DNA from: Arctopsyche grandis
Taxonomy: Eukaryota; Arthropoda; Insecta; Trichoptera; Hydropsychidae
DNA: 64,000 bases
Direction: 5' to 3'
NCBI RefSeq assembly: GCF_051622035.1
Contig: NC_135359.1
Span: forward strand, 33,881,501-33,945,500
Shown: one piece after another, positions 1 through 64,000 of the stretch
Layout: each line of letters starts with the position of its first letter
How positions within the stretch are numbered: the first letter of the stretch is position 1
Made by a program: the position numbers and the translations under genes
Notes under the pieces: generated by a model
Database searches by the model: none
Told to the model about the DNA's origin: nothing
The model's input: only the letters and a program-made list of their open reading frames with translations

Positions 1-2365
<2,365 letters not shown>

Positions 2366-4004
2366 TGTGATTCGCCAGAGTGTTTTTAAAATAGGCTAAG
2401 TCGGTTCACAAGCGAACTAAAAGTCCTCCGTTGACGGAATAATTCCTATATATTATGGTAAAAATTGTGATGTGACGTTGTCGTACTGCCCGTAACAAAA
2501 GAAACATACATATTTTATAAATATTTGTATAGCAACAAATTTTAGTAAAAAGAAGAAGAAAAACCATTATTATTACATATATATGTAATACTATAACGAA
2601 ACATCAGTACTAATTATTATACATTTTATCATAGATTTTATATACACACACACACACACACACACACGTATATTATTATAAAATACTACCTTTCGTCCGT
2701 TGTACTTACATATGTATATATTTGTAACGAGAGGCACCATTTTATGCCAATGAATATTCTCCGACACTTCCTAAGACATTTTTCAATTAAATTTTAACTG
2801 TGTGTAGTGTACAAACGTTGGCCTGTTTAATTTCAATGATATTATTTTTCCCCATTTTTATTTTTACTATGGTGAAGGACAATAACGTATAGTTTTGTGA
2901 AACGTAAGTCTTCTCATGTTGTGAAACACACATACATATTAATATTTCGTTTGTTGACTATTTTTGTATCAAACTTTAGAAATTAAATTAATAAAAATGA
3001 CATGACTTTAGCGCGATCCGTTCGTTTTTAAAGTTAGAATTTGATTCCACTATTTTAATGAATATAATTGAATAGACTAAGATTTATTTATTTCTTCACT
3101 GAACATACACGTGTACATATATACATACATATATAATAAAAATAAAGTAACATCTGACTGGCGTGTTTGTGAAACGATTCACACAATTCAAAATTCAATT
3201 GGGTGAACATTTTATCGATACGTTTTAAATGAGTGTCTTAAATTTTGATTTTGATTTGGACTAGTTTATGTATGTACATTCGTAAACGTTTTTCATTCAG
3301 TTATATATTTATGTATTTGTAAAAATTTATATAAACCTATAATTAAAATATTTTTATATTATAAATATATATATGTATGTATGTATGTAAGACTTTTTGA
3401 CCTATCCATCAGGATGATATGTGTTTTGCTCATTGTGTTTCCTTTCTATATACATATATATGTAATATACCACCCATGTTGTACTTTTTGAACTTAATTC
3501 GTGGTTATTTACAAATTTAGTGTTTTGTTTGTTATTTGGAAATTTTATCAAAAATTATTAAAAAAATAAATTATTCGATTTTGTACGAGAAATATTATCT
3601 TACGTGAGGTTTGTTTTCATTTCAATGATGACTCATCAAACCAGTATTATGTATAAGAACAGTGTGTTGAAACACTTTCGAATCCATTAAACATTTTATA
3701 TTTACAATACACAATCGGCCTGGCCCCTCTACAGTAAATAATACACAATGCTGACATTTGATTTCAAAATTCTATATTTGTAATACATGTATGTATTTAT
3801 TTATGCCTTATTGGTGTGGATGCCATTTTTTCGTCTTTAGTAAATTTGTAATAATCATTTTGTAAATTATTTTTATATATGCGAAAGAACCAATCAATCG
3901 TTATTTTATTTGTTATTTTCTATTTTGTAATATATTTTTTTAAAATCTGATTCTAATTAAACAATATTTTTTAAAAAAATTCTATATTTTATTTGACATC
4001 CCCG
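2366..4004. other. Surf4 3' UTR and AT-rich intergenic DNA
   Basis: The left part is the likely Surf4 3' UTR. Candidate polyadenylation signals of the AATAAA type occur near 2989 and 3140. It also holds a (CA)n tract near 2646-2668 and many TATG/CATA runs. I see no coding exon on either strand. Confidence 0.55.
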
Positions 4005-4175
4005 AGAGAATCTCACAGACTCCCCTCAACTAACCGTAGATTGTCTACGTAGGGTTGGAATCGAACGAGAGGCTAATGTATGGGCTATGGCCGAGAAAGA
4101 GGATGCTATGGGAATGATGAGGGGTTGAAAGCAGAGCAGTCGGCCGCTAAGCCACCCATCGCATGTATCGTTATT
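4005..4175 (-). repeat. tRNA-derived SINE-like element
   Basis: Read on the minus strand, this contains a box-A-like TGGCTTAGCGG and, further on, a box-B-like CGTTCGATTCC, the two internal RNA polymerase III promoter elements of tRNA-derived SINEs. The A-to-B spacing is larger than in a real tRNA and there is no cloverleaf, so I call it a SINE and not a tRNA gene. GC content is well above its surroundings. Confidence 0.5.
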
Positions 4176-4485
4176 GTATAATAAACAACATTATTGAAAA
4201 CCACACATCCCAACCGTGGTCCTGGACAGCGCTATCTGCCAGGATTCACACCACATCTATGTATACAATAAAATTTCATCGGTTCATACAATAAAGGAAT
4301 GTATTACAACATAAACAAAATTTTATTACATGATACATGCATTGAAATATTATTCCATGTTAAAAAAAATATACAAATTATTCGATCAAAGCGATACAAA
4401 ACTTGTGAATCCTTCGTGTGATCTTAACTTGTTGTAAATATGTACATTATTTTTATTTTATAATATTAACGAACAGTATAATTTC

Positions 4486-7076
4486 TCACGTATTGATTAA
4501 ATAAGTTAGATCACCTGAAAAATAAAAAGAAATAATTGAAATAATGACCAAAAAAAAATTCAAAAACTTATTTAATAAAGACTGATTACTCGTTTCCACG
4601 TCCTCCATTGAAATATCCATAGCATCAGTGCTCATAGTTCTCATCTTCATGGCGACCTTGCACCTAGTCAAATGCTTTTGCAACTGTTGCTCGCTTTGAT
4701 ACCTACAAGATAAAACAGCACGTCAAATACATATGTATAATACGTACAACATCATAAACATCGACAACACATACCCTTGATTGCAACCCTTGCACCGATG
4801 AGGCTGCCACTCTCCGTGAGTGGCTATACGATGATTACAAAACGAGCCATAATCGTCGAAAATCTCTGAACATTTATCACACTTTGTAGGACCGGGCTTT
4901 TCATGTCGACGTAAATGTCTGCAATTATATTTTAAAACTATTTTTAAAAAAGCGTGTTATTTTAAAGTGCGTAATTGGGTCGTGACCATAGATATGTATA
5001 TATAATATACATAGATGCGCCCTTACGGACATTTTTGGTCGGACATTTTGTCGCCACTTACTGAGGGGTGCAGGGGGTTTAACTTAAAATACTACTATAA
5101 TTGAAGACATTATATATTAATTTTTACATATGATATGTGATGCCATCTGCCTGTTTATGTTTTCTTGAGTAATTGTAACACAGTTTCACTGAACACGTTG
5201 GCATTTTCAAAAATGTTATTCTATATCTATGACCTTCCCACTTAGAAGCTCAATAGCTACTGAGAGTTGGACCGTGCACTACTTTGTGCATGAGTTTACA
5301 GTATAAGGGCGCATCTATGGTTATTCTATATATATGGTCGAGACCGATACGATCAATACCTATTGAGTTGAGAGCGTGAAATATAAGCACAGATACAAGA
5401 AGGACATTTGAAGCACTTGTCGTTAGAATGAGATCTCAAATGTATCGTCAAGTCAGAGTTGGAGAAGAACGCCTTCGGACAGCCGGGAAAGTCACACTTG
5501 AAACTAAAACGAAACACAAAACGAATACGTCAATCCGATGAATCTACTACATACATATGTACTTTGGATGTTCTGCTCTCGGTGTGTATGTACCGTCTTC
5601 CGTTTTCATGATTCTTCAAATGCGCTTTCAGACTAAGGCGATTTTTGCATATGACGAAACAGAGACCGCAACGGAACTGACGGCCCTCATCCAAATGTCT
5701 CACTTTGTGACGCATCATCTCAACTTTGCGTCTGTACCGTGCACCGCATTGATTACATACGAACTTTTTCACGGCATGCGTATACATGTGATGTCGTAGA
5801 GCTTCCTGAAATCACTTAAATCATTAATACTAAACTATTGCGATTACTAAACTTCGTGTATGTAGAACAATCGAGTGTTATACCTTCGTTCGAATGTCGA
5901 AATTACAGCCTATTATTTTGCACATGTATGGATTGATTTCTAAATGCTCTCGATGGTGTATAATTAGGTCCATTTTAGTGGTGAAATTAATATTACAATC
6001 TTGGCATATGAAAGGTTTCGATATCGATAGGTAAGAGACAAGGTTGGTGTCGTTGTAGTGTTCGGCTACGTGAGATATTAAGGAAGAACGGTCAGAAAAC
6101 ACTTCTAAGCATAGCTGGCAAGTCTGCTGTTTGGTCGGTCGATCGTTCAGTCCGATATCTTTCTGTCGTATCATTAAACCGTCTGGAAATATAAAAAAAA
6201 TGGGACACGGTGAAAATTGTGAGCTACCTGGCTTTATCAGTACCACACACACACACACAAATAGAGAAATGTGTAGATATATCAATGTGGATTTTCGGCA
6301 CCTGATCCTCCATCATCAGACAGTTCCGGCAAAAGATTCACCTCCGAACTTTCATTGTCGTCGATCCTAATTTCATCCAATACTACATCTTTGCTGGAAA
6401 CGTACTCTTTCCTTTCCGCTTCTAGCTTTGCATCGAAATCTTCAGACATTTCCATTTTACATTCGATGACCATATCACCGCTTTCGGGGCACAACTCCTT
6501 TTTAATATCATCGTGAAAATCTATATCTTTGAAATAATTCAACTTGATGTCTTTCCGCTTCGACTTCTTGGTCGATTTGATCTCATCCTCCAGTAGAGTT
6601 TCGTCGGCTTCTTCGCTTTGATTGGCTATCAGATCTGTCAAATTTTCATTGCTGCAAAAATCAACATTACCGCTAGTCATTTTAATAGCTTGCGCAACCT
6701 CGTCTATGAGATCGTTGGTTTCGATCGAGTCGCACAGCAGCTTATTGGATTTGATGACGGTTGTGCGAAGCTCGTAACACAATTCGACGATATATCGACA
6801 TTTGTGGCATATTTTCTTGGGCAAATTGTCCGTTATGGATATCTGTAAAAATGCTGATATTGTAATGCGTCATTGCGAAGAAAATTATTAACTATATATA
6901 TATACGGAGAGCACGGGACTGACTGGAACGTCGGTGATGTCAGCGATCTGATTGTGAAGACTCGGAGTGTCGTCGTCCAGGTCTCCGCTGAAGATGTCCG
7001 AAAGCGCCCCGCGAGTCTGCAGACACAATCTGCAAATGTTGTCATAATCCAAGACGATGATCACGCCGTCGTCCAT
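4486..7076 (-). CDS. ZAD-domain C2H2 zinc-finger protein
   Basis: Likely nuclear DNA-binding protein. Seven exons in descending coordinates: 7076-6924, 6842-6302, 6182-5884, 5805-5594, 5503-5360, 4918-4775 and 4702-4486. They stay in frame and give 569 residues. The N terminus is an arthropod ZAD zinc-binding dimerisation domain: its first Cys pair is in YDNICRLCLQ and its second in KKICHKCRYIVELC, split by intron 1. An acidic, lysine-rich linker (about residues 90-235) follows. Then come about nine C2H2 fingers, for example CQLCLEVF, CQDCNINF, CNQCGARY, CGLCFVIC, CDFPGCPKAFF, CPSCICAY, CDKCSEIF and CKGCNQGY. The last finger ends HLTRC, a C2HC variant. I chose the ATG at 7076 (GACGATGGAC) over an in-frame ATG 27 bases upstream because it lies closer to the ZAD. 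The last exon may contain one more intron: a strong acceptor-like TTTTTATTTTTCAG lies near 4515, so the final ~30 residues are uncertain. Confidence 0.88.
5010..5319. mobile_element. MITE inside a zinc-finger gene intron
   Basis: Perfect 16-bp terminal inverted repeats (CATAGATGCGCCCTTA at the left, its reverse complement at 5304-5319) bound 310 bases inside the intron between the fifth and sixth exons. There is no coding capacity. Size and structure fit a non-autonomous DNA transposon; the superfamily is unclear. Confidence 0.6.
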
Positions 7077-7653
7077 CGTCACTGCCCACTGCCTACTGCC
7101 CACTGCCCACTACCCACTGCTCACTGCTCACTGCTCACTGCTCACAGCTCACAGTGTGCGACCTAAAACCCAAAACCTAAAACCCACAACCCACAATCCA
7201 CCGCACAACACCGAGCCGCGCTGACACCTCTCCCAACGCTCTCTCCTCGCGACCATTATGTACATTACTCTCCCTCTTTGTAAATACATACATATCTTTT
7301 TTCACATTTACGCCAAAAATCTAATTATATTTATCATACCTATTCAATTACATACACACTACATATTATTATCGATATTTGCAATGATATGATGCTAAAA
7401 TTCTATTCAAAATTAGGAAATTATTTATTTGCATTGCATATATGTATATTCATTCCAAATAGTGTTCCGATTTCCATTTGTAACTTCCACCGTGACGGGT
7501 ATCTCTCGTTTATCTTCTGCTGTATGATGGTGACTTCTAACTCTAAGCCATAATTTAACGAATGGTGTAGGGACCCGTGAAATCAGCGGCAAATCTATCA
7601 AATTGATATTTATCAAGTCCAAAATATGCCTAATAATTTTACAGTTAGCATAA
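7077..7653. other. Zinc-finger gene 5' flank with simple repeats
   Basis: Just upstream of the ZAD start codon (reading leftward from here) lies a run of CACTGCC/CACTGCT units at about 7081-7150, followed by AAACCC-like units at about 7165-7195. This is the 5' UTR/promoter side of the gene. From about 7380 the sequence resembles a dispersed repeat seen again near 39310. Confidence 0.5.
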
Positions 7654-7893
7654 TGTGGCGGCTCGCTTATACGACATGGTCGAGTTTGGTTGCCTTCCTG
7701 CGAGTGGGAACCAACTCGGCTGGGTTCGGAGAGCCACTACTCACTCTACCTTTAGCTGTCATATAATAAGCACGTGCATTAACATGCCAGTCGTCTCATT
7801 CGTTCATCCTCCATAACTGGTGACCCCCGACATCGAGCCACGCAGCCTCGATCAATTTCAACATGCCAGTCGTCTCATTCGTTCATCCCCCAT
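7654..7893 (+). mobile_element. Collapsed mini-LTR retrotransposon copy
   Basis: A complete LTR (7654-7815, TGTGGCGG to CCTCCATA) is followed by the primer-binding and leader sequence ACTGGTGACCCCCGACATCG, as in the element at 18398. The leader then switches directly into the last ~33 bases of an LTR. The junction falls in AACATGCC, a motif present in both leader and LTR. I see no target-site duplication. This is a deletion derivative of the mini-LTR family. Confidence 0.8.
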
Positions 7894-8958
7894 TCCCCAA
7901 TTCGTTTATTAGCTAATACATAACTTTATGTATTAGCTAATAAACCCCTTGGGTCCATCGGCTATGCTGTCTTTCCCAAGTATTCTTAAACAAATAAAAA
8001 TAAATTTATTTTTGCTAGCTGTCCACGAATTCTTATAGGAATCGGTTCTTACTATGTTATCAACTTGTGTTTCATAACAGCCAAGATTTTTTTCAATTGC
8101 TCAAAAGTAGAGATAGTTCTTAAAATTAATTATTCTGCTCCAGAAAATTATCCTCACAACTACATACATTCCACTCGAGAAGGTGAATCACAACAAACCA
8201 CATGTATATGTGCCACGTTAACACCCACACACTACATGCATATGTAAGCAATATATAATAGTATCCGAAACGGCCGCAAATTTTTATTTTATCCACATCT
8301 TTATTGAACTGGTTATGCCAAATTTCGTAAATATCGGTAGATTTCGACTGATTTTTGTATTATAACATTTAAGTTAGAAAATTTTCTGCGCATTATTTTT
8401 AGTTGCCTTATTTTAAGAACTAGCTCTACGAACTAAAATTGTTTTAGCAACCAAAGCAGCACATCCGTGGTTATATATTAACGAAATAATCCGTTTACCG
8501 TAATATTTACCTCGACGATAATCATGGTTGTGAAAGACAGTGCGTGGGCATCTGTCAGTGGCATGGCGTGCCCAACTCACTATCTCTACCCGTCATATAG
8601 ATGGTAAACTATTTATTTGTATTTTTCATTCGATATGCATATAAATCGGCTCTTGCTTTTATAAAAATCATTATAACACACCGCTTAAGACGCCATCTAT
8701 TTAGATTTATTTCGAATTTTCCACAATTGCATATTTAACCTTAAACGTCATTCTCAACTGTGCAATGACTCCAAAATGTGAAACGTCACATGTAATCGTA
8801 AACCTCCGAGATCGCCCACGCCGTTTCCTCCGATTATACTTTAAATAAATAATTGTATGATATATTCGTAACCTGTAAATTTATTTTGCAGATACACGAA
8901 TAGAATAGTTGTCACTTTTGATACAACCCCGAGTGTTATTTAACATAAGTCCGTAGCG
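7894..8958. other. Intergenic repeats and OGFOD1 promoter region
   Basis: Sequence near 7935-7990 (CCTTGGG...CCCAAG, then AAATAAA units) resembles the tails at 54126 and 62318, probably non-LTR retrotransposon 3' ends. A unit at 8056-8125 recurs at 39468-39537. The last ~200 bases are the probable promoter and 5' UTR of the hydroxylase gene. No other coding exon is seen. Confidence 0.5.
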
Positions 8959-11614
8959 ATGGACGAGAACAACGTAAGTGGAGAAGCGCCTTCTGAACAA
9001 CTACCGAAGGCTACTAGAAGAGAAAGTACGTCTAGCATGGATGACTGTTCCGAAGTCGACACGTTGTGCACCGCAGATAAAACCAGCCTGGATCATTCCG
9101 AAAACGAGAATCACACTTCACCGCCGAAGGAGGAGAGTGTCGAAAATGAAGTATACAATATGGCTGAAGATGCGGAAAATATCGGTAATCTGGACCTCGA
9201 TGATGAGGAACCAAATGATAGAGCACCGAAACGCCCGATGGCGATTATAACGATAGACGACTCGGACAGTGACGATTCTTCCATATGCCATGTCGAATCA
9301 TATCAAGCTACAGCTTCGGAAGCGAAAAAATTAAGAAAAGGTAAGATGGTATATCTTTATTATGTAAATATTCTCATCGTACATATACTTTTTAACATTT
9401 GAAGGTTACTCATCGTCGGACCAGTCTTCATCGCCTTTGTCATCCAGTAGTGAAAGTGAGACCGAATGTGAACTTTCTGATATAATATACAGTATGCCGT
9501 CAAAGTTGTCATCGTGCGAAATAATTCCTAAAAAGACCCTGTCCTTGGATAAAATTAAGCTCAACGAGTGTTTCAACTCTAATCAGGTCAACGATGAATT
9601 CCTATCACACTGGTCGAAAGGGGAACCGTTCACCAGCAAAAACATAACACTGCACTCGGATCCATTTCAGATTTGCATAGTCGACGAGTTTTTGAACGAC
9701 GTAGATATAATAAACAATATAGTCGAAGATATGAATACGCTGGACTGGTACAGGAAAACGATGGACTTGTACGAGTTTCATAGGACGGCCGATCTGAGCG
9801 AAATATCGTGGCAACGGAATATCAAAGCCGTATACGAGTTGCTGAAGAACGATGTTATGAAATGGGTGGCTCAGATCACCAACAGTAACCTGACGCACGT
9901 GTCGGCTTCGTGTGCCTTGTATGGCCCCGGCGATCATCTTCTGCTGCACGACGATTTGCTCGAGGATAGAAAGATAGCCTTCATATTGTATTTGGCGCCT
10001 TGGAATCTACCCGATAATAGTCGAGAGCAGTCCCCCGACGGACAAGTTTGCCAAGATGTTACAAATGGTCCGTCTACTATTAATCTGTCTAGAGTAGACG
10101 ACGGTAATAGGAAAGAGGTACTTATTTTACGTAAATGTCTATTCGTTTTATTGGTTTGTAAAACATACATAATATATTTAAGCCATTGCACGCCAAAAAT
10201 ATGAAAAAAAATGCACATCCCGAAGTGCTCTTATTTGTCAATGTTAATGTTTATTAATATTTTTCAGAAAGGATGGTCAAAATCAATGGGAGGAGCGTTA
10301 GAATTTTTTGCATCGGATGATAAAATACAACCGACGTTTGCTACAAAGTCATTATTACCGTGTAATAACACATTTGCATTCTTCAAAGTCAACGAAAGAT
10401 CGTTTCACCAGGTTCACATATTTCATTATGCTAACTGACGACAATTTTAAATATAGATACATACCATTTCAAATCGTGTGTTATGTGTGCACATTTACGT
10501 TTACGTTTAATGAAGAAGATTAATTTTGAAAAATAAAAATTCGACCTACTTATTAATGTCAGTTTTTAAATTAGGTAGCCGAGGTTAAAACGTTTGACTT
10601 TCCGAGGTTGACTATCAATGGCTGGTTCCACGGACCGTCGGACGATAAGGAAGAAGAAGCAAAATCAGATGAAAAGCTACCAGAGGTCCATGCATGCCAT
10701 AGGCCGAACAGTGATGTGGTCTGTCATCAGATATCCATTGTAATAAATATGTGCACCGTTTATTTACTAACAGTGTTTTGAAATTAGTTTCAGCACGATC
10801 TCACCCAGTGGATCAATACCATGTACTTAACGCCGAAATATAAATATCAGATTCTGCAGCAGTTCGAGCAAACGCCCGAGACGAGTCTCAACAGATATTT
10901 TGTACAAAAACAATACGATGATGTTGTCAACGTTTTACGGAACGATAGTGAGTTGTTTTTTTTTTATTACATACGTATATTCTAAAATGGAAATTTTTAA
11001 ATGAATTGCGGCTTGCGATTTGTTTCCTTAGCTATTCCTTGGGAGAATTGTGGTCCAATAAATCTGAGAAATTACCAAATACTACCAATGAATAAAATAT
11101 CTGGCGAACATGCGACACCATTGAAAAATATCATCGATATAATGACCTCAAAACACTTTATCAATCTCCTGAAAGATTACACGGGATATCCTATCCTTTC
11201 CTATTGTAAGTTGGAAGTGCAAAAGTGGTCATCTGGAAATTATACAGTATGTGGTTTTTACATGTATGTACATGCATAGAAAATAAAATTCGACGCTGTT
11301 ATGAAATTTCACCGTTTATTTTATAGGTAATTCCGATGAAAGAGGAGTATTCAGTTGGTGAAATAGACGTGTCCATATATCTCGGCAGTTCTGAGAAACA
11401 GTCAAAAGGCGGCATCGTAACATATTTGAATCCCGAGGACGCCGACTCGGAGCCGTTCGTATCCATAGATCCGCAAAATAACGTGTTGAATATCGTGCAC
11501 TCGGATGCTGGCATCACCAAGTTCACTAAATACATAAGCAAGTTGAGTGTCAGTCGAGACGAACACCACTACGCCATCGTATGCAGTTATAGAAACACCG
11601 AACCGCCCAATTGA
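8959..11614 (+). CDS. OGFOD1: Prolyl 3-hydroxylase, OGFOD1/sudestada1 family
   Basis: Fe(II)/2-oxoglutarate dioxygenase (Tpa1/OGFOD1/sudestada1), which hydroxylates a proline of ribosomal protein uS12 (RPS23) and affects translation fidelity and stress granules. Seven exons: 8959-9340, 9405-10117, 10268-10411, 10575-10718, 10794-10947, 11032-11246 and 11327-11614, giving 679 residues. About 200 N-terminal residues are acidic and Ser-rich, longer than in the human protein. The catalytic domain starts near DPFQICIVDEFLNDVDIIN. Iron ligands are the H and D of LLLHDDLLED and the H of ERSFHQVAEV; the likely 2-oxoglutarate Arg is in PRLTINGWFHG. The C-terminal second double-stranded beta-helix domain is present (WINTMYL, LPMNKISGEHATPLK, GGIVTYLNPEDADSEPFVSI, IVHSDAGITKFTKYI). 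The donor of exon 4 is weak (GTG|GTCTGT); one codon either way is possible. AATAAA lies at 11752. Confidence 0.93.
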
Positions 11615-13504
11615 TATCACATTTATGTTTTACATATGTATGTTTTGTAATAATTATACGTTCATAAATAATAATATAATTTATTTTAATTGTTATTTTC
11701 AAAGGATTTTTCAATATAAATATTTTTTTTAGTTCTATATTTTTGAGATAAAATAAAAATTCAGTTTTGGCTTTTCTTTTTTTTTTCGTTCGTGATTTCT
11801 TATTTGAATAAGTAATTTTAGATGAAATACGTACCTAAGTTTGTATAATAGTTTCTGGCTCATTTTATTCATTATCCTTTCCATATAACCATTGCGGTAA
11901 CAGAAACGTTTTTTTTTTTTTATTATCTTCTATGCTATTGATACAAAAAAAACTTTTAATACTTGGCTATTTATTTAAAATAAAAATATTATAATATGTA
12001 TGTATGTATGTATATGACAATAATCGAATACTCAATGATATAATATAATTCTGTCCATAAAAAGGAAAGGAAACAATCAAAATCAAAGTTTGTGTATGTA
12101 CATACATACATTCACATGAACATTCAACATAAGAATTTCATAATAAAATTAAAGCACCAAAACAAAATGTAGTGACAACAGTATCGCCGTATATGTATGT
12201 CATTCCAGGATTTAAATTAATTCATGAATGAAATATTACTGACAATTAGCATTGCATCTACATATACTTACAGGAAATGTATAAAAGTTAACATTTTGAG
12301 CAATAGTTTGTAATGTATGTACAATGTACACAATATCGTACCATATTCATGTATTTCTGGATATTCAAAACGTTTATTTTTTGTCGAATTTAGGTTTGTA
12401 TCATTTCTCAAAACGCGGCGCGATTAATTTACATATATGGAATTCTATGAAAACCAATCAGCAATTATGTACATTTTATTGTGTACGTGTTGTATTATAA
12501 TGATTCACTATCTTATTCTACGTTTATAAATTACATATACTGTCCCAAGGTTTTATTATAAATACTATAATAATAATGATGGGTGATACATATTCATATA
12601 ATATATGTACATCTTGATTTTAGTGCTGTTTGTTTTAACGAAAATGGCCCCCAAATGTATAAAATAAACACATTTATTTTTATAAAAATGCGTATAAATC
12701 ATTCTTGACGATGATTTTAATTAAAATGTATAATAATAAATAAATAATACAAAGACAACAGCCAAAAAGCGAACGAGTGTAAAAAATGGCAATAAATTAA
12801 CCAATGTTTCATTACAAGCTCTTTTTTTACAAGATGTATGTAATTTATTAACCAATCAGTATCCAATTTTCATATAATTTCCTATAGACTTAAAATACAC
12901 ATGGAAACTTAGCGACAAATCAAATTAAAGTTTTGATAAATGTCAATAAACCATCAATCGTCTACTCTATACATACAATTGCTGGAATCGATCAATAAAA
13001 TTAATATCGTTTTCAATAAAATTTTATTATAATAAAACAAAATTCACTATTATATTAATGCAAGTGGAATTCCAAAGAATAAAAATTAACCAATATCAAG
13101 CCATGCGTTTATATGCATCATAATTCTCTAAATAAAATAAAAAAATAAAGGAAATGAACAGGGCCACGGCAAGACAACGGTTAAAATCGTAGTGTGTGAG
13201 ATTTTATGAATACAATTACATATGTGTATTGAAACAATCCCAAGTTTGAAATTATGATACCGAGTCTACATTGAACATATGGGTGCGTTGAATAATTTTT
13301 GTCAATTAATATACGTATGTATATATATATATATAAGTATTATATGTATGTATGTATGTATGTATGTACAAATAAGTATAATATAATAATTTCCACACAC
13401 GAACACAAAAATTTCGCTATCTAATGAAAATTGTATCTAATGGAGAACTGCAAAAAGAAAATCAGACTTTGGTATCAACTTCGCTTGGGTTTGTTTAACG
13501 TTAA
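11615..13504. other. Convergent 3' flanks of OGFOD1 and ArfGAP genes
   Basis: AT-rich DNA between two convergent genes, holding both 3' UTRs. There are several AATAAA/TTTATT signals and TATG microsatellites (12000-12015, 13345-13370). No coding exon is seen on either strand. Confidence 0.6.
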
Positions 13505-16500
13505 TCAGTAGCCGTATCGATCTTGAATGGAAGACATGACTCCGTTTGCGAGCGAGCTAAGCTTTCCGGCGACGTTCGTCACACCCTGTCGTAGTCCCTC
13601 TTTAATATCTTCTAAATTATCCAAAGGTTTAAAATGCGGGTGAGTGTTTCCTACAAATAATAAAAATTGACGAAACAATAACAATAAAAGACATACAATG
13701 ACAATATTCAATAGCAACGGAACACTTACTTTGATTTCTATCTGTTGAGCCGAAAAAGTCTGCCGACGATATGCTAGTGCTGCCTTGGAATCTGACAAAA
13801 AAACCAAACAAATTAATATCCAACCCACTTTCAATCGATACACATTCAAACTTTATCATGATACCTGTTTAAATTGGCGTCTCGTTCAAACTTGTTGGCA
13901 GCATCGTCTCCGAAGAATTGATCGGAACTGATCGCTTTCGCTCCGCCGAACTTTTTAACCGCAGAATCTCCATCATCAGTGTTCTGTTTGTGACTTCGCG
14001 AGTTTGTTACGCCTCCAAACGAATTTGAACTGCCTAAAATTGGTAATGTAGTACTACATTGGAACATATGTATGTATGTAACATAAGATATAGAACTTCG
14101 TTGGGCGTTCATATTTACTCATGGAAGTAGTTGTTTTAGGTGTGGACGGCTCACTTTCGAACATTCCCCTGACGGGTTGATGCGACTCGGTCTCGATGAC
14201 CTCCCAGGAATAGCTCGACGAATTGTTAGTGCTGTTGCTTCCTCGGTCCCTTCCAAAGTTCATCGAATCGAAGATGAGAGATTCCGAATTTTTACTAGAC
14301 GAGTCATTTCTGAAACACACGTCAAATCAAATGTCAATTTCGTTACACGAAACCCCCCAATTTAAATGGTTTTAGTATTACAATACCTGTACATGTTAAA
14401 GTTAGATGAAAAACTACCGAAATCTTCAAAATCGTCAATGTTATTTTTACTGGCAGGTTCGAAAGTGACGTTATCTTGCTGAATCGTCTGCATGTCTCCG
14501 AGAGCCGAGTGGGATATACCGCTACTAATAACACAAAATCATCAGTATCACATCACACCACACCGCACATTTTGGTAAATTTCATTGCAAACGTTTCATA
14601 AGCATTACTTTTTGGATTTGTTTGAAGTGATGGCCATTCCCAGTCGTTCCAATTCCTTTGCTGTCTTTTGGTCGGCCGTTGTGAGCTGTTGGTAAGCGAG
14701 TCGCATTGAAGCGACTGCAGCTTCTTCTTCTACTTTAGAAACGGCAGTATTGCTCTCATTATTCTGTTGAAGAAGAGGAAATGGATTTTATCGACAAACT
14801 GATTAACATACACATGTACATATTTGGGCGTAGTGATAGTGTAACTGACGGTGACTCTTTAGTTGGACAAAGTCGAAGATAAATATAATAATATTTTGTC
14901 GTTTAACCGTACCTCAATTTTTAATTTGTCAGCCATTGCAGCTTCGCGTTCAATCTCATCAAAGTTAGCTTTCACCTTGGTGGCACCAAAGCCTCCTTTT
15001 TTTGCACCTAGCTGTATATGATAAAATAATAATAAAATCATAATTGAAATTATGACGAAAACAATTAAATGAGAAATATGTACATGTATTAAAAATACCT
15101 TGTTTTTGGACGGTTGAACTCTTCTTACGCCAATAGACGGTTTTCTAGTTTCATCGGTCGTCAACGAACTTTCCGAAGTAAGTAGATCTACTTTTGGTCC
15201 CAGAGATGAATTATTATTTACGCTTTCAGAGTTGGCGCCCTTGCTCAATTTGGTTCCTTGTCTCATAGGCGAAATCTGAAATTTAAAACGAATAAAGTCA
15301 TAATCCTACATACCTACAATGTATGATATGTATTTATTTACAAATACAATGCACTCATTCAACGCCCAACTGAAACACACACATTTTACAGCTAATTATA
15401 TTAGTAGATATTTGGAGGTAATGAAAAAGGCATTGTAGAAAACAAAATGAAAATCTTTTTTTCGGATCGTAATTTCAACATGTAAACTAATTATATAAAT
15501 TTTTATTTAACATGTCAATATACATATACATATGTATGTAGGAAGAGAAAATGAAAACAAATCGAAAATTCGTGCAAAAAATCGTGTTATTTCACATAAA
15601 TCGGAACAAAATCTAATAAAGGTTTTTGATGCGACTTTCTTATAGACCTACACATGTGTGATATATAATTGATAAAGCGTATGTGTTGAACGTCGATCGA
15701 AAATAACGTATGTACATAGTTTACCTGTTGATCGATAGATGAATTAGTGTTCCTTAGTAATGATTGGTTAGTCTCAAAAGGCACAAACGCATCAGGCTGA
15801 TTAGTGAGCTCTTCAAAGAAATCTACCTCTTTCTTTTCCTCTTTGACTTCCACGGGCTCAACGTAAGTATCGAGGAAGAGCTGAAAACACACACTCGAAT
15901 TGAAATTCATACACTCGAAAACTCCCGCATGATACTCCATCATCCAATGAATCAACCTGGGTGCCGTGTACTTTCATCGCGTTCGCCGACATGGAAGCGA
16001 GTTTGTCTCTGTAGAGTTGGGCGACCCTAGAACTGTACTTTTGTCTCGCATCGTCCGTCACCAAGTTGTGCTGACGGAAGAATTGGCTCTGGGGCAAAAC
16101 ACGAAATCCAATCATTAAAAATCGAGCACATGGAAAGCGAACGTCGCGAGACAGCGAAAGGTGTCACTCACGGCATTGGCGTTCCCTCCGAGCTGCATGT
16201 TGCGGATCTGCGGCCACGTCCAATTCGTGTCCAACTGAGTGGACCGCACGAACGTCAAATGCACTCCCAGACTGCGGTGGACTGCCGAGCAGTCGAGGCA
16301 GATGAACACGCCGAACGTGACGGACGACCATGTCGGTCTGTTCGCTCCGCAATCGAAGCATACCTAAAATCATATGGCGCAAACAAAAAACATAAATACA
16401 AATATATGGAAATGGAAATTTTATTCGTTCCATATGAACGAGGGTGCTAGCGTTGACAACTTGCACTGCAGTCTCAGTCTCGGTCTCACAAATTACGTTT

Positions 16501-16979
16501 GCTGCATACGTGCGTGTATTTTAGTGACGTTCGTCGACATATCGATGCTTTGGAGTCGAACATTTCGTCCATTTCCATTTAAATATTCGGCCAATTATTT
16601 TGTGTCGCATACCTTTCGCCTTATCCACGCACATACATACATACAAAGGAAAGTAAGTTTGAAGTAGATAAATTCATAGGAATAATTGGATGATACAAAG
16701 ACACCCAACTTGATGATGAAATCAACCAATTCAATGAGGTTGACACGACGTTGTGTCGACGAGTCTCGTTTGAGGTAATGTGGAAAGGTGGGGGTGTGTG
16801 TTGACGTTGGAGTGCAAATGCAAGTGCAACGTCAACACGAGCAACAGACGAGTGGGGTGCGGTGGGGTGGGGTGGGGTGGGGTGGGGTGGGGGGCCGGGA
16901 ATGCGTGTACCTTGTTGTGAGTCTGAGCCCTGAGTCTGGTGAAGACGGTCGCGATGTCGTCGGGGTCCGGCTGTGTCAT
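13505..16979 (-). CDS. ArfGAP3: ADP-ribosylation factor GTPase-activating protein 2/3
   Basis: GTPase-activating protein for Arf1, acting with coatomer on Golgi COPI vesicles. Twelve exons in descending coordinates: 16979-16911, 16363-16172, 16088-15957, 15880-15725, 15275-15099, 15011-14913, 14763-14609, 14524-14387, 14309-14119, 14033-13865, 13791-13730 and 13650-13505. They stay in frame and give 561 residues. The ArfGAP zinc finger is C-x2-C-x16-C-x2-C (CFDCG ... FICLDC), followed by the arginine finger in AVHRSLGVH, then [19 protein letters not shown]. Downstream are basic, coatomer-binding-type stretches ([13 protein letters not shown]), the [10 protein letters not shown] block, and the C-terminal ArfGAP2/3 repeats: [30 protein letters not shown] and [20 protein letters not shown]. 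The acceptor of exon 8 is a tandem TAGTAG and can add or drop one residue. The start ATG (GCCATGACA) is the only one in exon 1. Confidence 0.95.
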
Positions 16980-17020
16980 GGCGGGAGCGGGGGTGGGGTG
17001 CGGGGGGGGTGGGGGGAAAC
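16853..17020 (+). repeat. G-rich tract (GGGGT repeats) across ArfGAP exon 1
   Basis: About seven GGGGT units at 16853-16895 lie in intron 1 of the ArfGAP gene, close to its donor. Further G-runs at 16988-17018 lie just 5' of its ATG. Runs of four or more G separated by one or two bases fit the G-quadruplex pattern on the + strand, which is the non-template strand's complement for this minus-strand gene. Confidence 0.7.
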
Positions 17021-17129
17021 CTGGACGGACGAGGACGCGATCGGGGGGAGGGGGAGAGGGGAACGGCAATGGGAACGGAAACCAGAAGTGAGCGCAGACG
17101 ACGTCGATCTGAACGCGACCACCGAAAGA

Positions 17130-17513
17130 CGAACAACGAACGACGACCACCGACCACCGACCACCGACCACCGACACGTCACACGTCACCCGTCACCCGA
17201 GAACACACGCACGCCTGCCAACGCACGCAATCATAATCCGCACTCGTCGTACACTCCACACCCTAACCCTACACCCTTTTTACATTCCCACCTATGCTAT
17301 ATTTCATTAAGAGCTGTATAGACACTGAAAAAAAAAGTTATTATTTTTGGTTCCAATTTTAATAGTGGGCGGTGTCATTGCAATTTAACCTTCCCTCACC
17401 GTTGATGTAAACAAAGTCGACATTTACTCTAATTATGTGAATATCTCTGTAAATATTCTAAATAAAGAGTTCATATTTTGGGTATTCCTCAGTAATACAT
17501 TAATGTATTAGAT
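17130..17513. repeat. ACCACCG minisatellite and ArfGAP upstream flank
   Basis: At about 17145-17175 an ACCACCG-type 7-nt unit is repeated, followed by CACGTCAC/CCCGTCACC units to about 17200. This is the upstream (promoter) side of the ArfGAP gene. The rest is AT-rich without a coding exon. Confidence 0.5.
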
Positions 17514-17744
17514 CAGCGATTTCCAAGCTTTATGCTACTACGCCTCCCTAAAAAAAATTATTTTTCCAAAAATTTCAACCAAATAGGCAAGTTTAACAAT
17601 GAAATTATCGATCGTCCACAAATGTGCCTCTTCATGTTGGTTTTCTTCGAGAAAGGTTGCTATTTCTTCTTTGAGTTCAAACACCCATTGAATCATTTTT
17701 GCACGAGATAGCCAGCAAACTTCACAATAATACAAAAGACGCAT
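17514..17744 (-). pseudogene. hAT transposase fragment (GTF2IRD2/ZBED-like)
   Basis: A minus-strand open segment reads YYCEVCWLSRAKMIQWVFEL, then KEEIATFLEENQHEEAHLW and KLAYLVEIFGK. This is the pattern of hAT transposases related to the domesticated GTF2IRD2 and ZBED proteins (EVRWLSRG...ELKEEI...LAYLADIF). The left edge at 17514 (CAGCGATTTCCAAGCTTTATG) looks like a hAT terminal sequence. It is joined in frame, with no intervening base, to the LINE zinc-knuckle segment, so it is only a fragment. Confidence 0.6.
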
Positions 17745-18012
17745 ACAAGAGGCACAAGTCGGCTTATCAGCTAGTTTAGGACAATCTTTTCTCTCGTGTC
17801 CAGTATTGGCGCAATGAGAACAGGTACAGGGTTTCTCAGTGCATCTCGCAGAAAAATGGCCATAAGCGTGACACTTGTAGCATCTAAAGTCTCTTATATG
17901 GTCCCTAACACGGCAAGAAGACCAACCCAAAAATATGCGTTTGGCGGCAATCAGCAAATGTCGCAACGCAGGAACTACATACTTCCAGTATCGCTCTACC
18001 AGTGCCTCTGGT
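17745..18012 (-). pseudogene. LINE ORF1 zinc-knuckle fragment
   Basis: The minus strand encodes RIFLGWSSCRVRDHI, then two CCHC knuckles (CYKCHAYGHFSARC and CSHCANTGHERKDC, each C-x2-C-x4-H-x4-C) and the start of a third (CASC). This is the C-terminal part of an R1/I-group LINE ORF1 (Gag-like, RNA-binding). It is separated from its N-terminal part (19852-20554) by the BEL LTR insertion. A one-base frame difference exists just downstream of the insertion, so the ORF is broken even ignoring the insert. Confidence 0.8.
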
Positions 18013-18397
18013 ACCAGTGTTCAGACTATGTCTGATGATCGGCTTTCGTGGCCTTACGACCCACGATTTGGCCGATATATTTTTGTGCTGGCCACCCTGA
18101 GACAGCGGTTGGCACACAAACTGACAGTTGTCGATAGCGGTTTGGCGCGTAAACACCCCGGTGTTTACGGGGCCCACCTCGCCACCGAAATCACCAGCTA
18201 AAGGCTGGTGAGGGTTGTGACGATACTTGGAGACCAGCTCCAGTATCCGTCCGGTGTGCACCAGAGGAAGCTTGGTCTGTCTTCGTCCAGAAGGCAGACA
18301 ACTGAGCTACGCGTGGCTAACCTCAAAAGGCACGCGTGGTTACTTTGTTTACTCCCCCCCCCCTGCTTGATCTCTGTATATATATATATATATATAT

Positions 18398-19489
18398 TGT
18401 GGCGGCTCACTTATACGACATGGTCGAGTTTGGTTGCCTTCCTGCGAGTGGGGACCAACCCGGCTGGGTTCGGAGAGCCGCTACTCACTCTGTCTTCAGC
18501 TGTCATATAATAAACACGTGCATCAACATGCCAGTCGTCTCATTCGTTCATCCTCCATACTGGTGACCCCCGACATCGAGCCACGCAGCCTCGATCAATT
18601 TCAACATGCCGCTCATCCCTGCCTCGCCGAGCCAGGCGGAGAAGCTACCCGCCGCGCCCCCATCGCCATCAACACGTGTCGCGGCCCGCGGGTGACAATA
18701 AACGAGCAGACACGGCTACCTACCTACCTACCTACCTACCTACCGACGTCCAGCCACAACGTCGATGACAGGTGCTTTAAAAAAATGGGGGAGCGAATGA
18801 GACGACGATCTTGACAGCTGGATGTGGAGTCATGCGCGATCCACTACACATAGAACGGTCATCCAGCACCACAAGACATACACCACCTCAGCACCATCAT
18901 CATCATCATCATCAAGGCCCCGTCCGTCCCCACGAGCGTCGTCACGCCGAGACGGGCGGTAGCGCTACAACACCTCCACGAGCCACAACGACTCACAGTC
19001 CAGCTCGGAGTATCATCAACCACATCGATGCCCCTGCCGCCCCCGCCGCCCCACCAACCGACATCAGCCTCGGAAGAGCGGCGCCGCCGCAGCATCGCAT
19101 CGCATCGGCGCGACCATCGGACCACCCACCGTCCTGCTCGCGACGTCACCGCCCTCGAATCTACCGACCATTCAGGGCGGTACACCTATGTACACAGCGG
19201 ATGACCCACGTCAACAATTTTTTTTCTCCCCACGTAATAATTTTTTTCTCTTTGTGTAACAATAATTTTTTTCTTTTGTAAAATTTGTTTCTTTGTAATT
19301 TTGGTATCGCTGATGCTGGGGGGGGAGTGATGTGGCGGCTCACTTATACGACATGGTCGAGTTTGGTTGCCTTCCTGCGAGTGGGGACCAACCCGGCTGG
19401 GTTCGGAGAGCCGCTACTCACTCTGTCTTCAGCTGTCATATAATAAACACGTGCATTAACATGCCAGTCGTCTCATTCGTTCATCCTCC

Positions 19490-19492
<3 letters not shown>
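18398..19492 (+). mobile_element. TRIM-like mini LTR retrotransposon, complete
   Basis: Two 162-bp LTRs (18398-18559 and 19331-19492), differing at about one base, flank a 771-base interior. The host duplication is ATAT, within a TA tract. Right after the 5' LTR is a primer-binding-like CTGGTGACCCCCGACATCG. Just before the 3' LTR is a purine tract, GGGGGGGGAGTGA. The interior has no protease, reverse transcriptase or integrase. It starts with a 25-codon ORF (ATG at 18606) like a Gag N terminus. Near 19170 it reads SGRYTYVHSG-stop, which may be the last codons of a Ty3/Gypsy polyprotein (inference). It is young by LTR identity and must have moved in trans. Confidence 0.88.

Positions 19493-19580
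<88 letters not shown>
19493..19580. repeat. (TA)n microsatellite
   Basis: About 85 bases of uninterrupted TA. It is the expanded TA tract of the BEL LTR on the right side of the mini-LTR insertion. Confidence 0.95.
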
Positions 19581-19584
<4 letters not shown>

Positions 19585-19851
19585 CAGTCACCATACAAAC
19601 AGAATTACAACCTGTTTTCATTATTATACAATTTCCCGCCTTGGTCCTGTATCACACTCACTTACGCACACTGTACGAGAGAGAGCGAGATATACATCGA
19701 GCCGAGCCGACATCAGCAGAGACCAGACCACCGACGACGAAGGAAGGCACCTTGAGGAAACCAGCCCCGCCCAAGCTTACCACTAGCTATTTCACAAAAC
19801 CGACTTCGGGGGTGCTCTCGAGTTGAACATCCCTGGAGTCTGTACAACCAG

Positions 19852-20554
19852 GCTTTACCCTTCTAACGACTCTGACATCAGAGCTACTGAAGTCAACAGC
19901 GTTAACCCTCAACAACTCCGAGACCAAGTCGCCGTCAGACATTTCACCTGGAACCTCCAATATCTCGATACGCGGCTTCCTGGCGGAAGGTACCGAGGCC
20001 TTTAACCCCAAATTGCTATTTGAGGTGATCGAAGAAGCCATTTTAGAGGCTTCTAGAGCCGTACGTGGATAAACCGCGATGCCAGCGCTTTTGATCGGAC
20101 GCACTGACCAAACGCCTATGCCCTCATTGGTCAAATTGACCGCAGAGGTTAACAAACTCTTGGTAGCTTCGGAACTCGAAGACGAAGTTGTCTCCTTAGG
20201 GTATACCAATACAGCAGGTCTAGGTGGTCTCGCAGGCAAACTCCGATCGCTAACTCCTGGCCTAGATATTGGAGGAGGACCAGCAGCGACCCTGGCGAAC
20301 GAGCGCGCACCCTCAACACTCGCATTATTTACGCGAGAGCGCAATTCGGCACACTCGCGTCCCAAAGCATCGCATCTGGACGCACGCAACGCAAGGCGAG
20401 AAATCGCATCCCTGACGATAGTCGAGGAAGCATTCACCTTCTCCCTGAATTCATTGTTCAGCTTAGCGGTCCATAACCCAACAGAAATTTCATTCAATGC
20501 CGTGTGAGTGGCAACCAGGAGTCCATCAAGATCAACGGAGACCGATTTCTCCAT
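19852..20554 (-). pseudogene. LINE ORF1 N-terminal fragment (R1/I-group Gag-like)
   Basis: The minus-strand ORF starts MEKSVSVDLDGLLVATH and has a Ser/Pro-rich middle. It then shows PRIEILEVPGEMSDGDLVSE and VRRVKPG, the RNA-recognition-like domain typical of R1/I-clade LINE ORF1 proteins. It breaks exactly at the ACCAG duplication where the BEL LTR entered; the zinc knuckles continue at 17745-18012. About 230 native residues are present. No reverse-transcriptase ORF of the same element is seen in the window. Confidence 0.8.
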
Positions 20555-20735
20555 TGACCAAAAATTTATTTAAACAAAAACAAACAAACAACAGCCCGTC
20601 AAAAGATCAACATCAATAGCAATAAGTAATGTAAAAAAAAAATGAATAAACAATATAAACATATATGTATATAAACGAAAAGAAACAATACCGCAGTTAA
20701 ACGACGGTCTCGCACCGACGATAATAAATTACAAC

Positions 20736-21383
20736 TGTACAGACTCCAGGGATGTTCAACTCGAGAGCACCCCCGAAGTCGGTTTTGTGAGATAGCTAGT
20801 GGTAAGCTTGGGCGGGACTGGTTTCCTCACGGTGCCTTCCTTCGTCGTCGGTGGTCTGGTCTCTGCTGATGTCGGCTGCTCTGCTATGTCCCTTTCTCCT
20901 TCGTACAGTGTGCGTAAGTGAGTGTGATACAGGACAAAGGCGGGAAATTGTATAATAATGAAAACAGGTTGTAATTCTGTTTGTATGGTGACTGTATTTT
21001 ATATATATATATATACAGAGATCAAGCAGGGGGGACAGGGGGGGGGGGAATAACAAAGTAACCACGCGTGCCCTTTGAGGTTAGCCACGCGTAGCTCAGT
21101 TGTCTGCCTTCTGGACGAAGACAGACCAAGCTTCCTCTGGTGCACACCGGACGGATACTGGAGCTGGTCTCCAAGTATCGTCACAACCCTCACCAGCCTC
21201 TAGCTGGTGATTTCGGTGGCGAGGTGGGCCCCGTAAACACCGGGGTGTTAACGCGCCAAACCGCTATTGACAACTGTCAGTTTGTGTGCCAACCGCTGAC
21301 TCAGGGTGGCCAGCACAAAAATATATCGGCCAAATCGTGGGTCGTAAAGCCACGAAAGCTGATCATCAGACATAGTCTGAACA
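20736..21383 (-). mobile_element. BEL/Pao composite: 3' LTR (type A)
   Basis: A 648-bp LTR. On the minus strand it starts TGTTCAGACTATG and ends CTGGAGTCTGTACA. It is preceded in sense orientation by the polypurine tract AACGGGGGGAGTA. It is almost identical to the 5' LTR at 25758-26404. The outer edge carries ACAAC (20731-20735), matched by ACAAC at 26405-26409, so the whole 20736-26404 block behaves as one insertion. Confidence 0.9.
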
Positions 21384-22255
21384 TACTCCCCCCGTTGGAA
21401 TCCAGAGGATCGGATTCCAAAACAAATGAATTAATCAAGAGACTAATGAAGAATGACAAATGAGATAACAAAAGAACACAACAAAAAAGACATAAACAAT
21501 ACACAATCAGTAATCAAAACAAAGGTTCGTCCACCGTCAATCGTCCGGCTGTACATTAACAGCTGACTAAGCCCGCAAGAAACAACCAACAAGGTAAACA
21601 AACAACCAAACAAACAAACAAAAAACAACAAAAAACCAACACCAGTGCTTGGTAACAATATTGTTAAGCCGTTACATGTCCCGTATGCATTGATAGCTCC
21701 ATTACCAACACCAATCAACAAACAAGAGACAAAAAAAAACTAAATGGAAACACATTTAACTAAATCACAACACAAATTAAAGACGCCAACTTTAATGTGG
21801 GACGTTTTGAACGTTCGCCACACCGTTGCACAAATTCACTGAGTGCTGCTCGACTGGCAGTCGAGCTACTCGCCGGACTGCTCGCCGGTGTTGCTGATGG
21901 AGGAGTAGTAGGACCTACTCCTGTGCCCCTGTCTGCCAGGGGCCGCTGCTGCATGTGCTGGTGTGGTAGCACCCTCGCTCCGGGCTGATCGACCAGATCC
22001 TCCTGCTGTTGCGCAACTAGTGGTGCGCCAACTAGGAACTGGCCAGGAGTTATGGGAGCTGGGTTGGGAATGTCGAAAGATGTGAGGGTTAAAGGGCGCG
22101 GGTACATTGCGCTTCGGCAAGCGGAATCTTCGTACCGCGGAAATACGCGATTCGTCCAGGGGACGCGTAACTGTCTTGACTGGACGTCTCGCGCCAAAAC
22201 AAGATAACGGATCACGACCCGTTGTGTGATGGCAATTCCGAGAATCGCTTGAAAC
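21384..22255 (-). pseudogene. BEL/Pao pol 3' fragment and untranslated tail
   Basis: The minus-strand ORF at 22215-21760 contains PAPITPGQFLVGAPLVAQQQ, matching the conserved block after the BEL/Pao integrase (usually TPGHFLIG-PL). The rest is Pro/Ser-rich. The polypurine tract follows, next to the LTR at 21383. Upstream it stops at GAAAC|TGTACAG, directly on the middle LTR: no gag, protease, reverse transcriptase or primer-binding site remains. Confidence 0.75.
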
Positions 22256-22893
22256 TGTACAGACTCCAGGGATGTTCAACTCGAGAGCACCCCGGAAGTC
22301 GGTTTTCTGAGATAGCTAGTGGTAAGCTTGGGCGGGGCTGGTTTCCTCAAGGTGCCTTCCTTCGTCGTCGGTGGTCTGGTCTCTGCTGATGTCGGCTGCT
22401 CTGCTATGTCCCTTTCTCCTTCGTAATGTGCGTGGGATGCGTGATGTGGAAAAAGGGAGGAAATTGTATAATAATAAAAACAGGTTGTAATTCTGTTTGT
22501 ATGGTGACTGTATTTTATATATGTATAAATACAGAGAATAAGCAGGGGGGGGGGGAGTCCGTCGTGAAATTAGCGCGCACGTGTTCGAGAGGTTATGATA
22601 ACTTCACTCCTCACGTGACTACGTGATCTGACTTCGACGAAGAAAGACCAGGATTTCCTCACTACTCACCGGACGTATACTGAAGCTGTACTTCCAGTAT
22701 CGTCTGCCGATCCAGGCTGAGCTGATCGGGACTCGGTGGTGGGAACAAACTCGGTAGCGAACAGAGATGTTCACTCGACCGAAGCGGAAAACGAATAGGA
22801 GGCGGGGACGCGCGCTCGGCGCCGATCTCCCTCCAAAACGGCTCCTTTGGTCGTAACGCCACGAAAGCTGACCATGAAGACTTGGTCGGAACA
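22256..22893 (-). mobile_element. BEL/Pao composite: internal LTR (type B)
   Basis: A 638-bp LTR. Its left half (R-U5 in sense) matches type A closely, while its right half (U3, about 22560-22893) is very different. The ends are conserved (TGTTCCG... and ...CTGTACA) and a polypurine tract AACGGGGGGAGTA abuts it. It thus marks a different subfamily or a U3 replacement. Confidence 0.82.
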
Positions 22894-23330
22894 TACTCCC
22901 CCCGTTGGAAGTCAGAGGATCGAATTCCAAAACAAATAAGAATTAATGGTGCACAAGCGACTAATGAAATACACAAAAACCAAGCAAATAAGCAAAAAAA
23001 TAACAAAAAAACAACACAACAAATAACCCAGTCAGCAAACAAAATAACATTAGTCCATCGTCAATTTCCCATCCTACATAAGCAGCTGACTAAGCCGGCA
23101 AGAAACAAACAAAAAATAGACAAACAAACAACCAAAACACCAACAAATAACCAACACCAATGCTAGGTAACAATATTGTTCAATCGTTATATGTCCCAAT
23201 CTATCCTGATAGCTCTATTACAAAGCACCAATCAAACCAACAAGAGAAGCATAAAAGAAAAGCAACTCAAAAACTTAAGTTAAAACACATAAACTGAATC
23301 CACAACACAGATACAAACAACGCGCCAACT

Positions 23331-25610
23331 TTAATGTGGGACGTTATGAACGTTCGCCACACCGTTGCACAAATTCACTGAGTGCTGCTCGACTGGCAGT
23401 CGAGCTACTCGCCGGACTGCTCGCTTGGTGTTGCTGATGGAGGAGTAGTAGGACCTACTCCTGTGCCCCTGTCTGCCAGGGGCCGCTGCTGCATGTGCTG
23501 GTGCGGTAGCACCCTCGCTCCGGGTTGATCGACCAGATCCTCCTGCTGTTGCGCAACTAGTGGTGCGCCAACTAGGAACTGGCCAGGAGTTATGGGAGCT
23601 GGGTTGGGAAGGTCGAAAGATGTGAGGGTTAAAGGGCGCGGGTACATTGCGCTTCGGCAAGCGGAATCTTAACTGTCTTGGACGCGTAACTGTCTTGACT
23701 GGACGTCTCGCGCCAAACCAAGATAACGGATCACGACCCGTTGTGTGATGGCAATTCCGAGAATCGCTTGAAACTGTGGGCGCTTCTAGAGAGCCGCCCA
23801 ATATCCAGCCGAAAGCTGTATTCATCATCGCGATGCGTCCTCCTCTGTCACCGCGTGACTTGGAGGGAACTAAAATGGTACGTTTGCCATTGCGTAACAT
23901 CGCATGATAGGCGTCGCTGCCTATCACCATATCCACTGTACCGGGAATATCGAATGACGGATCGGCAAGGGGGAGATGAAGCGGCAAATGGCTCCGAATC
24001 TCGGACACGTTGCGCGATGGAAGTTGATTCGCGATCTCGGGCATGATTGCGCAATCGAGATCAACACTGGAGCCCTGATTGGGGATGCGCGGTAGAATTC
24101 GAATTACCGCGCCACTAGTAATGGACGTCCTATTTGAACCTATTCCTACCAGGTTGACGTCCATCCTTTTCGACTTTAAGGCGAGTCGCCTTCTTAAGTC
24201 TTCAGAGATGAGGTTGAGTTCGGAGCCGTTATCTAACAATGCTCGAACCCTGTGCGAACGCCCATCTCCGCCGCGAACTTGTACTTCCACAGTGGATAAC
24301 AGGACAGTTCGGGCGTGAGAAGGCGATACGCGTCTCACCGAGTGTAAAACCAACGATGATTTTACGGGTTTGGCGTTCTCTGATTTCTTGGGGCTCCGAT
24401 AATGTTTGGCCTTATTTGAAGGCGAAGTTTGGTATGGAGTTGAGTCATGTAACATGGTGTGATGGGCATGACCGCATTTGAAGCATCTCTGCTTTGTTTG
24501 GCACGCGTGAACTATGTGCCCTGGCCTCAAGCAGTTGAGACATAGTCGACGTTTTATGGCGTTCGACCTACGCTCATCACCGCTCATTTGGCGGAATGAT
24601 GGACAGGCTAGCAGAGAATGACTTCCGCTGCAACTGATGCAGGAGGGGCGTTCCCTCCTCACATGCAGAACTGCTGCCTTCGGATTCGTAATGGTTCTTG
24701 GTCGAGGATTCGACTCGCCTTTTAAGACGAAGTCAGCATTTGCCATCGATTGGCACTGAAGCGTCAGAAATTCAATGAGTTTGTGGAATGTGCACTCCTC
24801 ATGTTTTGGCGCTTGAAGCTCCCATTGTCGAACCGTGTATCGATCGAGCTTCCTAGTGATGCACATGACCAAAATGTCGTCCCAAGTGTCGACCGGAACG
24901 CCTAAGTTGGCCAGTGCACGGACGTGCATGTTAAAATCGTCTATGCAGCGATGCAAACTTGCGTAACTATTGGACGCAATTTGTTCCGCGTCCAATATTG
25001 CGCGAATGTGGGACTGAACAACAATTTTTTTATTGTTGTAGCGCTGCTCCAGAATGGACCAAGCGCGGGAGAAGGAATCATCAGATAACTCTAAGCCACT
25101 GACTACGCGATTGGGTTCTCCTTTTAGGACTGCCAACAAGTATTGGAAACGGGCGAGTTGAGAAGTTTCGCCGGCCATAGCGACCAAGAAGCGTTGTGAG
25201 AAAAGGGGCCAATTTTGGACGTTGCCTTCGAAGGTGGGCAACTCCAAACGGGGCAATTTTATTGCCGAATTTGATTGCGATACAGCGGAAATCGTGACGG
25301 CAGCGCCACCTACCGGCGACGCGCTCAGTTGCAGCTCCCGCAATCTGAGCATTTCCATACATCGTTCGAGGGCGATTAAGTATTCCGTCTCGAACTCGTC
25401 AATGACGGACTCGGAGGCCCGAGCCTCCGCTTCGTCCAGCTCGTCAATCTGAGCTTGGACCGATTCGAAATCAGACAACAGAGGTTTAATTATCTCGAGT
25501 CTGATTTTGAGCATGGAAATACTCAGATCCCCCTCCAAATGGTTCGCATTTCTCGTTAACCGAGCGCGAATGCTTTTCCGCGTATTCCGAAGTGCTTCCA
25601 TTTTGGACAC
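23331..25610 (-). pseudogene. BEL/Pao gag-protease with pol deleted
   Basis: A 759-codon minus-strand ORF. About residues 1-320 are the BEL/Pao Gag region (DUF1759-like: PTFEGNVQNWPLFSQRF ... ILDAEQIASNSYASLHRCID). Zinc knuckles CISCSGSHSLLAC, CLNCLRPGHIVHAC and CFKCGHAHH follow. A retropepsin-like aspartic protease has ALLDNGSELNLIS (DNG where DSG/DTG is usual). The ORF reaches GWILGGSLEAP and then jumps to the 3' end of pol. Reverse transcriptase, RNase H and most of integrase are missing. After the jump the ORF reads the integrase-tail DNA in the wrong frame; the right frame is at 23647-23405 (ITPGQFLVGAPL). The element is therefore defective for replication by itself. The ATG is 150 bases inside the 5' LTR. 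Confidence 0.85.
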
Positions 25611-25738
25611 GACAAAAAATAAACAATGGACACGGGAAAAGAAACAAAATGGCGACCAAAAATCACAACAACAACAGAAAAATGCTAATTACGACCAACC
25701 TAGATTAGACGACGTTGGAAGACCAGCTCTAAAGACAT

Positions 25739-25757
25739 ACGGAATCGAAGGACCAAA
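25739..25757 (-). other. BEL/Pao primer-binding site
   Basis: On the minus strand, directly after the 5' LTR end CTGTACA, the sequence is TTTGGTCCTTCGATTCC. The TGGTCCTTCGA core is where a tRNA primer would be expected to bind in BEL/Pao elements. I did not identify the tRNA. Confidence 0.6.
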
Positions 25758-26404
25758 TGTACAGACTCCAGGGATGTTCAACTCGAGAGCACCCCCGAAG
25801 TCGGTTTTGTGAGATAGCTAGTGGTAAGCTTGGGCGGGACTGGTTTCCTCACGGTGCCTTCCTTCGTCGTCGGTGGTCTGGTCTCTGCTGATGTCGGCTG
25901 CTCTGCTATGTCCCTTTCTCCTTCGTACAGTGTGCGTAAGTGAGTGTGATACAGGACAAAGGCGGGAAATTGTATAATAATGAAAACAGGTTGTAATTCT
26001 GTTTGTATGGTGACTGTATTTTATATATATATATATACAGAGATCAAGTAGGGGGGACAGGGGGGGGGGAATAACAAAGTAACCACGCGTGCCCTTTGAG
26101 GTTAGCCACGCGTAGCTCAGTTGTCTGCCTTCTGGACGAAGACAGACCAAGCTTCCTCTGGTGCACACCGGACGGATACTGGAGCTGGTCTCCAAGTATC
26201 GTCACAACCCTCACCAGCCTCTAGCTGGTGATTTCGGTGGCGAGGTGGGCCCCGTAAACACCGGGGTGTTAACGCGCCAAACCGCTATTGACAACTGTCA
26301 GTTTGTGTGCCAACCGCTGACTCAGGGTGGCCAGCACAAAAATATATCGGCCAAATCGTGGGTCGTAAAGCCACGAAAGCCGATCATCAGACATAGTCTG
26401 AACA
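25758..26404 (-). mobile_element. BEL/Pao composite: 5' LTR (type A)
   Basis: A 647-bp LTR nearly identical to 20736-21383, bounded by ACAAC at 26405-26409. It has a (TA)n/TATACAGAG tract in mid-LTR and a G-run (GGGGGGGGG) beside it. It drives the gag-protease ORF leftward. Confidence 0.9.
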
Positions 26405-26409
26405 ACAAC

Positions 26410-26891
26410 AATACTCACAGATAAGCGACCATCACTTGTAGATCGAATAGATAGGTAGACACCAGCACCAGAAAAGGCACAGGATCAATCAAAACCAGCC
26501 GCCAGCCACCAGCACCAACCACAACCAGCACCAACACTACAGACACCCACGCACGGCAAACACCGACACGTGAATGAAATGGTGACTGGTGAATGAGATG
26601 GTAACAGTTTTTTAAGACCAGTCTCATAGGATAAATGGCGCAAAAAACGCTTCTGGGTTGTCTCTAAATGCTTGTTCAGACCAATTGTCTGATGGTCGGC
26701 TTTCGTGCTCTTACGACCCACGATCTGGCCGATGTTTTTTGGTGCTGGCCGCCCTGGTCAGTCAGCTGACACTAGCGCGCCAACCGTCGCCGCGTAAACA
26801 GCGTGTTTTCGCGGCTCGTAAAGTATTCATTATTTTTTCGCGGCTTTTTAAAGTATTCATTATTTTTATTTTATTCGAATTTTGTTCATAC
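26410..26891. other. Mixed LINE flank and diverged BEL LTR fragment (+)
   Basis: From about 26683 to 26825 the + strand resembles the U3 part of the BEL LTR (TCTGATGGTCGGCTTTCGTG, then CCCACGATCTGGCCGATG) at lower similarity, so it is an old LTR fragment in + orientation. 26410-26640 may continue the 5' untranslated region of the LINE, because the BEL composite sits just upstream of the LINE ORF1 start; this is inference. Confidence 0.5.
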
Positions 26892-27051
26892 TATAGGGGA
26901 TGAACGAATGAGACGACTGGCATGTTAACGCACGTGTTTTATTTATGACAGCTGACGGCAGAGTGAGTAGCTAGCTCCGAACACAATCGAGTTGGTCCCC
27001 ACTTGCAGGAAGGTGACCAAACTCGACCATGTCGTATAGCGAGCCGCCACA
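26892..27051 (-). mobile_element. Solo mini-LTR with ATAC duplication
   Basis: A 160-bp copy of the mini-LTR in minus orientation (TATAGGGGATGAACG to GAGCCGCCACA), flanked by ATAC at 26888-26891 and 27052-27055. It is more diverged than the copies at 33335 and 33713. Confidence 0.92.
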
Positions 27052-27116
27052 ATACGTATTATTTATTACGTATTTACTTTATTTTTATATGTTGTGATTT
27101 TATATTAATTATATAT

Positions 27117-27630
27117 TGTAACGTGACGTTCTCCCGAGTGTCCCTTCAGTTGGTAGCGGTAGTAATATTTAGGGTGGCACCAGTGACTTTACCGCGCCAA
27201 CACCATGCTCCTCTCGAGCGCACCGAGAGCGAGTCTCTCACCTGCCATCCACCGAGGAAAAAAGATCTCTCCTGTGCACGTCTCCAGGGGAAGACGGGGT
27301 CCAGAGATCCACCATCCTGCTGAAGAACCGCTGTGAGGTCGAGTGCAGCATCACTCCCTCCCAAGAGTACCAGCCCAACGTCCCCTGTATTCCTCACGCC
27401 GTTTCCGGAGAAACATCAGCCGTGAGAGGACCGCAGAGCCAGCTTCCCGACCACGAGGAAGCTGTTATCAACGAGACGATTTGCAGTCAGGAACCTCCCC
27501 GACTATATAACTGTATCCCAAGGTTAGTTCACGTTTCCATATAACCCGACCCTTGGAAGAAGAACGATGTATGCGCCCTCTGGACCTCCCACCGCGAGAT
27601 CAGATAAGCGCGCGAAAACCGTTCGTTACA
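27117..27630 (+). mobile_element. Solo LTR of another Ty3/Gypsy-like element
   Basis: A 514-base GC-rich block starts TGTAACGTGACG and ends GTTCGTTACA (short inverted ends TGTAAC/GTTACA). It is flanked by ATAT on both sides. A TATA-like CTATATAACTG lies near 27503 and is followed by a likely R/U5 part. No internal sequence is attached. Orientation is from the TATA motif. Confidence 0.7.
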
Positions 27631-28494
27631 ATATAAATTATCTCGCCTTTTTTCCTGTCTAAACCCCCCCCCCCCCTTGACGAAATCCTGGCTACGCCAC
27701 TGTCTCCAACGCCCCCAGCCAAAATTTAAAAAAAAATGAAAAAACTGAAAAAAATAGTTGGTTCCCCATACTGCGCCCGTCGTCCGTCACATACATATAT
27801 ACAAACATATTTAGCGACAGTCGGTTTTTATATATATCCTTTATTGTCAGTGATCGATACGGCGAATCCCATATTTGAAGAAGTGTAGGCGAAACTTGTC
27901 GGTTGACCTTCCAAACATATGCATTCTCCACGTGCAAGTACACCCGAATTCGGTTTGGGAACACCCATTGTTAACACGGTCACAGCGGGAAGCTAAAGCA
28001 AAAAAAAAGAACGTGACGTCCCATACTGTTTTCCCTTAACCCTTTGAGTCCTGACGTCTTTTCTGTTGAAAGCCCATCACGCTGAAAATTTCGCCAACAT
28101 TTCCAACTAGAATTATTTAGAAATCCAATAGAAAGCAGATATAAAAATTGTAGCTAATCCAAACAAACCGCGTAATCCAAATAACTACCGCTGAGGATTT
28201 CAAGTTTTGTAAAGGTGTGTCACAATCTAAAATACTCGGCAGTTATGGATTTCCATCGAGAAATTCTGTTATGGTTATAAATTCAGAAATTCCGGTGTAA
28301 TCCAGTCTTTATAAACGTTGACATATGAATGACATGGATTACACCAGACCGTCGTAACCAGAGTGCCGAGGCAACGTAGAAGCGTACAGCACCATATAGA
28401 TCTAATTGTTTTTGTTGAAGGGAGTGTTCCCCGAATTTACATAATACATATAAGTATTGTTTGATGTAAAGTCAATCGCGACAATTGGGGGACG
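27631..28494. other. Intergenic, repeat-derived
   Basis: A poly-C run of about 14 near 27666 sits in sequence reading like a degenerate transposon end. CGACAGTCGG near 27816 recurs at about 50806 (ACCGACTGTCGG). No gene is seen. Confidence 0.4.
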
Positions 28495-29137
28495 CGACAA
28501 TTGGTGCAAGTCCAAAAGGTTCAACGACAAAATGTACCCGAAAATTAGTGCACTGACAAAATGTATCCGCGACAAAATGTCCACGGAAATAATGTTTTAA
28601 TAAAATTTTCCTATTTTAAAGGAAAAAGTAACTTTTTATTGTATTATATTTATCGATGTATGGTACTTTTTATCGTATAGATCGCGGGCGTTATTAAATT
28701 AGTATAAATGACAGGTGTTATTTATACTAATTTAATAACGCCCTACGCTTAAAAAGTATTTTTTTTTCAATTTAAATAAGTAAATATTGGTTACGACTAA
28801 AAACCCCTAACATTTAAACTAATTCAATGACATCTTAAAATGATATTCAATGAGTCACAATAACATTCGCTTAAAATGTAATTGTTCAATTTAAATAAGA
28901 ATATGTTGGTGCGGTTGAGAACACCTGTAATTTATACTAATTTAATAACATCCGCGATCTATACGATAAAAAGTAACATATACATCGATAAATATAATAC
29001 AATAAAAAGTTACTTTTTCCATTAAAATAGGAAAATTTAGGATTTTTGAACATTTTGTCGCATGAACATTATTTCCGTGGACATTTTGTCGCGGGTACAT
29101 TTTGTCGTTGAACCTTTTGGACTTGCACCAATTGTCG
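28495..29137. mobile_element. Long foldback MITE
   Basis: About 640 bases whose two ends are long inverted repeats of each other. The left arm (28495-28710) starts CGACAATTGGTGCAAGTCC; the right arm (28926-29137) ends in its complement. The arms contain repeated GACAAAATGT motifs. A perfect 24-bp palindrome with a 10-base loop lies at 28686-28743, and one arm of it appears again near 28929. There is no coding capacity. Confidence 0.75.
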
Positions 29138-29935
29138 TGTAACCGGTTGCGTACTGTCACTTTAATAAAACTGTTAGTGTTCGTCTTCCATGCACAAAGT
29201 ATTTGAAAGGCACCTTAATAATACTTGAAATTGATCGAACGATAAAATAAAAACACCAATTTAGTTATTTAATTCTATTTATTTTATATATTTTAGTTGG
29301 TTAAATTTATAAATAAATTCAAAATCCATATAAAACCATTTCAAATAGATACCAAATGCATGTATTTATATAGCTTCTTCATTTCACACAGTAGATGACG
29401 CAACTATTACATGGCGCGCCAGAACTTCCAAAATTTAAACAATATAAAAAATATTCAGGAAAACTACCGAGTGACTTGAAAGAGCTATAACTTTGTAGTT
29501 ACGTGATTATTTAAGGAGCTAAAAATGAAATGATTAAAAAAATCGTTTTAGGATTTCATAGAAAGAATTTTTTCGAGTCAATAAGAAATGCCCCACTATA
29601 TGTGATATATTTACATTTTTTTTTTTATTATATTTCAGGAAAACATTAAAAATAAAATTCTAAGATTTCGTATGTGGTTTTCCGTCGCCAGAAAAAACTG
29701 AAAAAAAAAGAAGAAAAAAAATTGGCCACTATCAAATCAACGATAGATAGTCTCAATCGTTCGAGAACAAAAAAGTCGAAATGAAAATATTGCATATATT
29801 GCATGGAATGATAGAAATAAGAGAAACGTTTTGATGAATCAAATTGTTCAGACACTCCCTGAAACGACATACACGTCATTTTGTACCGTTCTCACAATAA
29901 CTACTTGCACATGTTCAATAATGAATTTTTAATAT
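29138..29935. other. CkIIbeta 3' flank
   Basis: AT-rich flank downstream of the minus-strand CkIIbeta stop codon. TTTATT signals (AATAAA on the coding strand) occur, for example near 29276. No additional coding exon is seen. Confidence 0.5.
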
Positions 29936-32686
29936 CTAACGTTTGCCATTGTTCATACTTCTAATAGGAAAAGGCTTAAATGAAGAAGCTGCTTGTAATT
30001 GAATTTGGTATGCTAGCGGATGTATTTTGAAGCCATATAGTCTGGAAACAAACAATCGTCCAATTAAAAAATACGTTCATTATAATAATACGTTCTAATA
30101 GAAAAAAGATAGAAAATAATAATCACCGTGGCACAAATTGATTTACAGCTCTTTTCGGACGATATTCGGGATGCACCATGAACAGCATGTGCGGAAAGCC
30201 AGTGCCAAAGTAAGCACCGTCTGTGTGCTGGTGACGTGAAGATTTCGGAGTATACACGTCCATGCATTTCGGACAATACGATTTCACCATCGCCTCACCC
30301 GGTACATCCGACAAACCTGAAAAATACACCGACGGAAATTAGCAAACGCTACCCTTTTATATTATTACATATATGTACGTTCTCGTCAATTTACCCAGCG
30401 GTAACATAGGTTGAGATTCGCAATACACTCTTGGACAATGTCCGAATTCACCAGCCTGATATTTTTCTAGCATTTGTCCTATGCCCCTGCAAAGTTCACA
30501 ATACATTATTACTTAATTATACATGAATACATATGTACGTATGACTGGCCTAAATTATTGCAATTCGAATTCTTTATGCTAATAACAAAACAATTTTGAG
30601 TACAATTTGAAACACCAAATTAAAAGTGTTGCTCATTACATTATATGGAACCATTTTTATTTATTCTTAAGGTCCGCATTATACGTCTGCGACACGAACG
30701 GCAGCGTGCGGCCAAATATTGTTTGTAAGAAAAAAAAAACACAAACAATATTTGGCCGCACAGTATTTACATGTTTTTCAAATTCAACACAATTACATCT
30801 TATTAGAGTATCGACATATGTACATTCGAATCATCATCCCAAGACTTACTTAGGTATTTTAATACATATAATAAGTTATTAAAAGTACATTTTTGAGTAG
30901 ATTAGAAGTGTCGACTAAACGGGCTTTCCCCAACGGGTAAAAGTTTTGTAGTTGTTCAAAAATACTTAATGCAAGATAAAAAAAAAAAAAAATAATAATC
31001 GTTACCTACTAAATCACGAAAAATTGTTTCAAAGGACCTTCGAGTTCCTTGAAATTTCACGAATCGGCATATGATTAATGTTTTGATGGTTAAAGTTAAA
31101 CTTAAACAGTTTCAACATACTCTTGTAATATTTATTGAAATGAGCATTGTCTTGTAAAATCCGAAGTCTTATTTTTATGGGCCTTTACTTGACTTACAAC
31201 ATTTGATGGTGCCGGCGAAACGACACAAAAATGGCATTTGCCAATTGATTTTTTTTTTTGAATGATCATATTATATATTTTTCTCTCGCAAAATATCATT
31301 GTTTCCTTATTAGTACGAAGTATTCGAAAGTTCTTATGAAAGAGTTTGTTATTTAGGATTAAATTGGCGTATCTAATATTTATTTATTAATATGTTAAAG
31401 GACGCGTACAGATTTTTGTCACCACACATTGAATACTTTCGTTTTATTAACATACGAATATTTTGTGGATGTACATTATGTTGTGGAATCATGTATTCGA
31501 GATACAGATGCCGATACCGATTTTGAGAACATATGTAAATAAGAAGACATACTTATTGGTCAAAATGTATCGGGCGTGGATGAGACCGTATAACATTTCT
31601 GCAGCCTGCTCGATTAAATCTGATTGATTAGGATTATCATCTAAGTCATCGTCTGAAACACAATATGAAAACATTAATAATAAATTTCAAGTATAGTTTG
31701 ATCGCCTTCGAGAAGCGTCAAAAAAGTCGTTCAAAGGTAATGATGCTATTATCAAAATTCACATCATGTATTAGACATTATTTTCCAAATTTAATAACTA
31801 AAAATGTTCAATCTAATTTTACAGCTTCGAATCGGCGAAAATTCCTCACTGAATGCTCAGTTAGTATATTTTTTAAATATTTCACCACGTTTTTGGAGAA
31901 TTTTACGTTTAGTGGATTCACCGGTGAGAGTACCGATAAGGCGGTCGATTTTCGAGCCGGTCAAAGGCGACGAACTCTTCGATGAGGATTAAATTATTGC
32001 GAACTGGAACAGTTTTATCATTGGGTATTATTAATTACCGTTACTTATGACCGTCTCGATCGAACGCGATACAAAACGAGTCATCTGCATTGTACGATAA
32101 CGGGGAGTCGACTGTGTCGGTATTTTGAATGGAATTTTGTAATAAAAAAGTGCATCGGTCTTGGATTGAAAATAATCTGTCTCGTCATTCAGTATTAGCT
32201 CATAATATTAATCTGTGAGTGGTGGTGGCATCGTAACAAAAGTTGAAACGACGACCAAAAGGATAAGGGGGTCCCCAGACGAGTATGCGAAAGAAGGAGC
32301 GTGAAGAGTCGAGTGCGAGTGGGGAAGGTTAGAATCGTAATCGTAATCGTAATCGTAATCGTAATGGTAATAGGAAGCGAAGCGAAGCGCTCACCGGGCT
32401 CGAGGTCTAGGATCATGTCGATGGCCTGGCGATAGTGCGGCACCTGCTCGTTCAGACCCGTCAGATTGAACTTGTCCTGGATGTAGTCTTCGTCCACCTG
32501 CACACAACATATGTAATCAAACACAACCGCGACAATAGGAAACCGCCGACCGTTCGGTGACAACCGCGGACGGGGGGAGGGGGGGGGGGGGAGAGGGGGG
32601 CGGGGGAGACTGACCTCGCAGAAGAATTCGTTGCCGCGGAGTCCGCAGAACCAGGAGATCCACGACACTTCCTCGGAGCTGCTCAT
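29936..32686 (-). CDS. CkIIbeta: Casein kinase II regulatory subunit beta
   Basis: Regulatory subunit of the protein kinase CK2 tetramer (alpha2-beta2); it dimerises through a zinc ribbon and controls substrate choice. Six exons in descending coordinates: 32686-32615, 32497-32395, 31652-31553, 30486-30395, 30316-30127 and 30041-29936. They stay in frame and give 220 residues, close to the usual 215-220. Features are the N-terminal autophosphorylation site [20 protein letters not shown], the acidic loop [21 protein letters not shown], and zinc ligands in HCPRVYC and YCPKC. Also seen are [40 protein letters not shown], and a tail ending SMNNGKR. The first intron carries a long G-run; the 5' flank is GC-rich. 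Identity is certain; the alternative 3' ends known for this gene in flies were not examined. Confidence 0.96.
30707..30760. repeat. Perfect hairpin in CkIIbeta intron
   Basis: Two 20-base arms (TGCGGCCAAATATTGTTTGT and its exact reverse complement) are separated by a 14-base A-rich loop, in the intron between exons 3 and 4. Confidence 0.85.
32330..32364. repeat. (TCGTAA)n microsatellite
   Basis: About five 6-nt units just 3' of CkIIbeta exon 2, in its intron. Confidence 0.8.
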
Positions 32687-33180
32687 TTTCCTGGAACAGA
32701 CGTGGACGGCGTGAGAGAGTGAGAGTGCGCTGTCGAGTGTGAGTGTGGGAGTGGGAGTGGGAGTGGGAGTGAGCAGTGCGTCGTACACGCGAGCGGGGAG
32801 CGGGGAGCGGGGGACGGAGGGAGGGGAGGGGAGGGGAGGGGAGGAGGGCGCGCGCGCGAGAGCGAGACGGCGGTGCGCACACGCGGTCTCACTCGCGAGA
32901 CGGCAGCGGGGTGGAGGCGGGGTGGGGGAGAGAGAACGATACCTTTTGAGGCCGCGCTGAGCCACGCTGGGCGAGTCGCGCCGGCACCCGCCACTCAGAG
33001 CGCTCTGCCAATGGCCAGTGACCGTTCACCACACGCCGCTCGCCAATCGCGTTCGCCCGATCCGCTCGCTCCGATCGCTCCGATCGCGACGCCGACGACC
33101 CTTTTCGCCACGCCGCGCTACTCCCTGCCACTCTCGGAATATTTCGTGTCCATCGTACACACCTTATATACATATGTACA
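32687..33180 (-). promoter_or_regulatory. CkIIbeta GC-rich 5' region
   Basis: About 450 bases with many CpG, a GGGAGTG repeat near 32744-32770 and GAGGGGAG repeats near 32815-32848, immediately upstream of the CkIIbeta ATG. GC content drops sharply at about 33140. It is the likely promoter and 5' UTR. I see no TATA box. Confidence 0.5.
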
Positions 33181-33182
33181 CC

Positions 33183-33670
33183 AGCTGTATTTCCCCCTTT
33201 CGCTCGGTATTTGTAATATAAACCGCTTAAACATGACTAAACTAATAGTAAACATTTTATTAAATTTATATTTGAACACTCATTTATATGTCACGAACAA
33301 ACAAACATATAATAAGTCTCTTATAAATAATTATATTATGGAGGATGAACGAATGAGACGACTGGCATGTTAATGCACGTGTTTATTATATGACAGCTAA
33401 AGGCAGAGTGAGTAGTGGCTCTCCGAACCCAGCCGAGTTGGTTCCCACTCGCAGGAAGACAACCAAACTCGACCATGTCGTATAAGCGAGCCGCCACAAT
33501 ATGTATACCAGAATCCGGCGCCCGTGCCCCTTAGGGCTTCGCTCCCAGCGCAAAGGCGGCTTCGCCCTTGGTGCCTTTGCCGCCGGGGACTTCGAATCGA
33601 ATTATTTGTTACCCAATAAACGAAGGATTCCTATATACAAAGTCTCTTTCGAAATTATATATTTGATTTA
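33183..33670 (+). repeat. GC-cassette repeat, copy 1 (split by a solo LTR)
   Basis: It begins CTGTATTTCCCCCTTTCGCTCGG, followed by AATATAAACCGCTTAAACATG. After the solo LTR (33335-33498) it continues with a GC-rich block (GCCCCTTAGGGCTTCGCTCC) and ends CAAAGTCTCTTTCGAAATTATATA. It has the same organisation as the copies at 42205 and 55606. Confidence 0.75.
33335..33498 (-). mobile_element. Solo mini-LTR with ATAT duplication
   Basis: A 164-bp copy in minus orientation, TATGGAGGATGAACG to GCGAGCCGCCACA, flanked by ATAT (33331-33334 and 33499-33502). It is inserted in the GC-cassette repeat. Confidence 0.93.
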
Positions 33671-33712
33671 TTGTCCCGCACACTAGTCTGTATGGAACCA
33701 AAGCGAACATGT

Positions 33713-33874
33713 TATGGAGGATGAACGAATGAGACGACTGGCATGTTAATGCACGTGTTTATTATATGACAGCTAAAGGCAGCGTGAGTAGTGGCTCTCC
33801 GAACCCAGCCGAGTTGGTCCCCACTCGCAGGAAGGCAACCAAACTCGACCATGTCGTATAAGCGAGCCGCCACA
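33713..33874 (-). mobile_element. Solo mini-LTR with ATGT duplication
   Basis: A 162-bp copy in minus orientation flanked by ATGT (33709-33712 and 33875-33878). It is very similar to the copy 215 bases to its left. Confidence 0.94.
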
Positions 33875-34099
33875 ATGTCAAACATTGATTTTACTAAAAA
33901 TGTATTCACTTCTTCAGCTCGAGGCTGCGACCGATCGTTCTTCAAGTATGATCTTGCAAAAGTTACATATCGAGCGTATATTTAAATGTTTCTTTGTCCG
34001 TACATAGATAACCGTGGCAAAAATCGGCCATTATATGGAACTCGCAGTGAAAGAGATTTCAGTCGAGAAAAAATTCGAGTCGTGTCTCGAGATTTTTGT

Positions 34100-34625
34100 T
34101 TTTATTGTAGGAATATAGCACAACTTGTGCTATTATGAAACTAGGTCGATGATATCACCTATTTCTCCCATCGAACTCGAGCTGTACAAATGATATCATC
34201 GCGTTCTGTTCGAACACATAAAGTCAATCTTGGCCCGAGTACCTTCGTCCGAACTAGGACAAAGACACCGTCGACTCGCTCCAGATACGCAATCACGAGT
34301 ACACGGGAACTCCCAAGGAGCCAACTAACTACGCATCAAACACAGCACACAAAGGAAGACCTCGACGAATCTTCCTGAACTCGATCTCATCAGCTGAGTT
34401 ACGCATTGCATAATCGACGACTATCGCATCGTCCCCAGATGCCAGTGAGCTTCAGGAACACGATCTGATTCGCTCCCTCGAATCGATTACCTACTTCGTC
34501 ATACATTCAATAACAACTGTATTGATCGAGCGATATAGATCCTCTTCAAAACTCAACTGAGTTTCCATAGGCCAGGAAACATCGGTCGAAACCTATCACC
34601 CATCCGCCCTATATTATGTTTGTGC
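34100..34625. other. GC-elevated block, possible LTR remnant
   Basis: About 500 bases with much higher GC than the flanks and no coherent ORF, beginning near TGTAGGAATATAGCACAAC and ending by CCCATCCGCCCTAT. Composition and lack of coding suggest an old LTR or other transposon part. I could not define both ends or a duplication. Confidence 0.3.
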
Positions 34626-34787
34626 TATGGGGGATGAACGAATGAGACGACTGGCATGTTGATGCACGTGTTTTATTTATGACAGCTGAAGGCAGAGTGA
34701 GGTAGCAAACTCCGAGCACAATCGAGTTGGTCCCCCACTCGCAGGAAGGTGACTAAACTCGAACATGTCGTATAGCGAGCCGCCACA
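34626..34787 (-). mobile_element. Solo mini-LTR with GTGC duplication
   Basis: A 162-bp copy in minus orientation flanked by GTGC (34622-34625 and 34788-34791). It lies about 130 bases upstream of the ATG of the DSN1-like gene. Confidence 0.94.
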
Positions 34788-34918
34788 GTGCTTTCAATCT
34801 ATCCATGTTTCCTCCGTCGGAAATCTAGGTGCTCGGGGATGACAATATTTTAATTCAGAATTGATATATCTACCGTTTCCGATATTGATATACATATCTG
34901 CGTTATTATAACGAATTT

Positions 34919-37155
34919 ATGCTTCCAAGGAGCACACGTAGATACGCAAATAAATCTGGGCGATGGAGTAGAGGTAATTTCACCGACTGCTACTGCTGCC
35001 TACATAAATGAATTTTATTTCATGGAAGTGGATTTACAGACGATTTATACCAGTAAAAGAGGTGAATTTTTCTCCCTTGAAAAAATGTAAAATATATTGA
35101 AATAGGATTTAAAAAAAAACTGTTTGACTACCTAGGTGCTAAGTATATAAATGTATAGATGGTGAGGTAAGTAATCACCTATTTAATTAACTAGTTGTTT
35201 CGCCCGGCTTAGCTCAGTATTTTTAATATTAACAGCTTAAACATGGCGAATCTAATAGTAAATATTAATTTGTTTTTTTAATAAATTTATTTGAATCGAA
35301 AAAATAAATATATCGAATCGAAACGTCGTCATAGAAAGTTTGATTTGTTTTCGATGTTACCAACAAACCTTACATATATACATAGTGACAAAGTCTCTTT
35401 CGAAATTATATATTAGATGTGTGCGTTGAAAATCGGTGACAAAAATGGTAAACGGACTACTAGTCATATGTAAACCAGTCACAGGACAACCGGTCACGCT
35501 AGATCGGTCACACGTGATCACCCGTCACACTAAAACTGGTCACACCATAAAATCGATCACGATAAAACTGATTGACCGAATTTAGGGTGTGACCAGTTTT
35601 CTCGTGACCAGTTTTAGTGTGACGGGTGATCACGTGTGACCGATCTAGAGCGACCGGTTCACATTTGACTAGTAATCACCGAACCGACAAAAATGATATA
35701 GAAACAAATATCGATATCGTTGTGGCCAAAACCGTCAGTCGTTGTTAAGTTTGTTGACGGTTAGGTCGCACTGTCCTGTCGCACCGTCATGTGCGAAGAG
35801 TTTTCTCCTCCTTTGCATTCCCGCCGTCGAAGATCGTCCCTCTTTTGCAGACGAGACTCGTTTGGTAACATTTTTCTTATTTGCCCAAAATTATGTTTTT
35901 CTATGCATGCAAAATTAATCGACGTACATATGTACCATACATACATACCTACATAACTTAGAATTTGAATGCAAGACTTCAACCAGGGTAAATGGCTAAA
36001 TGAGCGTCTCTGTGGGTGAAAAACACCCTAAGGGGTAATGATTTTATGGAATTATATTTCCCAAATATATACGATGTAACTATTTAATTTCTAAAATGAA
36101 ACATAAAGAATATACACACTAATGCACCTTGCACACTAATGGCTAGTGCCATTTTTAATTATCATTCCTCTACACACTGACACGGATGTCGTTCTCATTT
36201 TTGAAAGCAGGCCCGAACTCATTTTCTGCAATAGTGGCGCATCCAATTTTTTTCAAGAGAAATGGGTGATGACATTTTGTGCTTCTACATACACATGTGC
36301 CCATAATTACGAAAGTGGTCCAAGTCGAGAAAAAAAATTATTTTTAATCAATTACATATCACAATGTAACCGATATTAAACAATAAAATCGACTTTCTTT
36401 TCCTGACCACTCACAACCATGGGCACATACATATGTAGTTCGACCCAGCACTCAATATTATTTTAGAAAATGAGTTCTCAACCTGCCATCAGAAATGGAA
36501 ATACTACATATCTATGGACATATGTTTTTTTATAATGTAATTAAACATACATATGTATCTACATAAAGTTTTTCTCTGATCATATTTTTTTACAGTACCG
36601 GATCGATCTGGAAATGAAGATAAAAACAGTATAGAAGATGATCATAAACGGTATCTTATATTCTTTATTAAAAATATTTCATTTCGGTTATACATGTACA
36701 TATACATATATGTATGTAATTGATAACTTACAGATACTTGGAGAAACTTAAAAATGAATCCGACGCATGGAAACAATTATACAAATATAGAAAGAGCAAA
36801 ATTCAAGATGTCGAACGGTTTGTAAAATGTAATTTTATATAAAATAACGTAATAGGATAAATGACTAAGTAATACTATTTTCAGGAAATTTAAAGAATCT
36901 GAAAAATTACAGATATTAGATGACAACACTTTGAATTCAATTTTGTCCAATGATATAAAGGAGTTCCTTCGAAACAAACCTGAAGTCGATGAGATTGTTA
37001 GAGAATCAATTGAACTATGTGAGGAATTCGAAATCACTAAAGAACTATACAATAACCTCTTGAGGAGTAATGAAAGAATCACAGAATATGTCAGAAAAGG
37101 CACCGACTGCATCATCGAAAGCATTTGTAATGACAGCTTGTCGACAAATATTTGA
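34919..37155 (+). CDS. Short coiled-coil protein, DSN1 (Mis13)-like
   Basis: Four exons, 34919-34973, 36596-36650, 36734-36817 and 36885-37155, join in frame to 154 residues. The three right-hand exons are secure: consensus splice sites and continuous phases. The first is my choice, because its ATG, phase and donor (AGAG|GTAATT) fit. The N terminus is basic (STRRYANKSGRWSR), then comes an acidic stretch (GNEDKNSIEDDHK) and a helical coiled coil. The order WKQL...RKSKIQDVER, then FLRNKPEVDEIV, ITKELYNNLLRSNERITEY and a final CIIES resembles the C-terminal half of kinetochore Mis12-complex subunit DSN1. A basic RR-x-S-like N terminus is also a DSN1 feature (Aurora B site). The DSN1 head domain would be missing. 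AATAAA lies at 37217, 60 bases after the stop. The gene is likely real; the DSN1 assignment is inference. Confidence 0.5.
35191..35415 (+). repeat. GC-cassette repeat family, copy lacking the GC block
   Basis: It starts CTAGTTGTTTCGCCCGGCTT, continues AACAGCTTAAACATGGCGAATC and ends CAAAGTCTCTTTCGAAATTATATA. It has the same flanking modules as 42205 and 55606, but the GC-rich centre is absent. Confidence 0.65.
35448..35685. mobile_element. Foldback MITE in the DSN1-like gene intron
   Basis: The left arm contains GATCGGTCACACGTGATCACCCGTCACACTA-type sequence and the right arm its reverse complement, over about 90 bases each. The arms contain repeated GTCACAC/GGTCAC motifs. The direct repeat GACAAAAATG flanks the element (35438-35447 and 35686-35695) and may be its target duplication. 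Confidence 0.7.
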
Positions 37156-38007
37156 GAATAGATTGGTGTATTTTGATGTCGTTATAAATTGTAAATAATT
37201 TGAATAGATATAATGTAATAAAAAAGGAAAATAATGTAGTATTTTGTTTATTCAATAATATTTACATTGATTACATGCTAAAAAAAAGTTTGTTGTACTA
37301 TTCATTACAGTTTTCATGAAGTAAAAAAAATACATTTTATCAATAGAATCTTTTAAATTGTTGGTAGAAAAACTACTGAGCTGTTGAAATGTCATAAAAG
37401 CATACGTACATATGTACATATATAGCGAAAGGGAGAGGTTGATTCTGAATCATTAAGTATAATATACATATGTATGTATGTAATTAGGAAAATTTTATAC
37501 ACTTTCAACAATACATACAATCATACAAAACAAAAGTCGTGGAAACTGTCACTCTTGATCATATTCTGAATAAGAAAGTCGACAATCCTTTAATTACAAA
37601 TTTACCGAAAATTCTGTCCTAATTAATAATGTGATTAGAAATTTTAATGAACATCTAAAAAGCTTGTAAATTTTATTTTAACTCTCGGTCATTTCCAATA
37701 AATGTCTTTATAAATATGTACCACATTTGACAAAATATAAATATGAAACATATCCACTTTTGTAATACATATACATATATGTACTTACCTCTGTTATATG
37801 TAAGTGCATACCAGAAATAAATGAGAGCTAAAATGCCATTTCAGTTACAAAGAAATAAAACCCTACAAATTTACATTGATTCAATTTATTTTTATACTGT
37901 ACGCAAATAATACACCCGACTTTCTAGAAAAATACAATTTTTGATATTTGATACATTTTATTTTTATACATATGTATAATAAATTATCACTGTCATGTAA
38001 AATAACC

Positions 38008-38088
<81 letters not shown>

Positions 38089-41000
38089 GGTAATTTCAAT
38101 TGTAAAATGGATAGTAAGAAGTTCACGGTAGCTTCTTATTGTGCGACTTGTATTATACTAAAAATAATTTTTGGCTCTTGATTTTTTTTATCATATTCCC
38201 GTTTATCTGATTAAAGTAAGTATTGAGCCCATCATATAAACCCAATATTAATATCAACATTCTTTCGACTAGGCATTCTTTATATTTCTATACACTACAC
38301 TCTACAGGTGGTAGTATCTAAACCCTGAAAGACTGCTAAAATATCACTGGCTACAAACTAATTAATATTTTCAGTAAATTTTACTGTACGAATATTAAGT
38401 TTAAATACAAAAATAATCCTGGCTAATTTGTATAAATGTCAATTTATGTAAATATGGAATATTTAAAAAAAATCATTACATATATAAAATATAGTATTCA
38501 TAAAAAAATCATTGGTATCAATTTCAATATCTCAAATATTTTAATTTTAATTTAATCCCAAATAGTGAGGATACTGAGGAACATAATATTTTAGGTTGCA
38601 ATTCTACATACGTAATTCAAAAATTGAAGAAAGTTTCAAATATGTATATGCATATGTATGTATGTATAACACAAATCAAACTTTTTTTACACAGTACATA
38701 CATATGTACGTACATTGAAGCACAGAAGGAAGTATTGGGGTTATAAAAGTTTATTGTGTCCAAATGTATACAAAAATATATAAACGTCAACTACAACATT
38801 TAAACCACACGTCAGGATCACTCATTTAATTTTTCAAAAGTACTGAAAAAATAGTGTTCATCTTTAGCACTAGAAAATTTTATTCGTTGGGTTGTAAATA
38901 ATAATCATAGCAAATTTGCATATAAAAGCGTTCACCGATATTATATTTATGTAGAGTATTTTTGATATGAAGCACCCCATTTCTCAAACCTTCTAAAACG
39001 GGAAAATTCACTCATTTAATGTAAGATAAAAACTTAAATTACAATATTTTAAGGTGACGGGTAATTTTCAATATTCATTCTATAGATACTTGCCGTAATG
39101 AGCAGTTGAGTGTGAAAAGCATCACTACGGCTAACGCTAATGTTAAAATTTGAAAGTGATTTTTGAGTATGTTTTGAGTTTTTCTAAATCCACCGAGAAA
39201 ACGTTTGTATGCAAAAAAAACACTACAAAAAGTATATAAGTCGAAGTAAAAGGACTTCCGCTCACAATTAAACTTTCAATGCACAGTTTTGTTATTTCAT
39301 ACCATATAAGCAGTGATATGCTGCTAAAATTCTATTAAACGGCTTGCATTTATAAATTGCAAAATTATCATTATATTAATTCCAATAACAAATTCGTAAT
39401 TTTTCGTATTTTGATTTTGATTTTGATATATTATTTTGATTTTTGTAAATTCATGTACATATGTATATCATCAACTTACGTTTCATAACAGCCAAGGTTT
39501 TCTTTCAATTGCTCAAAAGCATAGATGGTTCTTAAAACATGAATTGATTCGCTTTAGCGAGATTTGGTGTTCTGGAGGCATTCGATAAAAGTGAAATCAG
39601 TGTCAAGTCACAAGGAAAAATTTGTTGCTCAGACGTAATACCAGAATAATTTTTGTTTTTTGAAAAATATTCGTACAAGTTGACCGCAAGCTATCGTATT
39701 GGAGTGAATTCCAACAATCAGGAAGCTCACCCTCATATTCAGATTGTGATTGTTATAATATTTTCATCGGATATTGTAATAGTAATATGATTATGTAAAT
39801 TAGAATTTTTCCGAACCTATAGCAGCACATCACTCTTTGTAAGTAAGACAACCGCACATTTGGTGACTGAATTAATTTCGAACTCGGAATGTTCATCCTA
39901 CGAATGATATTGTACTCGTTAACACAACTTAGAATTTGGTTATAAGTGTGTATTTCAAATATAGACACCCTTCTCATAAGACCTCTCTGGTTTTTATATT
40001 TAACGCATACGTTACAGTGAACTTCTTATTGTCAGAGAATTTAAAATTTCGCAAGAACATATAATTTCCCTAACTGAGGTAGTGAGTATGAATCTAACAA
40101 TAGAATTACAAAAATCACTTGTCAATGTTAGAGAAGCAAATGATTCGTAATGAAGTCTTTTTGTGATATTAAAATATCAAATTTACAAAAATTTAAAGTA
40201 GACAGCTATCAAAGAAATCAGATGTCTAAACTAGACAGACCTCATGTATGTAGAAGCGATGCACAACGTCATTCTTTGAAATATTTTCAGGGAAATATCA
40301 CCTAAAATTGTTCTTATTATCAAAAAAAAAAAGTAATTTCGGTTGTCATTTTTTGAATACATATTCACATGGTTTATGTAATAGTGACTTAGATATTGAA
40401 CAAAACACCAATGATTGTACGAATCATCTTTATTTTGTTCAATTTGAGTTAGTCGACAGTCAAAATACAGTTTGAGGTGATAAAATAATAATGAAAAAAA
40501 CAAAATAATCTTAAATTTGTATTACATTATCACTTAACTTTCAAAAATTATAATTTCACTAATCAGGGTCTGTGAATATGTAATTTTCGTAGCGAAAATA
40601 TATAACTATACCTAGTGAATGAATTCACCAAAACGTCAGTGTAATTAATTATACCTAATTTCACTGCTCTTACAATTTCACTGTAACACATACATAAATA
40701 TACATACATATGTATATGTACATACATATGTATTGTATATACTAACAAAGACTTTTTGATATACATACATATGTACACAATTTCGCTTAATTACGTTTGA
40801 AGCTACATATGTATGTATAGTCATGCCAGTTTTTAAAAATTGGTACCTGGGAGAGATCACCTGCTTCTATTAATAATATATGTATGTATATATGTATATA
40901 TACATATAGGGCTTTTTTTCCCATGTAACATGTGGTGGAACGGCGTTCCGGCACCTTTTTGTCTCAGCATTTTTTATGTTTCAAACGAATATTCTATATA

Positions 41001-41090
41001 ATATAATTTGAATATAATCTTTTCCAATAAAAACCTTGACAAAAGAAGTGAGCTCCGGCACCTTTTTTTTTTTAAAAAAAGCCCCGTATA

Positions 41091-41164
<74 letters not shown>

Positions 41165-41277
41165 TCTATATACATATATAATACAGAGAAATATTACAAC
41201 ACTCAGCACATTGTAATAATAATGACTATAAAATTTTTAGGTTCAAAGCTTCATAGGAGAAAATAGATCCCAGACGA
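37156..41277. other. AT-rich intergenic DNA
   Basis: Between the convergent DSN1-like and AGPAT genes. It includes a (TA)n tract at 38009-38085, one at 41095-41157, many TATG/CATA clusters, and a dispersed unit at 39468-39537 shared with 8056-8125 (with further similarity at 39310-39350 to 7385-7410). ORFs here are AT-repeat translations or low-complexity. No supported gene is seen. Confidence 0.55.
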
Positions 41278-44200
41278 TTAAGCCGGGGCTAGGGGATAAT
41301 CGGCGGGCAATGATGAAAGCACTTCCTTGCACACCTCATTGTAACATTCCAACATGGCATCACGGACTTTCTTCATCAAGTCGTCCATATCGTCCAAAGT
41401 CAATCCCTTAGTTTCAATCGGATCCAAGCATGTAATAATAACACGACCTGAAAATGCAATCAGAATAATGTCTAATTACATGACATATTTGAGAATATAG
41501 CCATGGTTATAATAATATTTAGTTTTAATTTACTTTCAATTACTGTGCATACATACATATGTATATTCTCGATTATCCAAACTTATAATGGGGAAGAAAG
41601 GCACAGGTAATCTAAACTATTAATTTTTGTTTCGTTTTGATATGTCATAACATATTATTTCAAATGCAGAAACATACATTTGTATGTATCAGATTAAGAC
41701 ATACATACATATTTATTTGTATATTGATATAGTTTGTATGACAGTCGTAGCCAGGATTTATTTTAGAGGGGGGGAGGGGGTTGAAACACAAGTTTTTTTC
41801 GCTCGGAATTTGGAAAAAGCGTTGAATAAAATAAAATTCCATATCACGATATACTGAGACAAAGTCCATTTAATCTAATTCTTTGAAAAAAAAAGGTTTA
41901 GATGTTCTCAGTTCTCTTCATGTTGAACAGTAGAATTCGCATTCACAAAATTATATTTACGAAAGATTCATTTTCAAAACCCGAAATTACATCGAAATCA
42001 GCAAAAAGTCACAACCACGTCATATGCGAAGTATTGCCATAGAAAGAAGAAAGGAGACTGAGCTTTCTTTGGGAATTAAAAACGAAAACGATAAAATTAC
42101 AGAAAATATAACATTCTTTACATGTTAGTTCGAAAATTAACAGAGCATTTTTCTTTATTTGGAACGAATAAAAAAATCTTATAAAAAAAAATAATTATTA
42201 TATCCTAGCTGTATTACCCAGCTTCGCTTGGTTTTTGTAATATAAACCGCTTAAACATGACTAATCTAATAGTAAACATTTTATTAAATTTATTTGAATA
42301 CTCTTTGTTTTTTTTATTAAATTGACTGTCACGAACAAACAAACATATATAGTATGTACATATGTAAGTCTCTTATAAAAAATTATATGTACACCCCCGG
42401 CGTCTGCGCCCCCTAGGGCTCCGCCCTTGGGAACTTTGAATCCTTTGAATCGGAAAAAAGCGAATTATTTGTTCGATGACGTCACGGATGTCTAAGAACG
42501 AAGGATATATACAAAGTCTCTTTCCAAATTATATATTAGATATTTTTATATTTTGGGGGGTGGGGGAGGGGAATGGCGCACCCATAGTTCCCCCTGGCTT
42601 CGCCATTAGTCGATTTGCCAATATTATTTGTTCTTTACATGTACATATACATACATATGTATATCGAAACTACAACTCATCTTAAATCACATTGTAATCA
42701 CTTTTCAATGTTCACTTTATTGACATTTTGAAAGCCTGGTAACTTTGTCATTAATTTACATTTCACAAATATTTCACTTGCTTTAAGTTCATTAGTATCA
42801 GAATGAGTATTACCTGTCTTATATGTACATAAGACCCAGTAAAATCCAGAATCGTATCGTGAATTTCGTTAGCAAGGGTTTTTTAAGAATACCAATACAA
42901 AACTGTTTAATTGACGAAATTACTCTAAAGGTTGCAGTCATTCGTTTTCAACATCGTTTTTTAATAGTACTAATTTATGGATGTATGTCTAATCCGCACT
43001 CAGATAATCGAGAGTACATATACTGTACTACAAAAAGATGGAACACAACTGAAATATGTACATATAATGTTTTCACCTCACTAAGGCGTATCTTAAAAAT
43101 TCTATACGACAGGTTTTAAATGTATAGAAAACAAAAATATGAGTACATTGTTGTGTTGTGACTAATAATATTGTAAATGGGCACATGTCATATTGTGTAT
43201 ATTGGACTGCATTTTTGGAGAATTTTTTGAGGAAATAAAATACGGTTCTTTTACCTGTGCGAATAATAATAATAATACGCTTTGTTGAGATAATTGAATA
43301 ATATTATATAATAAAAAGAATATGTAATTTGTATTTTAAAGCTAACCTTTTCCAAAGAATTTCTTTTCCCTATTGATGAAGTAGTACGGCGAATAGACAA
43401 TTGGAATTATAGGAACTTGGGCATCAATAGCCACTTTGAATGCACCTCTTCTGAATGTCAAAATTCCTCGTTTTGTATTGCGGGTACCTTCCGGAAATAG
43501 CCAAATTTTCGTCTGCAAATATATTTCATTTTTTACCCTAAAAACACTAATGTATTAAATGGTGTTGAAAAATTATCACCAAACTTACTTTATTTTTCAC
43601 CATGATCTCAGAGGTTGCGTTTAGTTGGTTATACGAATTCTTGGGACTGTTCCTGTCGATAAAGACCACCCCAGCAAGGTAGGCTGCAAGACCAAACGGC
43701 CATATGTAAAACAATTCCTTCTTGGCTATACTCGCACACTTGACCATGACATGCCAAATATTAAACATGCCTATAAAGAAAAAATTACGCATGGTTAAAT
43801 TTTTACACTTCTACACTTCTCTTAATTACAGTAGTCATTCAAGTAATTTTTTAGATAAAGCCTCAAGATACATAGGTAGATATTACGACAAATGACTCAA
43901 AATGTTCATACTTAATGTAGTTAGAAAAAACTGCTGCTAAATGTTTATAATCTATAAAATCATATGTATGTATATATGTATATACCGAGCACGTCAATCA
44001 TGGATTGGTGATTGGCCACGATGACGCAGCCACGATCTTCAGCTAACACATGACCGCGTCTTAGTATCCATTGTAGGCCGATAATTTTCGTTATGTGCTT
44101 TAGAATGCTTGCCGCATATCTGGAGAAAAACCAACACGATATTAATGCCGCAATTGAAAGTAAAAGAATCACCACAAGTGAGAAGATATTTGGGTTAAGT

Positions 44201-45260
44201 GCATATCGACACACTTTCATCTAAATTTGTAAATGCTACAATTTCTATACATACATATGTACATATGTATGTTATTGTACATATGTACATACATATTTAT
44301 GTATGTATGTTTTTAAACTTTTAAACATTTACTTTTAAAAAGTAATTAAAGATTCATGGACCACAAAAAATGTGCTTCTCCAGGTGGCAGATTAAGCGAA
44401 ACTGGTCTACAACTCTTTAAATAAGCAGCATATCAATCTTAAATACATATGTACACAGAGCCGGCTAAAAGGTGCAACCCCTATTTTTCTTTTTTTGATT
44501 ATTAAATTGAAAAAATAAAAATAAATATTTGGCTTTCTTTCAACTTATAAAACATTCTATATTCAACTTAATTTTTCTACTCGAAGTTACAATACTGACT
44601 GTAAAATCTTATAATTTACGAGGAAGTTCATTTTCAAATAAAAAATACCGCTGAAACATATGTATGTATACATATATAAATATATATCAGAGATGGATTT
44701 TCTTCACGAAACTAAATATCTTAACCAATCATATTCGAATGAAAAAATGTGAGTCTATAAAATTCTTCAATTCATTGTTGAAAAAAATTAATGTCTTCAT
44801 TCGTGTATTATTTAATTTTATTCATTTTTATACATAAAACTTGCCTATTTTGAATAAAAAATTAAATTAAATTTTTCGTTTGTCTTAATATATTTTTCTT
44901 CAACATAAAATTTCAAGAACTTTCATGAATTTAACTGTTTAAAAATAGGGGGGGGGGGCTGAAACCAATCTGCCTAGGGGCGCCATATACCCTTGGGCCG
45001 GGGCTGTATGTACATATGCGATATTACATGTATGGAGATCATTAATTTAAATTTTATACTTACAGGCAATTTTTCACATTTTTTGGATTGAATGCGAACA
45101 ATGGAATGCAAATAACGGCCAGCGTAGACGATAGGAAGAAGAAAACGAAGAACTTGGATTGGAATTTGATAATGTTGTCGCTTTTGGACAGTAATTGTTT
45201 TATAACATATGCTGCCAAAAGTATAGGCAATGAATACAATATAAAACTCCAGGAAAACAT
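41278..45260 (-). CDS. Agpat: 1-acyl-sn-glycerol-3-phosphate acyltransferase
   Basis: ER membrane enzyme that acylates lysophosphatidic acid to phosphatidic acid, a central step of phospholipid and triacylglycerol synthesis. Five exons in descending coordinates: 45260-45064, 44119-43986, 43770-43589, 43512-43347 and 41447-41278. They stay in frame and give 282 residues, typical for AGPAT1/2. Catalytic block I is NHQSMIDVLG (H-x4-D), block II lies around GVVFIDRNSP, block III is LFPEGTRN and block IV is VPIIPIVYSPYYF. The N terminus has two hydrophobic segments (SFILYSLPILLAAYVI; FFVFFFLSSTLAVICIPLF). The C terminus is RVIITCLDPIETKGLTLDD, ending YPLAPA. The last intron is about 1.9 kb and contains a GC-cassette repeat at 42205. 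AGPAT1 versus AGPAT2 is not resolved. Confidence 0.95.
42205..42540 (+). repeat. GC-cassette repeat, copy in AGPAT intron
   Basis: Module order: CTAGCTGTATTACCCAGCTTCG; AATATAAACCGCTTAAACATG; GC-rich block near 42394-42430 (GCGCCCCCTAGGGCTCCGCC); GAATTATTTGTTCGATGACGTC; then CAAAGTCTCTTTCCAAATTATATA. It lies in the last AGPAT intron. Confidence 0.8.
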
Positions 45261-45483
45261 TTTGCTTGTTTGACTCTCAAACTACTGTTACTTATTATTT
45301 CTAATTGTAATGGTAAGCCATTAAGAAAATAATCTCGAATATCACAAATTAATTATTTTTATCCAAATAATTAATATGTATGTACATATATGGTATAGTT
45401 TCTATTTCAGTTTTATGAACCAAAAATTTTAGTGACTAGAATTGAATAATATTATTACAAATAATAAAATTTAAAACATTGAT

Positions 45484-45556
45484 TTATTTTAATTTCCACT
45501 CGATATTTTCTAAATTTTTAAATGTGCGTAGGCCAAATCTGCTCATATCAAAGAAT
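45484..45556 (-). CDS. Possible terminal exon, unknown protein
   Basis: After a strong acceptor (TATTTTTGTTTCAG) the minus strand is open for FFDMSRFGLRTFKNLENIEW plus KLK and a stop. The entering phase requires a 2-base overhang from the exon before, which the exon at 47388-47594 does not supply, so at least one linking exon is missing if they belong together. It may instead be a chance match. Confidence 0.3.
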
Positions 45557-46029
45557 CTGAAACAAAAATAGAACATTTAATTACACACACACGAAAGGAG
45601 ACATAGGTTTTTGAGCTCTTTTTCCTATTATGCTTTATATTAACATTAGAATAATATAATACTGTGATTACTAACCAAATTAAATTAAATTGTAAAATAG
45701 AAAATGATCAGTAGATCAGTAGCTATTAAAATAGATATAAGATGTATTGTGAACATAATTTCGTAATAATAAAAAGCATTTAAAAATAAAAAAAAAACAC
45801 GAAAGGAGATAACAATTTACAGGAACAGTTTCAATGAAAATCAAAAAAATTGGCAAACTCTGAAAGGAAACGATCGACCTTGAGTCACAAACCAAGGTCT
45901 GGCCTACGAATAAGTTTTTGCGGCCTTAGTTGAGAAACCTTGCTTGCGTAATATTTCGTGGACCCCAGTGAGAAAATCATAAAAGCATAAAGATTATCAA
46001 ATAAATTTATTTGCATTTTATCAAATTAT

Positions 46030-46330
46030 ACTAGTTTTGTGCACGTTGATTTCAACGGGTATTTTCGAAAAGGAATTGAAACACGAATAAAAATAAAGTT
46101 AAAGAAATTGAAACGACTGGTTTCGGAAAGAAATTGATGCACGAATTAGAAATTACGAATTACGTGTTGTGTATCTCCGACGCCCCGGCGCCTTCGCCCC
46201 CAGCGCCCCCGATGCCTCCGGCACCCCGGGGCCTTCGCCCTTGGCGCCTCCGACGCCTCGGGGCCTTCGCCCCCAGCGTTCCCGACGCCTCCGACGCCCA
46301 AAAGGAAAGGAATAGAGTAGAGATATGGGT
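46030..46330 (+). repeat. GC-rich repeat family B, copy 1
   Basis: The AT part (GATTTCAACGGGTATTTTCG, GAAATTGATGCACGAATTAG) is followed by a GC-rich block of CCTTCGCCCC/GACGCCTCCG units at 46170-46300. The same modules occur in reverse orientation at 51170-51615. Confidence 0.7.
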
Positions 46331-46646
46331 AATACCCATACTCTAGCTTACATTGTATATGGAAATCGAAGAAATGCTTTTCGCACTTTCTCAATCATTA
46401 GAGAGAAATTTGCTTGTTACAGATTCCACAAGACGGATCCGATGGAATATCCGTGATACAATGTACGTGGTTTGTAATGGAAGTGCGCACACCGCCACAG
46501 TGACGGTGACGCATACGAATACACATACGCCGCGTACTTCTGCCGCCGTCATCAGTCACGATACGTGCGCGTCAACCTATTCGGTGGAAGAGCGCCTTAA
46601 TGGAAGACCGAATGTGCACGTCCATCCATAGCTCATAATTAGAGGT

Positions 46647-46776
46647 CGGAATCTGAAGGGGCCGGAAACGTGCCGCCTATTGTTCCATTGTTGTAAATCC
46701 TTTGTAAAAAAGGTTCGGCAAACCTTTAACAATGCATTTACAATCTTTGAACAATAAACAGCCCCTTCAGATTCCG
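46647..46776. repeat. Small inverted-repeat element
   Basis: The perfect 16-base ends CGGAATCTGAAGGGGC and its complement (46761-46776) enclose about 100 bases. It abuts the LINE fragment to the right. Confidence 0.55.
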
Positions 46777-47028
46777 GGCTCTACTCATAATTGCACATTT
46801 ATTTATATTAAGTTCTACACCTAAAATATAACTGAACTCCAAGACAGCGGCTCTATCAGCTTGAAGAAAAGAGGCTTGCCTCTCATCCTTGACAGAATAG
46901 AATAATTTTACGTCTTCAGCAAACAAGAGACATGATGCATTGGATAAAACTCTAAGGAGGTTATTTATAACAATAGTAAATAGTAAGGGGCCTAAAGTGG
47001 ACATTAAAGAGTAGTTCCAATTCGTCAC
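46777..47028 (-). pseudogene. LINE reverse-transcriptase fragment (Jockey-like)
   Basis: The minus strand reads STLGPLLFTIVINNLLRVLS, then LLFAEDVKLFYSVKDERQAS and GVELNINKCAIMS. This is the palm of a Jockey-group non-LTR reverse transcriptase. The catalytic FADD is changed to FAED, and the upstream GVPQG-S motif is eroded. It is truncated on both sides. Confidence 0.8.
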
Positions 47029-47387
47029 TATGGTATATTATATTTACATACATACATATGTACATACATAATATATTTTATCAGTCAAATGCCACGTTCT
47101 GATTTTAAGAAACCAAATTTCTTAACGCGGCCGTCCACGAACCAAAAAAATCAAAAAGAAAATAAGAGAGAAAAATAAAAATCATATTAATAATAGTAAT
47201 AATTCATAGATTAAAAAGAAAAATAGTACTTAAAATGTACATAAGGGAAAAAAAATCACAGCGAGGCCCAAATGGAAGAGAGTAAATTAATATTCCACTC
47301 ATACATCATATTCAAATTAAGAAAATAATGATGAGCGCAGCTTACCAGACAAATACGTTAAAATAATATCCGTTAATCTACGCTCAC

Positions 47388-47594
47388 CAAGGGGGAAAAT
47401 ATCGCATCCAGGCACAGCAGCAACGATTTCATTAAGAAGTCGAATAGGTCATGGAATTGGAGCCATTCGAAAAAGAATTGTGCGAGCAGGAGGTACAACC
47501 AACAAATGATGATGTCTACCACGCACATAATTATTGGGACATAAAGTCCCAACTGTTCCAGCAACAACGGGCATGACCTATTACCACGTAGAAG
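47388..47594 (-). CDS. Internal exon of an unidentified membrane protein
   Basis: A 69-codon exon between a good acceptor (TTTTTTTCTCCAG) and a good donor (TTG|GTGAGCG), phase 0 at both ends. It encodes LLRGNRSCPLLLEQLGLYVP, then a hydrophobic helix (IIMCVVDIIICWLYLLLAQF) and FFEWLQFHDLFDFLMKSLLLC. The sequence is not low-complexity and has no transposon signature. The phase joins cleanly to the exon at 49227-49278. I do not recognise the family. Confidence 0.5.
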
Positions 47595-48939
47595 CTGGAG
47601 AAAAAAACGAATTCATTTTTATTATTAGAGAATTTGAAATACGTGTAGGCTCCTACTAATAAGAAGAGATTCTTAAATATTAGCTTTATTTAAATGAAAG
47701 TGAAGTCCCACACCGTATTACGGTATTACAATAAATTGTTTCCGGCTACGTCCTTAACAAACCTCTATTAATATAACACACCATTGTTTATTTTATTAAG
47801 CAGTGGAGCGCAACGATTTACACAGCTAGTTTCAGTTCGATTTGTTCCGAGATGAATTTGATTTAACTAATTATTACAGAACGAGTCGATAAAAAAGACC
47901 AATAATTAACCTACTACTCGTATGTATATACAACTGCAATAATGCGAAACACCTTCAACGATAATAATAAAACTATCCTCATAAGAGTGGCGGAAATCAA
48001 TAATATTGCATTATACATACACATATGTGTGTATATAATATTAAGATATACATACATACATACAAAGACATAACATTTTGTAAATTAATTTAGTCTAATG
48101 TCTAATATGTCCACGTTCATGTTCTGAATTATCACTATTATCGAGTATTGATTGACTTACTCTTATGTAAACGATCAATGTCAAGACGATAAGCAAAGGT
48201 TGAAATATCATAAACATAATGATTAATTTAAAATCTTTTACCTATATATGTATGTACATATGCAATGTCTTAATGATAATAATGATAAGGAGAATTTGAA
48301 TTGAGAATTTAATATTACATTAAATACGTAGTATGCTCTGTATGCCTATGATTAAATTACTGTATTGGCTCGAATATAAAGCGACCACGATTTAAAGGCC
48401 ATTTTCTTTGTTTGAGTCGGCTTTTTGTAAAAAATCATTTATTATTCGCTTTTTTATGACTGGAATATTAGGCCGAATGTGACTCCCTTCTTTTTATGTA
48501 TTCCTTTTAAAAAAAAACACATCTTACATATACCACAATCTATCAATAAAAAAGAAAAAAAAAACAGGTAATGACAAAATAAATTCGAATTAGTACTATT
48601 TATGCGAATAAAAATCTGCTCGAGTGGATTTTTCCACAAAATCCACCCATTAGAGCGATTTTTTCCATCGGGAGAATTGAAATATCATTACAATTCATAC
48701 AACAATAACAATAATACAAGTATGCATAGACATGTACATGCAATGGAGTGATGGACAGTGTCAAAACGAATAATTACCAGGGTCGAAACGGATTCTTGGA
48801 ATCATTTAAAATTCACACCACATCCCAGTCGGCTTTGAAAAGTAAAAGAAGAAAAAGAAAATGAGAGAGATGCGCGAAATGCGTGCGCCGCCCGAGTTGA
48901 CTCGCTTGTTGTGTTGTGTTCCCTTGTGTTGTATTGTTC

Positions 48940-49065
48940 ACACTTTAAACCTCACACCTCACGCACCTCACACACCTCATACACCTCACGCACCTCACAC
49001 ACCTCACACACCTCACACACCTCACACACCTCACACCACACACCTCTCACCCCACACCTCGGTAC
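48940..49065 (+). repeat. (CACCTCACA)n minisatellite
   Basis: About a dozen imperfect 9-10 base units of CACCTCACAC/CACCTCACGC. The His/Thr/Pro ORF through it is a by-product of the repeat. Confidence 0.9.
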
Positions 49066-49226
49066 CAACAAACCAACGAACCATCGAACGGACGCCAGCT
49101 TTATACGCCAGCCTACGTTCAGATGTGCTGACTAAGTGCAGGCCTTTTCAAACCGAATTTCTTCATTTTATATTCAAGTAAATATTCCCTGATGCAATTT
49201 CAATAGTACATATACCTGTAGTTTAC

Positions 49227-49278
49227 ATGAACAATAAACCAGAAGACATTCCAGACTTCAAATATGATATCCGAGCCG
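49227..49278 (-). CDS. Probable upstream exon of the same membrane protein
   Basis: A 52-base exon after the acceptor CTCTCTCTTACAG, with donor CAT|GTAAAC. It encodes GSDIIFEVWNVFWFIVH, aromatic and hydrophobic, and its end phase matches the next exon at 47594. It needs a 2-base overhang from an unseen exon before it. An ATG-led ORF at 49815 (MEWVSPLEKLIWEVKLPLKL) ends at a good donor (CAA|GTAAGA, 49657) but in phase 0, so the link is unproven. Confidence 0.35.
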
Positions 49279-50147
49279 CTGTAAGAGAGAGCAATGTCGT
49301 TAAAAATTATTATTAAGTTTATATCAAAGCCTGTAATCGATGGTACTTTAATTTAAAATAAAGAAATTAGAAGTGTTTTATTAAAACAAAAAAAATGTTT
49401 TACTAAATTACGTGCCATCATCGATGAAGAAAAAATAATTGTAGAAAATAGAGAAGCACTATATTTTTAATAAATTATAATAATATAAATATCGGGAAGA
49501 CAAAGCCGTAGTCTGTGGAGATTTTTAGGAAGAAGATGATTTATTTTAAACATATGTACATACATATGTATGTATGTATGTACAGTGATCGAGTTTTATG
49601 GTTTTAAAGCTACAGCGCTTTTTTTGCATGGGCGTGGGTTTTATCTTGCATCTTACTTGCACACAAATAATTAAGCCACACAATTTGCATTCTTGTCTAA
49701 TATTAAGCGTACGAACCTTATGCAATACAGCGGTCACATGATATAGAAATGTCACCAATTTCAAAGGTAATTTAACTTCCCAAATAAGTTTTTCCAATGG
49801 CGAAACCCATTCCATAGTGATTTTTAGGCTAAAGTTAATTATTTAGCAAAATTGATAGTTTAGTAATATACAATATTAGCTCGTTGGGATAATGAATTGC
49901 TAAGTCAAAGGCAAATGACATTTTGATGGTAAAAATTAAAAACAATAAAGGTTTCTACAAATATATGAAGCTGAGTATTGTCAAGTGCCTGATCTCGATC
50001 TGATAAGGGTTTAAAGGTTAAAAAAATAGTTTACATTACTCCTGATAAAATACGCGCATATTTATCTACTTTATCGTCACATTTGACTAGACATTAAAAT
50101 CTTATCGTTTAAAACTTCTTTCGAGCTTAGTTTTTGTTTAAAATTAC

Positions 50148-50209
50148 ATATAATACAATTTCAAATTACAAATTACTCACCTAATTTGTAATTTGAAATT
50201 GTATTATAT
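50148..50209. repeat. Perfect 28-bp hairpin
   Basis: Two 28-base AT-rich arms (starting ATATAATACAATTTCAAATT) are exact reverse complements around the 6-base loop CTCACC. Confidence 0.85.
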
Positions 50210-50934
50210 CATAATGGAACCGGATAAAAAAAGAGCACTGCAAAAATAAGAAGCCAAGTAACAAAAGTACGAATTAATATTATTTGAACTTTGAATCTAC
50301 TAATGAGCGTATCCCATTAGTAATGAGCTTCAGAATTAAGATTATTAAGGTTATATTATTATTAAGGTTATATAAGTATTTATCATTTAGATTTAATCAG
50401 TTTTATTTCTTGGCGTACAACTAAACAAAAACCTGATGATGCAGCTGGAACTTTTATCTAATGGGGCAAAAGTGACAAGATAAATACAACATTGTAAATA
50501 TATGTATAATATTTATATAAATATGTAGATACATATAAAGTAAATGCATATATACACATATTAAGCATACGTATATACATAGGTGCTTGTGTGTGTGTGT
50601 AAATATACACATACACAGTGATGTAGTCCTAAATAAGAAAGAACCAGGTCGGTGTTTAATTTTAACGACCCCCCCCCGCTTTTTTCCTTACTAAAAAAAA
50701 GTTGTATCTTAATATTGGTAGTTCAAATATTTATAAAAAAAAATCAAATAATAAATAATTCTTACTTGAAATTATATTTTTTTATAATAATACACATATA
50801 AAAACCGACTGTCGGTAAATCTTACATATAAAACACTAATGTTTGTATATATGTGCCATGCGTGGTTTGGGTGGTCGTTGGTTGGATCCGTCGTAGGTTG
50901 GGTGGGAAAAACACGTTCGATTTATTTTTTGTTT

Positions 50935-51135
50935 TTGCGCAGGGGGCGCAGCCCCCATAGGGCCCCGCCGAGGGGGCGCAGCCCCCATGGGGCCCCTGTC
51001 GGGGGCGCCGCTCCTAATAAAATAAATAAATATATTTTTATATATATATTTTTTTATTTTTTTTATTTAAATTTTTTATTTTTTTTTAAATTTTTTTTAT
51101 ACACCCCGGGCAAAGCCGGGTAATAAAGCTAATAT
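50935..51135 (+). repeat. GC-palindrome block plus CCGGGCAAAGCCGGG tail
   Basis: The unit GGGGGCGCAGCCCCCAT (itself a hairpin) is repeated twice and followed by a long T/A tract. It ends CCCGGGCAAAGCCGGGTAAT, an inverted counterpart of the ACCCGGCTTCGC start of the GC-cassette family. Confidence 0.65.
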
Positions 51136-51169
51136 GTATATAAGTATGTGACAGTCGACGGGAGCAGTA

Positions 51170-51615
51170 TGGGAATCGAGACGCCGGGAAGCGTGGGAGG
51201 GGGGCTGTCGAGCGTCCCCCAGCCGCACTTCACGTGTCGGGGGCGCAAGCTATGAGGGCGAAGCCCTCAGGGCAACACAACGCCCTGGGGGCAAAGCCGG
51301 AGGGCGCTGGAGGCGTCGGTGATGCACAAAATGTATCACTTCGTAATTCGTAATTTCTAATTCGTGCATCAATTTATTTCTGAAACCAGCCGTTTCGCTT
51401 TCGATTATGGATTCTAGAGGTGCACACACACACATTCATTCATCATTTCGAACGGGTTAGATTGCATAATGTGTCACTTTTTATTATGATTAATATTACT
51501 TGCGCGTGCGCCTATAAATAACCTTACATTATACTTATATATAACATATAACTTTATTTTTATTCGTGTTTAAATTCGTTTTCGAAACCACCCGTTGAAA
51601 ACAACGGGCACAACA
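51170..51615 (-). repeat. GC-rich repeat family B, copy 2
   Basis: It contains GAGGGCGAAGCCCTCAGGGC, GCTGGAGGCGTCGGTGATGC, TAATTTCTAATTCGTGCATC and ends GTTGAAAACAACGGGCACAA. It is the reverse-orientation counterpart of 46030-46330. Confidence 0.7.
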
Positions 51616-52289
51616 CTAGTATTTTATAAAAACTTTCATAATGCATCCTCTTCAACATCTTTAATTTTGGAAAACCCGTGTTTGTATGTCAACAGCAACA
51701 TTTGCTTTTAGCAATGCTAAAACTATCAAAATGTGAATTCAGAGATGACTATTAATTTATGCTGAGTTCCCTCATTTTATCTATCCTCAAGTGCGTATGG
51801 TTAATAGTAGGGGTTCCAAATAACCGCCCGAAAGAAAAAGCCGGATTTCGATTTTTTTACAAATAAAAAGCCGGTTGGCCGGCTTTCAGCGGTTTTAGAA
51901 AATTAAGATTTTTTTAAGTTTTTATATCGGAAAAAAAATGTAAATATATATTATATTATATTTTTATAAATTAAATTGAGTTATAAACATTATGAACTTT
52001 CATAAGATCATTATTATATACTAGTGAATAGTCCGATGAAACATCATCGCATGGGTATAAAATTATTATATACTCGTATAAACCTAAAAAAAAATCCGGA
52101 ACCGGACTCTCATAGATAGTTTTCAATTCTTAAAGTTAACGTTAACAAAATGTTAATTAAAGTTAACAAAACGTAAAATTTTCCGATTATACACAAACGG
52201 TCATTGACCTCGTAACGTTGAATATTATTATTACACAACACAAATTAAGTGCATATTCATATGATGTGTATTTACAACCCGCATCCTGG

Positions 52290-52410
52290 GCGAGGATATG
52301 GCATGCGACGCGGGCTCGTGAGCACATCGCGTTTGGAATCGGAGGGTCCGAGGTTCGATTCCCGGCGCCCGCGGTGAATGAAATCAATTTTTTTCTCGAA
52401 TATCGTTAAA
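52290..52410 (+). repeat. tRNA-derived SINE
   Basis: A box-A-like TGGCATGCGACG is followed about 55 bases later by box B GAGGTTCGATTCC, then CCGGCGCCCG and an A/T-rich tail. There is no complete acceptor-stem pairing, so it is not a functional tRNA gene. Confidence 0.6.
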
Positions 52411-52562
52411 ATATAAATATAAATAATTTCAATTTCAATTTAATTAAAAATAAATATATAAAAAAAATGGTTCAAAACCTCGCTAAATAAAATAATTTTA
52501 TTACGTATTTTTATATGGCGATAGCGAAAATTTTCAATTAATGTTTAAAAAAAAAGGAGAAT

Positions 52563-52765
52563 TTCAAATTGGATCGTGGCGTAATTGGTTAACTCCCAAC
52601 CTTGAATACACCTATAAGAGGGTATTTGAGTGAGGGGTGATCGGTTCGAGTCGCGACAAAGTCGTCTCGTCGAAAAATGAATTTATCGATTCGTTCATTA
52701 TGTTCGGCGAGCGTTAGGACACACACACACACAGAGATTACCGTCTTTATATATATGATTATTAT
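52563..52765 (+). repeat. tRNA-derived SINE, second family
   Basis: Box A TGGCGTAATTGG and box B ATCGGTTCGAGTCG lie about 75 bases apart, followed by an (AC)n tract and an AT tail. It differs from the SINE 150 bases to the left. Confidence 0.6.
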
Positions 52766-53552
52766 TACGAATATTACAATTTGTATTATGTATCACAGCT
52801 GTAAAATGGCTTTCCCTTTAATAAGCACATATAATTAAATGATTTAAATAAGCTACTATCAAGATTATATTATTAAATAAATAATGTGTTAACTCACACA
52901 ATAACTATAATTGTGGAATCATGAATAGATAAAGAACTGCTGAGATTCGCTCAACGTTGAAATATTTCCATCTTTTAAAGTTGGTTTTACGCATCTGTTT
53001 TAGCTTAAAAATCCAAAAGCTTTACAAACCAAAATTTCAGACACAAATTCATTAGAAACAGCATATCACAAATTATATTCCGGAAATTCCCATGCGTAAA
53101 GCATTTGAGTATGAGACTACTTTTTTGTTGTTGTCAAGTTAAAGGTTTTGCGATAATTAAGTCTTCTATATACCTTAAGTTGGGTAGGTCATTGAAACTA
53201 CATACTTTCAATAATATTTTATTTTTATGACCCGGTCTTCGTCCATTACTAAATCTCAAAGAAACCGCTAAGTTTTTTTTTGTTGTTCAAATAAATATAC
53301 GCCTCAGAGAGTTTAGATCTTTCATAGAAATTTGAAATTCATAATTGGCCCTATTAATTTAAGATTAGGTTGTTAGGGTCGGTATTTATATTTTTTAAAT
53401 AGTAAGTTTCAGCTAAAGATTTAGCAGTGGAATTACAAACATATTCGGTCGAGTCGGTATTTGAAGAATTAAAAAGAGAAACGTCAATTTGACGAAAACA
53501 CACAAAACGAGTTAATCATTTTAATCTTCTCTTAATCCTAAACAATTGTATC

Positions 53553-53899
53553 AATGAAAGAAAGATTCGAGCAGTTGAACGAATATTCAAAGACGTGGGT
53601 TTTTTTTGTATTTTGTAAAAAGTCTACCGGAAAGAAACGAACTTCGTAAATATTGTGCCTATCTTCAAATAAGCTCACCACAAATTCAAAATATGATATC
53701 ATTAGTAATGAACTTCGATATGAACTTATCAGTTAAAAAGCCTATCTTTCAAATAAAAGGTAAAATTAATCCAATCAGTGTTAAATTTCAAAAAAAATTT
53801 ACAAGAATTATATCCGAACATTTGGGTTGCGCTATGCGAATTTTTTTGACATTGCCTACAACTGTAGCAAGTGGTGAACGTATTTATGTACATATGTAG
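53553..53899 (+). pseudogene. hAT transposase C-terminal fragment
   Basis: Upstream (in a shifted frame, from about 53553) MKERFEQLNEYSKTW, then LPERNELRKYCAYL. Further on comes LTLPTTVASGERIY, the hAT dimerisation-domain motif (LPVTVASAERSFSK). Frame shifts and a stop break it. Confidence 0.75.
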
Positions 53900-55605
53900 T
53901 TTTTACAAACCTCCTTTACGTTTCACATTAAGACGTCATTTTTTATATCTCTTATTTCGAAACGTCAATTAATAAAAACTTATCCCTGGTCTACAGTCTC
54001 ATAAAATAGACTTTCCAGTTTGGGAACTCTTTATTAAATTTTTATTTTAATATTGTTTTTTAATGTGTTTTAATTTTTCTCATTTTTATTGCATATATGT
54101 ATAATTTGTTAAAATATGTTTGTTCAAACTCCTTGGGTCTATCGGCATCGCCGCCTCCCCCAAGTATATTAAATAAATAAATAAAATAACGTCAAACGAA
54201 CCTTCAATTGCACTATGGTTACGTCCAGTGGTGTTTTTTTGGAACAATGGGTTTCCAAATTATTTTTCAACAAAATTATTTCGAAAATATATACATACAT
54301 ATGTATATGTACATATATACCTTTTTTTGTCCAAGGCACTATTAAATAAAAGTTCATTAAATTTTCGTTGTTTTTATAATTATTGATAAAAATTATATGA
54401 ATTTTTAGATTAAATAACGGGTTTCCGGAAACCTTTGATTTTTAACGAGTTTCCGGAAACCCATGGAAACCATTAGGGTGACACCACTGGTTAACGTCTA
54501 GTGCAGCATTAAAAAAAATTCAAAAATTATTTTGATGGATCCCGAAATCGTGTATCTCATGACTAAGGTCATTGAAGTGCTTTTAGATAAAAAAAAATTG
54601 ACGATTCGATGTCAATTTTAACTTAGACCCACATTTTGTTGCAATATTTGTTGAAATTGTTACACAAAATAACAGCTATGTAATTGAAAAAACATACATA
54701 GAAGAGGCTTGTAAAAATATAAAGTTTTTTCAAACCATAAAATAAGAGATGAAACTCAAAATATGTATGTACATATATGTATATTACATATATTTTTAAT
54801 TACTATTGAAATTACGAAGCGCCATCTATTTTATATTTATAAAATTCAAGTTTCAATAAAAACATAAAGTCGCATTATCAATAAAATGAAAATAATGTTT
54901 ACAATAAAACGACGTTTACCACTATATCGATAGATGTATACATACATAATAGTATTTATTTCAGGTTCGTCGACACCACACGCGCGTATAAATATATGCA
55001 AATGTATGTATGTAAATGCAAATATGTACATATATACATATATTTATGTACATGCATTATATTTTTGTCGATTTTTTTATGTCGACTATGTGAAATTTCA
55101 TTTGGATTGGATTTACATTGATGAATTAATAAAAAACATAGATAAAAAATAAAAAATAAATCAATTTCGTATCAACTTAATACAATTTTATTGTTTTCAA
55201 ACATATTAAATTTTCAATTATCACTTTAATTTCAATTATAGACATCGAAAAAAAGCACAAAAAAGAAGACGCACACAAAAAGTTAATAAAAAAATAATAT
55301 ATAGTAAATTTTGACAAATAGATAAGATCAGGGCTTTCCAAGTTTTTTCTGCAATGGAACACTTTATGGAGAATTTTATTTATGAGTAAAAATAAAAATA
55401 AAATATATCATTCAAACATTTCAAAAGTTCCTAAACTAGGTGTGGCGTCACGTAGTCCCCTTGTATCCTGTTCGCGAACACATAAGTAAGGTTGTACGAC
55501 AAGAACAGGGAAATTTCCACGGCAAGCTACTCATGTTGAAATTCGTACAATCAATACATATGTATGTATAATACAATTCGTACTGGCACTCGTAAACATG
55601 TACTA
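53900..55605. other. Intergenic, old transposon tails
   Basis: At 54126-54176 CTTGGGTCTATCGGC...CCCCAAG followed by AAATAAATAAA looks like a LINE 3' tail shared with 7935 and 62318. At 55330 CAGGGCTTTCCAAGTTTTTTC looks like a hAT terminal end. No gene is seen. Confidence 0.45.
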
Positions 55606-56215
55606 CTAGCTGTATTACCCGGCTTCGCTTGGCTATTTGTAATATAAACCGCTTAAACATGACTAATCTAATAGTAAACATTTTATTAAATTTATTTGAA
55701 TAGTTTTATTTTATATAAATTTATTTGAATACTCGAACAACGAACTATCATATATAGTAAGTCTCTAATAAAAAATTATATGTACGCTGCTGGCGTCTGC
55801 GCCCCCTAGGGGGCGGAGTCCTAGGTCTTCGCCCCGATATCGGCACCCCTAGGGGGCGAAGTGCTAGGGCTTCGCCCCGACATCGGCGCCCCCTAGGGTT
55901 CCGCCCTTGACGCCTGCGCCCCTTAGAGCTTCGCCCCCCAGGGCTCCGCCCTCGGCGTCTGCACCCCCGACGTCAGCGCCCCCTAGGGCTCCGCCCCCGA
56001 CGTCTGCGCCCCTTAGGGCTTTGCCCCACAGGGCTCCACCCTCAACGTCTGCGCCCCCTAGGGCTTCGCCCTCGGCGCCTACGCCCCCGGGAACTTTGAT
56101 CGGGAATCGGAAAAAAGCGAATTATTTGTTCGATAACGTCACGGATTTCAACGAACGAAGGATGCATACATACATATATACAAAGTCTCTTTCCAAATTA
56201 TATATTAGAAGAATA
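55606..56215 (+). repeat. GC-cassette repeat, longest copy
   Basis: The left module (CTAGCTGTATTACCCGGCTTCG, AATATAAACCGCTTAAACATG) is followed by a greatly expanded GC block at 55790-56090. That block is made of ~20-base units such as GCGCCCCCTAGGGCTTCGCC. The right module is GCGAATTATTTGTTCGATAACGT and CAAAGTCTCTTTCCAAATTATATA. The Ala/Pro/Ser ORF through the block is a repeat translation. Confidence 0.85.
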
Positions 56216-56740
56216 GTATCTCAATGGAGCCTTCGACACAGTCTATATTTCTAACAGTATCACCCGTATCCAGAAGTTTCAGGGCCCTGACTAATCGAAG
56301 GGCCTCTTGTCGGGACGTCCGACTGATTGATATTTTATATTATTCGTCATAAAAATACATGTATTATTTTTCGATCCACGCATTATTTGTGTCCATGTGA
56401 AATCGTGCCTGTTAAGCCCCGTATTCACCACATAGCGGCAACTTTGCAACCGCACCCGAGCCCATTAAGTTACAGCAACAGGGTGTACTCACCAAGTTAC
56501 CGCAAATCTACATACATACATATATGTGTATGCAATTTAAAAACCGTTCTCACCAAAACTGGCGTGTACTCACCTAGTTACTACAACAGACCATTGCAAA
56601 AGTTCGATAACCGCAAACCTATATGCAAATAATTACGACCATGCAAACAACACAAACAACGACATTACGAAATCTGGCGAACTCGGGCCGATCCCTTTGA
56701 GCTACCTGAGCGAACCCTCCAAGTTGCACTCTTGATGTTA

Positions 56741-56982
56741 GGGCCGGGCCGCACCGCTCAACTCGCGAACAACTTGGTTGACGCGACGTGTCGTTCTTAA
56801 GTTGCAAAATGTCGGCCGCACCGTGCAACTTTGTCGGCCGACTAGTTGCCCGACACGAAAAAATGTATGGAAATGTGTGCGACAAACAAGTTGACGGGTG
56901 TGGCATGTCCCATCTACCTGCATGCATTGGTCTGGTCGCCCTCAACCAAGTCGCTCGTAAGTCGCACGGTGCAGTCCGGCCC
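56741..56982. mobile_element. MITE with ~50-bp GC-rich inverted repeats
   Basis: The left end GGGCCGGGCCGCACCGCTCA and right end (complement CGGGCCGGACTGCACCGTGC) pair over about 50 bases including AACTTGGTTGA. The length is 242 bases, with no coding. I could not fix a clear target duplication. Confidence 0.65.
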
Positions 56983-57422
56983 GTTGGGTCTGGTCGCATG
57001 GATTTTATGACCTGAACGACCGACACGATCTTTCAAAATGTATAGTTTTGGATGGGGGTAGGCCGGACCCAGAGACAAGCGAGCGACTCCATACAAAAAA
57101 AAAACTCATCAACGCACGCCGATTCATGCAACTATGTAGTCGAACTATGTAGTCAAACTATGTAGACGAACATTGTACCAACGAGAATTATATAATTAAA
57201 TGGATTCAACACCATACTGTGAGCAATCTACGACATGTCTCTATTGTATGTATATATCTTCTTTCAGATATTCAAATATCCTTACTACATATATAAGTTT
57301 GTTAAATCTATCGAGTACAATAAACATTAATTTGAAATAATAACAATATAACAATGGAATTTGCCGGAGATCGAGGAAGAAGAAACGAAATACAATTAGT
57401 TGGAGAAAATTAAAAAAAAATG

Positions 57423-58105
57423 TCTACAAATTATGTGGATAATATAAATAACAGTGTCCTTGTGTATTTAACAATAGACAGCGGTTTTGGAGGACTTTCG
57501 ACACGTGCAACACTTGCATAGAGTAGTAAGAAGATTTAAACAGCTGCTGCAATAAATCTTCTGAACCTGTACTGTATCGTCTTAACTCATTGTATCATAT
57601 TGAAATCTTTAATATATATTATTTTAAATGGACATGATGTGCCTGTGTCGTGTAAAATTAACATTTGAAATAATAGAGATGTTAAGCACCCTAATAAATT
57701 ACAATAGGTAATACTGGACGGTAAGTAAGACTTTTTCGACTTGCTTACGACAATAATAAAGCACGAGTCCAACTTCTTCTACGTCAATCTTGAAAATGAG
57801 CAGAATCTTGGTCGCTTTTGGTCTCTATAGTGAGCCTACAAATTATGTGGATAATTTATTTATTTATTTATTTTAAACAGACCATTGTGGCATAACAGGA
57901 ATTCCTAAAGCGCCACAATGGTCAAAAAATAATATAAATAATAGTATAATAATATAATATAAATAATAGTATCCTTGTGTATTTAACAATAGACAATAGC
58001 TCTAATACATATATGTATATTATTTTAAATGGACAGGGTGTGTGACTGTGTCGTGTAAAATTAACAATTGAAATAATACAGATGTTGAAAACCCTAATTT
58101 TGAGC
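57423..58105. repeat. Two direct copies of a ~265-bp unit
   Basis: Sequence at 57423-57690 (ACAAATTATGTGGATAATAT ... GTGTCGTGTAAAATTAAC) recurs at 57836-58105. The second copy is interrupted at about 57859-57930 by TTTATTTATTTATTTTAAAC and a hairpin GACCATTGTGGC...GCGCCACAATGGTC, probably a short LINE-tail insertion. Confidence 0.6.
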
Positions 58106-58251
58106 TCCTCTTTTGCCAATTCGGGCCAGAACCAATAAGCTTGTTACCTCAGCCCTTTTAAATTTCGTGTTGATCTTTTCACTGCTTCATGCAGCCTTGT
58201 TAACCATCATCTTTCTAGTTATAGTTTTATAATTATTAGTTGTTATATATG

Positions 58252-59455
58252 TACAGTCGTAGACATAGAAAATGCCGCACTCGACTATTTTTACTTTTTT
58301 TTTTAATTATGTTCGGTATTGTAATTGTAAGTTTGAAGGATAATCAGTAAACTTCAATTTAAGCAAAAAAAAATGAAATAGTTAACAGAATATTCTAAGA
58401 ATGGATGCAGAAATAGAAAGCAGTCATTAACGGTACTTGGGCCGAAGTTGAGCCCATGTAATTTATGAAGGTCAGACTATCCTTACACCATTTTTGTTGT
58501 TAGATTTCTAAAGCTAATATTCCTTGTGAGGTATTGAAAAGATCTTTTGTGAATAAAACTACTTTTGGGTAATGTTATACTTATTATATTTTAATATTTC
58601 GTACTGCCGCCTCGATTTTGAATAATCGCCAATATACGTTGATTTCGTATTGAATTTAAACATTCCATCGTAATATCATTCTCCCAAGTTTCGGTTATAT
58701 TTTTACGCAATTTTATGATATTTGATGTACGTCGTTTTGCCAATTTTCTCTTTAAAATAGCCCATAGATTCAGATCTGGATTGTTTCCCGGCCATTCTAA
58801 TGATTTTATGCCCAGTATATTCTTTGTGATCTGTAAGTGATAAAGGATATTATTAATCATTTAGTAAAAGATTTAGACAAAACAAATCGAAATTGTACTT
58901 CCGGCTCGAGCGCGATGACATGGTGCAGAATCGTGCTCGATGACATGGTGATAAATCGGATTTTTAATGTTGCGTTATTTTCTCGATCGTTGGAATTACA
59001 AAATTTAAAAGCACATTTTTGTACTTTTTCTGCATTCATTATTCCCTCAATAATGGTCAGTGATCCTAAACCATATGCGGTCATACACCCTTAAACCATT
59101 AATTGGGGTGAATGCGCAACGACCGGAGAAATGCATTCCGCGCGGAATCTTTCGCCAACTTTCCGACGAACCATCCACATCCCATCCTGCCCAAAGAAAT
59201 TGAACTTCGATTTTTCAGAAACTGAACCTTTTCCGATCATCGACAGTCCAATGCATATGGTTCTTAGCCCAATTTATATGATATTTTCGCATTTTAAGCG
59301 TAAGAAAGGCGCTTTTTGGCAGGGTGCTGTGTCCGATATCCATGCTCCGAAAGTCACTTCCCCAATGTCATGCGGCATTTATGTCTCCGACTGTATTTTT
59401 GTAAATAGCCCGGGGAAGCGCATTTGCCTTAACTATCGTGTCGTCGTGGCATAAT
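58252..59455 (-). pseudogene. Tc1/mariner transposase pseudogene
   Basis: Minus strand. Near 59280 comes LRLKMRKYHINWAKNHMHWT followed by VDDRKRF (the family's KH-HWT--DW-KV block), then MTAYGLGSLTIIEG, EKVQKCAFKF, and finally LEWPGNNPDLNLWAILKRKL (usual form WP-NSPDLNPIENLW, here lacking PIE). Stops and frameshifts separate the parts. At the 3' side ACAGTCGTAGACATAGAAAA (58252) looks like one terminal repeat; the other end is not seen. Confidence 0.8.
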
Positions 59456-59773
59456 TTAAATTAAAAATAAATAGATAAATCATGTATGTATGTACATATA
59501 TGATACGTATGCACATACATTTGTACATCAATGTCGGCTCGACATGTCTTCGGCTGGAGCAACGATACTGACGAGAGAATAGAGATATAGTGTAATAACT
59601 TATTACACTACATATACATACATATGTATCTCTATTCTCTACATTACACTATCTCTATATTACTAATAAGATCGTACGAGCTGAAAAAGGTATTTTTTTC
59701 CTTATCTCGTTCAAACGCTTAAACGATTCCCGATAAAGAGCGATAATTCTAGAAAACAAGTCATGCGAAGTTT

Positions 59774-59823
59774 ATCGATAGTGCAGTGCGCAAGCCGAAA
59801 CGATTGCGCACTGCACTATCGAT
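59774..59823. repeat. Perfect 20-bp hairpin
   Basis: ATCGATAGTGCAGTGCGCAA and its exact reverse complement surround the 10-base loop GCCGAAACGA. Nearby at 59572-59660 a further imperfect inverted repeat (GAGAATAGAGATA...TATCTCTATTCTC) is present. Confidence 0.85.
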
Positions 59824-60290
59824 TATGGATACAAGATACAACATACACACATTACACATACATACATACAACTACATGCTACATGATATACTCGTATGTA
59901 TGTACATATGCAAACAAAGCAGAAACATACCATGACACAAATATGTAGTACGCAATCAGCGATAATAATGTTTACAGCAAAAATACAAACTCACTTGGTT
60001 AATATCGCCGATTCGAAAAAATATCAAATAGTACATACATACATAAATTGCACAACCGTTTGCAACATACATACATACATATAATAAATACATATTGAAT
60101 TCGTTTATAATACATATTCACTTTTGATCTAGTGTTTTAGATTCTAAGACAAAATACATACGTACATACATATTCTAATCTTTACAATCTATGTATGTAT
60201 GTACATATGTACATACATATTTCAGTTAATATTCAACATCTGATAAATTGATCAACACCCAATAGGGTGCTGTGTTTTATGCTGCGTACC

Positions 60291-61848
60291 GACCAAACCA
60301 ACGACGATTTTGGGCCAACTTTTAAAACCAGTAGCGTACAAAATATCGAAATAAAAATTAAATTAAAAAATTGAAATTAAATATCAAAATTAAGCTAAAG
60401 AGCGAGATTGAGCTAAAATTAGATCATCGTTGATGTTTTGAATTACAACAATGTTTTGAATTACGACGATACGCATTTACAACCAGAGAAATATTATAAT
60501 TTCTCTGATTACGAGCGAAAAAAAAACCTGTTTATTATTTCTTAAAAGTCGTCACGATATACTACTGTTATTCGGCCGTCGATGGAATATTTAACAAAAA
60601 TAACGTCAGTGTCGGATGTCGGTGATTTGTCAAAGGGTTTTTTTTTCTTTCGTCGAAATAAAATTAATAATCACACATTATCCGATAAATTTTAGCTCTG
60701 AGATAGATTTAATTATTTGATTTATTTCGACGAGAGAAACAATTGAAGACTAAAAAAAAATTCGATTGATGTACTGACAACGCAACGGATAGGCGACGAT
60801 CGCTCGATCACCCATACTAATACATGATATATTCTCAGTAACTGTGCATTACGGGGAAGTAAAAATAATAATTCTTTGATTTTTTTTCGATCTTAGTGCG
60901 TATCTTCGTAAGTCAAAAAATCTTCGACAAACAAAAGTCGAGGATTACCTGTATGTGATTGTTGATGATCTAATTTCAGGTCAATCTCGAAAATTTATTT
61001 AAATTGGGCATGTTCTGTTTTAACTTTCAATATTTAATTTTAATTTTAATATAATGATTATAATTTAATTTTAATATTTGAATTTAATTTTAATATAATA
61101 ATAAAAGTTTTAATTTTGATATTTAATTTCAATTTTTAAATTTAATTTTTATTTCGATATTTTGTACGCTACTGGTTTTATCCTGCTGGTTAAAAAGTTG
61201 GCCAAAATCGTCGTTGGTTTAGTCCTTTATGCATACCTCTGAGATGCATTATTTGATTTATTAATTATTTGATTTATTTCGACGAGAGAAACAATTGAAG
61301 ACATTATCCGATAAAATTTACCTATGAAATGATTTAATTAATTGATTTATTTCGACGAGAGAAACAATTGAAGACTAAAAAAATTTCGTTTGATAAACCG
61401 ACAACGTGTCGGGTTGGGACCATCGCTCGGTCACCCATACTAACACATGATATATTTTCAGTAACTGCGCATTACGGGGAAGTAAAAATAATAATTCTTT
61501 GATTTTTTTTTCGATCTTAGTGTGTATCTACGTAAGTCAAAACATCTTCGACAAACAAAAGTCGAGGATTACCTGTATGTGATTGTTGATGATCTAATTT
61601 TAGGTCAATCTCGAAAATTTATTTAAATTGGGCATGTTCTGTTTTAACTTTCAATATTTAATTTTAATTTTAATATAATGATTATAATTTTATTTTAATA
61701 TTTGAATTTAATTTTAATATAATAATAATAGTTTTAATTTTGATATTTAATTTCAATTTTTAAATTTAATTTTTATTTCGATATTTTGTACGCTACTGGT
61801 TTTATCCTGCTGGTTAAAAAGTTGGCCAAAATCGTCGTTGGTTTAGTC
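60291..61848. mobile_element. Terminal-inverted-repeat element with internal duplication
   Basis: The left end GACCAAACCAACGACGATTT is repeated in inverse at 61224 and again at 61848 (GACTAAACCAACGACGATTT on the minus strand). The inverted zone runs ~55 bases, including CTACTGGTTTTA/TAAAACCAGTAG. The right ~600 bases (60720-61224) are duplicated in direct orientation at 61270-61848. There is no coding capacity. Confidence 0.65.
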
Positions 61849-63429
61849 CGTAAGCACCATTACGTGTAGGTATGACAAACGCTTATTACGCGTTAATTAA
61901 AAATATAGAAATTCAATTAATTAATCGAAAGGAAAAAATTTCGGGTCTAAAATAAATAGCAGTAAAAAAATTTAACGAATAAAATTATTTTTAATGTCTT
62001 TCTTAAAAACACAACTCGAAACAAAAAAGGCGAGGAAAACCTGTATATGATTGTTGATGATCTAATTTTACCTCAATCTCAAAAAATTATTTAAATTGTG
62101 TATGTTCTGTTTTAACTTTCAATATTTAATTTTAATTTTAATATAATAATTATAATTTTATTTTAATATAATATAATATATAATATTTATTTGAATATTC
62201 ATTTCTTTTTTTTTATTAGATTGAACATCACGGACTCTACGAACCAAACAAACAAACATACATAAATATGAACATACAAAGTGTCTTTCGAAATTATACG
62301 TATTTAATATACATACTTGGGGGAGGCGGCAAAGCCGATAGGCCCAAGGGGTTTGAACAAACATATTTTACAAATTATATGTATATTAGATTTTATGTAC
62401 ACATCACAGGCTTCCAACTTTTTTCGGGTGGCGACCTATTAAGTGTTTTATGTTTGTTGTTGTTTTTTTTTCTTTTGGCTACATGTGGATGTACTAGTAC
62501 TGTCAATTTTTTGAAGAGAATGCTCAAATACTGACAGTACATGATTCGTATTCATTCCTTTTAGAGAATTATATTTTGGGGATAACTTCTCGTAAGTTGT
62601 TCAAGTTGCTCGGGCAAATTCTGAGAATCGGCACGTGGCACTCGACTGACGAAATGTATTAAATTTATACGAACAATAAATTTATATGTATGTACATACA
62701 ATTTCAATGGCAAGATATTACTCCCCTAGTAAGTTAAAATGTATTTAAAATATCCACTCGTCTTGCAAAATATATGCATATGTAAACGAATAGTTGATAA
62801 ATTATTCGAATAATCGAATATTCGAAATGATAAATTTCGTTAATATTTTTTACCCTGAACGGAAATATGTAGTATACCAAATATATATAAAAAGGTTTTT
62901 ATGTTTTTCTCTGAATCCTTTCAACGTATTGAACTGAAATTTCATATCTATAAGTTCCACCTTAATACATAATTAAAGATAAAATTCAGTGGAGATCCAT
63001 AGAAGGGAAGTGACAGTTCACTCTTGTCCGATTTTTTCTTTTAATACTTTTTTCTATCTTTCAAATATGTGTTCTGCATGAAAAAATCCCAGTATAATCC
63101 TTGTAAAACAAAATTCAACAACCTGAAGTAGAACTTTTGTCTGGTGTGAGATTCCCTACATTAGTGCTAAAACTAATGTAGGGAAAGCTAGTAGGATTTG
63201 AATACACAATTTTAAACAGTTTCCAAATATAAAATCGTTAACGGAAAACGGAGATTAGTTTTTAGTGAATTGTTGCTCGACAGCGGGAGACTGTAATCTC
63301 CGTTTCTTTTTATCCATGGCTTCCAACTGTGATTTCCGTGGACAGGGGTAGGTAACTAAACTTTTTTTATACAAAAAAATTTTGAAGTCAGAAAAAAATG
63401 AAATTATATTTCCATCATAAATGATTGCA
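61849..63429. other. Intergenic with repeat fragments
   Basis: At 62036-62160 a third partial copy of the GATTGTTGATGATCTAATTT unit of the element to the left. At 62210-62310 the right module of the GC-cassette family. At 62318-62362 the TTGGGGGAGGCGGCAAAGCC motif (LINE-tail-like). At 62409 CAGGCTTCCAACTTTTTTCG, a hAT-like end. No gene is seen. Confidence 0.5.
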
Positions 63430-64000
63430 AATGATTGCAAAATTTAAAATATGATTAAATTTTGACTAGAGTAACCAGCCTTTTTTTATACAAAAAATTT
63501 TTCAAGTTGGAAATAAAATCTAAAAATATTCCCATCGTTTTTATGCTATAAATGATAATTTTTTGAACTAGTGTAACCAACCATTTTATACAACAAATTT
63601 TTTAAAGTGAAAAAAAAAACTAACAATACTGCCATCATCTTTATGATATATTATTGCAAAATTCAAAATACTATAAATTTTGATTAGGGTAACTAGCCTT
63701 TTTTATGCAAAAAAAAAATTTTGTAGTGAGAAAAAAATATAAAAATATTCCCATCACCTCTATGCTATAAATTATTACAAAATTTGAAATAAAATTATTT
63801 TTTTTAACTAGGGTAACCAACCTTGTAATACAACAAAATTTTTAAGTGTGAAAAAAAACCTTATAAATAATTATTATATATTGGAATATTTTTAGATTTT
63901 TTCTCACATTAAAAAATTTGTTGTATAAAAAGGCCGGTTACCCTAGTCAAAATTTATAGTACTTATTTTTAATTTGCAATAATTTATAGCATAGAGATGA
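63430..64000. repeat. ~110-bp tandem repeat, last unit inverted
   Basis: Units built on TAGGGTAACCAGCC / TTTTTATACAAAAAATTTT / AAAAATATTCCCATCATCTTTATGCTATAAAT repeat about four times to 63858. From about 63880 the same motifs occur in reverse complement (TTGTTGTATAAAAAGGCCGGTTACCCTAGTC). The array continues past the window edge. Confidence 0.75.

Follow-up and report, generated by a model that had tools for sequence, protein, structure and literature searches.

A young, gene-less TRIM family in Arctopsyche grandis and chimeric copies that point to a Ty3/gypsy element as its likely helper

Structure and surroundings of the element

The window, by which we mean the whole 64-kb stretch of DNA that was analysed, contains a miniature LTR retrotransposon (TRIM) and elements of BEL/Pao type. 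A BEL/Pao-type solo LTR (18018–19846, plus strand; TGTTCAG...CTGTACA, with 5-bp flanks ACCAG/ACCAG by eye) is interrupted by the TRIM. A BEL/Pao-type element occupies 20732–26404 on the minus strand, with two LTRs of about 652 bp (99.4% identity), 5-bp flanks GTTGT by eye, a DUF1759 ORF at 23331–25610, and more duplicated stretches at 21340–23777. An ORF at 9437–10204 (plus strand) matches the 2OG-Fe(II) oxygenase family PF13661 and is likely an exon of a host gene. Imperfect palindromes, about 69–93% self-complementary, were found at 7896–7953, 28686–28743, 35474–35673, 50148–50209, and 63635–64000, and are possibly remnants of foldback transposons.

The TRIM itself is 1095 bp long (18398–19492). 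Our analysis confirmed what a preliminary description of this DNA had reported, namely two 162-bp LTRs with about one difference (99.4% identity, one mismatch) around 771 bp of interior. The LTR begins with TGTGGCG, and its last seven bases are CTCCATA. Chance origin of the pair is excluded, because seven such LTRs are present in the window and 1,687 first-look candidates in the genome, of which the best 40 were scored. The primer-binding-like site (PBS) and polypurine tract (PPT) of that description were likewise found, at the start (18560) and end (19330) of the interior, and both recur in other copies. In the fetched loci, the PBS TGGTGACCCCCGACA was present in all 28 junctions read, preceded by C in 27 and by A in one, and the PPT junction AGTGA/TGTGGC in all 31 junctions read. 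The ten bases 18561–18570 appear complementary to the 3′ end of tRNA-Trp; one extra C, which the canonical tRNA-Trp site does not have, comes next.

Table 1. Parts of the TRIM and its other LTR copies in the window.
Feature	Positions	Strand	Remarks
5′ LTR	18398..18559	+	162 bp; TGTGGCGG...CCTCCATA; internal AATAAA
3′ LTR	19331..19492	+	162 bp; 1 difference from 5′ LTR
Primer-binding site CTGGTGACCCCCGAC	18560..18574	+	Directly after 5′ LTR
Leader (internal bases 1–226)	18560..18785	+	Also in chimeric long element L063
Low-substitution core	18791..19215	+	More stable fold than its shuffles
G-rich polypurine tract GGGGGGGGAGTGA	19318..19330	+	Abuts 3′ LTR
Left ATAT of nominal 4-bp duplication	18394..18397		Right partner 19493–19496; within (AT)n
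Solo LTR, diverged subfamily (86%)	26892..27051	-	GTAT/GTAT
Solo LTR (95%)	33337..33498	-	ATAT/ATAT
Solo LTR (96%)	33713..33874	-	ACAT/ACAT
Solo LTR, diverged subfamily (87%)	34626..34787	-	GCAC/GCAC
Rearranged TRIM copy	7654..7893	+	LTR, then an additional A and 51 bp of leader (100%)

No Pfam family was found at E≤5 in five sense-strand pieces of the interior, in agreement with the earlier statement that it encodes no enzymes. On the same result, a sense-strand coding remnant was rejected, and the N-terminal ORF and polyprotein-end codons proposed before are unsupported. The longest interior ORF (132–206 aa) shifts among 29 copies, and gaps of many lengths were seen.

The TRIM lies in an (AT)n tract inside the BEL/Pao-type solo LTR. 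The 4-bp duplication at 18394/19493 is uninformative alone, because it is inside this tract. The empty site is represented by the two BEL/Pao LTR copies at 20732–21383 and 25754–26404 (minus strand), which agree with it in sequence but contain a short TA tract only, and no TRIM. Exact 4-bp duplications also surround 23 of 26 further complete short copies in the fetched loci and all four solo LTRs of the window. Insertion of the TRIM is shown by these empty sister LTRs and by the duplications around the other copies. The element's own ATAT, claimed previously as a duplication, is indistinct from the (AT)n, but the other copies compensate for this.

Besides the pair, the window has four solo LTRs and a rearranged copy, which makes seven TRIM LTRs in all, five of them outside any complete element. 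In the rearranged copy, the leader runs into the terminal ~36 bp of a second LTR, the two sharing TCAACATGCC at the joint, and no 4-bp duplication was seen around the copy. This copy is perhaps a product of template switching.

Copies across the genome and the low-substitution core

The genome searched is made up of 189 contigs with a total of 475,669,232 bases. In each genome-wide copy search, at most the 40 best candidates were scored, and the candidate totals are rough lower bounds. The LTR query gave at least 1,687 first-look candidates; among its best 40 matches, beyond the pair of the window, six LTR pairs were 882–959 bases apart and one was 241 bases apart. At least 447 candidates were obtained with the internal query 18611–18780 (best 40 scored), and at least 664 with the internal query 18940–19215 (276 bp), for which 39 of the 40 scored were identical, the window copy included.

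We fetched 48 loci (L005–L052), of which two were the window itself and five were duplicates. After these were set aside, the remaining 41 loci contained 26 further complete short copies of 1050–1121 bp, 14 full LTRs without adjoining interior (12 of them with exact 4-bp duplications), and five full LTRs adjoining partial interiors. Loci L013–L032 are the first 20 of the 40 listed copies of the 18940–19215 query and hence were picked for core identity, while L033–L052 are 20 of the 25 LTR-query matches without a listed partner. The LTR in L034 has neither a partner LTR nor a duplication. In L033 (3987–5062; C13:20615153–20616228), two TRIM 3′ parts lie in opposite orientation with their interiors face to face.

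In 25 complete copies that could be compared free of gaps, the two LTRs differ at 0–3 of 162 positions each, at 21 sites overall. This divergence of about 0.5% corresponds to roughly half a million years at a published ant rate (PMC3532108), a figure which is indicative only, as the sample was selected for similarity and the rate is that of ants. Among viral contigs, the TRIM LTR and leader patterns had no match each; the leader pattern matched four prokaryote records in the genome contig collection.

The TRIM is thus a high-copy, recently active family. The earlier proposals that it is TRIM-like and recently moved are supported, and it is not a unique deletion among autonomous copies, the finding that would have refuted them. 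The family looks young and numerous, so that insertion polymorphism would be easy to test.

Variation within the interior was measured on nine complete copies picked by LTR alone, because the other sample is biased to core identity. In these copies, diversity was 0.008–0.010 in the core (18791–19215), against 0.045–0.051 in 18621–18790, 0.036 in 19216–19330, and 0.017 in the first 61 bases. The core therefore has about 4–6 times fewer substitutions than the two regions beside it. Its predicted fold was also more stable than that of every one of 100 shuffles (z −3.4), and those of 18560–18790 (z 0.5) and of the LTR (z 0.18) were no more stable than theirs. It is possible that the core carries an RNA signal; a role in packaging is a guess.

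Chimeric copies and a candidate helper

A search of the genome for the DUF7041 gag gave 66 matches in at least three groups by score. The second group consists of 16 matches, and these are the same 16 as the gag copies of a low-copy Ty3/gypsy element, here called A. All 39 candidates for a 3301-bp query from the end of gag to integrase were scored, and 13 carry the whole query at 99–100%. Twelve of these are bounded on each side by an A-type LTR; the thirteenth, L063, is mixed. With the A-type LTR as query (42 candidates, best 40 scored), such LTRs were found at both ends in 12 of the 15 gag copies other than L063. The A-type LTR is 201 bp long, begins with TGTGGCA, and differs in sequence from the 162-bp TRIM LTR. 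Common to the TRIM and A are the LTR ends TGTGGC...TCCATA, AATAAA, and the PBS core. Their PPTs also lie in a similar context, A being the one element to which the TRIM was compared in this respect. The alignment of the two LTRs beats all 500 shuffles, with many gaps. By match coordinates, A also differs from the TRIM in having about 15 bases between its LTR and the shared body.

One match of the second gag group, at C1:30513352, is located just downstream of a match to the TRIM leader. In the 7-kb locus L063, a TRIM-type LTR (98.1%) comes first, and after it a PBS and leader that align with internal bases 1–226 of the TRIM (93.8%). Separate ORFs then match DUF7041 gag, RVP (just under the Pfam cut-off), RVT_1, RNase H, Integrase_H2C2, and rve. 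DUF7041, found here together with RVT_1 and integrase domains, may mark a CsRn1-type gag. The right end is a 201-bp A-type LTR, and ATAT is present on both outer sides, which is weak evidence, ATAT being common. TRIM internal bases 227–771 have only short, mostly repeat-like matches in L063, the PPT excepted. A query of L063:102–900 gave 1,332 candidates, of which the best 40 were scored. It matched in full length in L063 alone; 15 other gag copies matched from base 378, 386, or 399 onward (97–99%), and 24 TRIM copies matched only as far as base 377–384. The TRIM and A matches in the leader of L063 thus overlap by AAAACAA (query 378–384). Derivation of the TRIM from a long element by deletion, by way of this leader, was dropped, the leader being found among gag copies in L063 alone.

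A TRIM-type 5′ LTR was identified in four of the 16 gag copies (94–100% to the L063 query). The three other than L063, known by match coordinates, have left LTRs at C9:24250065 (97%), C13:18706613 on the minus strand (99%), and C11:1511802 (94%), and are called C9, C13, and C11 below. In all three, the TRIM match stops at query base 172–173, just past the common PBS core TGGTGACCCC; the leader of A starts three bases past the end of the TRIM match in C9 and C11. By these coordinates, the TRIM-type LTR of each leads directly into the PBS core and then the A leader, and the TRIM leader is missing. The overlap at the junction extends over about 11 bp in these three and over 7 bp in L063. An A-type 3′ LTR was found in two of the four chimeras, L063 and C13; in C13 it lies at C13:18703893, 2.7 kb from the left end, with no pol match between. 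Among the best 40 of 42 and 40 of 43 candidates, no A-type 3′ end turned up for C9 or C11; C9 also lacked a pol match. C11 is the most diverged chimera (94% LTR, 97% gag), with partial pol stretches (97%) 7 kb and 17 kb downstream.

Since a new copy of an LTR retrotransposon normally has identical LTRs, two templates are required for one that carries a TRIM LTR at one end and an A LTR at the other. Judging from the chimeras, the TRIM and A were probably reverse-transcribed together, and A, with its DUF7041 gag, protease, RT, RNase H, and integrase, is likely the helper of the TRIM. We consider it quite probable that the gene-less TRIM replicates as its own short form, is mobilised by A proteins, and has its RNA used together with that of A in one particle. 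In such a process, TRIM RNA would be packaged, reverse-transcribed, and integrated by the proteins of A. The plus-strand strong-stop DNA of the TRIM (whole LTR and PBS) could pair with the PBS end of the A minus strand, and this intermolecular plus-strand transfer would leave the TRIM LTR on the left, joined at the PBS to the body of A, and the A LTR on the right. C13 would fit such a transfer at both ends, and C9 and C11 at the left end; L063 would require one additional switch, in the leader at the AAAACAA overlap. If the nucleic acids of both elements enter one particle, the proteins of A can presumably mobilise the TRIM. For HIV-1, a case has been made that second-strand transfer can be intermolecular (PMC5651808).

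The preliminary description regarded the TRIM as a deletion derivative of a Ty3/Gypsy element. From the sequences compared, it is not a simple deletion of helper A, since the best helper candidate has different LTRs (201 versus 162 bp) and the additional 15 or so bases behind its LTR, and L063 is a fusion. A related possibility is that the TRIM derives by deletion from an autonomous subfamily bearing the TRIM-type LTR, with C9, C11, and C13 being its remnants rather than fusions. These three do join the TRIM-type LTR to the PBS core and A leader with the TRIM leader absent, and the divergence of C11 and its pol stretches downstream are like those of an old remnant. However, A-type LTRs terminate C13 and L063, and TRIM bases 227–771 are hardly represented in L063 apart from the PPT. 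A full-length element with matching LTRs, the expected parent, was found in part only: four gag copies have the TRIM 5′ LTR, but not one of the 13 full copies is bounded by TRIM LTRs on both sides. We regard this derivation as doubtful, though it deserves serious consideration.

Chromosomal exchange is a further explanation, in which already integrated copies would have recombined or undergone gene conversion to give the fusions, which would then be uninformative on a common particle. LTR repeats do recombine, as the window LTRs outside complete elements and the rearranged copies at 7654–7893 and in L033 illustrate. Against it, the overlaps at the junctions are as short as stated above, and L063 retains matching ATAT flanks. 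Such exchange appears distinctly improbable as the source of the chimeras.

A need not be the sole helper, because another DUF7041 gypsy group has the canonical tRNA-Trp PBS. In this group, represented by L053, L054, L059, and L060, the LTRs begin with TGTGGCGACCCC, and up to 28 gag matches have similar scores; the canonical PBS was present in the four plus-strand loci examined (of 10). The TRIM might be mobilised by this best-scoring group or by a further tRNA-Trp gypsy, with the A chimeras being rare accidents, and the TGTGGCG start of its LTRs would agree with this. The fusions were found with A, but A was the only group searched for fusions, which makes this a weak point. Mobilisation by another gypsy seems unlikely on the whole.

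Within the preferred reading of joint reverse transcription with A, it is conceivable, at somewhat less than an even chance, that the TRIM and its helper repeatedly swap LTRs during reverse transcription, the parasite placing its promoter LTR on the helper. For wheat elements, template switching has been proposed as a route of LTR transfer (PMC9744471). Loci L033–L052, 20 stretches of 9951 bases each around LTRs, showed no TRIM LTR pair bounding a long element and no match to the gag-pol body of L063.

The passages available on the ant TRIM state that no helper was found (PMC3532108), and those of the wheat study that a TRIM helper is hard to determine without experiments (PMC9744471). Here, sequence alone suffices to name a candidate helper, through copies in which the left end of the TRIM is fused to the coding body of a gypsy element; this fusion test is applicable to other TRIM families. 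If the repeated LTR exchange does take place, the fused insertions would document physically by which element a TRIM is mobilised, and would be direct traces of LTR transfer by template switching for one. Judged by titles and the beginnings of abstracts, no report of fused TRIM-helper insertions in an animal was found in the literature searched; no paper with the PBS letters of this TRIM was found either.

Comparison with known systems

TRIMs were said in the preliminary description to be less documented in insects. This is partly right, but they are in print for ants (PMC3532108), honey bee (PMC4028053), bumblebees (PMC4414376), and chalcid wasps, as Helenus (PMC10886601). In the passages of these and the following sources drawn on here, the length of TRIMs is given as "<4 kb, typically around 0.5-1 kb" (PMC4558846), which our 1095 bp fits, or as "less than 1000 bp" (PMC3532108), which ours exceeds by 95 bp; a 1192-bp homologue was accepted in the latter.

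PbTRIM of Pogonomyrmex barbatus, as far as these passages describe it (PMC3532108), is similar to our element in its LTRs of 152–184 bp, non-coding interior, PBS, and PPT, in 4-bp duplications that are often ATAT, and in its many solo LTRs, clusters, and subfamilies. It differs in its length of 480–781 bp and in its PBS, given as tRNA-Leu, whereas ours appears to fit tRNA-Trp. Homology between the two was judged from two published primers alone. The PbTRIM LTR forward primer aligns in the U5 of our LTR, with 69 of 5,000 shuffled primers and 56 of 5,000 random window stretches being as good; the second primer is no better than chance (3,239 and 2,389 of 5,000, respectively).

The hymenopteran TRIMs Helenus and TRIMp3, thought to be mobilised by gypsy elements in the parts of the account considered (PMC10886601), also have 4-bp duplications and are in some cases tRNA-Trp-primed. 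They carry a tRNA-derived stretch in the LTR, whereas Rfam and ARAGORN detected none in ours. That our TRIM is of the tRNA-promoter (Helenus) type of chalcid wasps would agree with the tRNA-Trp-primed families and 4-bp duplications published for Helenus (PMC10886601), but there was no tRNA among the five Rfam matches at E≤5 in 18300–19600, ARAGORN detected none in the window, and the LTR folds no better than its shuffles. This type was rejected as hardly credible.

The CsRn1 clade of Ty3/gypsy (PwRn1/AgCR), according to the portions cited (PMC2582038; PMC3601003), has a tRNA-Trp PBS and 4-bp duplications. The TRIM shares the duplications, and its PBS appears to agree exactly with tRNA-Trp over 10 nt and then has the extra C. 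The CsRn1 5′ LTR motif TGTGGYG (PMC3601003) is matched by TGTGGCG of the TRIM, whereas TGTGGCA of A misses the last position; CTCCATA of both fits the 3′ LTR motif MSYYAMA at five of seven positions by eye. CsRn1 elements are full-length and coding, unlike the gene-less TRIM with its one extra C in the PBS.

A parallel to the relationship proposed here between the TRIM and A is Ta-TRIM of Echinococcus with its candidate helper "lennie" (PMC4558846). Ta-TRIM differs from our element in its tRNA-Leu PBS, and the passages drawn on do not mention fused TRIM-helper insertions. It has mostly 4-bp duplications, as ours does, and "lennie", an autonomous candidate like A, was matched to its TRIM through the LTR ends, the PBS, and the length of the duplications.
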